Below, piece by piece: positions 1-64,000 of a DNA stretch of 64,000 nt (its first letter is position 1; each line of letters begins with the position of its first letter). The stretch lies in the NCBI GenBank assembly GCA_015178975.1, contig WHVD01000098.1, positions 248,001 to 312,000 of the forward strand, given 5' to 3'. This stretch comes from Hysterangium stoloniferum. Lineage: Eukaryota > Basidiomycota > Agaricomycetes > Hysterangiales > Hysterangiaceae. Below the pieces are notes generated by a model. That model searched no databases. It saw nothing but the letters and a program-made list of their open reading frames with translations, and was not told the DNA's origin. The translations under genes and the position numbers were made by a program.

Positions 1-1293
1 CGAAATGCGGCCACTCCTCTTTTGGAAATAGTGCCGTCAAGTTCCGAAAGAATGTATGATCCGCCCTTTGTCTTGAATTCAACTTTAAATGGTCCTAGAT
101 ATCGGGGCTTTGTCTTCCGGTCTAATTCCTTCTCAATCCAAGTGTTTCAGACTAAGACTAAGTCTCCAGGATTGTAAGATCCGTGCCATACATATCGTCT
201 TTCAAATTCCTCTTTACTCCGAAGTCGGGATGTGATAAGTCTTTGTCGAGCCTTGTCAACGTCTCCTGGCATCTTTGCTAGTTGTTGAATTTGTAAGGCA
301 AGAAGTTCTGCTGTTGTCATGTTCTTCTCGAAGCCAGAAACAAGATATGTCGCTTCAAAGAGGTCGAGAGGGAGGATTGGATCTGTCCCATAAAGGAGAT
401 AATAAGGGGAGAATCCTGTTGCGCGTCTGACTGTAACTCTGTCAGCAAAGAATGTATGATGAACTAGATCTGGCCATTTTAATATATTACCATCACATGC
501 TTTGACTAGTGCTTCTCGAATTGTAAAATGTCCTCTTTCGACTACTCCATTCCCTTGAGAATTGTAAGGGGAAATACGAATCTGGGAGATGCGGTATCTT
601 CGTATGAGTTCTTCTGTTGCACCTTTAACTTCTGCTCCATTATCTGTAACGATTTCCATTATTCCACCATATCTGCAAATTAATTCTTCAAATATAAATT
701 GTGAAACTGCCTTAGCCGATGCTTTATGAAGTTTTTGTCCTTCTGCTGCTCCTGAAAGATCATCACGAGCTGCTACAATGTATCGGTATCCTTGGGCTCT
801 TGGCATAACCATAATGTCGAGATAAACTTTGGTAAATAGAGTTGTCGGAATAGAAATAGTGATAGGAAGATGAATCTTGAATGTTGATCGAATTTGACAT
901 GGGTGACAGGAACGAACCCATTGCTTGACATCTTCTACATAATTGGGCCACCAAAACCGTATGGCAATATTACGAGCTGTTGAATATGCACCACGATGTC
1001 CTAGATGATCATGTGCAAGCTTGATTTCGATGAGAGTTGTTGAGAATGACTTGTAAAGGTCGAGGAGTATGTCGTTTCCACATTTTGCCATCTTGGAGAT
1101 AATAAAATCTGACTTTATTGAGGAATGATTGTCGCTTTGTAGGAGTCGAAAATGGAGGGAGTTTCAGAGTGTTGAGAAAGTCATATATTTGATGTAAGAG
1201 CTCGTCTGAATGTCTTGAGTTTCCTATGGTGTTGACTAACCACCCTTCTTTTGAAATGTTAGTCGATACTTCACATATTTCTTGTTCAGTCAA
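1..1293 (-). pseudogene. G1 integrase (broken)
   Basis: This is the integrase that inserts the element's cDNA. The minus-strand reading shows the N-terminal zinc domain (H..H in DHLGHRGAY, then C..C in CHPCQ), then the catalytic core with the first Asp in YLDIMVMP, the second in VTDNGAEV and the Glu in GNGVVERG. The C-terminal part after the TGA at 147-149 goes on in frame as NTWIEKELDRKTKPRYLGP, a motif typical of mushroom gypsy integrases, where the position of the stop is normally Arg. A frameshift lies between the 1009-1293 and 147-1091 frames. It is a pseudogene, family assignment firm. Confidence 0.85.
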
Positions 1294-1314
1294 GGAATTA
1301 ACTCTTGTAACTTC

Positions 1315-1830
1315 TCAAAGCCAATCATCATCTTCTTCATCTTCTTGTTCTTCATCTGTATCATCTTCTGCCCTTTCTCGTCTTGATAGTCCATCAGGGG
1401 CTCGATGTTGAGTAGCTGGAACATGAACTAAAGTGAAGTCGAATAGGAGTATGCCTGCGATCCATCGATTGAGAGTTGCATTGGGCTGGAGGTCTGGGTT
1501 GTTGAGCATGTCTTTGATGTATGAGGCATCTACTTCGATGATAAGGTTCTTGACTCCTGTGATATATAGGCGGCAATGTCGTAAGGCTCGGTACATGCCA
1601 TAAAGTTCTAACTTTGCTTGTCCATATCTTGATTCTTGGTCATTAATAGGAAGAGATCCGAAATGAACAGGTCTTCTTTGTCCTTGACTGTCAATTTGAT
1701 AGATAACAAAGCCAATTGCAATGACAGAAGTGTCAACAGAAAATATAACTTCTCGTCCAGAGTCGTAGTCAATAGGAATGAGGGCAGGGGAATTAGCAAT
1801 CACATGTTTCAACTTATCCATTGCATCTTG
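1315..1830 (-). pseudogene. G1 RNase H domain
   Basis: RNase H degrades the RNA strand during reverse transcription. The minus reading shows the conserved blocks in order: first Asp in FSVDTSVIAIG, the helix with Glu in LELYGMYRALRH, the Asp block IEVDASYI, and the closing PATQHRAPDGLSRR, the usual end of gypsy RNase H. It is bounded by TGA stops at both sides (1831-1833 and 1315-1317) and runs on into integrase after the second. An acidic tail (EDDTDEEQEDEEDDDW) precedes the stop. Confidence 0.85.
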
Positions 1831-1833
1831 TCA

Positions 1834-3191
1834 TCGAGCATCCCAAATAAAGTCTGTATCTTTCCGAGTGAGTTCAGTGAGTGGTCGAGCAATTTCAGAA
1901 TATGATTTAATCCATATACAAAGTGTACCACAAAGTCCTAAAAATTCTCGTACTTGTCAAACTGTCTTGAGGGGAGGCCATTTGAGGATCTTTGAAACTC
2001 TTGAATCATCTGGAAGTCGTCCTGCATATGTGAGCTTTTGTCCTGCAAGGATTATCTCTGGTTTTGAAACTTGTGACTTTCGAGGGGATATTGTTGCTCC
2101 TGCATGCTGAAGTCGATGAAGAACACGATTGACTACCTCTGCATGTTCCCATATGAATCGTCGAATGCCAGGGTTAGTTGGATGAGTTTCTTGCTTCCAT
2201 CTGGTTTCTGATATCGTGTAGGAGGTCCCTTGATGCCTAAATCGTCAATCATAACTCCTACATGTTGAGGCATTTCGTCTTGGAGGATAAAGGTGATGCA
2301 GTTCTGAAATTCTGGAACAGAGTTTGTGTATCCTTGGGGAAGAACTCGATAACGAAGTAAGCCAAGAGGGGTTTGGAATGAAGTTAAATCTCGGCTCTTT
2401 GGATGAATCATTCTAGCATCGTATCCTGAGAGTAAGTCGAAGCTTGAATAGACTGAACATGCTGCAAATGGTTCTAAGAAGGAATTGATTATGGGAGGAA
2501 GTCCTGCATCTCGAATTGTGACTGAATTGAGTGTTCAAAGGTCTATAATATGTCGAAGTTTGCCATCCTTTTTCTTAATGAAGAACATAGGAGAACGATA
2601 AGATCCTTGACTTGGTTCAAATACACCTGATGCAAGCTTTGCTTTGATATTGGCGAGTACTGCAGGAAGAAGTGCTGGAGGAATAGGGATTGGTTTGTTA
2701 ACCCATGGAGTATGTTCCACGACTGGAATGATGTAGTCAGAAAAGTAATCAGATCGAAGAGTGCCTCTTTCTGATTCGTCGAAGGCTAAGGCTTTTTCAT
2801 TGTTTTTGAATATATCTTTAAAAGGTTTTTCTTCTTCGGGCCATAGGAATCCATCTTGATTAATCTTGAATACTGTAAGTCGTTCTTCTGTGAGTTTCGA
2901 AGTTGGAGAGAAGTCGGGAGGATGAGGATTTAAAGGAGGAAGAGATAAAAGAGGATCTTCAGGAAATTGTCGAATTACATGAGCATCTTCAGGAAATGTA
3001 GCAGGAACTGGTTTGACTTTGAGATGTACTGGTTTATAAAGGTAATTTTGATCTGTTTTTGGTCTCGGAGTTGAATCCGAATTTTCTTTGTTGTGTTTAA
3101 AAGAGAAATCTTCACTAGCTTCGGTTGATGAAGGATTCAGTTTGGCTGGATAAATAGAAGTCGGAATGGAATGAGAATGATTATAAAGCAT
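1834..3191 (-). pseudogene. G1 reverse transcriptase (broken)
   Basis: This is the RNA-dependent DNA polymerase. On the minus strand the N-terminal block SPMFFIKKKDGKLRHIIDL is followed by a TGA at 2535-2537, then SSFDLLSGYDAR (catalytic Asp block A), LPQGYTNSVPEFQNCI (block B) and GVMIDDLGI, the catalytic double-Asp block, here MIDD instead of the more common YIDD or YVDD. A frameshift near 2195 and a TGA at 1957-1959 follow before the connection domain with REFLGLCGTL. Upstream (2880-3191) is a Pro/Ser-rich linker. The gene cannot make an active enzyme as read. Confidence 0.82.
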
Positions 3192-4932
3192 AGAGATTTA
3201 GGTATCTTCTAGTTTATCGTCATTGCGGACAGTGCTTGAGTCTAAAATTGGTCGTCCTGGGTTTCTTCCTCAGTCAGACATTCTTCGTCCTCTGTTTCTG
3301 CATAAGGAAGAACTTTGTTGACGAGAGGTGCCATTAATAAGTCCACTGAGTCCTTGAGTTTCCTGTCCTTCCCAAAAAAATGGTTCGGGTACGTCTCTAA
3401 TAAATCCGAAGCAAGCCTGGAAGTGTTAACACATACTTCCCATACTTTCCTGTCTCTGTTGTCTCATTTGCAAAGCCATGTACCACTGCTACGTTCATCA
3501 ACTGAAATTAGATTTCGTCGCTGCCATGGCCATCCTAACAAAACTTTGAAAGGGAATTCTTTACCACTTAACCAAAGATCTGCTTTTGTATTGAGGCTTC
3601 CTGTAATCAGAGAGATGTCTCGACATAATCCATCCAACATATTGTCGTGTCCACCTGCATCGCGCATGATTTTCCTAGCTGTCCTGTCAACTGGAATTTG
3701 GCACTTTTCACTTATCTCTCTTGATATTAGATCGATTTGAGAGCCTGTATCGATTAAAGCCATGACAGGAGCACTATTTTCGAATCTGAGTTGTAGCTGA
3801 ATAAGGTTGGCATCGCTTGGATGGAACACTGCTGCTGTTGATACAGTATTGACTTTGGTAGTTGCTGTTGGTTCCTGTGTTGGAGATCGAGTGAGTCGAA
3901 TGTAATCTTGGACTTTCTTGACGATGCCAGGAGACGATCCAAGAATTTCTGACAGCTTGACTGTGACTGGTGTTGAAAGGATTGCTTCTGTAAACGCATC
4001 AGGATCAAAGCTATTGGTGAGTCGTGACTGAAGCTTGGTTTCTCCTTTGAGATTTGGTTTTGGATAGGAGGTCTTCTCAGTCTTCTTCTTCGAGGATTTT
4101 TCAGTAGGGTTCAGTATTGGAGGTGGGAGGTCAACATCATCTTCCATTAGTTCGTCTTCATCACCTTGAGGTACAAAAACGTCTATACCATGACTTGGCT
4201 TCCAATTTGGTCCTACTGGAGGGATTAGTCCACTTCCTGGAAAGATAGGAGGTACTGCAACAGGTTTGTCAGATGCTGGCGTAGTCTTTGATTTGGGTGT
4301 TCGTCTTTGTGGAATGTTTATACAGTCGATTACTTCCCTCTTCTCTTTCTTCTTTCCCTCTCTCTGTCTGATTACCGGAAACACCTTTGCCTCGTGGTCT
4401 TCTTCTTCATCAGTATCAGCATAATGAAAGTTCGATTCGAATAGGAGATTTGTAGTGGCCGGGCGATTCTGATTGACTTTAGCCTTGAACGAGACTTCAC
4501 GATTGACTGCTGCAAGGATAGTTTCTCCACCACTGCGAACGATGTTGCTACCATCTGGCCATGTAATTCTTCCATCTATGCGTATTATAGTCCCTGCTTT
4601 TATCATGTCATCAGCCTGTGTGCATCGCTTTGTACCATGTCCTTGTTCTCCGCAAAAGTAACATTCAAATGGGCCATTACTAGGCGATGAGGATGCATGT
4701 ACGGCAGTTTGATTGCTTCGAACTCTAGATTCGGGCTGACGGAATTGGAACTTCGTAAGAAAGCTACTAGTGTTGGGTGCCTTCTGTGTAATTCGAAAAT
4801 ATAAGGAAGCATATGCTGGATCGTTGAGGTTGAGGTGTCCAAGTTGATCAATGAGGTCAGCAATTTCCTCTGTTTCATTTGGAGATCTTGAATTCGATGG
4901 AGGTGCAGCTGATGGTTGGCTAGTCTTGACCT

Positions 4933-5187
4933 TGTTAGAAATGGGAAAATACAATATCTATATGTGACAGACTGTTATAAGACCCAGGTTTGCCATCAGT
5001 TATATAAACTGTTATAAGAGCACAAGTTGGCATCATAAGTCCTTATATATATGTATATATAATCCATCATATGTATAATACTAGACTATAGGTCCAGTAG
5101 CTCAGTGGTTAAGAGCACCTGCATATAAAGCCAGGAGGCCCTTGGTTCAATCCCAGGCTGGGTCAATTCTTTTCTATACCTTTAACA
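4933..5187. mobile_element. 255-base mini solo LTR carrying a tRNA-like sequence
   Basis: The insertion starts TGTTAGAAATG and ends CTTTAACA (TGTTA...TAACA ends) and is flanked by the 5-base direct repeat GACCT (4928-4932 and 5188-5192). Removing it restores the G1 gag frame. These are the marks of an LTR-type integration, but it is too small for an ordinary LTR and it contains a 75-base tRNA-like cloverleaf. Short LTR retrotransposons whose LTRs carry a tRNA-like sequence have been described under the name Helenus, to my recollection; the plant Cassandra group carries 5S rRNA in the same way. The tract 5' of the tRNA-like part is very AT-rich. Confidence 0.75.
5091..5165 (+). tRNA. tRNA-like sequence inside the mini-LTR (not a standard tRNA gene)
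   Basis: The acceptor arms GGTCCAG and CTGGGTC pair over seven bases with two G-U pairs. The D stem GCTC/GAGC is perfect. The T arm is CTTGG-TTCAATC-CCAGG. These arms hold the A and B box promoter of RNA polymerase III. The anticodon arm is abnormal: CCTGC faces GCCAGG, so it needs a bulge or an 8-base loop, and the triplet at the anticodon position would be ATA. A TTTT run follows at 5169-5173. I read it as a promoter module of the mini-LTR and not as a working tRNA. Confidence 0.55.
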
Positions 5188-6244
5188 GACCTTGGTCTTG
5201 GTCACTTTGAGTTTCTTCTTAGACTTGGATTTTGATTTGCTTCGGCTCTTCTTCTTCTTCTTTCGATCATCGTCTGAATCACTCTGGTCCTCATCATCAG
5301 AGTCTTCTGAATTGGAATTGGAACCAGAATTGGAATCAGAATCTTCACTTGTAGAGTCATCATCGGAGTCATCACTTGAGTCTTCATTATAAAATCTTGA
5401 GACATTGAAAATATGCGATGCTGCCAAAATGATGTCATCAATAGTGAATGGAACAGAGAGATCCCAATCAGGCTTGGTCTGGATGATGTGACGCTCTAAT
5501 TGTTTGCGAACCAAGCGGGGAAGTCCTTTCCAAAAATAGACTTGATACTCCTTCTCCGAAATCTTGTTTTTCTGTAATAACCACCCACCAATACGAGTGA
5601 TCCGTCGTTGATACTTGGTAAAACCATAAAGATTCTTGATTGATTTCTCCTTTGATTTCTTGACAAACTTAGCCAGGTCCTTCTCTTTGTATCGCTTCTC
5701 CATCTTGATATGATTGTAGAGGAGCTTTAGTTGATCGCAAAAGGCAGTCCAGTTCTTCTGGGCAAATGAGGTAAGACCTTCAATTGTCTCTCGAACCTTT
5801 CTTGACACATAATTGATAATAAGTTCGAATTTGTCATCATTTGAGAGATTATAGGCATCCGAAAGTTTGTCAAATTCTTTTAGGAATGATTCTACTTCAT
5901 CGAAACGACCTTTGAAAATCTTCGGGGCATTACGCGAACGGGGAGTTGGGAAATCCAATTTAGTACGTGTGACCTGGGTATTCATATTGATTTAATCCTG
6001 AAATGTCCTAAATCATCCTATAAGCGCTGGGTGTTCCTAGATGATACCTAAATAAGGAAAGAGATGTCGGAGGGAATATATGTGGAACTAGAAGTTGGAT
6101 GGAAGGAGGAAATATTGATCTGTTGTGGCTGAAGGCTGTGCTTGATTGATGTTGATGTAAGAGAAGCTGGCAATCAGTTACAAATAAGGAGGACTGGTGT
6201 GATGTGAGTGATGGATGATATTTGTGTGTATGAGGTGTTACTGG

Positions 6245-6261
6245 CCTCTCTGGGGCAGCCA
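6245..6261 (-). promoter_or_regulatory. candidate primer binding site of G1
   Basis: On the minus strand, three bases after the end of the putative 5' LTR, the sequence reads TGGCTGCCCCAGAGAGG. It begins with TGG, as expected for a site complementary to the CCA end of a tRNA primer. I could not match it to a particular tRNA. Confidence 0.4.
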
Positions 6262-6264
6262 ATA

Positions 6265-6970
6265 TGTAAGTTCGTTACTAGGAAAAGACCTAATAACCTG
6301 CGTGCAATGGTCAAGTCTTTATGACGGTCACTAACACAGTTGTTTGTGAAACCAGTCTATAACCAAACACACTCGGAGTGAGAGGCTAGAGATTGGACCT
6401 TGGATGACGTAAACGAAGATGAATACAAAAGGCTGACGTAAGTCCAATGTCGTATAGTGAAGAACTTCAACAATAAGAGACACAACAGTATCCCTTACTG
6501 GCCGTAGGAGTAAGACTTTGAGTAAGACTTAAGAGATTGTCCTTAAGAATGAGCTTCGAAATGAGATACAATGAAATTGCTTGTTCAATAGTGGGCAAAA
6601 GAGAGGCCCTTATATACATGAGGAAGCACAGGTCAAATCAAACATCTACAAACAACGACACAATAACAATGCGATATGGTGTGAGTCATCTCTGAGTCAT
6701 CACAATAGTGTTAATAAAGCTGTGAACAATAATAGGGGGAGGCTGCGCTGAACAATAAGAGAATGACAAACAAAAGATGAGATCAGACATGTGATACGGA
6801 TAAATGGGGAAACACAATAGAACAATAGGGGAAGTGAGTCAGACAATAGAGATGATGGAGTAATAGAAGTGATGGCTGATGAAACATCAATGATATGAGT
6901 CAGAAACACTCAAGAATCCCATGATAATGTGTCACCCTCAAATGCTATGTTTGATTTCAAAACCTTGACA
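6265..6970 (-). repeat. putative 5' LTR of G1
   Basis: The segment sits where the 5' LTR is expected, directly before the candidate primer site and gag. On the minus strand it would run TGTCAAGG...CTTACA, with imperfect inverted ends, and it contains a TATA box (minus strand TATATAAGGG, 6608-6617). The inner border at 6265 is fairly well supported. The outer border is a guess because the partner LTR is outside the window; 6938 is an alternative. Confidence 0.5.
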
Positions 6971-7053
6971 ATACTACCAATCGATGAACAGAGATTAGAC
7001 GTGTTCTGTTCTTAGTTTTGCAGTATAAGGAGGAGATGCAATCAATCACCATT

Positions 7054-7581
7054 TTAGAACCAGGTGGTGAGTAGGCTCCACAACCATGCAAGGAACATGA
7101 AACAATGACGACCTCGACGAGGCTCTACTTGACTTCCCTCTGGAACCGGGGTCCTGAATAACTTGGGTCCTCTGTGATCTCCTATTGGAGTGAACATTGC
7201 CATGTAACATATTCCCAATGATGGTGGGGAACAGTCCTGCTGGAACACTCGATCGAATCGATAGTGGAGGATTTCGGAGGAGCCATCATAGTGCTCTATA
7301 CGAATGAAGACAGGATCGTCTGGAGCATATGGGAGTCGAATGCCTTGTCGACGGAGGAAATGATGGTATTTCTTGGAGGAGCATGAGTGGGCTGGTAGGG
7401 GCTTGGAAATGATGTCTGAGGATGAGGAGAAGCGAGATGTTATTGGCTGGAGTTCTATTTGGGAGTGAAGAGTTGGTTTCGAGTAGGAACTGAGGGTTAC
7501 TTTGGAGGACGATGCAGTGTTGAACATGATGGAGTTTTGGTCATCTGTTTGATGAAACTGATTTGGCTGTGTAGAAGTCAT
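7054..7581 (-). CDS. hypothetical protein, 175 residues
   Basis: An open minus-strand frame starting at an ATG (reading MTSTQPNQFHQ). The N-terminal 60 residues are Ser/Gln/Thr-rich. The rest is more ordered in composition (DDPVFIRIEHYDGSSE, FRTPVPEGSQVEPRRGRH) and it ends in a hydrophobic FMFLAWLWSLL. I do not recognise it. It lies upstream of the G1 LTR and downstream of an LTR-A fragment and has no TGA interruptions, unlike its neighbours. It could be an accessory frame of an unrecognised element, a host gene fragment, or chance. Confidence 0.35.
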   Translation of the reverse strand: MTSTQPNQFHQTDDQNSIMFNTASSSKVTLSSYSKPTLHSQIELQPITSRFSSSSDIISKPLPAHSCSSKKYHHFLRRQGIRLPYAPDDPVFIRIEHYDGSSEILHYRFDRVFQQDCSPPSLGICYMAMFTPIGDHRGPKLFRTPVPEGSQVEPRRGRHCFMFLAWLWSLLTTWF

Positions 7582-7672
7582 CTTGAGTGCCAAAGTATAT
7601 ATAAGAATTTGTGCTTGTGACGTGACTTGAAACTATTGCCATATAGGTTACTTTCTGATTGAACTCTCTACA

Positions 7673-8405
7673 GCGGTGTGAATCAAGCAAGGGTTTTAGA
7701 GCGGAAAATGTTATTAGATTACTGGGGGGAATCTAAGCTAATTTTCTGACTGGATTGTATGTACAACATCTGCCAGTTTATATAGACCATGGAGTGAATG
7801 ACATACCAAATCCAGTAATAATGAAATGAAACTAACAAAACATAAAACGGGAATAATAAACACCAAGTTTGGTGTTAGGAACGGGACGGAATGGAGTGGA
7901 GTCCGAATCGCGACAAAGCATAACCCATAATGGGAAATGGAGTGGGAGCGGAGTCCTAAATTGTGACAGGTCATTTGACTAAAATGGGAACGGGGCTTGA
8001 TTAGAGTGGTGATGGGATTCTGAGTGGGGTCCAGTGACTGATGCGTGGGATGAAGACGGACATAGACAGAGACAGAGTCTGGGGGAAGTCCAGTGACTGA
8101 TATGTGTCTTAATGAGGTCAAACGTAACAAGTCTTGACGTACAGAGTCCGGGCGGGAAATCCTATAAACAGACAATTGGTGCTTGTAGCGCGTGGGGGCA
8201 TACGGGTTAGTGCCCGGAGTCTGGCAGGATTGTCTGGTCGTAACAGGAAGTCCAGTGACTGATGTGTCGTAATGAGGTTGAATGTAACAAGTCTTGACGT
8301 ACAGAGTCCAGGCGGAAAATCCTATAAACAGACAATTGGTGCATGTAGGGTGTGGCGGCATACGAATTAGTGCCCAGAGTCTGGCAGGATTGTCCAGTCA
8401 TAACA
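7673..8405 (-). repeat. LTR-A copy, truncated, with internal duplication
   Basis: It matches the full LTR-A copies at 29161-29994 and 36457-37294 from their middle (GCGGTGTGAATCAAGCAAGG) to the end (GGTCGTAACA at 8236-8245). It then repeats about its last 155 bases once more, ending GTCATAACA at 8405. The first third of the LTR is missing. The transcription direction of the family is minus here. Confidence 0.8.
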
Positions 8406-8502
8406 TTATTTTACCTTGCAGTGAATTGAGTATTTGCACATTTTGATAGAGCATTGGACTCCTTTTTGGAAAATAGTATTAAAATAAGGCTAATACATCA
8501 CA
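8406..8502. repeat. one arm of the inverted-repeat element also seen at 24098-24204
   Basis: The sequence TAAAATAAGGCTAATACATC at 8475-8494 matches the right arm of the 107-base element at 24098-24204 with one difference. The left arm appears cut by the LTR-A end at 8405, leaving TTATTTTA. Confidence 0.45.
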
Positions 8503-8529
8503 GTGTACTGCATGCATGGTATTGGGGAG

Positions 8530-9170
8530 CTGAAGGGTGAATGAATGGGTCCTAGCTTGTGTAATAATCCTGTATGGGCCAAGATATTTTTCAGCAAGCT
8601 TTTTTATGGATTGGGTAGCTAAAAAAACTTAGCTTTAACAAAGACTTGGTTGCTGACTTTAAAATTGGATGCCCAGAGACATCAGCAGTCTGCCAATTTC
8701 TGGGTGTATGCTTGAGCATCAAGTAGGGACTGCCAAAGAGTGGAGTGAAGTTCATCTAGATTGGTGACAAACTCCTGAGCATGAGTGGAGGCCAGTTCCT
8801 GTTTCAGATGGACCACAATGTTGGGATTATAACCTTTGTTTGCAAAGAAAGGGGAGATGCCAGTGGTGGCATTTGGGGCATTATTGTAGGGAAATTCAGT
8901 GAGAGACAGGAGGTCTGACCATTGTCCTGTTGATAATTTCAATAGATATGAAGGTATTGTTCCAATGTTTGATTAACTCATTTGGGGTGCCAGTCACCTT
9001 GTGGGTGGTGTCCTGAAGTGAAGTGTAACTTCATATTGAGGGATGTTGTGAGTTGGGATGCTGTGTTTTAAAAAAACATGGATAACAAATAGTTTTGCAA
9101 GTTATTGGGAGGTGATTGTATCATATGTTAGTATGAAGATGCTCTGCTTAGTGAATCTGTCAACATCATA
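8530..9170 (-). pseudogene. fragment of LTR-A-type gypsy integrase
   Basis: On the minus strand it reads LTEFPYNNAPNATTGISPFF and ANKGYNPNIVVH, matching the integrase at 31411-32385 ([19 protein letters not shown]). The segment from 9170 to 8530 covers the second half of the core and the start of the C-terminal part. It is heavily decayed, with short deletions and many C-to-T type changes. There is no intact product. Confidence 0.75.
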
Positions 9171-9469
9171 TATGATTTCATTCATAGGTCATAGTTTAAT
9201 CATAGTTTAATGAAGAAAGGCATAAAAGGGCAATCAGAAGAGTGAAGGACTTCAGTCAGAAAATCTCCCCATTGTATATTAGTTATCTGTATTATTAATC
9301 CACCTCTCAATCTTATCTTACATGATTGTCAAAACCCTTTGACATTAACATATGTGAGTCTTTGTGACTGGTATTTGCCTCTCACTCCATTGACAGGGTG
9401 ACTCTATACTTTGTCAAATGAGGCTTCTGTATTTAGTTTAGTAGAATAAATTACGATTATTATTTGACT
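9171..9469. other. no recognised feature
   Basis: About 300 bases without an open frame or recognised repeat. It lies between the gypsy fragment and the copia fragment. Confidence 0.5.
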
Positions 9470-10440
9470 TAATCGAAGGAAATTTGATTCATGTCAAGCA
9501 CCTTGGTGAAAACCCTCAGGTTGTTCCAAGTATACCTCCTCTTCAAGTTCACTATTTAAGAATGCTGAAGAGATATCTACACTCTCAAGTTCCATGTCCT
9601 CTAGTGCAGCCAATGCTAGAACAGCACACAAAGTAGCCCATTTGGCAGTTGGAGTGGTATCAGTGAAGTCAAAACCTGGTCACTGTGCATAGCCTTTGGC
9701 AACAAGACAAGCTTTGAACTTGTCAATTGACCCATCCTTTTTATGCTTAATGACAAATACCCAATGAGAGCCAATAGCTCTATGACCCTCAGGTAATTTG
9801 GCAAGATGAAATGTGCCATTTTCAAGTAAAGATTGCATTTCAGCATATGCAGCATCATACCACTTGTCAGCATCAGGACTTTGTAAGGCCTCTTTGAGAG
9901 TTCTAGGTGCATTATCATTGGCACTAACCTTGTAGGCAAACTCAAAGGCCTCATCCACTGAGATATAAAGATCTCCTTCACTGGCAGCTAGGGTTTCTTC
10001 CTCTGACTCAACTGGATGGCTGGAAGTTGGGACAGGATCCTCTGCTTCATCACTGGACTCAACTACAGGAGTAGATTCCCTATAGTTATGAATCTTGGTA
10101 GGGTCAACTTGCCAAAAAAGCTTGGGAGGACCTCTGTTTCTAGGTGGATTGTGACACAGTTGAGAGGAGGAGGAGGAGGAGTTGGTGAATGTTCAGAATT
10201 TGAATTAGAGCTGGAGCTAGAATCAAGGGCCAAAGCATTATGCTCATCATCTCCCACCTGATCCCACCTGATTGGATTGGGCTCCCACCTGAGTAGACCT
10301 AGAGGTCGAGGAATGAACATATCAATGAATTGTTGATAATCAGGAATAGGAGGTGAAGGAGGTGTGGCTGGCTTGGACAAGCCTGGCAGGACTCTCTCAT
10401 CAAAGACAGCATTAAGATATTGGCTGTTAGGAACCAACAC
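9470..10440 (-). pseudogene. Ty1/copia pol fragment (linker and start of reverse transcriptase)
   Basis: The minus strand reads a Pro/Ser-rich linker (10440-10063) followed by the standard start of copia reverse transcriptase: PRTLKEALQSPDADKWYDAA, FHLAKLPEGHRAIGSHWVF and CLVAKGYAQ, then after a stop PGFDFTDT, with ALAALEDMELESVDISSAFL as the block containing the first catalytic Asp. The YVDD block and RNase H are missing. It may belong to the same copia family as the gag/protease piece at 23588-24074, but no overlap proves it. Confidence 0.8.
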
Positions 10441-10699
10441 CTTTATCTAAGCAACAATGGTGATAGCAACTCCTTCCCACCACATCTCAGTGAAATTATT
10501 CTGAGTTCTGGCAAAGGTGCCTAGGGTGTTTATAATAAGGTCCCAGAAGTCAAGAATTTTGATATCCCTCATGGATCTTAAACAGAAGGCTGAAACCTTT
10601 TTTCTTTTCTTTTGACCTTTAAATGCATTTTATGATCAAAGTGAGTGTTTTTGTGATTTGCGCATCCCAGGTTTGGCTGCTTAGTAATACAGCCATGTG
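10441..10699. other. unassigned spacer
   Basis: Short decayed frames only. It lies between the copia fragment and the DDE transposase remnant, and no border signals were found. Confidence 0.4.
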
Positions 10700-12219
10700 A
10701 TACATCATGCTGGCAGAAAGTGACAAACAAGTGCAAAAAAAGGCAAAAAATGCCCAGGAAATCAAAGGCAGACCATACCCAGACTGAAAGCCTATACAAA
10801 TTCACAAGAAACACATCTGTCAAAGCAGTCCCAGATGAGGAGTTTATTTCTCCAGTTCTCCCACATCCAGAATCATATGACACTCCCAATGTCTGGTTCT
10901 GTCAGGATGGCAGTGTTGGTCCTGGGCTCCTTGGTATCATTGGTGCCATGGGGGGAACAGCCATGGTTGATGAAGACAAGAGCTCAGAGTCAGGATCAGA
11001 GGAGGAGGAGGAGGAAGAGGTTCATGAGATCCAGGAGATTTCTGCATTGGAACAGTTCTTGTCTATTCTGCAGAAAGCACATGATTTTGCTCTTGCAGCG
11101 GAGAGGGAACAAGAGAAGGGCAGAAAGTGGCCAAAATGATACCATGGCAATTCAACAAGAGAAAAGCGACATTTCCAGCAAACAGGTCATGAGCTTGAAA
11201 AGAAAGGCTTCTGCTCGGTGAAGGACTGGCTTCAGAAGACTTCTGCAGTATCCATCATGCACTGCCTGGGTGTCGAGCCAGACACAATAGCAATGCTTCA
11301 ACAGGAGTCTGAGGAGTCTGAGTTTGAGAATGAATTCCAGCAGGGGGCAGTGCATGCCAATGGGTTGCCAAAATGATCCTTGGAAGGCAAGGATGAATCA
11401 AAAACTGCAATGGACTCAGGGGCAGCCCAAGGACAAAGGCCCAGAGCTGATGGAGAGGATGGATCCCAGAGAAAAGGAAAACCAACATTGCCAAGAGGTC
11501 ATTGCTAACATGTTGCAAGACCTGAGGAATGGAAAATGGCCTCACGACAACAGTGAAGACACACAGGTGGATTGTGCCCTGAACATACTAAACTACAAGA
11601 ATTTTCCTGCACTGCAACGTGCACTGGCAATGTTGAGTGTAAAAGGCAAAGATAAAAAAATTGATGTGTTCTTCTGAGCTTGCATTACAGCCATGGCTGG
11701 TACTTTGAACTTGTATCTTGATTCTGAGATGTCATACACATGGAGAGAGGCCTCACTGATAGTTGCAAAGTCATAGGGACAGGGAATTTACCATGCATGA
11801 ACCATTCGAGGATGGATTCACCAGTTTATCACCTCTGGGAAGCTCCCCATTCACCATTACAAAGGATCACACTCCAGTATCCTTGAGGATGAAGATATTT
11901 AACTCAAAATTCAACTGAGACTTGCTGAATGTGCAAAGAATGCATTCATCAAAGTCATAGATGTTGTTGAGGTGGTGGCCAGCAAAAAAATCCAGGAATG
12001 ACTAGCAGCAGCTGGAATTGAGAAGTGTCAAATCTCAGAATGAATTGGGTGACAGTGGTTGAAACAGTTTGAATGGCATTACTCACAGAACCAGAAAGGA
12101 ATGTACATGGATGGTCATGAGAGAGAGGATGTTGTTGCCTATTGCCAGCAATTTGTTAACCGCTTTTTGGCTCAATATGCACCTCAGATACATACATACA
12201 TGGGACTATGATGGCAATG

Positions 12220-12910
12220 TGTTACGACCCGTTCCCGGATGTTTCAATATCCAACTTCCGATCTCCGACTTCTGACTTCCGATCTCCGACTTCTGACTTC
12301 CGATCTCCGACTTCTGACTTCCGATCTCCAACTTCTGACATCCGATCTCCGACTTCTGACTTCCGATCTCCGACTTCTGATTTCCGATCTCCGACTTCCA
12401 ACTTCTGATCCCTGACTACGGAACATCATAGTTACCGTATCATCCGCATTCTTCCCTTGTTCCGCATTTGGTAATTTGTCCGTTGACAAGTATTCACTCG
12501 TTTGTTTGTTGTATTCCTGTTTCGGAATATTGTCCCCCTAATATGTCTTATTGTATTTCCGTTTTAAGAACACTTCCGTTTCCGTCTTATTATGGTCTTA
12601 GTTTGTAGTACAATAACGAGTAGACTTATATTAGTTTCCACGAATTTGTACTTTACCTTAGATCTGATATCGACTTAGTTTCTTATTCCTCCTCCCATCT
12701 TTCTGTATGCTCAATATTCATAACTCTTCAGAACTCTGAATATCCATATCTTCCATCGTAAGTTTTACTTCTGAAATTAAGAACATTGAGCGTTTGCATA
12801 GAGGCACAGCACATAAGCTGAAGCCGACGTCCTGACCCTATCCACAAGTTTCTGACTTCCCGGTGACTTTCCGATAGTTCCGGAATAAGTTCCTGACATG
12901 GCACTTAACA
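12220..12910 (+). repeat. solo LTR, LTR-2 type, target repeat CAATG
   Basis: It starts TGTTACGACC and ends GGCACTTAACA, and the 5 bases CAATG stand on both sides (12215-12219, 12911-12915). The reading frame of the transposase resumes after it (YDGN then ETKPIGG). The start, the end and a GCACATAAGCTGAAGCC block near the 3' end link it to the LTR-2 copies at 44297-45230 and 54505-55249. Confidence 0.9.
12250..12410 (+). repeat. 21-base tandem repeat inside the solo LTR
   Basis: About eight units of ACTTCCGATCTCCGACTTCTG with small changes. Because 21 is a multiple of three, all forward frames stay open as repeats such as DFRSPTS; these are not real proteins. Related CTC-AGTCTCCGAC-type repeats occur in the LTR-2 copy at 44880-45030. 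Confidence 0.9.
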
Positions 12911-13400
12911 CAATGAAACAAAGCCAATTGGTGGCTTTCCTGTGCCTGGGAATCAACCATTCCAACTCATCCCTGTAACCCACGATGAGTCCACATTTTT
13001 TGCAAATGATGAGAGGAAGGCCAGATGGATTCATAAGAGTCAAAAAGCAATGCCTGAAAGGAAGGGTGATGGGGTGTCAATGATGATCTCTGATTTTTTG
13101 ACATCTGAGTGGGGCCATTTGATGAGCAAGGATGGAACTGAGTGCATTAACTTTATCTAATCATCTAATCCTGATCAATCACATCTCACCAAATGTTGGA
13201 AGAGAGGCTCATGTCATTTTCAAGGCTGGAAAAAATCGCAATGGTTACTCTGATGCAGATGATCTCTTGATGCAAGTTGACAAGGCCATTGACATCTTTG
13301 AAGACCACATCTCTGGATTTGCAACAGGGTTATTTATTTTTGATAATGCTCCAAGTCATCAAAAATGCCCACCAGATACAATTTCAGCCCATCGAATGCC

Positions 13401-13618
13401 TGTGAGGTATCAGCTTTATCTCATAAAGTTCTCTTAATTTTCTTTGAATTATTTAATATTTTCTCAAATTTATTGTATTTCTATTATATTTATTATTATT
13501 GAAATCTATGCCCTAGTTCCTTTTAACTTCACATAATAATAGCATATATGAGCTCATATAATGTTATTATATTTTATTTTATTTATCATAATTTTTAACT
13601 AATTATTTACTTATCAAA
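13401..13618. repeat. LTR-4 fragment
   Basis: It begins TGTGAGGTATCAGC and matches the first about 215 bases of the LTR-4 copy at 37742-39018, including the AT-rich tract with CATATATGAGCTCATATAAT. It stops abruptly at the start of the G4 protease sequence. Confidence 0.75.
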
Positions 13619-14230
13619 ATCAGGCTGGACGCTGGGGCTGACCTTTCCTTAATTTCAGAGGATTTCTATAAGGAATTAGAAGATTGCCCCAAGCTCAAAC
13701 AAGGACCCAAGCTGCACCTCGTTCAGCTTACCAGTAATGCTAAAGTCTTAGGATGTGTCAGCATCCCCATTTACCTTGAAGATGAAACCGGTATGCTCCT
13801 TAAATTTACAGCCGAAACATATGTTGTCTGAGGTATGACGGTGCCAATTCTTCTTGGGGAGGACTTCCACATGAACTATGAGATCAGGACACTACGAGAT
13901 CAGCCATTGGGCTCTAGATTGATTCTACCAGGGAGGGCAGGGTCTATCCCTGCCAGTTCCTCCAAAGAGCTGCAGCCTTTAGCCTTCTTGATTAGCAAGA
14001 TTTCCCTTGAGGAACAAACCAACGACTCACCTGAATTGACTTCCAAACCAGACAAAGGGGTGCATACTAAAAGAGTCACACGAGCCTTACAGGATTGTAC
14101 TATAGAACCAGAATCAGCTCGATTAGTACCAATCTATGTTGGAGATCTTATCGGTGACCAATGGATAGTTGAGGGAATCATCTTACAGAATGACAATGGA
14201 AGTAGCTCCTGCCACTGCCATCTCTAGGGA
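13619..14230 (+). pseudogene. G4 aspartic protease and pol linker
   Basis: It reads LDAGADLSLISEDFYKELE, the protease active-site block, with DAG where most retroviral-type proteases have DTG or DSG. After a TGA at 13829-13831 it continues MTVPILLGEDFHMNY, the usual C-terminal protease block (ILLG.DF). The stop replaces a position that is normally Arg. A linker to reverse transcriptase follows with frameshifts. Confidence 0.75.
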
Positions 14231-14523
14231 ATGGCTGCAATACCTCTTGCTAACCCCTCTCTGACACCACGAATCATTAGGTGAGGGGAAACCATTGGAT
14301 TAATTCATGACGTGAACAAATGGGCCCAGACACCTAGATCTTCGACCAAGAAGGAATTGATGGAGTCAATGGCAACCAAGATTGCTCACCTCATAGAGAG
14401 CCTATCAAGAATAGAAGCGGAGCATGTTCTCAACCCTCAATCTTCCAGACTGTCCCCAGAACAGGAACTCGTGTTTGACCCAGCAGGCCCTAAAACATCA
14501 GAGGTTGCCACTACGGAAATGTT

Positions 14524-16600
14524 TTGTCGGAAGGCTTATATAAGTTGGTTAACATAGGACCTGACATTCCTACTGACATCTCCCCTCACTTGGAGTCGGT
14601 CTTGACTAAGAACGTCCAAGCCTTTGGAGTAGATGGGCATTTAGGACAAGTAGACATTATTAAAGTCAGTGTCCTGCTGAAAGAAGGCACACAACCTATT
14701 TCGATGCCAATGTTTCCAACTTCCCCAGCCAACAGGAAGGTCATCGATGAACAAATGGATACCTGGTTTCAACAGGGAGTAATTGAACCATCAAAGAGTC
14801 CTTGGGGGGCACCAGCCTTTGTAGTCTATCGCAATGGGAAACTGCGAGTAGTGATAGACTATCAGAAGTTGAACAGCCTAACAGTTCCCGATGAATTCCC
14901 ATTGCCACATCAGTCTGAGATCATGCAAGCACTTTCTGGATCCAACATCCTATCTTCTTTTGATGCATTATGTTATGACCAGAATTCCTGCCGGACTCCA
15001 GGCACTAACTTATACGCACCCATGCCCTACACGCACCCATGCCCTACATGCACCCATGCCCTACACGCACCCATTATCAGTTTACCAGAATTCCCACCGG
15101 ACTCCGTACGTCAGCCTTGTCTACATTCGTCTTCATTACGTTGTGTTTCAGTCACTGGAAAACCCACCAGACTCCGTTCTGTCTATGTCCGACCTTGTCC
15201 CACATGTCAGTCACCAGACCCTGCTCAGAAAACCCGTCACCTCTCTAACAGAGCCCCATTCCCATTTTAGTCAAATGACCTGTCACAATTTGGACTCCCG
15301 CTCCATTTCCTGATATGGTTTATGACCTGTCATGATTCAGACTCCACTCCTGCTCCATTTCCCAATATGGTTTATGATTTGTCACTATTCGGACTCTGCT
15401 CCATTCCATCCCATTCCTAACACCAATTTGGTGTTTACTATTCCCATTTTATGTTTTGCTCGTTTCATTTCATAATTACTGGATTCAGTATGACATTTAC
15501 TCCACGGTCTATTTAAACTGGCAGATGTTGTACATACAATCCAGTCAGAAAATCGGCTTAGATTTCCCCCAGTAATCTAATACATTTTCCTGCTCTAATC
15601 CCTACTTGAATTACACTGCTCGCACTAGTTCGAGCCCACGGGCTTTGGCACATCTATCTCTTTCACCACTCATGACCTCTTGACCCACGACCTCTGACCT
15701 ACGACCTCTCGACCACGACCCCCACCCAGACTCCCTGGGATTCCCATCTGCCCATCTGAAATTAGATGACATGATCTAGCGAGGGTGCAGCCAATAAGCT
15801 GAAGCCAAGTCCTACCGGATATTCCATGGGTTTCTCTGGAGACCCGCCCTGTACGTATCCTAACACATTAGCTGGCTTTACCCAACTCGAAATGTTAGAA
15901 GAAGACAAACCGGGGACCACCTTCAGATCCCACCAAGGACTGTGGCAATTCAGGAGAATGCCCTTTGGACTCCGTAACGGACCCTCTATCTTTCAGAGAG
16001 TTATGCAAAGTGTACTCGCACCCTACTTATGGATATTCTGCCTAGTTTATATTGATGACATTATGATCTTTTCTAAGACATGGGATGATCATTTAGAGCA
16101 TTTAGACCAAGCCCTACAAGCCATAATTGCAGTGGGAATCACCCACTCACCCAAAAAGTGCTATGTTGGATATAATTCGATTCTATTACTAGGACATAAG
16201 GTGTCTAGACTTGGTTTTTTGACCCATCAAGAAAAGGTTGCTGCCAGACTAGAACTAGCTACACCTATTAAGATAGCAGATCTTCAATGTTTCCTCGGGA
16301 TGGTTTTGTACTTCTCCGCTTACATACCATTTTATTCCTGGACAGTTGCTCCACTCTTCAACCTCTTAAAGAAAGGAGTTTGTTGGACTTGGGATTCCAA
16401 ACACACCAGGGCTTTTGACAACATCAAAGTCACACTGAGCTCTGCTCCAGTACTCAGACACCCCACGAGTGGCATGCCTTATCGGCTATACATGGACGCT
16501 TCAGACTTCACATTGGGATGTTGTCTTCAACAAATACAGAAAATGACGCTTAAGGATCTAAAGGACACCAAAATCTATGCCCAAGCAAGATCAGCCTTCT
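14524..16600 (+). pseudogene. G4 reverse transcriptase, split by a solo LTR
   Basis: The first part (to 14970) reads GVIEPSKSPWGAPAFVV, GKLRVVIDYQKLNSLT and NILSSFDAL. The second part (from 15871) reads AGFTQLEMLEEDKPGTTF, MPFGLRNGPSIFQRVM and FCLVYIDDIMIFSKT, with the intact YIDD catalytic block. The join falls inside the first catalytic block (SSFDAL then AGFTQ) with the target repeat CATTA counted once. The connection domain and the start of RNase H (YRLYMDASDFTLGCCLQQ) follow to 16600. It is inactive because of the insertion. Confidence 0.9.
14971..15865 (+). repeat. solo LTR-A, target repeat CATTA
   Basis: It runs TGTTATGACCAG...CGTATCCTAACA, the reverse complement orientation of the LTR-A copies at 29161 and 36457. 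CATTA is present on both sides (14966-14970, 15866-15870). It contains four units of a CACCCATGCCCTACACG repeat near 15018-15075 and a TATA-like TCTATTTAAACTGG near 15509. It proves the LTR-A borders used for the other copies. Confidence 0.95.
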
Positions 16601-16604
16601 ATTG

Positions 16605-16990
16605 ATCACAAGACATGCCCATTTTCATCACTTGTTATAAAACCAAGGAGCCGGAATTCACTTGGACAGATTCCTGGGCTTCAGATTTTGATGACACCAG
16701 TGTCACTGTTGAGCACATCATCGCTTATTGGAGCTGCATGCTCAAGAAAGCTGAATGTAACTACTAAGCCACAGAGTGAGAGGTGTTAGCTGCTAAGGAG
16801 GGACTGGTCCATTTCCAGCCCTTTATTGAAGGAGAACATATACTTCTGATCACTGACCATGTGGTGTTACAATGGGCCAGATCTTACGAGAACACCAATT
16901 GCCAACTGGCCACATGGGGGGCAGTATATGCTGCATACCCCAGTCTGGAAATCCTACCGAGCAGGACGAATACACATTGACCCACTGTCT
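16605..16990 (+). pseudogene. G4 RNase H remainder
   Basis: It reads EEVLAAKEGLVHFQPFIEGE and ILLITDHVVLQWARSYENTN in frame with stops. These are the Glu helix and TDH blocks of gypsy RNase H. Two stops in the short stretch before VLAAKEG (TAA, then TGA) and a frameshift break it. Confidence 0.75.
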
Positions 16991-18303
16991 AGACTCCCTC
17001 AAGTACCTGACTGTGCTAGTCCTGCAAGAGACGACCTCTTACTGAGTGTAGCAGATTCTTACAACAGGAATGACAATGAGACATTATGGGAGAACAAACC
17101 AGTGGAAAAGGCCATCTTTCTCACTCATCGCAAGTTAGTTGAACTGATTGGAATGATGGAAGAGGTCCCCCAAATGAAATGGGATCTGCACAACCTCCCC
17201 AGAAATGATGAAATTGACAAGGCAAATTTTACTCTCTCGAATCCCCAATTGCTTGTAGAAATTGACGAGAATTATGCTAAGGAACTTTGCAACAGATACC
17301 AGAAAGATCCCACTTTCAGAAATCATTACACTGCCGATCCCATTTCCCCAAACATAGTAGCTACCCCTTCTTACTATTTCATCAGCAATAATAAGTTATT
17401 GTTTTTTCAAGATTTGGACTGGAAAAGTTGAATCTGTGTACCTAACAGTATGATGTCAACCATACTCAAATTGATACATGACAATCCCTTCGAAGGAGCT
17501 CATGTGGGTGGTCACAGACTCTTTCAGCTAATGAAGGACTGATTTTTCTGGCCTAGGATGTTGCAGGACTGCATGGCATACACTTGCAGCTGTGACATGT
17601 GCCAGAAAACTAAGGTTGATCATTCCACTTGACAAGGAGCTTTTCGACCTGCAGAAGTACCCTTAAGGCCATTTGAGGTTGTCTCAATGGACCTGATTAC
17701 TGGACTGCCACCTTCTGCAGAGGGTGCTTACTCCACCATCTTTGTTGCTGTGGATAAACTTATGTGTTTCTTAATTTGTGAGCCCATGACCTTGGATTTA
17801 TCTGCAGAAGGATTCATGTGAATTTTTGGGAATAAAGTAGCCGCTCCCTTTGGCTTACCCTCAAGGATAATCTGTGATCAAGACAAGAGATGGACCTGTA
17901 GGTTTTGGAGAGAGGTCTGCAAGGTATACGGAAGTGCCCTCACAGTATCCTCGTCCCACCATCCTCAAACTGATGGTCAAATGGAGAATGCCAATGCTAT
18001 TGTTGAGCAAATTCTCAGAGTGTACTGTGCTTCTTTGAAAGAGGAATGGTCTAAATGGACTCAAGTGGTGGCCCATACCTACAATTCAATGGTTCAGAGT
18101 TCAATGAGCTACGCACTGGCCTTTTTGCTGATGGGATACTTACCAAGAGGAATGTCTCACTGCCTAGGAGGGGATGACCCTGTGGTTCCCAGAGAATTAT
18201 CGGATAGCCCCTTGGCCGATCAATGGATCTTGGAACTGGAGAACCATTGACAGGTGGCGTGAGATTTGATCACATGAGCACAAGAAAGGCAAGCTCACAG
18301 CTA
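16991..18303 (+). pseudogene. G4 integrase
   Basis: It shows the zinc domain (VGGHRLFQLMKD, FFWPRM, CSCDMCQ), the core with the first Asp in VSMDLITGLPPS, the second in IICDQDKRWT and the Glu block HPQTDGQMENANAIVEQ, then HTYNSMVQSSMSYALAFLLMGY. At least six in-frame TGA codons occur between 17429 and 18265 (after LDWKS, LMKD, DHST, EGFM, LENH and QVA), most at places where related integrases have Arg. The end is split from the chromodomain by the Tc1 element at 18304. Confidence 0.88.
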
Positions 18304-19845
18304 CAGTGACTTACAAAACATATCCAATGTTTTGCAGTTTCAACTTGTATAGCTTACACCCTAGTAGATAAAATCCTAAAAATCACCAAAATATTTTCCA
18401 ACATGCTCTATTATGTATAGTCCAAGGCACCATAAGGTCATTATGTAATATCCATATATGGTAACAATATGAATATGTTAATAGAGAGGGGTCATTGGAT
18501 ACCTTTTGTAACTAACAGGCTTTTGCATGAAAATCATATGACAATGTTGATTGTTTGCACTTGTTTATATTTTTCAACATGTCATGTGATCATGCTGTGT
18601 TAAAGTATAAGTAGAAGGGCTTTCACAGCTAAGATTCTTCTAATTTCAACTATGCATCCTCTGTCCCCTGCTGCCCAGCAAGAGATCCTTTCTCTACTTG
18701 ATGCGGCCATTCTGCCAAACATATTTCAGTTTCCACTGGATATGGATATGGCTTTGCTACTATCTCTAGACTTCGCTCTAAACATCACTCCCACCTTTCT
18801 AAGTCCTCTGGTGGTTGTCCTTCCAAACTCTCCACAGCCAATATCCATTTTGCACAACATCTTATCAGCTCTGGGAAGGCTGATACAGCTGTAGATGCAA
18901 CAAAGGCACTTTGCACCACCAACCAGTCACTCAATCCTCAAACAGTACCTTGTGGACTCAAGGTAGCTGGGATGAAGCTTGTGGTAAAGAAGAAAAGGCC
19001 CCTTCTTTCTAAGAAGCATAGGAAGGAGAGGATGGACTTTGCTTTGGCACATCAGGATTGGACTGTGGAGGACTGGAAGAAGGTGGTGTGGTCTGATGAG
19101 ACAGGCTGGTTGAGGGAACCCTGAAGTTTGGTGGTGGATCTTTGATGATGTGGGGGTGCATGCTCTGTGTGGGGGGGGGGTTGGTTATGCATGCAAGATT
19201 GATGGAAGGATAAATGGGGATCTCTACATACAGATTCTGGAGTATGATCTGCAAGCCAGCCTCAGGGATTATGGTAAATCTGCAGATGATGTCATCTTCC
19301 AGCAGGATAATGACCCCAAGCATACCTGCAAGAAGGCCCAGAATTGGTTCCAAGAAAATAGTTTCAGGGTTCTCTCATGGCCAGCACAGTCTCCTGACCT
19401 GAATCCTATTGAACACTTATGGAATCACCTGAAGAGGAGGGTTGGCAGGGTATGGGAATGCACCCCAGGGGATGGAAGAGCTTTGGGAGAGGGTGGTAGA
19501 GGAATGGTACAAGATTGATGCAAAGGTGTGCCAGGATTTGATTGAAAGTATGCCTAGGAGGGTTGCAGATATATTAAAGGCAAAGGGTGGCTATACCAAG
19601 TACTAAATATAAGTAATTTCTTGCCAAAAGCCTGTCAGTGACAAAAGGTATCCAATGACCCCTCTCTATTAAAATATTCATATTGTTACCATATATGGAT
19701 ATTACATAAAGACATATGGTATCTTGGATTATACATGATAAAGTATGTTGGCAAATATTTCGGTGATTTTTGCAACTTTATCTACTGGGGTATAAGCTAT
19801 ACAAGTTTAAACTGCAAAACATTGGATACATTTTGTAAGTCACTG
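18304..19845 (+). mobile_element. Tc1/mariner-type transposon 1 with about 230-base inverted repeats
   Basis: Both ends are CAGTGACTTACAAAA (right end reversed) and TA stands on each side (18302-18303, 19846-19847). The inverted repeats reach inward about 230 bases (to near 18535 and from near 19620), well above the usual 20-30 for Tc1, with only scattered differences. The gypsy frame resumes after the second TA (NKKRRSVEDISEGDYV). Confidence 0.92.
18652..19600 (+). pseudogene. Tc1 transposase, DD34E type, internally deleted
   Basis: It starts MHPLSPAAQQEILSLLDA. After a one-base shift it reads the helix-turn-helix part (ATISRLRSKHHSHLSKSSGG), then TVEDWKKVVWSDET with the first catalytic Asp. 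A deletion of about 25-30 codons follows, since the block between SDET and [14 protein letters not shown] is missing when compared with the intact-looking region in transposon 2 (52230-52340). The last parts are [10 protein letters not shown] and [12 protein letters not shown], with 34 residues between Asp and Glu. It is inactive. Confidence 0.88.
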
Positions 19846-20316
19846 TACAATAAGAAAAGGAGATCAGTGGAAGATATCTCAGAGGGAGATTATGTTCTAA
19901 TCAATCCTCATTCTCTCAAGCTTGTTGAAGCCAAAGGACCCAGGAGGAAACTCATACAAAGATGGATAGAACCATTCAAAGTCTTGGAGAAGATCAATCC
20001 TCAAGTCTTTTGACTCCACATTCCCTTGGAATATCAAATACACCCTGTGATCAACTGAGACCATCTTAAAAAGTACCATTTTTCCCCCAAGGAATTTGGA
20101 TCAAGGGCACTACTCCACAACCTTTAGGAACTAGACTGTAACAATGGGGAGTACAAAGTAGAGGCTATAGTGGGACACAAAAAGCATCAAAATCAACTAC
20201 TTTTTCAAGTTCGATGGAAAGGATATGGACCAGAAGAGGACACTTGGTTAAACGGCAATGACCTTTGTAATGCCCCCACTCTTCTCAGAGCTTACAAAAC
20301 TATCTATCAAATCTAA
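19846..20316 (+). pseudogene. G4 integrase C-terminus and chromodomain
   Basis: It reads VEDISEGDYVLINPHSLKL and RKLIQRWIEPFKVLEKIN, the GPF/Y-type region of integrase, then after stops VEAIVGHKKHQNQLLFQVRW, KGYGPEEDTWLNGNDL, a chromodomain with the YLVKW-type core. Chromodomains of this class direct integration toward marked chromatin. It ends with TAA at 20314-20316. Confidence 0.85.
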
Positions 20317-22981
20317 CAATTATTTCACCTTTCATGATGAGAACACTGCTTATTACTTTTTAACTCTACCCTCCCTTATTCATTCCCCTTGGCCTTTCAC
20401 CTTGATAACCGAGCAGAGCTTAAAATTAATATAAAATACATAAATTCACTAAAGAAATTTTTATCCCCCTTTCTCTTCCCTCCACATCAATCTCACAAAC
20501 CAGTACACTATGTTGCAGGAACAACAAACCAAACCCAGACTCCCCAACTTCAAAAGAATCCTGTGACCTCAAACTATTAATACTTCTACCACATCATCTC
20601 GTACTGAAAACATCAAGCACTGTATGGGTAATTCTGGGATGCCACCATCAATGCACTCCACCTTGCAGGACAACACGGCAGGAATTTCCACCAGCTCGGG
20701 GAGCAGAACTGTTTTTACTCCATATACATACTCCTCTCCCTAGGCCCTGACTCCCAAACTTTAAAAGGATACCTCGGCCCCAAACAACGGTTCCTCCTGC
20801 CCCACCACCTCAAACAGAGATTGTTGAGCACTTGGGGGAGGCCTCTTTGTCCACATATCCTACATGGATGGACCCTGTCCAAAAAGCTGTGCCCCCATCC
20901 TCTGACACTTGGGGGGCTCCCATGGGAACATGGAGCAAAACCCCCCCACCCCCTCATAGTATCTTCCCTTCCACCGAAGAGGAGATCAGGAAAAAACAGC
21001 AGTCCAATGCATTCTCTGCATGAGTTCAGGAGGAACTAAAAACGCTCAAGAGGAAGAGGAGGGAGGAGTACTTAGAAGGACAGCGAAAGATGGGTGCTAG
21101 GGATAATGTCCCCTCTAAGTGGACATAGCAGGAATGGAGGAGAATGGAAGGAAGCAACAACCCTTCAGCCATTGCTCCCCCCCAGGCCATAAGTGGACGG
21201 ATTTCACTGAGATGGACTGCAGTGATGGTGGCATGCTATGTGTTCGGAGCGTGGGACAGAAAAGCAGGAAGGGAAAGGATGGTGTCACCTTCTATGATTG
21301 GGACAGAGTAAGGAGGATCAAATTACAAAGCATTGCATTACGACACAGGGATGGAGTTGAACTACCTCCCAGACCTCCCTCCCAACATGGGCCCCAGGAA
21401 TGAACCTACCAGATGGGGCCCATCGATTTCTCATCTGACTCAGAGGACAACCAACCATGCTACCCCACCTACAACAACAAGTACCTCAGCACTGACTCCC
21501 ATGAGGGTTTTTTACTTCCTGACAACATTCACTTCTTCATGAGTGACCCTAACCAGTGAAAAAAATTACTGACTTCTGTCAGGGTTTGGAGGGGGTATCA
21601 TCTGGCCAACCCTGCAATGCCATCCAGCTCCACCCACCTCCATCCATTTCTTCTGTGCCCCCACTGCAGCTCTTCATACCCTTTTCAGAGCTGTTGGAAA
21701 GTCTTGAGCCACCCACCACTGACCTGCCTCCACTCCCCTCTATACCATTACTTCCCTCATACCACTGCCCTCACCCCCTCCCACACTGTGGACCACTCCA
21801 CCCTCCCACACATCACCTAACCCCCTTGTCACCACCCACACTACCCTGATGCCATTGTTCTCTACAGTGTCGGACACATCCCACGTTCTCTTGCCAGTTC
21901 AGAGTCTCCCACCTGCCTCTCCCTACTCACCTTGCATTTTCCTTGGGAGCCCCATTCATCAACCTGACATTACATTGATGGACGTTGATCACCCAATCCA
22001 GGAAGTCCTCGAGGAGCCTCCCCCAGTCATGGAAGTCTCTGAGGAACCCCTCCCAGCCATGGAAGTCTTTGAGGAACCTCCTCCAGCCATGGAAGTCTTC
22101 GAGGAGCCTCCCCCCTTAAGCAAAAAGGTGAAAGGGAAGGGGAGGGCTGATGTCCAGGATGATGAGCCCTTACCATTGACCCCACCCTGTTTGCAGCCCT
22201 CCACCACAACTGCCTTCTCCCCCTCCCTCTCGGGACACGGCCAACTTGGCTCATTTCTCACAGGCAGGTTAGATGCACATGTCAATTAACTACCCTTCCG
22301 ACATTTTTACTGTGGGATGCACACTAATGCGACTGGGGCAAACCTCATGGCAACCCCTTCTTAAAGGGCAGATCCAAGGGTATAGTGGATCCCTCACACT
22401 GTTGGACCACATGAGTACACTTTACCTTTACTTACGCATCAATGACCCTAAGGAACAGCTGCATTTAGTGGAGGACATCGAACAGGTTGAGCTCTCCATG
22501 TTTCAGTCCCTGCTAGTGGACTCCACTTGTGTCCTTCCTGAGCATGCACTGATTAATTCAGCTGTGGACTTGGTCGACCTGTTAGAGCATCTGCTATTGG
22601 ATTCTGATGCCCCGGGAGGACTTCCCTCTGGTGGGGACGTGAGCCATACACCACCTCCCACACCTGACCCACCATCACTGCACCCCCAGCTCCCTCTCAT
22701 CACCTGCATTACAGCCACCTCTGCTGATCACATTTGTGCTATCATTCAAACACGTCAAAAGGCCTACAGTCATTAGATCTCCTCCATTCAGAGGCTGGAC
22801 GAGTTGACATCCACCAATGATGTTTTGAAGTGGGAGGACATTGTCACTTCCTTCTGCACCAAGCATCTTGCCTGGGGAAATGCTATCCTGCACCTCAGAG
22901 GTTCTTCACAGGATGCATAGGGAGGAGTTCCAAGTGTCCTTCGACACCTTCTTTGACATAGCTCTTCGACCTGGGGGGCAC
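20317..22981 (+). other. unassigned degenerate coding region downstream of G4 pol
   Basis: Pro/Ser/Thr-rich frames on the plus strand, with several stops. The clearest parts are a three- to four-fold repeat of MEVFEEPPPA near 22020-22110, followed by a basic KKVKGKGRA, and a non-repetitive stretch LHLVEDIEQVELSMFQSLLV to LLEHLLLDSDAPGG (22440-22620). It may be a sense-strand accessory frame of G4 or gag of another element. No domain was recognised. It ends where LTR-5 begins. Confidence 0.4.
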
Positions 22982-23587
22982 TGTGAGAGGTACTGTGAAA
23001 TATACTCTGAAATATAGTCTGGATGAGTCCACACTATATTTCCATTATTATTTCTATTTTTCTCTCTATTTTATTATATGCATATATTTAGTTCAACAAC
23101 CTATGCATTCAGTACATAGACTCTTGTGGGCACATATGCACCAGACCTATGTATTCTAGCACCTATAGTTAGAACTCAGACATTTTTACCCTGAAACCAT
23201 GACTTGCCCAGACACCCACTTAGTGTCCTGCAAGTTGTGATTGGGTATCATCTCAACTGTCACAGATGGGCCTTAACTATCAGTGCAATCACTGTTTCGA
23301 ACTATACTAGTCAAAACTCGATCCATTATCTCAATCTGTGTGTACTAAATCTGTGCTACTCTGTTTGTTCGACTCTCTTGTTATTTCCTTAATCACTAGA
23401 GCAGTCACTCAGAATCGTACTTCAAAGTCGATTCTCTTCCAGTCATCTTACATAGCTATCTATTCTACTTAAGATAGCTAATCCTTTCAACCATATTGAA
23501 CTAGATGGTCAATACATTGTCATGTCATACCTAAATGGTTGATATTCTTCATATATAGAATGGTTAGAACTTCCACCACTCTTCACA
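22982..23587. repeat. LTR-5 copy, short form
   Basis: It runs TGTGAGAGGTACTGTGAAAT...CACTCTTCACA, with inverted ends TGTGA/TCACA. It matches both ends of the longer copy at 26155-27854 and lacks about 1.1 kb of its middle. The flanks (GGCAC and GGAGG) do not match, so it is not a simple solo insertion. Confidence 0.8.
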
Positions 23588-24074
23588 GGAGGTTACTGGT
23601 AAGATGTGGAACATGGAGAACTCTTTCAAACTCTATTATTATATTTCCTTTGCCTTTAGGCTTGACGCACACAGCTCCTATCCTTGCAGACATAATCATG
23701 TGTCCATTTGCAACTTGGATAGGAATTTGAAATGGTTTATAACTTGAAAACCAGTGACAATGTGGAGTCATGTGCAAAGAAGCACCTGTATCAGCAGTCC
23801 AATCAGAACTAGCACAGACAAGGAGAGCACAAGATGGATTGGAAATGTCAGGAATGAAAGCACTTGCATTTCCAGCAGACTCTGGCTGTTTTTCTGCTGA
23901 TGCTTTGTCAGAGACATCAGTATCACCTTTGGCTGCCTTTCCCTTTTTACACTCCTTCTTCCTCTGCTCTAGTTGGTCCAGTGCCTTCTTCTGTGCCCAT
24001 TTATAGAAAGTACAATCATCTTGTATATAAGAGGGACACTTGCAGAAGGTACAAATGGAATTATCAGAAGACAT
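23588..24074 (-). pseudogene. Ty1/copia gag end and protease
   Basis: From an ATG at 24074 the minus strand reads SICTFCKCPSYIQDDCTFYK, which looks like a copia zinc knuckle whose His has become Tyr, then a Lys-rich stretch, and DWTADTGASLHMTPH, the copia protease active site (DTGAS). It continues to FERVLHVPHLTSNLL, the usual end of copia protease, and is then cut by LTR-5. The integrase is absent here. Confidence 0.8.
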
Positions 24075-24097
24075 GCTTGGAGGGTTTGATACATTTC

Positions 24098-24204
24098 TTT
24101 GTGATGTGTTAGTCTTATTTTAGTAGTTGTTTTCACAAAAAAGCACAGCTCATACTGTACTTTTCTAGTGAAATATTATTAAAATAAGACTAATACATCA
24201 CAAA
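24098..24204. mobile_element. 107-base inverted-repeat (MITE-like) element
   Basis: The left arm TTTGTGATGTGTTAGTCTTA (on through 24122) and the right arm (24180-24204) are reverse complements over 25 bases with one mismatch. The 57-base centre has no coding capacity. A related arm is found at 8475-8500. No clear target repeat was seen. It starts 24 bases from the ATG of the copia fragment, so a role as a leader hairpin cannot be ruled out. Confidence 0.6.
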
Positions 24205-24527
24205 TTGGTGGACATTCTGGGAAATACTGTGTTCAATTAGCAGTTCAAGTAGCAGTTCAGTTTCTTAAGTAGTTTACTGATTACAAACAGGCCTTATATT
24301 ATCTCAAGGAATTCACCTTTATAAGGCCTTATTAAAAAGGAACACCAACTGTTGGGACTGGTTCTTAAATTAAGACAGTCTTTAGTTCTCCTGAAAATAA
24401 CCAGGTAGTCACTCCTGTGCCTCTGGGATTAAGCTCTTTAGCTGACAACTGAGTGTTCAGTAAATTAGCTCCTTTAGTTTACTTAGTTACATTAGTTTAT
24501 ATTCATACATATCTGTTTCATATATAT
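24205..24527. other. no recognised feature
   Basis: AT-rich spacer with short direct repeats (AGCAGTTCAAGTAGCAGTTC near 24239). No coding signal. Confidence 0.4.
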
Positions 24528-24654
24528 ACATATTCACATATTCACATATTCACATATTCACATATTCACATATTCACATATTCACATATTCACATATTCA
24601 CATATTCACATATTCACATACTGTATTCACATATTCACATATTCACATATTCAC
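24528..24654. repeat. 8-base tandem array (CACATATT)
   Basis: About 15 units of CACATATT, interrupted once by CTGTATT near 24620. Any open frame through it is an artefact. Confidence 0.95.
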
Positions 24655-24703
24655 GTTATTCACATCTAACTGCTACATTTTAAAAGCCTCCAATGTTAGC
24701 AAC

Positions 24704-25737
24704 TGTTAAGAGTCATATGTGGAGCTTATTGGAGGGTTTCTGGAGAAACCTGTGGGAAAGCTGGTAGGACTTGGCTTCAGCTTATAGGCTGCACCCTCAT
24801 GAGATCATTTCATCCAATTTCAGATGGGCAGATGGGAATCCCAGGGAGTCCAGGAGGGATTCGTGGGTTGAGAGGTCAGGGAGTTGACTGTGGGAATCCC
24901 GTGGAAGTTGAGGGGTTGGGCAGAGATGAGTCAGGGGTTGAGATAGATGGGTCAGGGGTCGGGTGATACTGTAGATGGGTCGGAGCCTGTGGGCTCCAAT
25001 GAGGTAAAGCACCAGTAGGACTTGGCTTCAGCTTATAGGCTGCACCCTCGTGAGATTGTGTTGTCCAATTTCAGACAGGTGGATGGGAATCCTGGGGAGT
25101 CTGGGAGGGGTTTGTGGGTTGAGTGATAGATGGGTCAGAGCCTGTGGGCTCTGACGAGGTAAAGCAGTGTATTTAAAAGAGAAGATTTAGAGCAGAAAAT
25201 GTGCTTGAGATTACTGGGGAGAATCTAAGCTGATTTTCTGACTGGATTGTATGTACAACATCTGCCAGACTATATAGACTGTGGAATGTATAATATACCA
25301 AATCCAGTAATAATGAAAACTAAACTAGCAAACATGAAATGAGATAAGTAAACACCAAACTTGGTGTTAGGAACAGAATGGGGCAGAGTGGAGTCTGAAT
25401 CGTGACAGGTTGTTAAACCATAATGGGAATGGGGTGGGAGTGGAGTCTGAAGTGTGACAGGTCATTTTACCATAATGGGAACAGGGCTCAGTTAGAGAGC
25501 TGTCAGGTTTTCTGAGTGGGGTCCAGTGACTGGTGTGTGGGACAGGGTCAGAGATAGACCGGAGTGGGTTCCAGCGGGTATTCCAGTGACTGATACATGA
25601 AGTAATAAAGGTCGAGTGTGGACAGGTCTGACATCTGGAGTCCAGTGGGTATTCCGGTAAACTGATAATTGGTGCATGTAGGGTGCAGGTGCATATAAGT
25701 TAGTGCCCAGAGTCCAGCAGGTTTTCTGGTCATAACA
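24704..25737 (-). repeat. LTR-A copy with internal duplication
   Basis: It starts TGTTAAGAGTCATATGTGG and ends GGTCATAACA. The block GTAGGACTTGGCTTCAGCTT occurs twice (from about 24766 and about 25014), so the first part of the LTR is duplicated and the copy is about 200 bases longer than usual. It is followed directly by a polypurine tract (minus strand) and the antisense gene, as expected of the 3' LTR of a minus-strand element. Confidence 0.85.
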
Positions 25738-25751
25738 GTACCCTCCCTTTA
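25738..25751 (-). promoter_or_regulatory. polypurine tract of the LTR-A element
   Basis: On the minus strand the bases just before the LTR read AAAGGGAGGGTAC. This is where plus-strand DNA synthesis is primed. The equivalent tract in G3 is CAAAGGGAGGATAC and in element 2 AAATGGGGGGATAC. Confidence 0.7.
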
Positions 25752-25886
25752 TGCCGAAGTCCCAAAGAGGCTCTAGAACTTGATAAGGTTTTGTCAGCTA
25801 CACACATGTGTCAGAAAGTCATGTCAGTTACATGTATGTGTCAAAGAATCACATGATCTGGAAGGTAAGGTTCAGACATGATGAGC

Positions 25887-25896
25887 CTATATAAAA
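25887..25896 (+). promoter_or_regulatory. TATA-like box of antisense gene copy 1
   Basis: CTATATAAAA lies 57 bases before the ATG at 25944. The matching box in copy 2 is at 30135-30145. Confidence 0.55.
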
Positions 25897-25943
25897 AATT
25901 GAAAAAATTGAAAATTTCTTCTTCTTTATTACCCCCATCATCA

Positions 25944-28553
25944 ATGGGTCCCAAATCAACGCCATGCAAACCAGTGCCAACTGCTGAGCCCTCCACAGGC
26001 ACTTCATATTGGGCTCCACTCACCACTGCCCAAATCCTGGTGCAGCGGGAGGAGCAGCTGACAATGAGAGGAGGTGGAGAGGAAGGCCAAGGAGGCTGAG
26101 GAACAGTTGGACAGAGAATACCAGGCAGCACTGGTTGCAGAGAAAGAGGCCGAGTGTGAGAGGTACTGTGAAATACACTCTGAAATACAGTCCAGATGAG
26201 CCCACACTATATTTCCATTATTATTTCTATTTTTATCTCTATCTTATTATATGCACAAGGCTGTGACCTGTGGGGGGCAAGCCCCCACCATGCTACCATC
26301 CCACAACTTTACTCGGTCACTTCACAACCTGGTGAATCAATAATAATGAGCAGTTATATCTGTCTTGGAATAGCATTTTCAAATACTTGATCACATAACC
26401 TTTGTATTACCTTCTGTGACCACTTCTGTACATTCCAGCTTTCCATTTATTCTCATTCAGAGACTTATTTTAAAGTGATTAATGTTTACATTATTCAGAA
26501 TACTTCTGAAAATTCACTGAACCTAAAAAATGTAAGTCAGTCTCCTTTTGGAACCTTGCTGAATACTTACTCATGGATCAATAATAACATTCTTAAATAC
26601 TACATATTTGGCTTGGAATAGTATTTTCATTCTTAATTTGTTTCTCTTCATACCCCACTTTCCTTCCATTCCACTCATGTCTGTCATTGAATCTTTTAGT
26701 ATAAATTATTGTCTTGTATTCTACTAATCTCCAGTTCAAACATTGATTTAGAACCTTTGGGTTAAGAACCACATTGTTCAGGCCCCTATGTGTATTTTCA
26801 ACCTATATATACTGTCCCCTAGCATGGTGATACTCAGCAACACACCCACTTAATGCTTTCCTTTTCCAACCACTCTATCTCAGTTCTGTTCTAATGACAT
26901 TCTATTATTCCTTACATCACTTCACCATATTATTTGCCATCTCAGAATATTCATCTTTTTTTTTGTTGTCTTGTATTCCTCTTCTTAATATCCAGTTCTG
27001 TTTCCCAATTTCCTTTGTTCTCTGAATATCAAATCTCCACCTTCAGCTCTGTGCTTCCATTTATTTTAGTATACATAAAACCCCATGATGTACACTACTA
27101 TCCTTCAGTTTGATTATTGACTTACATAAAATACTCATGTAGAATCCCACTCTCATCTTTAGAGGTGTATGCAATAATACCTTCATTTACTTTTAAGTTT
27201 GCTAGTGTCTGCCAGACTGAGACTTATGACCCTTTTTGACCTTAGCCTCTGAACCCCCATTTACAGCTACATTTTTAGAATCCCCCTCTCATGTTTAGAA
27301 GCTGATGGAATAATACCTTCAAAGTATTGTTCATACTGCTTAATCCTTTTGCTGGTGTCTGGCCAGACTGAGACTTACTGTATGTACTCTAGTGCCTATA
27401 GTTAGAACTCAGACACTTTTTACCCTGTAACCATGACTTGCTCAGACACCCACTTAGTGTCCTGCAAGTTGTGATTGGGGTATCATCTCGACTGTCACAG
27501 ATGGGCCTTAACTGTCAGCACAATCACTGTTTCAAACTATACTAGTCAAAACTCGAACCGTTATCTCAATCTGCATGGACTACATCCATGCTACTCCATT
27601 TATTCGACTCGCTTGTTGTTTCTTTAATCACTAGAGCAGTCGCTCAGAATTGCACTTCAAAGTCAATTCTCTTTCAGTCGTCTTAGCTATCTATTCTACT
27701 TAAGATAGCTAATCCTTTCAGCCATATTGAACTAGATAGTCAATGCACACTTTGGTCTGTATTAGACTTAGATAGTCAATACATTGTCATGTCGTACCTA
27801 AATGGTCGATATTCTTTGTATATAGAACAGTTAGAACTTCCACCACTCTTCACACTGAGGAGCAGAGGAAGAGGGATGAGGAGGAGGCTGTGTGGGCTGC
27901 CATGGAGCAAGCCAAGGCAGCTGTGGAGAGAGCTGCAGTTGCCACAGGTAAAGTAAGTACTGGTGATCCACAAAGTCGACTTTACTGATTCTGCCCTTTT
28001 AGTGCAAAGTGGTAGAGGTCGAGTCCAAGTCTGAGGGGGAGCTGGAGAGCCCCCAAAAGGTGAGTCTTGGATCCATGGGATATTCCAGGGACTAACCATG
28101 TCAACAGAAGGCAAGGAAAGTGGCTCCAGTCCACCTGCAAGTCAAGAACAATCCACAATGCTCCGGTTGTAATGACTGGAACACTGACTGCCATCAGAAG
28201 TCTGGGGCAGGGACCAGGTTGTTGGCAATGTGTGCACCTCAAAGTGAGGTGCTCACTTGTCCACAAGCCCATGGGATCCATGGCGTGAGAAGTGAGTGGG
28301 TCAGACAGGCCCATGGGCTTGGAGGAGGTCCTGGGATGGATAGCTGGGGCCATAGAGTACCAAAATGAGTTGCTTGAGAAGAGCAACCGGGTGCAAGTAG
28401 TTGTGGTGAAAGAACTCTGGGGGCTCCATGAGGAGTTTTGGACATTCCTGGTGGAGTATGGCATTATGTGTATGCAGAACTGCAAATCATGAGTTCTGAG
28501 GAGCCCAGCTCAGATGAGGATGGGGTTTTCGCAGAGATAGCAGAGCTCCCACA
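25944..28553 (+). pseudogene. antisense Zn2Cys6 gene of LTR-A element, copy 1
   Basis: It starts MGPKSTPCKPVPTAEPSTG. A Glu/Arg-rich helical stretch is cut at 26154 by a solo LTR-5 and resumes at 27860 (EEQRKRDEEEAVWAAMEQAK). An intron (GTAAGT... at about 27950) and a second one with a GTGAGT donor (about 28060) follow; the second exon reads CKVVEVESKSEGELESPQK. The cluster at 28159-28252 begins CSGCNDWNTDC but a one-base insertion disturbs its second half. The end is lost to an LTR-A insertion at 28554. It is homologous to copy 2 at 30196-31218. Confidence 0.75.
26155..27854. repeat. solo LTR-5, long form, target repeat CCGAG/CTGAG
   Basis: It runs TGTGAGAGGTACTGTGAAAT...CACTCTTCACA inside the antisense gene. 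CCGAG (26150-26154) and CTGAG (27855-27859) are the target repeats, differing by one C-to-T at a CG site. It is 1.7 kb long and has no recognised coding. Confidence 0.8.
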
Positions 28554-29160
28554 TGTTAGGGTACGTACATGGTGGGTTTCCAGAGAAACCCGCAGAATAT
28601 CTGGTAGGACTTGGCTTCAGCTTATAGGCTGCACCCTCGTGAGATCGTGTTGTCCAATTTCAGACAGGCGGACAGGAATCCCAGGGAGTCCAGGTGGGGT
28701 TCATGGGTTGAGGGGTTGTAGGTCGGAGGTCATGGGTTGAGGGGTCGTGAGTTGAGATAGATAAGAGAGATAGATGTGCCAGAGCCCATGGGCTCTGACT
28801 AGTGTGAGTGGTGTAATTCAAGTAGGAGTTTAGAGTGGAAATGTATTAGATTACTGGGGGGAATCTAAGCTGATTTTCTGACTGGATTGTATGTACAACA
28901 TCTGCCAGACTAAATAGACTGTGGAATGAATGACATACCAAATCCAGTAATAATGAAACGAAACTAGCAAAACATAAAATGAGAATAGTAAACACCAAAT
29001 TTGGTGTTAGGAAAAGGATGGAACAGAGCGGAGTCCAAATCATGACAAATCATAAACCATAACAGGAAACAGAGTGGGAGCAGAGTCCAAATCATGACAA
29101 GTCATTTGACTAAAATGGGAATGGGGCTCTGTTAGAGGGATGACGGGTTTTCTGAGCGGG
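28554..29160 (-). repeat. LTR-A copy, truncated by the next LTR-A
   Basis: It starts TGTTAGGGTACG and runs to GTTTTCTGAGCGGG, about three quarters of the LTR. It then stops exactly at the first base of the LTR at 29161. The missing last quarter is not found after 37294. Confidence 0.85.
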
Positions 29161-29994
29161 TGTTAGGATACACACACAGGCCGGGTCTCCGGAGAAACCT
29201 GTGGGATATCCAGTAGGACTTGGCTTCAGCTTATAGGCTGCACCCTCCCTAAATCGTGTTGTCCAATTTTGAACAGGTGGACAGGAATCCCAGGGAGTCC
29301 GGGCAGGGGTCGTGGGTCGTAGGTCAGAGGTCGGAGGTCGTGGGTCGTGAGGTGTGAGTTGTGAGTCGAGATGGTCAAGAGAGATAGATGTGCCGGAGCC
29401 TGTGGGCTCCGACTAGTGCGAGCGGTGTGAATCAAGCAAGGGTTTTAGAGCAGAAAATGTTATTAGATTACTGGGGGGAATCTAAGCTAATTTTCTGACT
29501 GGATTGTATGTACAACATCTGCCAGTTTATATAGACCATGGAATGCATGACATACCAAATCCAGTAATGATGAAATGAAACTAACAAAACATAAAACAGG
29601 AATAGTAAACACCAAGTTTGGTGTTAGGAACGGGACGGAACGGAGCAGAGTCCGAATCGTGACAAAGCATAACCCATAACGGGAAACGGAGCAGGAGCGG
29701 AGTCCTAAATTGTGACAGGTCATTTGACTAAAACAGGAACAGGGCTCGATTAGAGCAGTGATGGGATTCTGAGCAGGGTCCAGTGACTGATGCGTGGGAC
29801 AAAGACGGACATAGACAGAGATGGAGTCCGGGGGAAGTCTGGTGACTGATATGTGTCTTAATGAGGTCAAATGTAACGAGTCTTGTTATACGGAGTCCAG
29901 GCGGGAAATCCTATAAACAGACAATTGGTGCTTGTAGCGCGTGGGGGTGTATGTGTTAGTGCCCAGAGTCCGGTGGGATTGTCCGGTCATAACA
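29161..29994 (-). repeat. 3' LTR of the LTR-A element
   Basis: 834 bases, TGTTAGGATACACACAC to GTCCGGTCATAACA. It is very similar to 36457-37294; most differences are C/T or G/A at CG sites. The next base is already inside the leader of the antisense gene: GTACCCTCC of the polypurine tract seen at 25738 is missing. Confidence 0.92.
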
Positions 29995-30134
29995 CTTTAT
30001 GCCGAAGTCCCAAAGAGGCTCTAGACCTAGATAAGGTTCTTGTCGGCTACACACATATGTCAAAAGTCATGTCGGTTACACGTATGTGTCAAAGAGTCAT
30101 GTGATCTGGAAGGTAAGGTTCAAATGTGGCGAGC

Positions 30135-30145
30135 CTATATATAAA
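30135..30145 (+). promoter_or_regulatory. TATA-like box of antisense gene copy 2
   Basis: CTATATATAAA lies about 60 bases before the ATG at 30196. The leader TTTCTTCTTCTTTATTACCC that follows is shared with copy 1. Confidence 0.6.
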
Positions 30146-30195
30146 TTTGAAAAAATAGAAATTTCTTCTTCTTTATTACCCCCATCATCGATACA

Positions 30196-31218
30196 ATGGG
30201 ACCAAAGCCCACGCTGCGCAAGCCTATGCCAACCACCAGGCCCTCCATGGGCAGTCAGTACCGGGCGCCACTCCCCGCTGCCCAAATTTTGGCACAGTGG
30301 GACGAGCAACATTGACAGCGAGAAGAGGCGGAACGAGAAGCCTGAGAGGTGGAGGAGGCCCTGAATAGGGAGTACCAGGTGGCAGTGGCCGTGGAGGAAG
30401 AGGCTGTGAGGCAGAAACAGAAGGATGAGGAGGAGGCTGTGTGGGTGGCCATGGAGAAGGCCAGGGTGGCGGCAGAGAAAGCCCGGGTGGCCGTGGAGAG
30501 AGCCGCGATTGTTGCAGGAAAGGTAAGTCCCATCATTCGACTTGTTGTGTTTTTCTTTGACTTGGTGTTTCAGTGCAAGGCAGCAGAAGTCGAGTCCGAG
30601 TCTGAGGGAGAGGCAGAGAGCCCCAACAAGCTAAATTTCGGGTCTGTGGGAATACCGTGGAGCTAACTGTATCAACAGAAAGCAAGGAAGGCGGCGCCAG
30701 TCTGCCTACCGACTTGGAACGACCCGCGGTGTTCCGGTTGTAATGACCGGAACACTGAGTGTAATTGGAAGTCCGGCCGGGGCCCGGGATGTTACCAGTG
30801 CGCACACCTCAAGGCGAGGTGCTCGCTCATTCATGAGCAGGCCACAGGGTCCGGTAGTACACGGGAAAGTGGCGGGTCGGATGGATACTCTGGTCTGGAG
30901 GAGGTTTTGGGACGGATCGCTGATGGGATTGAAGCCCAAAACGAGTTGCTCCAGAAGGGCAACAAGGTCAGTGTTGTCATGGCCACTGATCTCCGCGCAA
31001 TCCACGGGGACCATTTCACATTTCTGAGGGACTATGCAGGGTTTGTATGTGAGAAGCCAGAGGAGGGGAGTTCTGAGGAGGCCAGTTCAGATGAGGAGGG
31101 GGTGCCCACAGAGGTCGCGGAACTAACCGAGGAGATGAATGCCACAGGAAAGGCTGAGGCGGGAAAACAGGAGGCGGGGAAAAAGAACAGCCCCATCAAT
31201 GTAGATGAAGAAGAGTAG
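30196..31218 (+). pseudogene. antisense Zn2Cys6 gene of LTR-A element, copy 2
   Basis: Predicted order: a basic/Pro N-terminus (MGPKPTLRKPMPTTRPSMG), a Glu/Ala/Arg-rich coiled-coil-like helix to 30522, an intron (30523-30573, GTAAGT...TTTCAG), an acidic exon (VESESEGEAESPNK), a second intron ending TCAACAG at about 30678, then CSGCNDRNTEC and CYQCAHLKARC (30730-30822). This is C-x2-C-x6-C-x9-C-x2-C-x6-C, the fungal binuclear zinc cluster that binds DNA in Gal4-type regulators. A helical region and an acidic tail ending INVDEEE follow; stop at 31216. Two in-frame TGA (near 30315 and 30350) and a donor changed to CT (after SPNK) make this copy a likely pseudogene. Its function is unknown; a DNA-binding regulator of the element or of host genes is possible. 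Confidence 0.78.
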
Positions 31219-31410
31219 TAGTAATAATAATTTTTTTGAATATAAAGTAAAATGTGAAAAAAAAACATAAAAGTCAAAGTCAGAGTCCATGGGTAATCTG
31301 CTTGAGGACTTGACAAGACATGTCAGAACCTGTAAAAGCAAAGAGAGACATAGGGCGACAGGGAATAATGAAAATGAGTCCAAACGTAACACGGGGTCCG
31401 CGGAGTGTGG

Positions 31411-32653
31411 TCAGAGAGACGATAATGGTCCAGGTTTGAGTGGATAAGCTGTATGAAAGTCAGTAACGATTTCCGTGGCATTACCGAGTTCTGTGGCCAA
31501 AATCCATGAGGTTTCTTCATCGGTGCCCTCGTAACCCGCCCACTTGACCAAGTAAAGCAGTTTACAAGTGCATCGACGCTTGTCAATTTTTGAATCTAAA
31601 ATCTGTGAGATTTCAAACTCAGGTTCTCCGTCAATAATGACAGGAGGAGGCGGAGATTGCATGCGATCCAGGATAGTGTTAGCAGTACAAGGTTCTAGCA
31701 TAGAAACATGAAATACTGGGTGTACCACACACATGCTATCCGGAAGCCGTAGAGTCCAAGAGACTGAACCTACTTGTGCAATGATTTCAAACAGACCTAA
31801 ATATTTTTCAGCAAGCTTTTTTGATGGACGGGTAGTCCGAAAGAATTGAGCTTTGACATAAACACGGTCGCCAATCTTGAAATTGGGTGGCGGGATCCGG
31901 TGTTTGTCCGCTGAATGTTGGTATTGCTCTTGGGCGGACAATATTGCAGTCCGGAGTTCCTCGTGGAGCTCGTGGAGGTCCATGGTGAACTCTTGAGCGT
32001 GAGCGGAGGTGAGATTTCGTTCTGGATGTACTGTAATATTGGGATTATATCCTTTATTTGCAAAGAACGGGGAAACACCAGTAGTGGCTGAGGGTGCATT
32101 GTTGTAAGCAAATTCTGCAAGTGGTAACAAGGATTTCCAATTGTCCTGTTGGTAGTTGCAATATATGTGGAGGTATTGTTCCAATGTCTGGTTGACGCGT
32201 TCGGTTTGTCCGTCGCCTTCCGGGTGATGTCCGGACGTGAAATGTAATGTCATGTCCAAGGATTTTCCGAGGGATCTAAAGAAGTGAGACACGAACTCTG
32301 ATCCTCGATCAGAAGTCACGTGGGATGGAACTCCGTGCTTGGAAAATACATGGATAATGAAAAGTTCCGCTAACTGCACGGACATAATTGTGTCATATGT
32401 AGGGATGAATGTACTGTACCTTGTTTTGAGAATCTGTCAACAACGACTAGAATGGCGGAAAAGCCTTCGGAATCTGGTAGGTATTCAATGAAATCCATAG
32501 AGATAGAATTCCACAGTTGTTCTGGTACCGGGAGTTGTTTCAAAAGGCTGTATGGCTTGTGTCGCTGAGATTTCGAGCGGGGACAAGTAGTGCAAGATTT
32601 ACAATAGTGCTTAACAAATCCATGGAGTCCGGGCCAAGTATATTCTCTTCTTA
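31411..32653 (-). pseudogene. LTR-A element integrase and chromodomain
   Basis: The open frame below 32385 reads TSDRGSEFVSHFFRSLGK (second Asp), HPEGDGQTERVNQTLEQYL (Glu block), [32 protein letters not shown], then LLYLVKWAGYEGTDEETSW, a chromodomain, and stops at 31411. The zinc domain and first Asp block (WNSISMDFIEYLPDSEG) lie between 32385 and 32653 in shifted frames. The stop lies about 190 bases from the convergent stop of the antisense gene. Confidence 0.9.
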
Positions 32654-35250
32654 TTAATGATAGAGTTTTGTTGTACCCGAAATGTCCTGAGAGTGGATGA
32701 TCGTGTTTGTATTGAAGGATCCTGAGGCGGAGGCCGTCGGAGTCCGGTAGATCCTATCGTCAAGTCTAATGAAACCATGCTGATCAAGAGACCACCGGGG
32801 TTGATCAGAGTCCATGGGATTGTCAAGGTGAGCTTTAGTTATTGGGTCTAGTGGAATTGCCGATAGTATATCTTGATGTAACTTCTTGATATCCATAATG
32901 ATAATTCCATGGACAATGGGATTGATGAGGAAAGTTGTGTGGACTGATGTGGTAAGTTGCTGATTCGTGAAAATAGGTTTCAGGTTGTGCAGATTTACCG
33001 TGGCATAGTCGTTGTTCCCCTCTTTAGGATAGACATCCCATTGTCTAGTTAAAGCGTCGGGTTTGCTGCCGAGATGGACAGGTTGAAAATGGATAATCAT
33101 GTTGAAAGCAGATAGGTATTCAGACCAGCGGGCCTGCCGGTGGGTCAAAAGTTTTGTGGTAGAAAAGTATTCCAGGTTTTTGTGATCTGTTACAATGTCA
33201 ATAGGAGCTCCTGAACCTTCCAAATAGTGTCGCCACGCTTTGAAAGCGGAAAATATTGCCAGACGTTCTTTATCATGAACATCGTAGTTGAGCTCTGCTC
33301 CGGTAAAAGTCCGGGACAGAAAGGCCACGGGGTGGACTTCTCCGTCGGAGTCCTGGATAGACAGAATGGCTCCAAGTGCATAACCCGAGGCGTCCGTTTC
33401 AACAATGAGCAGGAAGTCCGGTTTCCAATGCAACAGAATAGGAGCTGTAGAAAAAGAATTTTTTAAAAGATTGAAAGCTGTTTGACACTTATCATTGAAA
33501 TTCCACTTGAGTACCCTTACGCGTGAGACGGGTAAGGGGTACCGTGATGTTGGAATATCTGCGGATAAATCGTCTGTAAAAATTGGCAAAGCCGAGGAAG
33601 GATTGTATATCTTTAACTTTTCGGGGTTCAGGCCAATCTTTGATGACTTGCACTTTAGTTTCATCCATGCGGAGTCCATCGGATCCCATCATGAAACCTA
33701 GGTATTCCATGGAGTCCGTGTCAAAAGTACATTTTTTACCATTTGTGAATAAACCATGTTGTCTGAGCCTCCAGAGAACTTCACGTACTTGTTTGTTGTG
33801 TTCCATGGGATTCTCGGAGTAGATAAGAATGTCGTCCAAGTAAACAATGATGCATACATTGAGCATGTCGGAGAAAATGTCATTGATAAAATGCTGAAAA
33901 ACAGACGGAGCATTGGTGAGTCCAAAGGGGATCACCAACCACTCGAAGGCCCCATAACGGGTTCTAAAAGTGGTTTTCCATTCGTCGCCCGCGGCGATCT
34001 GGACCAAATGATAGGCATGTTTGAGATCAATTTTGGTGTAAATCCGGGCATTCTGCAGAGCATCGAGCAGATCAGATATAAGTGGGAGTGGATATTTATC
34101 CTTCTTGGTGACAGCATTGAGTCCTCTAAAATCAACACAAAGTCGAAGAGATCCATCCTTTTTTCTGACAAACAGAACAGGTGCTCCAAAAGGAGATTTT
34201 GAGGGTCGGATAAAACCTATGGACAGATGTTCATCCAGGAAATTGCGGATTGCGGAAAGTTCCGTGGATGAGAGCCGGTAAATATGTCCTAGGGGTGGCT
34301 GGGTGCCATCTTCAAGATCGATTTTTAAGTCGTATTCTCTGTGAGGTGGAAGCTGGTCAGCTTTCCACTTGCAAAAAACATCCACGAAGTCATGATATTT
34401 CTCCAGGACGCCTTCTAGGTCAGCGGCTTGCTCAGATTTGGATACCGGGGTTGAAAAATGTCCAGTTGCTTCATCAATTTTTAAGTTGATAGTGAACACC
34501 TGGGACCCATCCATTTTTGAAGCCCTAATAAAAGCTGCAGCATTAATCAGAGAAATGGACGGAGGTGCCATGGGTTCCGGGGAAGCTATGGGTGCTGTAG
34601 GGATCACAGGAGTCCTCGAGACTGCAGGTGCCGGGAAGGCCATGGGTGCCGTGGAGGCCGAGACAGGCACAGTTTCCTCGGCTGCCGTGGGGGTCCAGAA
34701 TGTTACACTGTTAGCTATCCAGTCAATCAACGGATTGTAGCAGGTAAGCCAGTTATGTCCTAGGACCACCGAGCAACTTGAGTCTAACTGGGTCACATAG
34801 AAAGTGACCAATTGAGATGTTCCACACGGGAAACTGATGGATAAATCACAAGCTTGGGTAACAACCGAATTACTTGTGCCATCGAAGAGGCGGAGACCGA
34901 CGGGATTTATCGAATAAGTTGACAAAGAATTTTTTTTTGCGTGAATTTTGTATCTAAAAAACAATGAGTCGAGCCGGAATCTATGAGAGCTGAAAAAATG
35001 AATTTTGGAATCATATTAGACATAAGTTTAACGAAAAGTGAATCAGAATGAGAAAGAGTGGATGTGTTGAGGCGAGTAAACTCTTGAATGTGCGGAGAGG
35101 CAACGCAACCCCCAACCCGCACGGAGTCCATGGGGTTGCTTACTCTTTTTTCGAGTCGGAAGCCGGTTTGTCCTTCGACGGGGTTTCTGTGGAGGCCTTG
35201 GCTGTTCGACCCTTTGAAGAGTTTGCTTTTGCCAGTGGACATTCCGGGAC
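32654..35250 (-). pseudogene. LTR-A element protease, reverse transcriptase and RNase H
   Basis: Protease block ALIDSGSTHCFLDTKF near 34970-35000, then SCSVVLGHNWLTCYNPLIDW. Reverse transcriptase: SPFGAPVLFVRKKDGSLRL, YTKIDLKHAYHLV, PFGLTNAPSVFQHFIND and CIIVYLDDILIYSENP with YLDD intact, all in one 490-codon frame (33492-34964). RNase H: LLIVETDASGYALGAILS, KERLAIFSAFKAWRHYLEG and IVTDHKNLEYFST, in the next frame after a shift near 33490. Apart from that shift the catalytic blocks are complete. Confidence 0.92.
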
Positions 35251-36420
35251 TCAATGACCAGGTTTCCCGCACAATAGACACAGGTTGTTATCCATATGAC
35301 ATTGTCTTTCCTGTGGGGTCAATTTGCCATTGGGTCCGAGTTTGCCTGAGAGGTCGGGTTTTCCGGCTTGCTTGCTGGACTGTTGACCCTTGTTATTGTC
35401 CTTATTGTCCTTGTTGTTGTTGTTGTTGTTTGAAGACTTTTTATCGTTCTTCTTGTCGGATTGTGTGGAGTTCTGGTTGCTGGTTGACGAATTGTTGTTG
35501 TTTTTATTGGCCGTGGACTTGTTTACTTTGTCCGCGGAGGTCTCGCGGGCAACTTCCGTGTGACATTCCCAATAATGTGCGTCCGCGTTTTGAGCTTTGA
35601 ATTGCATATGGGACAGGGTTTTTGGCTTGCCATCTTCTCCTTTTGAGACTTCGTCTTTAAGGCGGGATGGCAGACCGGTGTAGAATTGGTGGCAGAGAGC
35701 AGGATTGCCCCACTGACAACAAGCTGCAAGATTATTGAATTGGATGATATAGTCTGTGATGCACTGCATGTCCTTCATATGAAGATTTGTGAGACTATTC
35801 TCGGCTTCTCCTGTCGGGTCATATGGGCCAAAGTTGGTTTCAAGCTCCTCAACAAAAGCATCCCAATTTTCGAGCCAAAGCGGCTCTTCCTCAGAAATCC
35901 CGCTAAAAGCCAGTTCGAACCATTTCAACACGGATCCCGACAAATATGAAAGTGTGTAGTTGACCTTTCGGGAGTCCGTGGAGAATGCAGCGGCTTGATC
36001 GCAGAAGTTGAAGCGACATTGCATGAGGAAAGTAGAGAGCTTGTTTGGGTTGGAACCTGTGAAGGGTTCCGGAGCATTGACTTTTGACCGTGGAGGTTCT
36101 TGTTCCTTTTTCTTTCATTCTTCGAGCAGGTGCATCATGAATTTATCTATAGTACCTGCTAAAAATTCAGAAGTAGGATCCCTTGAGTGTGGTCGTTCGT
36201 AAAGCAGAGGATTTTCGACACCTTTGCCCTTGTCGGGGGTCATGGAATCGTCCTCATGCTTGGATTCGTCCTGGTTTTCCAGGACTTCTCCGATATGGGC
36301 TTCTTCCACAGAGTCCGACTGGTTCACAAGTGTCTGACTGGTATACAAAGTTAACAGGGAATGAAGAGTCGACGGTCCAGGTAATGATGCCTGTGCGCGT
36401 GTATTTCTTCTTGGTGGCAT
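35251..36420 (-). pseudogene. LTR-A element gag
   Basis: It starts MPPRRNTRAQASLPGPS at 36420. A TGA at 36115-36117 interrupts it, after which the frame goes on as KKKEQEPPRSKVNAPEPFTG. The capsid-like part shows LKWFELAFSGISEEEPLWL, NWDAFVEELETNFGPYDP and ITDYIIQFNNLA. A long Asn/Lys/Ser-rich tract precedes the zinc knuckle CLLCGKPGH, whose last part (VPECP) follows a second TGA at 35251-35253. Both TGA fit lost Arg codons. Confidence 0.9.
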
Positions 36421-36456
36421 AATGAAAACAATCTGCGAGTATTAGTCAGAAAATAC

Positions 36457-37294
36457 TGTTAGGATACACACACAGGGTGGGTCTCCGGAGAAACCCGCAG
36501 GATATCCGGTAGGACTTGGCTTCAGCTTATAGGCTACGCCCTCGCTAGATCGTGTTGTCCAATTTCGAACAGGCAGATGGGAATCCCGGGGAGTCCGGGC
36601 GGGGGTCGTGGGTCATAGGTCGTAGGTCAGAGGTCGTGGGTCATGAGTTGTGAGTTGTGAGTCGAGATGGTCGAGAGAGATAGATGTGCTGGAGCCCGTG
36701 GGCTCCGACTAGTGCAAGTGGTGTGAATCAAGCAAGGGTTTTAGAGCAGAAAATGTTATTAGATTACTGGGGGAAATCTAAGCTAATTTTCTGACTGGAT
36801 TGTATGTATGTACAACATCTGCCAGTTTATATAGACCATGGAATGCATGACATACCAAACCCAGTAATGATGAAACAAAACTAACAAAACATAAAATGGG
36901 AATAGTAAACACCAAGTTTGGTGTTAGGAATGGGACAGAACAGAGCGGAGTCCGAATCGTGACAAAGCATAACCTATAACGGGAAACGGAGCGGGAGCGG
37001 AGTCCTAAATTGTGACAGGTCATTTGACTAAAACAGGAACAGGGCTCGATTAGAGAGGTGACGGGATTCTGAGCAGGGTCCAGTGACTGATGCGTGGGAC
37101 AAAGACGGACATAGACAGAGATGGAGTCCGGGGGAAGTCCGGTGACTGATATGTGTCTTAATGAGGTCGAACGTAACAAGTCTTGTCGTACAGAGTCTGG
37201 GTGGGAAATCCTATAAACAGACAATTGGTGCTTGTAGCGCATGGGGGTGTACGGGTTAGTGCCCAGAGTCTGGTGGGATTGTCTGGTCGTAACA
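36457..37294 (-). repeat. 5' LTR of the LTR-A element
   Basis: 838 bases, TGTTAGGATACACACAC to GTCTGGTCGTAACA. On the minus strand it carries a TATA box (TCTATATAAACTGG, near 36825-36838) in a block conserved in all LTR-A copies. It is followed on the minus side by gag after 36 bases. Confidence 0.92.
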
Positions 37295-37741
37295 GGATAA
37301 AACAGTTCTAACATTGAAACGTGAAAGACAGGATGAATTCCTTTGAGATGATTGGGAAGTTTTAATCTGTATGAATGAGATCCTGGTCAAGCAATGATTT
37401 TGAATGGGCCTAATAATTTTTCCGATAATTTTTTCAATGGTCAAGTTGTTCGAATGAAATCGGATCATATGAAGACTTGAGAATGGATCGGAAAGTTGAA
37501 TGACTCTTTTCGATGTATGTCGGAATATTTTTGATAACGTATTTACACTTTCTGGATATTTGATTTGAGATGTTTATGTAAAGCTTTGAGATCTGTCATA
37601 TAATTGTGAGCTAGAGTGGAAGCTGAATCTTTTTCAGGGTAAATTTCTAACAATGGATGATAACCTTTATTAGCAAAAAATAGTGTTTCACCAGTTGTTT
37701 CAGAAGGTGCATTGTTGTAAGCAAATTCAGCTAAAGGAAGT
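37295..37741 (-). pseudogene. fragment of a G3-type gypsy integrase
   Basis: It matches 45730-46180 of element G3 almost base for base (for example TTGAGATGATTGGGAAGTTT), covering the end of the integrase core and the C-terminal part on the minus strand. It is cut on the left by LTR-A and on the right by LTR-4. Confidence 0.85.
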
Positions 37742-39018
37742 TGTGAGGTATCAGCCTCATCTTATAATATTCTCTTAATTTTCTGTGAATTATCTAATAT
37801 TTTCTCGAATTTATTGTATTTTTATTATATTTTTATTGTGAAATATAAGGCCTAATTCCTTTTAACTTCACATAATAATAGCATATATGAGCTCATATAA
37901 TGCTATTATATCTTATTTATTTTATTATAATTTTTAACTAATTATTTATATTTTATTTACTTAGTTATTGCTTTTCAGCACATTGTTTTGCTTCAATGTG
38001 CACATTTTTGGAGTCATGTGACTTATTAGATAAGCCTCTGGTGTCGGGATATCACACAAGTCATGAATGTGACTGTAACAACTTACTCGAGTCATAATTT
38101 GATTCCACTGACTCATCAAATGCTTCCGTCCTGGGACCGCGGCCTTGAACCTTCATGTTCAAGCCAAAGGTTGGAACCCTTGTCTCAGAGAGGGGAATCA
38201 CATGGTAATAAAGGGTAAAAAATAAGTAGAATATGAGGTCATTATGACCTAAATAATGACCTCATAAAGTAAATAAATGATTAAATATTTAGTTATCGAA
38301 ATGTATATAAGGAGGGCCAAGTTTCCAATAAAATCAATCTATCTCACATTTTACTGCACAGCTCAGAAGCTTATCTAGTCATCCTAAGGACAATAATAGC
38401 CTTAGTCCGATACACTAACTGCAAGCACCTACACTTGCAGAATCTTGAATCTTTGTCAGCAACTCTTGAACTTAGCTAATCATCTAAGTTCCCCCAGCCT
38501 CACAGCTACCCTTTAGGCTTATTAATTACATAATAAACCTAATAAGTATCTAAGTATCCTTACTGAAATTCCCTGCCAATACTAGATTATTCAAGGCCCA
38601 GCCCTAAGTTTATTGAATTAATCAAGTACAAGCACTCAAATAATCCAATACACATTATTTTCTATATTAATAAATTATTTAACACCTTGTTAAATAACTA
38701 TTAATAGTTACAAATAAGCATACAAGAATCTGAAGCTTTATATCAAGTCTCTGCTAAGTTACTGTGCATATACTCAGCTTCTAGCCCCTATTCTCAAGGA
38801 ATAGTTCTTTTATTTGCTAAAAGAGTCATACATATATTGTTCTATTGAACCTTTCAATAATCAAAGTAAGCATTGATTTGAGTTGTTTAAGCTTAATAGC
38901 ACAGCTCATTAATCTATCAGTATTTAAATTACTGGACCTTTGCTTGTTTTATTGTTGAAGCTCTGTGACACTATAGCATATATTGAGCTATCTAAGAGAA
39001 ACCCCTGAATACATTACA
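37742..39018. repeat. LTR-4 copy, 1277 bases
   Basis: It runs TGTGAGGTATCAGCCTC to CTGAATACATTACA. Partial copies are at 13401-13618 and, reversed, at 63559-63629; the latter confirms the CATTACA end. The flanks (GAAGT, CGACC) do not match. It contains a TATA-like ATGTATATAAGGAGGG near 38301-38316. No coding found. Confidence 0.75.
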
Positions 39019-39223
39019 CGACCCCTTGGCCTGACACTTGACTTATCCTTTGGTTCCGATTGGTAACTCACCGAGAGGTGCTTGTTAGGACTAGTCTTCA
39101 CCTGTCCAAAATTTAAGGACACGCAACAAATAGTTGCAAGGGCGCAGCACATAAGCTGAAGCCAAGTCCTTCTGATCGGTCCCCGTCAGCCTACCGACAC
39201 TAGTCAGTTTTCAGTTCTTAACA
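39019..39223 (+). repeat. 3' part of the 5' LTR-2 of element 2
   Basis: It matches 55043-55249, including TTTAAGGACAC, GCACATAAGCTGAAGCCAAG and the end TCAGTTTTCAGTTCTTAACA. The first two thirds of the LTR are missing; LTR-4 lies in their place. Confidence 0.85.
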
Positions 39224-40330
39224 CAGCTCTGGAACCCAAACCCGAGGATGGCAACCAACCCATACCTCAGGCTAGTGGTTCTAAGAAGTCTGTGAAACAA
39301 AAACCAGACTTTGATCCTGACAAGACATGGGAATTGTTCTCAGGTACCCTAGGATCCCTTAACGAATTCCTTAAAAGCAATACCAAGGAAAAAGAACCTG
39401 GGCAAACCCGAGTCAACAAACCTGAACTGTTTACTGGCTCAAACCCGAAGAAATTGCCGACATTTCTTATGCAATGTTGATTCAATGTTTGGACCGCCTG
39501 GCTGCTTTCGCAATGGATGACTGAAAGGTAAATTTTGCACTCTCATACCTTAAGGATTCCACAGCAGCCTGGTTTGAACCCACATTCTCTGGCCTCACCT
39601 CTGAAGATCCTGTTCACAATTGGGATGCCTTTGTTGAGGAACTGGACACAAACTTCAGTCCCTATGACCAAACCAGTGATGCTGAAACCACACTTTCTAA
39701 TCTCAAAATGAAAGACACCCAGCGCATCACCGACTACATCGTCCAGTTCAACAACCTCGCCACGTGTTGCAACTGGGGCAATTCGGCCCTCCGTTACCAG
39801 TTTCACTCTGGCCTCCCATCTCACCTCAAAGACGAAGCTTCCAAAGGAGAGACCCGCAAACCAAAGACTCTCCCCCTCATGCATCTAACAGCCCAAAACA
39901 CAGATGCCTGATACTGGGAACGATGTTCGGAAATCAGTCGCAAAAACCCATCAGACAAAAAATCATTGGACAATAAGAATGCCAACAAGTCTGGTAATCA
40001 AAACACCAACAATAGTAGCAACTTGAACTCCGATAAAAAGTCCGAAAACAAGGGTTCTAATGACAAAAAAGGCAAGGGCAAACAGTTGAATAAGTCTGAA
40101 GATAAAGACAAACCTGACTTAACTGGCAAACTCAGCTCCTATGGCAAGCTCCTACCACAGGAAAAGCAACACTGAATGGACAACAACCTTTGTTTGTTGT
40201 GTGCAGATCCTGGACACTGAGTCACCACATGCCCAAAGGTCACAAAAGCCTGATGAGCCAATACGGCCACAACCTCACAACCGGCTAAGCTGGCTGCCAA
40301 GTCAAAAAAAGATTAAGCAACTCTCTGGAT
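39224..40330 (+). pseudogene. element 2 gag
   Basis: It is homologous to the LTR-A gag: TRVNKPELFTGSNPKKLPTF, NWDAFVEELDTNFSPYDQTS, RITDYIVQFNNLATCCNWGN, LSSYGKLLPQEKQH and the zinc knuckle CLLCADPGH. In-frame TGA stops at 39478-39480, 39909-39911 and 40173-40175, after GH near 40220, and two in a row near 40250. Where the LTR-A protein aligns, the first is at an Arg (MQC-R-FN). An initiator ATG in this frame was not found. Confidence 0.85.
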
Positions 40331-40333
40331 TCC

Positions 40334-41060
40334 GTGCAGTTGGAGAGTTGCATTGAATCTCCCCGCACACTGGAAAATTGTCATCTTAATGCATCCACCC
40401 TGTATGATCCTAATTCCTTGTTCATAAATCTTACTTCAGAATCCCTCAGGAGTCTCACTTTTCGAGCTCTTGTAGATTCAGGTTCAACCCGTTGTATTAT
40501 AGATACAAGTTTTTCCCAAAGAAATCAGTTAAAAACCTATGCAATAGATCCGATTCCACTCCAACTCTTCGATGGTATGCCACAGTTAATCCGCATAATT
40601 TCAAGCCCATGTTTTCATTGGAACAACTGTCCGCATCTATCCGAGCCACTTACCTCATTCATCCAGTCTTGCGAAGTGTTATCCTTATGGATACCGAAAA
40701 GTTACACCAAGATATACTATCGGCAATTCCATTAGACCCAGTCACCAAAGCACACCTTGATAACCCATCCAACCCCAATCAACCCCAATGGTCATTAGAC
40801 TCACAAGGTTTCATTAGACTCGACAACCGCATCTATGTACCGGATTCTGATACCCTTCGGCTGTGAATCCCACAACATAAGCACAACCACCCGATCTCAG
40901 GACATTTCGGCCTCAATAGACTCTTTCACTCATTAGAAGAGAATATACATGGCCCGGCATCCGAGATTTCATTAAGCACTATTGCAAATCCTGTACAACA
41001 TGTTTATGCTCTAAATCACAGTGACACAAACCATATGGCCTACTCAAACAATTACCAATA
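40334..41060 (+). pseudogene. element 2 protease joined to the pre-integrase region (polymerase deleted)
   Basis: The protease reads RALVDSGSTRCIIDTSFSQR and QLFDG near 40460-40575. Within a few bases the sequence then matches a point far downstream in the LTR-A pol: ATVNPHNFKPMFSLEQLSA and MDTEKLHQDILSAIPLDPVT (LTR-A: ATVNLHNLKPIF, 32950-33000). Reverse transcriptase and RNase H, about 1.9 kb, are missing. The copy cannot supply polymerase. Confidence 0.85.
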
Positions 41061-41845
41061 CCAGAAAAACCCTGGAAATCAATTTCTATGGATTTCATCA
41101 AGCACCTACCAGCATCCGAAGGTCATACAGCAATCCTAGTTGTTGTGGAGCGGCTCACAAAGCAAAGTATTTTCATTCCAATATATGACACGATAACATC
41201 TGTACATTTAGCCGAATTATTTGTCACCCATGTATTTTCCAAGCACAGCATTCCATCGCATGTCACATCTGATTGTGGATCCGTGTTTGTCTCTCATTTT
41301 TTTAGGTCACTCAGAAAAGCACTAGACATGAAATTACACTTCACTTTGGGCTATCACCTGGAAGGTGATGGCCAAACCAAACACATGAATCAAACTTTGG
41401 AACAGTACATTCGTGTCTATTGTAACTATCAACAAGACAATTGGAAATCACTACTACCACTAGCCGAATTCACATATAACAACACACCAAATGGCGCTCA
41501 AGGCTTCGTTACAAACCTTGACGAGCTACATCAAGAACTTCGTAAAACTATTACAATCGCCCAAGAATGATACCAACGGTCCACAGATAAGAATCGACTT
41601 CCACCTCCTGATTTCAAGATTGGAGACCAAGTATTCATTAAAGCTGAGTTTTTCCGAACTACTAGACCCTCTAAGAAGCTCACTGAAAAATATTTAGGTC
41701 CTTTTGAAGATATAGCACAAGTTGGCATGCTTTCATGGATGCTTCGGCTTCCCGACAACATGCGTGCAGTGCACCCAGTATTTCATGTATCTATGTTAGA
41801 ACCTTGTGTTGCTAACAATATACCGGATCACATACAACCACCACC
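41061..41845 (+). pseudogene. element 2 integrase
   Basis: SMDFIKHLPASEGHTAILVV (first Asp), VTSDCGSVFVSHFF (second Asp), GDGQTKHMNQTLEQY (Glu), then AEFTYNNTPNGAQGF, where about 20 codons are missing compared with LTR-A. A TGA follows AQE at 41568-41570. It goes on as KIGDQVFIKAEFFRTTRPSK and VFHVSMLEPC up to the LTR-6 insertion. Confidence 0.88.
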
Positions 41846-42531
41846 TGTAAAGGGTTGAGTAGTTTACCACTCAATATGTGATTGTTATCGACTAACAATA
41901 GTGCGAAGAATGATCGACTAGTAGTTTTAGATAGTAAAATTGTAGATTACGATTGACCTTCAAGGTGTGATCGGTAGGTGATTACAAGGGCAGATCGACC
42001 TTACGGTGCAATCCGACTGTGTAGCTAGTTGGCCCGATGGCCAAGTAGATCAGGGAAAGAGTTTATCACGAGAAGGGAAGAATAATCTAGAGAAGTGAGC
42101 AATGCTGGACATTCTTACTGTGTGAAGTGATAACTTGAAGTTGAGCTGATTAATAATAATGCACTTCGACTATTTCAGTGTGAAGAGTCGTTATGGATAA
42201 TTGGAGATGAGAGAGAGTGTGTGTGTGTCTTGTTAGATGATACCCCAAACCAGTACTTGCATCTTGCAGGTGATGGTTGTTGGGGTTGAAAAGTGTCTAA
42301 CATTCTCTTGTGTGACTACTACTGTGACATGCACATACTTCTTGTGGGCTAGAGCACCCACAAGCATACATGGACTCTCGAACTAATAAAAAGGGAATAT
42401 GGCCCGTATTTATGAGTGATAGAGAAGGAAATAAAAGTATAAAACATAAAGGAAATAAAGGAAATATAAAGTGGCTAAAGGGTAAGGCTTAGAGTCTTTA
42501 GTCGCACCTCCTATGCAACCTATCCTTCACA
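41846..42531. repeat. solo LTR-6, target repeat CCACC
   Basis: It runs TGTAAAGGGTTGAGTAG to CCTATCCTTCACA, 686 bases, with CCACC on both sides (41841-41845, 42532-42536). No other copy is in the window. A TATA-like ATAAATACGGGCC on the minus strand suggests that direction. It carries a short GA/GT run near 42211-42231. Confidence 0.9.
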
Positions 42532-42774
42532 CCACCTCCACCCATGATCATTGATGGAGAACCCAAATTTGAGATATTGGAGATCCTAGATTCAAAAATC
42601 GACAATTGCCAACCCTCATGTAAATTACTTTATTTAGTTAAATGGGCTGGCTATGAAGGTACAGACAAAGAAACTTCATGGATCCCAGCTACAGAGCTCA
42701 GCAATGCATCAAAGATCATTTTAGGGTTTCATCAAGCTTATCCGAATAAACCCGGTCCTCTAGATTCTCTATAA
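42532..42774 (+). pseudogene. element 2 chromodomain
   Basis: It reads MIIDGEPKFEILEILDSKID and LLYLVKWAGYEGTDKETSW, then NKPGPLDSL and a stop at 42772. It is the intact C-terminus of pol. The convergent stop of the antisense gene is 92 bases further on. Confidence 0.9.
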
Positions 42775-43046
42775 GTCATCTCACGTGGTACCCGACCTTT
42801 TTCCAACTATGCCTTATGTTTTCATGCTATGTTTGTTTGTTTTATGTAAAACCATTATATTTTTACTACCTAAAGGTTTCCTCTACAACTTCCCCTTCTT
42901 CTTCAGCTTCCAAACCTTCCCCCTCACCGACGGCCATGGACACCTCTTCACCGACCCTTTCCAATACCTGTTAGAGTATGTACACGGCAGGTTTCTGGAG
43001 AAACCCACGGAATATCCGGTAGGACTTGGCTTCAGCTTATAGGCTG

Positions 43047-43520
43047 TGTCACGAATTGATTATTCTTCAATAAAGTCAAATAATATTCTACTAATCGAAC
43101 TTGAAAGCCTTGTTTGATGAAGTATATATTCACCCTGTTGATGAAGTAAGAGGCTATTACCAGTTGCAAGAACTCACAGAAGTATTTGTCGAAGAAGTTA
43201 CGATGATAGATTACTAGTATCACTAATTTACAGATATTTTGACTGACTTCCCTCATTCCTTTCATAGCCCTTTTATGCTTTTCTTTGTATTGTTATGACT
43301 ATGTTATGAACTAATAATGAAATCATACATGACGTCGAAATGAGACATGTCAAAATGAGACATGTCAAAATGAGACATGTCAAAATGAGACATGTCGAAA
43401 GAGATTCAATGTTGTTGAATAATGTTCGGGTTTGTCAAGTCAAATTTGATGAGTCGAAGAGTTGTCGAAAGTTACCTTTGAATATTTGTGACAATATTGT
43501 GACTTGTAATGGTTGTGACA
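43047..43520 (-). repeat. LTR-3, 3' copy of G3
   Basis: TGTCACGAATTG to GGTTGTGACA, 474 bases. It has four extra units of a 15-base repeat (ATGAGACATGTCAAA, 43339-43399) that the other LTR lacks. Confidence 0.92.
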
Positions 43521-43534
43521 GTATCCTCCCTTTG
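43521..43534 (-). promoter_or_regulatory. polypurine tract of G3
   Basis: The minus strand reads CAAAGGGAGGATAC directly before the LTR. Confidence 0.7.
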
Positions 43535-43600
43535 TGACTGAGCCCATGAGGTCGGAGTTTGAAAAGTTTTTCCGTCATCTATTTTCATCTTTATCAATCA

Positions 43601-45375
43601 ATGTCTGATATAGAAGTCAATCAACTCAAATCAGAATCCAAGTTTTTGGGTTTCAAGGATACAGATGCAGTTGTTGATGTGGTTGGTAAGTCAATTTCTG
43701 GGATTTCTTTAAATTAGTTAATAAGTTATTTTTTAGAAGAAACTCCCAAAAAGTGCATAGCAGATTGTGAAGAACCGTTCAACAAGGCAACTCGTAAGGG
43801 AATTGGGATGCAATGGGAATTTGAGGCAAAATCGGAAAATTCATAATTTTTCAGTTTTGTCAATTTTTTGTCGATTTTTGCTAATTTGTTTTTTCCAGTT
43901 GCACCATGTGTTTTAACATGAATTTTGTGTGCAAGAAGAGTAATGCATCGTCAAATTGTGATCGGTGCAATCGATTGCATCGGGCCTATTATTGGACTGT
44001 AAATAGGCCAGCCGGAAAACCACATCGAAACCGAAAAAAGAGTCGAAACATGATCAAAGAATCAAGAAATGAAAGTGAAGATGGTAGTCCAGGGATTCGC
44101 AAACTTGGACAAAGGAAGAATATTCGTTGCAACATTATGTCAAGAATGTCAAATTTTTCAAGACAGTCGAGAAGGTTGGAAAATCGGTTGGATAATCACT
44201 TGGAGAAAGAGATAAAATCGATTGGTGAAAGGATGTTGAAATTGGAAGAAACTATGGAAGATTTAATCAGTGAAGTCAAAGCATTTAGAGAGGATTTGTT
44301 ACGACCGTGTCGTAACCTGTGTCGCAACCCGATGGTCCCCGAGAATACTATAGTCTATCGATGTTCAAAGTTATTGATCAAGTCATCATTTTGGCAACCT
44401 TCGGAACACCGACACTGATGTATACCTTCACAGCGATCAAACCCCATTTATGCCCCTGTCAAAATATACTCGTACCATCTGGTTATGCTTTGATACATCC
44501 CTTTTCATTATGATGATCTGTTTTACTCTATGTTTCACATATGCCCATATATACTTGTAGCCCATGGACTATTCCCTTTTCTCGTAATCCCGCTCTTGGC
44601 TAATCTCAGCTTCCGATCTTATCGTAACCTTCTGGTTTCTAGTCAAGTCTATTTGTCAAATAGTGTTTCCGCTCTTCCCTTAGTTAGTAGTTTCTAGACG
44701 CCGATAACTCATATATAGACCTGCTGTAATGTAACTACTAGACAATTAGAATATTGACTTAGATCGACTTAGATACTCTTCTAATTTCCGACTCCATTAT
44801 CTATTCACGACCACCACATTCTGACCCCATCTGATTTACGATTCAACCTACATTTACGACTTCAACCTCTAATCCCGACTCTCAGTCTCCGACTCTCGGT
44901 CTCCGACACTCTCAGTCTCTGACACTCTCAGTCTCCGACACTCTCAGTCTCTGACTCTCGGTCTCCGACTCTCTCAGTCTCCAACTCTTGGTCTCCGACT
45001 CTCAGTCTCTGACTCTTGGTCTCTGACCCCTCAGCCCAACCCTCGACTTATCCTTCAGTTTCCGATCGGTAGTTTACCGAGAGGTTTACTCGACAGGACT
45101 AGTTTCTGCCCGCCCAAAATTTAAGGACACCCGACGGTAACTTGTGAGGGCGCAGCACATAAGCTGAAGCCAAGTCCTTCCATTCAGTCCCCGTCGGTCT
45201 GCTGACATCCATCAGTTTCTGCTCTTAACAGGATTTTTCAATTTTGTCAAAGAAATTGGTCAAAAGTGGTGATTTTAACAAGGAGACTGATATTAGTGTT
45301 AATAGTGGAAGATTTAGAGGGGCATGGTTTGATAAAATGGCGGAGTTGAGAGAGGAAGGAATTGAGGATTTATAG
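43601..45375 (+). pseudogene. antisense Zn2Cys6-like gene of G3, split by a solo LTR-2
   Basis: It begins MSDIEVNQLKSESKFLGFKD, then a likely intron (GTAAGT near 43687, ending TTTTTTAG near 43736) and further short exons of uncertain splicing. After TTTTTTCCAG the frame reads CTMCFNMNFVCKKSNASSNC, DRCNRLHRAYYW (43900-43989): C-x2-C-x6-C-x8-C-x2-C-x6 and then Tyr in place of the sixth Cys. A basic region and a coiled-coil-like helix (LENRLDNHLEKEIKSIGERM) follow to 44296. Past the solo LTR the frame continues EDFSILSKKLVKSGDFNK and ends EEGIEDL, stop at 45373-45375. Pol of G3 ends about 100 bases further on in the opposite direction. Confidence 0.72.
44297..45230 (+). repeat. solo LTR-2, target repeat GGATT
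   Basis: TGTTACGACCGTGTCG to TTTCTGCTCTTAACA, 934 bases, with GGATT on both sides (44292-44296, 45231-45235). It contains a TATA box (TATATATACTTG near 44548) and imperfect CTCTCAGTCTCCGAC repeats at 44880-45030. Confidence 0.95.
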
Positions 45376-45479
45376 ATACTTAAAATTTTGATATAATTGA
45401 TGTTACTTGCATTTTGATATTTTTTTTTCAATTTTGTCAAATAAGTGTCAAAAGATAGTTGAATGAAATTTTTAGTGTC

Positions 45480-46840
45480 GTGGAAGATTTGGATATTTTT
45501 GATGAAATTCTTCGATAAGGTCAAAAGCATTTTCGAGATCTTGAGATCCTAACCACAAAGTTTCTTTGTCTGTTCCTTCGTAACCTAACCAAGCAACTAA
45601 ATATTGTAACGAATCTTTATATCTTTTATTGAATTTTGAATCCAAAATTTTTCAAATTTCATATTCAGGTTCTTCTTCAACATAAATTGGTGGAGGAGGA
45701 GGTTGTTTTTGATTTGGGAAAGTATTGGGATAAAATGGTTCTAACATTGAGACGTGAAAGATGGGATGAATTCCTTTGAGATGATTGGGAAGTTTTAATG
45801 TATATGAATGAGATCCTGGTCGAGCAATGATTTCAAATGGGCCTAATAATTTTTCCAATAATTTTTTCGATGGTCGAGTCGTTCAAATGAAGTCGGATTG
45901 TACGAAGACTTGAGAATGGATCGGAAAGTCGAATGACTCTTTTTGATATATGTTGGAATATTTTTGATAATGTATTTGCACTTTCTGGATATTTGATTTG
46001 AGATGTTTATGTAGAGCTTTGAGATCTGTCATATAATCACGAGCTAGAGTGGAAGCTAGATCTTTTTCAGGGTGAATTTCTAATAATGGATGATAACCTT
46101 TATTAGCAAAAAATGGTGTTTCACCAGTCGTTTTGGAAGGTGCATTATTGTAAGCAAATTTGGCTAAAGGAAGTAATTCGGTCCAATTGTCTTGTTGATA
46201 ATTGGAATAGATTCATAAATATTGTTCGAGAGTTTGATTGATTCGTTCAGTTTGCCCATCACCTTCAGGATGGTATCCTGAAGTGAAATGTAATTTCATG
46301 TCAAGCGCTGTTCCGAGAGATCGAAAGAAATGCGATACAAATTCAGATCCTTGATCAGAAGTTACATGACTTGGGACTCCATGTTTTGAAAAGACATGTA
46401 ATACAAAAAGTCAAGCGAGTTCGGGAGCGTTGATCGTAGTATAAGTTGGAATGAATATTGCTTGTTTCGAAAGTCGATCGACTATTACGAGTATTGAGTC
46501 GTAACCATTCGAGGTCAGTAATTGTTCAATAAAATCCATCGAGATCGAATGCCATGGTCGAAGAGGAATCAGAAGTTACTTAAGTAATCCAATGGGTTGA
46601 TGTCATGGAGTTTTCGATTTTGTACATATTACACATAATTGAATAAAATCTTGAATATCTTGTTGGAGTTGTGGCCAAAAGAAATCTCGATATATTGTTC
46701 GATACGTTTTCATTTGACCGAAATGGCCTGCGGTAATATGATCGTGTCGTGATTGAAGAATTCGAAGTTGGAGATTTTGATAATCGGGAACGTAAATTCT
46801 GTTTCAGAAACATAAAAAATCTTGTTTGTTCTTTTGCCAA
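45480..46840 (-). pseudogene. G3 integrase and chromodomain
   Basis: Minus-strand pieces: [19 protein letters not shown] and [20 protein letters not shown] (46050-46190), LLGPFEIIARPGSHSYTLKL, VFHVSMLEP-type IFHVSMLEPFYPN, then QYLVAWLGYEGTDKETLW, the chromodomain. The catalytic blocks are present but shifted, with stops at TGA positions. Confidence 0.82.
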
Positions 46841-48560
46841 TCTTCTTCAGTGCCATCGGAAATCTGTCAAATTTTATTGAGAGTAAATTGATCTTCTTTT
46901 TGAGCTTTGAATATATCTTTCAATAGTTGATCTGTATCCATAATGAGAGTAGCTTTTCTGGCTATTGGAAGATAATATGTTGCATGCAAAGAAGCTTGAA
47001 TTTGTTCATTTGTAAATACCAGTCGAAGATTAGTCGGATTCTTTTTTGAGTAATTGGGTTCATTCAGATAAATGTCATTTCTTCTTGAAAGAACATCTGT
47101 TTTCAAATTAAGTTTTCCCAGTCAAAATCAAATAATCAAATTGAAAGTCAATAAATATTCTGCCCATCGAGCTTGTCGTCGAGACAAAATTCGAGTTGTC
47201 ACAAAATATTTGAGATTCTTGTGATCCATTAAAACTTCAATTGGTTCTTTTGTTCCTTCAAAATAATGTCACCAAATTTTAAAAGATTTGAATATTGCCA
47301 ATAATTCTTTATCGTAAGTGTCGTAATTAATTTCAGAGGTCGAAAGAGTTCCTGAATGATAAGTGACTGGATGAATTTCATTATCAGGAGTCTGCATAGA
47401 AAATATTGAAGCTATGGCATGATCAGAAGTGTCAGTTTCAAGTATAGGTTTGTAGTCTGGATTCCAATGAATTAAAATTGGAGCTGTAGTAAATTCTTTT
47501 TTCAAATAGTTAAATGCATGTCGACATTTTTCATCGAAATGCCATTGAACCTTTTTTCGAGTAAGTTGAGTCAATGGTAAAACAATTTCAGAATAACTTG
47601 GAATAAATCTTCGATAGAAATTCACGAATCCTAAAAATGATTGAATGTCACAGACTTTTTGTAGTTCAGGCCAATCTTGAATAACTTTGATTTTTTCTTC
47701 ATCCATATATACACCTTGAGGAGAAATAACATATCCTAGAAACTCGACACTGGTTTTATGAAATTCGCATTTTTCGGGTTTTGCAAATAATCGATTTTGT
47801 TGAAACCGTCGAAGAACTTCTCAAACATGTTGTAAATGTTCTTCAAGATTGTCGGAAAATATTAGTATGTCATCGAGATAGATAATTACCCAAATATCAA
47901 GTAAATCTGAAAATATTTTGTTCATTAATTGTTGAAAGGTTGCCAGAGCATTGCATAGTCCAAAAGGCATAACCAAATATTTGAAAGATCCATATCAAGT
48001 CTGAAAAGCTGTTTTCCATTCGTCACCTGGAGCAATCCTAACTAAATTATAGGTGCCTCAGAGATTGATTTTCATAAAATATTTCACTGTTTGAAGTCAA
48101 TCCAAAAGATCAGGAATTAAAGGAAGTGGATATCAGTTTTTTCATGTGATTTCATTAAGTCCTCGATAATTGACACAAAGTTGTAGGCTTCTGTCTTTCT
48201 TCTTAACGAATAAAATCAGTGCGCCGGCAGGAGATTGCGATGATCGAATAAATTTCTTTGAAAGGTTTTCTTGGAGATATTCTCGTAGCACTTGAAGTTC
48301 TGTCTCGGATAACAAATTGATCGGACCATAGGTGGAGTAGTTCCTTCTTCTAATGGGATAGTGTGATCATAACTTTGATGCTGAGGTAAAGCTTCAGCTT
48401 CCTTTTTGTTGAAAATGTCCAAGAAGTCAGAATATTCGGTCAGAACGTTCAGTATGTCAAATGAAGTTGAAGTCGTGGTTTTTGCACCAGAGGCCTTACA
48501 AGTCTTGAAAGATTCATCACAAATAAAGACCACAAAAGTTTGAGAGTCTTTTGCTTTCAC
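46841..48560 (-). pseudogene. G3 reverse transcriptase and RNase H
   Basis: Readable parts: [59 protein letters not shown] (connection), ILETDTSDHAIASIFSMQ and YDKELLAIFKSFKIW (RNase H). The polymerase core between 48220 and 47710 is only seen in broken frames. There is no intact product. Confidence 0.8.
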
Positions 48561-48563
48561 AGC

Positions 48564-49199
48564 TCATAAAAAAGTCTTCTGATTGACTATGTTGATATTC
48601 AGATTGACAGTCTCGGATTTCGATTCTTCACAGATTTTCTCAGATGTCAATGAATGACTCACCGAGGTCAAAGCATGCTTCTCTTCCAATAATGTTTTGA
48701 TTGATGGTTGAATCAGATTCAGATTTGTTGAAGGTGTCGAAGTAGGTTCGAACGATATACAGCCAGATCGCCAGTCAATTGCAGGATTGTATTGCTTCAG
48801 CCAGTTGAGTCCTAATACCACTTGACAAGACGAGTTGAGATTGGTTAAAAAGAATTGTAATTCTTGAGTCTGCCCAGATGGAAAGTAAACTGGTAATGTA
48901 GTCATATACATAATTTGTCCTGATGTTGGAGTTGATCTGTCGATTAATTTTAATGATAACGAATTTTTCAATTGGTCGAAAGATAGATTATTTTGTTGTG
49001 CAAATGTTTTGTCCATAAAAAGATGACTAGATCCTGAATCAATTAATGCTTTCATTTTTGGAATTTTCTTTAATTTAAGTTCAATAATTGAAGAATCAGA
49101 AATTGTTACCGCTCGTAATATTACACAGGAATCTTTTTCGGTGTGATTGAGTTTTCTTTGATACTCCTCTTCACACGCCTGAAGAGTATCCCTTTTCAA
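48564..49199 (-). pseudogene. G3 aspartic protease
   Basis: The frame reads KMKALIDSGSSHLFMDKTFA (active-site DSG), PVYFPSGQTQELQFFLTNL and VVLGLNWLKQYNPAIDW, the usual order. It is open over 211 codons. Confidence 0.85.
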
Positions 49200-49229
49200 T
49201 TTTCCAATTTAACATTTGATGTTTGATTT

Positions 49230-50440
49230 GACTGGTCAGATTGAGTTGTCGAATCTTGGATTTCAATGATTTGTCCTTTTGCAATTTGACGAGTTTTTCT
49301 TTTTGGGCAATCTCTCACCAAATGGCCTTTTTCTCCACATAATATACATAACCCTTCTTTAAATCTTCTGTCTTGTTCGGCAGGAAGTAATCGTCCATCA
49401 GCTCCTAAAATTGTCGAAGATGGTGTTGCTTGAGTTGAAGGCCTAAATGTTCTTGAAGTCGAAGTTATCAGTTTTGAAGTCGAAGGTATTCATGATGTTG
49501 AAGGATAGGTCGTAGGCATCGCCGACTGTCTTCTTTCAAATCTTCGTGGAGTCGAACTTGATTCTGTTTCACATTGTCATTCATTCTCTCGCATCCAATA
49601 GTAAGAATTGAGTTGAAGGGCTGCCATTCACAGTTCAGCAAAACTTCTGGGCTGAACTTGAAGCTTCACTATTTCATCCTTAATTCGATTTGGAAGTCCT
49701 TTATAAATTCATCATCGTAAAGCAAATTCGTCATATCGAGTTTGAGCAGCAAGACTTGTAAATTGAATTGAATACTTTGCCATATGATGAAGCTTTCATT
49801 CGAAGATTATCGAGTTTTTCTTCAGCTTCTCCTTCTGCATCAATTTCTCCAAACTGAGCATATAATTCATCTAGAAAGTCAAGATAATCCACAAGGAAAG
49901 ATGGCGGAGGAATTGGGGGATTTAATAAGAAAGGTTGCCACCACTCTTGAGCTGTTTTCTGAAAATATGAAGTTACCATTGTAATTTTCAATTGATCAGA
50001 TTCAAACGATTTTGGTCGAGATCGAAAGACCATTTTGCATTGAGCGATAAAATTCTTCAACATCAAAGGTTCTTCTCCAGTAAACTCTTCACTGTGATTT
50101 CGGGCTCCTTTGAAGACATCTGGTCCTTCAATACTTTTCCAAGCGCATCTCTGAAATGTGATAGCATTGTTTCATCTTCAGACATAACAGGTTCGGGAGG
50201 TGGAGACTTGGGCAAAGGTGTTAGAGGGGATTTGGATTTTTAAATTGGCAAGATCGGCTCTTCTCGAACTTCTTCGGGTTCTTGAATTGAAGACATCATA
50301 GCTCTTCGAGTTTTGGTCAAAGGAGAAACTGGAATTTGCGATGGCCGAATAACTCTTGGTGATGGAATGGGAGCCACGGATTGAAGTGCTGTAGAACTCG
50401 ATGCTTTGGTAGTCTCGGATCATGTCCTGGGCTTCATCAA
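49230..50440 (-). pseudogene. G3 gag with zinc knuckle
   Basis: The part KNFIAQCKMVFRSRPKSFES to GEIDAEGEAEEKLDNLRMKA (50066-49800) is a gypsy capsid segment. The knuckle CILCGEKGHLVRDC lies near 49300-49350. Several stops and shifts lie between. The N-terminal part (50440-50100) is Ser/Pro/Arg-rich. Confidence 0.8.
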
Positions 50441-50461
50441 CAGTTGATAGTCGAAATATAC

Positions 50462-50877
50462 TGTCACAAATCGATTATTCTTCAATAAAGTCGAATAATA
50501 TTCTACTAATCGAACTCGAAAGCCTTGTTCGACGAAGTATATATTTGCCCTGTCGATGAAGTAAGAAACTATTACCAGTCGCAAGAACTCACGGAAGTAT
50601 TTGTTGAAGAAGTTACAACAAGATAGATTACTAGTATCACTAATTTACAGATATTTTGACTGACTTCCCTCGCTCCTTTCATAGCCCTTTTATGCTTTTC
50701 TTTGTATCATTATGACTATGTTATGAACTAATAATGAAATCATACATGACGTCGAAAGAGATTCGATGTTGTCAAATAATGTTTGGGTTTGTCAAGTCAA
50801 ATTTGATGAGTCGAAGAGTTGTCAAAAGTTACCTTTGAATATTTGTGACAATATTGTGACTTGTGATGGTTGTGACA
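50462..50877 (-). repeat. LTR-3, 5' copy of G3
   Basis: TGTCACAAATCG to GGTTGTGACA, 416 bases. On the minus strand it has a TATA-like CATAAAAGGGC. Confidence 0.92.
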
Positions 50878-51444
50878 GACTGTGCCCTCACGAGATTGTG
50901 TTGTCCAATTTCAGACAAGCGGACAGAAATCCTGGGAAGTCCGGGCAGGGTTCATGGGTTGAGGGGTTGTAAGTCGGAGGTCATGGGTCAAGAGGTCGTG
51001 AGTCGAGATAAGTAAGAGAGATAGAGATAGATGCGCTGGAGCCTGTGGGCTCTGACTAGCGTGAGCGGTGTAATTCAAGTAGGAGTTTAGAGCGGAAAAT
51101 GTATTAGATTACTGGGGGGAACCTAAGCTGATTTTATGACTGGATTGTATGTACAACATCTGCCAGTTTAAATAGACCGTGGAGTGAATGACATACCAAA
51201 TCCAGTAATGATGAAATGAAATGAGCAAAACATAAAACAGGAATAGTAAACACCAAGTTTGGTGTTAGGAATGGGACGGAATCTGAATAGTGACAAATCA
51301 TAAACCATATTGGGAAACGGAGTGGGAGCAGAGTCCAAATCGTGACAGGTCATTTGACTAAAATGGGAACAGGGCTCTGTTAGAGGGAAGACAGGTATTC
51401 CAAGCAGGGTCCAGTGAGTGATGCATGGGACAAGGTCGGACATA

Positions 51445-53045
51445 CAGTAGGCAACAAAACCCTTACAATGTTTTGTACTTTTTGAAAGACATGGCTATTC
51501 CTCCAGAAATAAATTCTGTAAAATGCCAAAAATATTATGTAATATACTTCAACATCATACCTTCCAGAAATGCACAGCCACAAGGCACCACATCCTTATT
51601 TGGTAAGTCCACATTACACACAAACCAATAGCTCATTGTAAGGGTTTTGTTGCACACATTTTTAAAGTTCAAAATGGGTCCTAGTCACATGACTTTGTTT
51701 ATAAAGTTCAACAAAGTCATGTGACCACTCTTCCCCAATGTATATAAGATGAAAGCAACCAGTTGGAATCCCACAATCACCCTACTCACAATGAAAAAGC
51801 TCTCCTCCAGCCAAATCCAACATGTTCTTACTCTACTTGACTCTGGCATTTCTGGAGCTCAAATATGTTACCAAACTCATCTCAGCAGTGCCTCCATCAG
51901 TCGTATTCACTCTGAGCATCACCCTGACCTCCCCAAATGCTCTGGTGGCCATCCTACAAAGCTTACGACAGCCAATATTGCCTATGCTAGAAGAATAATT
52001 TGCATGGGGAAGGTTGATAATGGCACACAGGCAACCAAGAAACTTATAGACATCATCAACACTCCTATTACTTCCCAAACAGTGCATCACCACCTCAAAA
52101 CCATAGGCATGAGGGCTGTGGTAAAGAGAAAAAGGCCACTTCTCAAACCTCATCATCAGAAATCTTGATTGGAGTTTGCAGAAAGACATTTGGAATGGAC
52201 CCTGGAGGACTGGAAGAGGATTATATGGTCTGATGAGACTAAGATTAATAGGCTGGGATCAGATGGAAGGAAATATGTGTGGAAAAATGTGGGTGAGGGG
52301 TTAAATGATAGGTTAGTAGAGGGAACAGTCAAGTTTAGAGGAGGAAACCTGATGATGTGGGGATGCATGGGCTGGGATGGGGTTGGGTTTGCAACCAAAA
52401 TTGATGGGAGGATGGATGCTGAGCTTTATGTGGAGATCCTGGATGATTAACTCCAGCAAACCCTCAAATATTACAACAAAACAGTGGCTGACATTGTGTT
52501 TCAACAAGACAATGACCCCAAACACACCAGCAAAAAGGCCCAGAAATGGTTCACTGACCATGATGTTACAGTCCTCAAGTGGCCTGCACAATCTCCTGAC
52601 ATGGATTCTATTGAACATCTGTGGAATCATGTCAAAAAGAAGCTGGGGGAGTATGAACAGCCTGCAAATAGTGTTCATGAACTGTGGGAGAGGGTGCAGA
52701 AGGTGTGGGAAGAGATTCCAAAGGAGGAGTGTCAGAAGCTTATTGGAGTATGCCTAGAAGACTTGCAGCAGTGATTAGAGCAAAGGGGGGCCATACTAAA
52801 TACTAATTTCTTGTAATAATAGTCTCAAAATAGTGTGCAACAAAACCCTTACAATGAGCTATTGGTTTGTGTGTGATGTGGACTTACCAAATAAGGACAT
52901 GGTGCCTTGTGGCTGTGCATTTCTGGAAGGTATGATGTTGAAGTATATTACATAATATGTTTGGCAATTTACAGAATTTACTTCTGGAGGAATAGCCATG
53001 TCTTTCAAAAAGTGCAAAACACTGTAAGGGTTTTGTTGCCTACTG
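51445..53045 (+). mobile_element. Tc1/mariner-type transposon 2 with about 215-base inverted repeats
   Basis: The ends are CAGTAGGCAACAAAACCC and its reverse complement. TA stands on both sides (51443-51444, 53046-53047). The two inverted repeats (51445 to about 51660, about 52830 to 53045) are nearly identical. It sits in the solo LTR-A. The high match of its arms and its almost open gene suggest a recent insertion. Confidence 0.95.
51791..52806 (+). pseudogene. Tc1 transposase, DD34E type, nearly intact
   Basis: It starts MKKLSSSQIQHVLTLLDSG (helix-turn-helix part), then SASISRIHSEHHPDLPKCSG and TPITSQTVHHHLKTIGMRA (second DNA-binding part), WTLEDWKRIIWSDETKINRL (first Asp), [18 protein letters not shown] (second Asp) and SPDMDSIEHLWNHVKKKLG (Glu, 34 residues on). 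Only three faults were seen: TGA at 52166-52168 (QKS-stop-LEFAERH), TAA at 52447-52449, and a one-base shift near 52750 before the usual ending AKGGHTKY. It cuts and pastes the element by binding the inverted repeats. Confidence 0.92.
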
Positions 53046-54070
53046 TAGACAGGGACAGAGTCCGGTGGGTTTTCCAGTGACTGAAACACAATGTAATGAA
53101 GTCGAACATAGACAAGTCTGACGTACGGAGTCTGGTGGGAATTCCAGTAAACTGACAATGGGTGCATATAGGGCGTGGGTGTGTATATGTTAGTGCCTGG
53201 AGTCCGGTGGGAATTCCAGTTGTAACAATACCCCAACTCCAGGCCCAACTCCATCACAACTCAACACTTCTAAATATTGTTCAAGTTGCTCCCCAAGCGA
53301 CTCAATCGTGCTGGTTTTTTTGTCCAACCCAACGCCCAATAATTGCAATTGCTCAGTCATGAGCCCTTGTTGATGCAGTGTCTTGAATTGGAACCGAGTC
53401 ATCTCTGAGAAATAGGTGCACATGAGGTGGTTTTGCTCCTCTAACACATTGGCCTGCCATTCTTGGTAGGACTCGTTCCCATCAGCATCTGGGAATATGC
53501 ACCCAAGCTTTTGATTGGCACACTCTTGACAGGTGCAGCCCTGACCACTTGCCCATGGATGGCAAGTCCGACCCCATTTAGTGCACTGGTTGCACTTTGG
53601 GTCATTTTTGGGCCCCACCTTGGGGGCCTGTTTTTGTTTCTATAATCAAAAAAATTAGAAAATTCTAAAGTTAGGAACCTGAACCCACCTTGGGGCTCAA
53701 CGGCCCCAGTACATCCTCCTCATCCTCCTCTTCCTCTTCATCATCAGACTCTGAAGGTGTCGTGGCCTTGCACTGAAAATAAAAAGTCAGCATGGTCCAC
53801 AAAAGAAATGGGAACTGACTTACCTTTCCCTCTCGCTTCTTTTTCGCCACCTCTCGCACCTGATTGGCCTCCTGCTGCTTCTTCTTCACATGCACCACTC
53901 CTCTCGCACCTGATCAGCCTCCTGCTGCTTCTTCTTCACATGCACCACTCCTCTCACACCTGATTGGCCTCCTGCTGCTTCTTCTTTGCATGCACCACAT
54001 CCCAGTGCTTGCACACAGCCTCTTCTACTGCCAGTTTATTTTCCTTGGCCTCTATGTATGGTCGCCAGCT

Positions 54071-54210
54071 CCTCCTTCTCCTTCTGCTCCTCCTTCTCCT
54101 TCTGCTCCTCCTTCTCCTTCTGCTCCTCCTTCTCCTTCTGCTCCTCCTTCTCCTTCTGCTCTCCTTCTCCTTCTGCTCCTCCTTCTCCTTCTGCTCCTCC
54201 TCCTCATGCA
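54071..54210 (-). repeat. 18-base tandem array coding a Glu/Lys helix
   Basis: About seven units of CTCCTCCTTCTCCTTCTG on the plus strand. On the minus strand this codes EEQKEK repeats in the antisense gene; a unit one base short shifts the frame to Arg/Ser. The Leu-rich plus-strand frames here are artefacts. Confidence 0.88.
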
Positions 54211-54380
54211 CCTTCCTTTTCTCCTCAAGCAGTCATCGACATTCTTGCACACTAGATTACCCACTCAGAACTGACATGGGAGTGACCATCAACTGAACTG
54301 GGAATGGTTTCAACCCTGAACCAATGGTCATGGTGGTCAAGGGAAGAGAAGTGAAAGATCAAGTGCCAGCACCCCTCGAA

Positions 54381-54390
54381 TTTTTATATG
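54381..54390 (-). promoter_or_regulatory. TATA-like box of the element 2 antisense gene
   Basis: The minus strand reads CATATAAAAA about 55 bases before the ATG at 54331. Confidence 0.5.
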
Positions 54391-54489
54391 TAAATTTTTA
54401 CTGAGTCACATGATGTCTTGACATACCAACCATACCTGACAAGTTTTTACATACAGAATCTAGATTTTCAGCCTCCTTAGGATTTCGGC

Positions 54490-54504
54490 CAAATGGGGGG
54501 ATAC
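54490..54504 (+). promoter_or_regulatory. polypurine tract of element 2
   Basis: AAATGGGGGGATAC directly before the 3' LTR. Confidence 0.75.
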
Positions 54505-55249
54505 TGTTACAACCATGTCACAACCTGGCAGTCCCCAAAGTTATTACTGCCTATCAACGTTTCAAGTTAGCATCCAAGTCACCACATCGGAAAATGTCAG
54601 ACTCCCAACACTGATGTATGCTTTTGCAGTGATCAAACTCCATTTATGCCCCCATCAAAATATACTCATACTATCTGGTTAAACTCTGATACGTCCCTTT
54701 TTATTATGATGATCCATTCTACTCTATGTTTCACATATGTCTATATATACGTGTAACCCTCAGACTATTTCCTTTTCTCGTAATCCCACTCTCGGTTATA
54801 TCATGGCCTCTGAACTAATCGTAACCTTCCCATTCCTAGTCAAGCTTATTTGTCAATACCATTTTCCGCTCTTCCCATAGTTAGTATTTTCTAGACACCG
54901 AATACTTATATATGAACCCGCTGTAGTTGTAGTTACTAGACAATCAGAATATCAACTCAGAATACCCTCTTACACCTCTAGAAGTCTTATACTAAGTATC
55001 CCACTATCTGCCTTCGTGTGCACTCGCCCACTCTCGGTCCCTGACCCCTTGGCCCGACACTCAACTTTCCTTTGTTTCTGATCAGCAGCTTGCCGAGAGG
55101 AACTCGTTAGCACTAGTCTTCACCTGTCTGAAATTTAAGGACACTCGATGGATATTTGCGAGGGCACAGCACATACATAAGCTGAAGCCAAGTCCTTCCG
55201 ATCAGTCCCTGTCAGCCTACTGACACTAGTCAGTTTTCAGTTCTTAACA
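54505..55249 (+). repeat. 3' LTR (LTR-2) of element 2
   Basis: TGTTACAACCATG to CAGTTCTTAACA, 745 bases. It has a TATA box (CTATATATACGTG near 54742). It lacks the long CTCAGTCTCC repeat tract of the 44297 copy. Confidence 0.9.
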
Positions 55250-57517
55250 CTTGAATCCCTTGCTGTGTCAATGTTTGTTAAACTATTTGAGAGAGTAAAT
55301 AGCCAGATACATACATTACATGAAGCCAAACTCCACCCATTTTATAGAGTTGGACCTCCCAACCAGTACAATCTCTATTGTCAGCCTCCTGACATAGAGC
55401 CTCCCCTTTACCCCTTGCTTAGATCTTAACAATGGGCCAGGATTATCAAAAAGGTAATCTACAGAGAAACATGTGTTGGGGCACTGCAGGCAGTGACACT
55501 ACGGTCAGGGATACCAATAGCAGGGTGCTGGAGGGTTATGAGGGTAAAACCAAGTTGCAGGGATCCAAAATAATAGGATCCTAACACGAGCTCCACTTGT
55601 CTTTAAAACCAGACCCCTGGGTTAAGTATGTATAGACCTTCCAGGTTTCCATCCTGCTCCCCCTTGTTCCCAACACCTTAACAGAGAATGTCAAAAAGAA
55701 CTTGTGGTCATCTGTGTCAATAACTGGAGCAAACACAAAATCAATGAGCATACCATGAGCCTCAGATAAATTTAAAAAGAAAAAACACCTAAAAAATGCA
55801 TAAACCCATAACAAGGTCCAGTCAGAGCCGGAAACGGTACTTAACAATCTAACTGACATCGCTGATTGACACACCCCTACATGACCTGATATAGTCGACG
55901 AGAAAAAACAATGCCGAGTACTGTCCTAGTCAACTACATGCATGTACCTTATAGCCAGGATATATACAAGGATATATCAACGGGAAGGGTGTAGTGATCA
56001 CCTCGTTTGGCTGCATAACATTTATCACTTAGCCAAAAGATCAATAGGAGTGGACCACTCTCCAATGAGAGTACAATCCTCCGCAAGACAGAGTGTAGGC
56101 ATGTACGATATACCCCCGGCTAACATTAGAAAATCAGAGAGTTAACTAGAGGACCGAAATGACTCCAGGCCAGATAAGCACCTAATCCTCGTCCGTCGCA
56201 GCACACCTGTCGAATCAATACAAGTTAAGAGGGGGCACTACTCCGAAGCAAACATGAGCTCCCAATCTGGATGGTGGATTTCTGTTGTGCGGAGACACCT
56301 ACTAACGAAGGATGGCTTGGCGTGTACAATGCCAATTCGTATAACTCGTCAATCAAATTTGCATTCCTAAAGGCTCCCCACCGTGCGTCGATCATCAACC
56401 GAGCTCCGCATAGCTTCGTTGCATCCAACGAAGCATACTTCAAATGGCTAGCGTCCACTATAAGGAGCATAGCTAGTACACTGGCCCATGGTGTCAAACC
56501 CCAACCAGACCACCCACACTCCAAAATATTGCTCTGGGTAGTGTAGCGCGGAAAACGGCAGGGGGGATTCAGTTACCAAGGAAGCAAAAGATGCTCTGCT
56601 AAAGGGGCACAGCGGTGCAGGCGAAGAAGAACCAGAAGACTTCTTAATCCCGAATGAAAGGTAGCTTACAACTTATCATTGGTACAAAACAATTACGAAG
56701 TCGTATAATATAAACTTGTGAACAAGATGCAACCTCAGTGAGCTTAAAAAAAATTATTTATCTTTTTCGAGACAAAAAAGATTATCAGTATGGATACATT
56801 GTTATAGCCCACAATGCGATTACAGTGATGGCACCTCCCTCTGAATCTCTAGGACTCAACTATTTGTGTTAACACACATTACAGCTAGAAGAGGGGTTTA
56901 CAAGGATGCATCGAGCCTTCAGCTGGTAAAGAAGGGTTGAATCGAAAGTAATAATAAGGGGGTCATGCATGAAGACAGAAGAAAGGGGTGATAATTCATG
57001 GTAAAAAAACGCCCAATTGAGCACTCATTCACACATATTAAAAAGAGTGTAATTGATTATGATGAAGTAAGAATGAGTGGCTTAAAGACTCCGGCATTGC
57101 CAATTGTCGGACCATCCCCAATTTGGTGCACAATTGGCAATACAGTATAATTCGAAAGAAGTTTGTGCTGTACTGATAGATCATGAACTATCAAAGATTA
57201 AGACCAGGGACATCAAAATTTGTGAGCAACCATCAAATATTAGATCTGATCCTTTGAGCTATTACTAGTTCTGATGAAATGCTTGAAGTTTGTTCCAAGT
57301 TCAGAGCATTATTAAGATCGGAGTTTCAAAGACCATACAACGGGCGTCTCTTACAATCTGTCACCAGTTCCGTCGCAGTTGCTCGTCGTTCCACAAGGTG
57401 ACAAGCAGGAAAGTCCATAACTCGGAACTAAACTACTTGCTGTCCGAGTGGCTCGTCTATCACACGTATATCTTTCAGTTGGAACCACACTGATTACGGC
57501 CGTTGCAACCGATAACT
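55250..57517. other. intergenic, upstream of the kinase; no recognised gene
   Basis: Frames of up to about 100 codons occur, for example minus 55581-55874 (ending GSRMETWKVYTYLTQGSGF) and minus 56225-56524 (with YASLDATKLCGARLMIDARW). I cannot assign them. They could be exons of a decayed or small host gene. The last few hundred bases must hold the kinase promoter and leader. No LTR ends or inverted repeats were seen. Confidence 0.4.
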
Positions 57518-60416
<2,899 letters not shown>

Positions 60417-62867
60417 AGTGACGTGCCCTCCATTTTCACACCTGTCATACCGTGCCATGGAATGAATTCATTCATGCACTATTCCCTTATTTATATTCAG
60501 GTTGCGGATATTTCCCTGCGTGGTCCGTGACTTGCCTTGATGTTTGTTTATCGTTGGAACGCGGCCTTCTCCACATTATGACTCACTGTTCGTTGAACCG
60601 TTCCTGTTATGTCCTTGCAACGCATCTCTTCGGGACGCTGAACGCGTATCCTGTCTGTCTTAGTACGAATTTAATAGATCCCCGTGTTCCCCGATCGTGC
60701 ACGACCTCTCTTGCCTGTATGTATATACCATCAGATATATAAAGCTTAAAAGCATTCAATCATTTCATCGAGGCATCGTATGATGAAATATGGGAGGTAT
60801 TGAGACTCCGAATGTGTATGGTACCTCCCAAACGGGATGCGCAGTGACAGCCGCTACTTATACCGTAAAACGTGGTGATTATGTAATCACGTAAAACTAA
60901 AGGGTCCGTGCGTAAGACTGGGGGCACCAGGATTACAGCTGCAGGCCAAAACGGCAGGAAAAAGAATGCAGGACAAACACTATCCTTTGATATATCTGTT
61001 GTGGACCAGTCTGCAGGCCCCTCTGTAAATGATTCTCCATCCTAAACCTTTGATATCCCTGTGATTGGTCTCAAAAGTGGCTGTGAGCATTTGCCTACAG
61101 CCAAAGAAGCGAAAATAAATTTGAGAAATCTTCCAAAACAAAAGTGTGTAATTCAGGACAGTAATAGTGTATCATTTTTAAAATATCATTAATATAATAT
61201 TTATATATACATATATCTATTATTAGAGTTAGTACAATCCTAATATAAATAAATAATAACAGGTTTTTCACCATTTGATACCTGGGCCTGGGTGATTGAA
61301 GTAACACCTTCACATTCCTTTATATCCACTTCCAACTCATGGTCAGAGGTTGTTGTGCTCAACCTATGCATCAATGTAGATTGTAGTACTTTCATTCTTC
61401 TTGGACACCCTTTTTGTCTAGTCTTTATTCAGGCTCTAAATTTGCAATTGGCGAAAGGGGGCCATGCCCTCCTTGCAACTTTACCTTCCCCCCCCCTCTT
61501 TACCTTTTCCTCTAACTTCCATACCCCCTCCTCTTCCCCTCTCAACCCTCCTGCCCCCCAACCTGCTGCTTCTAAACCTCCTTCACCCCTCCACTTTGCT
61601 TTAGGGTACTTTCTCCCCTGACCACTATGTATCTTAGTTATGCAATGCAGTATACAAATGTATTAAAAAAAAGGTGGGGGGGGGGGCACATCCACCACAC
61701 ATTTAAGGTTCTGATGGCTTTATCACGGAAACTTTGAAATAGCAGCCACCCTTATCAAGACTGACCCATCTTTTGGGGCTATAGGATTTTATTATTTTTG
61801 ACCATGCAGCCCCCCTGGATGCAATCAAATTTACATGAATGGATGTCTGCCACTTCTGATCAAGCAATGGAGTTTTCTTCACTGAAAACTTGGCTGGACT
61901 ATCTATCGGGACGAACTAGTTAGAGAGACATATTTTGTCTCACACACTGGCAAGAGGGACATGACATTTTCTGGTCTGGATGGCAGGCTTCTAGTATTAC
62001 ACTGAGAACCTGTTTCCTTATATACAGACTAGTTTGAAGGAGCATTCGGATGGCATCAGAGATGCAAACTACATACACAATACCTCCATCATCAGACAAA
62101 CATTGGATGATATGATATCTGTGAATAGCACACACCCTATTTCACAGTCACCTGAGGTCCACGACAGACCTGGTAGCAAACTCCCAAGGCCCAACGAAAG
62201 ATACCAATATTCTGTTTTCACAGTGCTCATAAGAATCTCCCAACACCTTCCAGATTTTTCTGTGGTCATGAACCCAGGACTCTCGTGCTCACTCCCAAGG
62301 GTTACTGTTTTATACAATAGAGCAACAGAGCTGTCCCTATTCTGAAGCAGATGATGAATTGGAATATGGCATCTGCCGCATGGTGAAAGATGACCTGCCA
62401 GTGGAGTGCCAATGAAATCACAGCAGAATGTACATAATGATATATTGACTAACAAAGCACCCCACTGCAAGTTGGCCCCAGTTTGTTCTGGTGGCCTGCC
62501 ATTTGATTCAAGCCTGTGAAACTAGCTTACAGCTCATAGAAATCATAATACAACCTCCCTATGTTCAAGATGACTAATACCATTTGTGCAGTGAATGGTG
62601 TTCTAGCTTGGGCTACTTGCTGTGGGTAATACTGCCAAAGTTCATCCACTCTCAAATGGTTGCTAGCTTGTGGTAGACCACATAAGTTTCTCCCAACTTC
62701 TGGGATCATGTTTAGTTCTCTTGGTGAGGTTCACTATCTACTGTCACAATAGAATCAAATATATTTGCTAATAATGTGAGATGAGCTCAGTAGTTTGAGA
62801 ACAACTTGTTGCCACCATAGTCTGTGTGGTATTCTGTGATAGTAGAAAACCAGACAAGTAAGGTAAG
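60417..62867. other. intergenic, downstream of the kinase
   Basis: The first about 350 bases are probably kinase 3' UTR. 61100-61260 is strongly AT-rich. 61480-61620 is C-rich with short Pro/Ser frames. A G run is at 61675-61686. A tRNA-like B-box pattern is on the minus strand near 62258-62341. No gene was recognised. Confidence 0.45.
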
Positions 62868-63558
62868 TGTTAGGATATGTACAGGGCGGGTCTCTGGAGA
62901 AACCCGCAGAATATCCGGTAGTATTTGGCTTTAGCTTATAGGCTGCGCCCTCGCTAGATTGTGTTGTCCAATTTCTGGCAAGTGGATGGGAATCCCGGGG
63001 AGTCTGGGTGGGGGTCGTGGGTCGTAAGGTCATAGGTTGGAGGTCGTGGGTCGTGAGTCGAGATTGGTGAGAGAGATAGATGTGCAGGAGCCCGTGGGCT
63101 CCGACTAGTGTGAGGGGTGTGATTCAAGTAGGGTTTAGAGCGGAAAATGTATTAGATTACTGGGGAATCTAAGCCGATTTTCTGACTGGATTGTATGTAC
63201 AACATCTGCCAGTTTAAATAGACTGTGGAGTAAATGTCATACTGAATCCAGTAATAATGAAATGAAGCGAGCAAAACATAAAATGGGAATAGTAAACACC
63301 AAATTGGTGTTATGAACAGGATGGAACGGAGTGGAGTCCGAATAGTGACAAATCATAAACCATAACGGGAAACGGAGCGGGAGCGGAGTCCAAATCGTGA
63401 CAGGTCATTTGACTAAATGGGAACGGGGTTCTGTTAGAGGGAAGACGGGTATTCTGAGCGGGGTCCAGTGACTGATGTGCGGGACAAGGTCAGACATAGA
63501 CATAGATGGAGTCCGGTGGGTTTTCCGGTGACTAAAACACAATGTAACAAAGACGAAC
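62868..63558 (-). repeat. LTR-A copy, truncated at its end
   Basis: It starts TGTTAGGATATGTACAGGGC and follows LTR-A to AACAAAGACGAAC. There LTR-4 sequence in reverse begins. Confidence 0.88.
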
Positions 63559-63629
63559 TGTAATGTATTCAGGGGATTCTCTTAGATAGCTCAATATATG
63601 CTATAGTGTCACAGAGCTTCAACAATAAA
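63559..63629. repeat. LTR-4 end, reversed
   Basis: TGTAATGTATTCAGGGG through ACAGAGCTTCAACAATAAA is the reverse complement of 38951-39018. It is cut by LTR-2. Confidence 0.8.
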
Positions 63630-64000
63630 TGTTATGACCAGGTCGCAACCCTATCGGTCCCCGAGGTTATCACCACCTATTGACAATTTCAAGTTACCAC
63701 ATTGGAGACTATCGGCCCCCGAAGCTGATGTATGCTTTCGTGGTGATCAAACCCCATTTACGCCCACATCAAAATATACTCGTACTATCTGGTTAAACTT
63801 TTGATACGTCCCTTTTTATTATGTTAATCTGTTCGATCCTATGTTTCACATATGTCTATCTATATTTGTAGTTCTCGAACTATTTCCTTTTATCATAATT
63901 CCGCTCTCGGTTATCATCAGCCTCCGAACTAATCATCAACATTCCCGTTCCTAGTCAAGTTTATTGTTAATACCATTTTCCGCCCTTCTCCCCATTAGTA
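63630..64000 (+). repeat. LTR-2 copy, runs off the window
   Basis: TGTTATGACCAGGTCGCAAC and the following 350 bases match 54505 onward, including CATCAAAATATACTCGTACT. The end is beyond base 64000. Confidence 0.85.

Follow-up and report, generated by a model that had tools for sequence, protein, structure and literature searches.

A conserved antisense gene for a Zn2Cys6-type protein in chromodomain Gypsy elements of Hysterangium stoloniferum

Results

The stretch of Hysterangium stoloniferum DNA analyzed here comprises 64,000 nucleotides (contig WHVD01000098.1, positions 248,001 to 312,000; hereafter, the window). The focal element lies on its minus strand and is a chromodomain Gypsy element (chromovirus) of a family that we refer to as family A. 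From 5' to 3', it consists of a 5' LTR (36459 to 37294), a gag open stretch (35251 to 36114), a pol open stretch with the reverse transcriptase (33492 to 35015), the 3' part of pol with the second half of the integrase, an SH3-like domain and the chromodomain (31411 to 32436, with the stop codon at 31411), and a 3' LTR (29161 to 29992). In a Pfam scan of pol, RVT_1 (1.2e-35) and Chromo (2.4e-06) were both above cut-off; rve scored 20.8 bits compared with a cut-off of 32.6, with only profile positions 47 to 102 inside the scanned open stretch. The two LTRs are 92.9% identical, 53 of their 59 differences being transitions, and a comparison of the flanking bases gave no matching 5-bp target duplication beside them. 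The element is bordered on one side by a broken pol similar to that of family B (37306 to 37746; see below) and on the other by an older LTR of its own kind (28554 to 29160). Nine nucleotides beside the 3' LTR (29993 to 30005), present in most aligned copies, are missing in the focal copy; this gap is where the plus-strand primer tract would lie. Elsewhere in the window, plus-strand open frames at 51725 to 52774 resemble, by motif, a Tc1/mariner-type transposase.

Between the pol stop codon and the 3' LTR, we found a three-exon gene on the plus strand (30196 to 31218), antisense to gag-pol and convergent with pol. It ends at 31218, 192 bp from the pol stop codon at 31411, and the two genes do not overlap. 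Exon 1 (30196 to 30522) starts with an ATG at 30196 and encodes a Pro-rich start followed by a long, charged and probably helical stretch; exon 2 (30574 to 30630) encodes a short acidic/Ser segment; and exon 3 (30679 to 31218) encodes the zinc cluster, a middle segment, and an acidic C terminus, and ends with KKNSPINVDEEE. By eye, the protein from N to C terminus thus comprises a charged, helical-looking N terminus, an acidic/Ser stretch, a basic stretch, the cluster, the middle segment, and an acidic tail. The cluster itself, CSGCNDRNTECNWKSGRGPGCYQCAHLKARC (30730 to 30822), has the spacing C-x2-C-x6-C-x9-C-x2-C-x6-C. Intron 1 (30523 to 30573) has the ends GTAAGT...TTTCAG, and intron 2 (30631 to 30678) contains a CTAAC branch-like motif and has a CT donor in the focal copy. 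A TATA-like box, TATATATAAAT (30136 to 30146, plus strand), lies ~50 bp before the ATG and is followed by a pyrimidine-rich leader; this box is conserved among the aligned family A copies and is located outside the LTR. With two in-frame TGA codons in exon 1 and the CT donor at intron 2, the focal copy of the gene is decayed. The first-pass annotation had placed a spliced zinc-cluster gene here, and on re-reading the sequence its coordinates, strand, convergence with pol, and exact six-Cys spacing were all right; the spliced gene stands on sequence landmarks that recur across copies (see below), whereas an intact gene in the focal copy does not stand.

The pattern C..C.{6}C.{5,12}C..C.{6,8}C has two matches in the 64-kb window, both within multi-copy genes, and none in 30 order-1 Markov versions of the window. 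A second, older copy of the gene with both introns visible (27855 to 28553, plus strand) is cut off by the LTR that starts at 28554. At the end of exon 3 (~31186 to 31215), most copies of both gene types described below have the C terminus KK-x-SPI-[NE]-[VI]-D, which, together with the acidic residues that follow in some copies, resembles a SUMO-interaction motif.

The gene is a standard part of the family. The genome searched comprises 111 Mb in 554 contigs. Using exon 3 as the query, we obtained 1350 first-look candidates, of which 150 were scored and all were significant; with the 3' part of pol, 118 of 4848 candidates were scored, and because these are the best matches, old diverged copies fall outside the count. 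Of the 118 pol copies scored, 115 have at least part of the gene downstream: in 67, a scored gene match lies on the opposite strand 198 to 214 bp away, and when the downstream side of the other 51 was fetched, 48 had a whole or partial gene. Where a match reaches the gene end, the ends of the gene and of pol are ~200 bp apart (197 to 228 bp in single-piece matches among those 51). The match in L044 is limited to the last 15 codons and several other loci are split; the gene region is missing from the fetched downstream sequence of L057 and L080, and L085 consists of 153 nt at a contig edge without the gene. A single TGA in many of the exon 3 matches is the ordinary protein stop in fetched copies of the 170-aa type. 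The first-pass annotation had named two outcomes that would speak against it, namely that most copies lack the gene or that the cluster is absent in better preserved copies; neither was observed, and the better preserved copies have the cluster.

To describe splicing and selection, we used 81 loci (L009 to L089). Discarding 3 without a match, 14 fragments, and 4 with an unclear start or end of the frame left 60 full copies of exon 3. These fall into two gene types, one of 29 copies sampled through gene similarity and one of 31 copies sampled through pol. All splice landmarks were matched by pattern in 55 of the 60 copies. Exon length is mostly constant among these 55 (327 nt for exon 1 in 41 copies, 57 nt for exon 2 in 51), and the introns vary in length regardless of multiples of three (48 to 56 nt, with one of 37 nt, and 47 to 53 nt). 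Because the pattern demanded both ends of intron 1 as well as the intron 2 acceptor, only the donor of intron 2 gives an independent count: it reads GT in 54 of the 55 copies. CTAAC or CTGAC occurs within intron 2 of 53. These observations support two predicted introns at conserved positions. Read on the pol strand, the introns have no GT-AG ends, and the genomic RNA should therefore keep them, and this would account for the persistence of an intron-containing gene in a retrotransposon.

In its real frame, exon 3 has a median dN/dS between types of 0.25 at a dS of 0.80, and 45 of the 60 copies are without an internal stop. The five other frames have dN/dS values of 1.13 to 2.13, except for the mirror frame, which has 0.31 with 187 stops; among the minus frames, only frame -0 is stop-free, in 12 of the 60 copies, at a dN/dS of 1.13. 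Near pairs (dS under 0.1) have a median of 0.43, the kind of value that an admixture of post-insertion decay would give. Of the 60 copies, 59 retain the full set of six Cys (five positions in 60, the first in 59). Along exon 3 of the 60 copies, dN/dS is 0.26 before the cluster, 0.06 in the cluster, 0.30 in the middle, and 0.36 in the C-terminal part; the cluster has 85% amino acid identity at a dS of ~1.1, and the C-terminal part is the most diverged, with 58% identity. In the 45 copies with exons 1 and 2 in frame, dN/dS between types is 0.21, 0.16, and 0.26 for exons 1, 2, and 3, respectively. For 78 pairs drawn from 13 copies, dN/dS is 0.27 in sense pol and 0.25 in the gene; judged in this way, constraint on the gene is as tight as that on pol. 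The frame-wise dN/dS, the conservation of the Cys residues, and the conservation of the frame across two introns rule out a chance open frame, and a shadow of the sense gene is ruled out by the 192 bp that separate the gene from the pol stop codon and by the minus frames, of which only frame -0 is ever free of stops. As judged from these substitution patterns, purifying selection is shown to act on the predicted protein, and it is strongest on the Zn2Cys6-type cluster. The copies thus show a genuine accessory gene of a chromodomain Gypsy lineage that, by the same measure, is kept as a protein by purifying selection.

Zn2Cys6 clusters follow the spacing rule C-x2-C-x6-C-x5-12-C-x2-C-x6-8-C, to which families A (x9), B (x8), and C (x10) all conform. 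A match to Pfam Zn_clus (PF00172), the check proposed in the first-pass annotation, was found, but not above the cut-off of 21 bits: the focal exon scored 12 bits and the second copy 15.8 bits, and 4 of 14 members matched, with a best E value of 0.12. A profile compared with the PDB gave five weak matches (E values of 0.19 to 0.89), none significant singly, of which three are the zinc-cluster regulators Pho7, C27B12.11c (the same protein as Pho7), and Leu3, covering the Cys region where the alignment is shown, and the other two a fucanase. Because the Pfam score is below cut-off, we refer to the protein as Zn2Cys6-type and leave it outside PF00172. Folding a single sequence in silico gave a mean pLDDT of 44, which was uninformative, and the model was discarded. 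Outside this genome, neither one sequence nor a 14-sequence alignment recovered relatives of the gene, and in the pol control, 4855 relatives were recovered, with Trametes cinnabarina, Paxillus rubicundulus, and Cyclocybe aegerita among the best 120 listed; since spliced antisense exons may be unpredicted in other genomes, the lack of gene relatives is no proof of absence. Neither the pol query nor the gene alignment recovered a relative from IMG/VR.

Antisense zinc-cluster genes also occur in two other Gypsy families seen in the window, and in one of these the exon structure is the same as in family A. The integrase/chromodomain region of family B (45481 to 46470, minus strand) shares 59% identity with the focal pol across 331 aa and has internal stops, and its zinc-cluster exon (43885 to 44418, plus strand) is antisense to this pol; the sixth Cys position is Tyr in the window copy. 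The zinc-cluster exon of family C (53190 to 53639, minus strand) has an E/R-rich, exon 1-like stretch upstream (53954 to 54232, minus strand), and within the window we identified no adjacent Gypsy pol belonging to it. In the genome, the family B gene lies antisense within 2.5 kb in 61 of 71 family B pol rows and on the same strand in none, based on 93 of 151 zinc matches (short, second-fragment, and C-terminal-only rows were left out). The family C gene occurs with family C pol in at least 30 of 61 pol rows, based on 150 zinc rows among the matches listed. The 71 and 61 pol rows come from 150 rows, with 18 left out. For copies mostly chosen from rows without stops, dN/dS is 0.18 in family B (9 copies, with the six Cys complete in 8) and 0.16 in family C (8 copies). 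In family C, copy L090 is interrupted by two phase 0 introns whose positions correspond to those of the family A gene, and its spliced frame of 292 aa is open. Across 14 exon 3 proteins drawn from families A, B, and C, five Cys show no variation and the remaining one almost none. When the window was searched, direct similarity was seen between families A and C (39% over 62 aa, E value of 5e-05); the likeness of the family B gene lies in its Cys pattern and place. The LTRs of families A and C have a 40-nt block in common (AGGACTTGGCTTCAGCTTAT.GGCTGC.CCCTC; 29215 to 29254 in the window and 267 to 306 in L090), which is the best local match between them. One family A copy and one family C copy also have in common a stretch of the leader region (score of 62 compared with a shuffle maximum of 30 in 500), part of which is at the LTR edge, where priming is expected.

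The two gene types of family A form a mosaic with the remainder of the element. In 120-nt windows over 11 and 12 chosen copies, divergence between the types is 0.21 to 0.31 across the gene; outside the gene, it is 0.053 in the leader (30040 to 30159), 0.082 in the 3' spacer, and 0.049 to 0.066 in pol, which is at or below the level within the first type, the second type being more uniform (0.024 to 0.069). With transversions only, in 60 copies, the excess rises around the ATG (30130 to 30250) and is again approximately at the within-type level from 31240, the window at 31150 giving no value. The introns also diverge between types (0.21 and 0.33), while the leader diverges little (0.076), arguing that the difference between types reflects history rather than constraint; different constraint is, therefore, an unlikely cause. 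LTR distance is 0.096 and 0.066 within types and 0.095 between them (14 and 28 copies), and a match of gene types to LTR types, as repressor-operator co-divergence would give, was not seen in these copies. Gene and pol distances are uncorrelated in 13 copies (r of 0.15, p of 0.19), which fits shuffling and has little power. Three loci (L064, L068, and L086) look chimeric, with N-terminal parts ~74 to 82% and C-terminal parts ~46 to 56% identical to the focal protein. Chimerism, first suspected from split matches, is a tentative reading here, since the two types are so similar N-terminally that a test could not assign the N-terminal half in 16 of the 81 loci, nor either half in 4 more.

Discussion

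Our data support the central claim of the first-pass annotation that a Gypsy element carries an antisense gene of Zn2Cys6 type convergent with pol, and we found that this gene is a conserved and selected part of the element. That annotation had offered three candidate roles, which are weighed below: LTR regulation, silencing of sense transcription, and action on host genes. The gene is antisense between pol and the 3' LTR, is present in most of the scored pol copies, and is conserved like pol; in these respects it is an antisense accessory gene (aORF-3R), and the conserved leader with its TATA-like box is a candidate promoter. The importance of this gene lies in the combination of a multi-copy family under selection, a recognizable DNA-binding motif, and its occurrence in three Gypsy families of one genome. 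It would show a retroelement with a fungus-type regulator, and it would suggest how a spliced gene persists despite replication through RNA.

We moderately favor the idea that the protein is a nuclear regulator of the transcription or silencing of its own element, a reading that draws on the presence of the gene in nearly all scored pol copies, on coding constraint that is strongest in the cluster, on the kept Cys residues, on the counterparts in families B and C, and on the zinc-cluster regulators among the weak profile matches. According to this model, the gene would have a promoter of its own next to the 3' LTR, on the inner side, and the antisense message would be spliced and translated into a nuclear, probably dimeric DNA-binding protein. 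This protein would bind sites in its own element, perhaps of the CGG type in the LTR or leader, and binding would set the transcription or silencing state of the element. As the gene is antisense, its introns would stay in the genomic RNA, and the intron-bearing gene would survive retrotransposition. The sites themselves give a mixed picture. On the LTR side, CGG-N3-CCG occurs at 6, 5, and 4 places in L058, L043, and L060 compared with shuffle means of 0.4 to 0.5; in L048 there are none and in L049 few, and this unevenness over the five copies counts against the model. Of 300 shuffles each, 2, 4, 161, 38, and 61 reached the highest count over 63 spacings for L058, L043, L049, L060, and L048, respectively, and CGG plus CCG is not raised in the family C LTR (31 compared with 27.3). 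Because the sites are uneven in family A and not enriched in family C, the target of the protein is a guess. Further observations count against a regulator of the own element: the Pfam match is below cut-off and the profile matches are not significant singly, the searches outside this genome recovered no relative, only 15 of the 55 copies with matched splice landmarks have an open spliced frame, and the LTR is undifferentiated between carriers of the two gene types, which gives no sign of co-evolution of protein and LTR.

A serious rival, although we consider it rather unlikely, is that the protein counteracts silencing by binding non-coding DNA of the element and removing or blocking cytosine methylation, by analogy to VANC. 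Summed over the 21 pairs of seven near-identical copies, 448 of 624 transitions are CpG transitions, next to 70 transversions. These CpG-directed transitions suggest that the host probably methylates family A, and it is on account of this decay that we take counter-silencing seriously. A counter-defense of the VANC type also requires a DNA-binding protein that the element itself encodes (PMC5735166), but VANC belongs to plant DNA transposons. Less likely still, the protein may act outside transcription, either in nuclear import of the pre-integration complex or in guiding insertion to chosen sites. A function in the pre-integration complex is discussed for plant antisense genes (PMC7264820); against a role of this kind, pol already has a chromodomain.

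Alternatively, the antisense RNA rather than the protein may matter by pairing with the genomic RNA and feeding copy-number control or RNA silencing. To reach the 3' LTR, sense genomic RNA has to cross the whole gene, so that the two are complementary by layout, and regulation of this kind is discussed for such genes (PMC7264820). However, a purely RNA role needs neither a dN/dS of 0.06 to 0.26 nor kept introns, frame, and Cys pattern; this coding constraint favors a function of the protein, and we regard an RNA role as quite improbable. The least probable reading is that the protein acts mainly on host genes, i.e., in host manipulation, for which the host-type nature of zinc-cluster regulators and the diverged C-terminal part can be counted, but the gene accompanies the element in nearly all pol copies examined.

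Returning to the own-element regulator, the mosaic pattern raises the question of how its two types came to lie in otherwise homogeneous elements. The simplest reading is that the gene has been exchanged as a module between related elements, as the divergence profile suggests. Going further, we speculate, as a minor possibility, that the gene is a swappable regulator cassette, with diverged types recombined in near the start and stop codons, the DNA-binding domain fixed, and the C terminus diversifying. In this respect it would be like the immunity modules that are exchanged among temperate phages. If so, the cassette could sort elements of the same genome into separate regulatory groups, or it could help to escape a host factor. 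In the literature searched, as far as its text was accessible, this mosaic of diverged gene types in a homogeneous element is not described, and it merits a study of its own.

LTR retrotransposons with antisense accessory genes have been reported a number of times, and what these genes do is still regarded as undetermined (PMC7264820). Among the plant Gypsy elements, the antisense genes of Grande (gene23), RIRE2, Retand (TRP28), and PvRetro13 are of the same kind as the gene described here when compared by description. For Grande, an own promoter and a nuclear protein are reported, and for TRP28 of Retand, DNA binding is predicted (PMC7264820, PMC11963269). The available parts of these sources differ from our case in that they mention no zinc cluster and in that Retand is of a non-chromovirus lineage.

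A further case is fungal. The gene brtn of Boty / BcGypsy1 of Botrytis cinerea was reportedly described by Zhao et al. in 2011, and Botrytis belongs to another phylum of fungi than Hysterangium. Boty is a chromodomain Gypsy element with the antisense gene in the same place; the accessible text on brtn mentions no domain, and we set it beside our gene by description (PMC7264820, PMC4227169, PMC8365987). The first-pass annotation knew of no fungal case with a domain of the transcription factor type. As a statement about antisense genes in fungal Gypsy elements, this does not hold given brtn (PMC7264820, PMC8365987); as a statement about zinc-cluster genes, it does hold for the text accessible to us, and the open-licence papers searched gave none describing such a gene in a retrotransposon.

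Two systems outside Gypsy elements also invite comparison. HBZ is a bZIP protein and not a zinc-cluster protein. As a nuclear protein of HTLV-1 that is read antisense from the 3' side of a retroelement (PMC11963269), it is similar to the predicted protein in outline; HTLV-1 is a retrovirus with the antisense promoter inside the 3' LTR (PMC7264820). With a zinc cluster instead of a bZIP and a TATA-like box outside the 3' LTR, the gene described here is not an HBZ-like antisense regulator. The VANC proteins of Arabidopsis VANDAL transposons are encoded by the element and act sequence-specifically on it (PMC5735166); they come from plant DNA transposons and are likened to our protein by description.

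In the cluster itself, the likeness is to the Zn2Cys6 regulators Gal4, Leu3, and Pho7, which have the same six-Cys spacing and of which Pho7 and Leu3 gave weak profile matches. Unlike these regulators, the focal protein is below the threshold of Pfam Zn_clus and is encoded by a retrotransposon. Altogether, as far as searched, the zinc-cluster antisense gene is an unreported variant of an accessory gene that is already known in kind, and its recognizable motif makes the role of antisense genes directly testable by asking whether the domain binds its own element.
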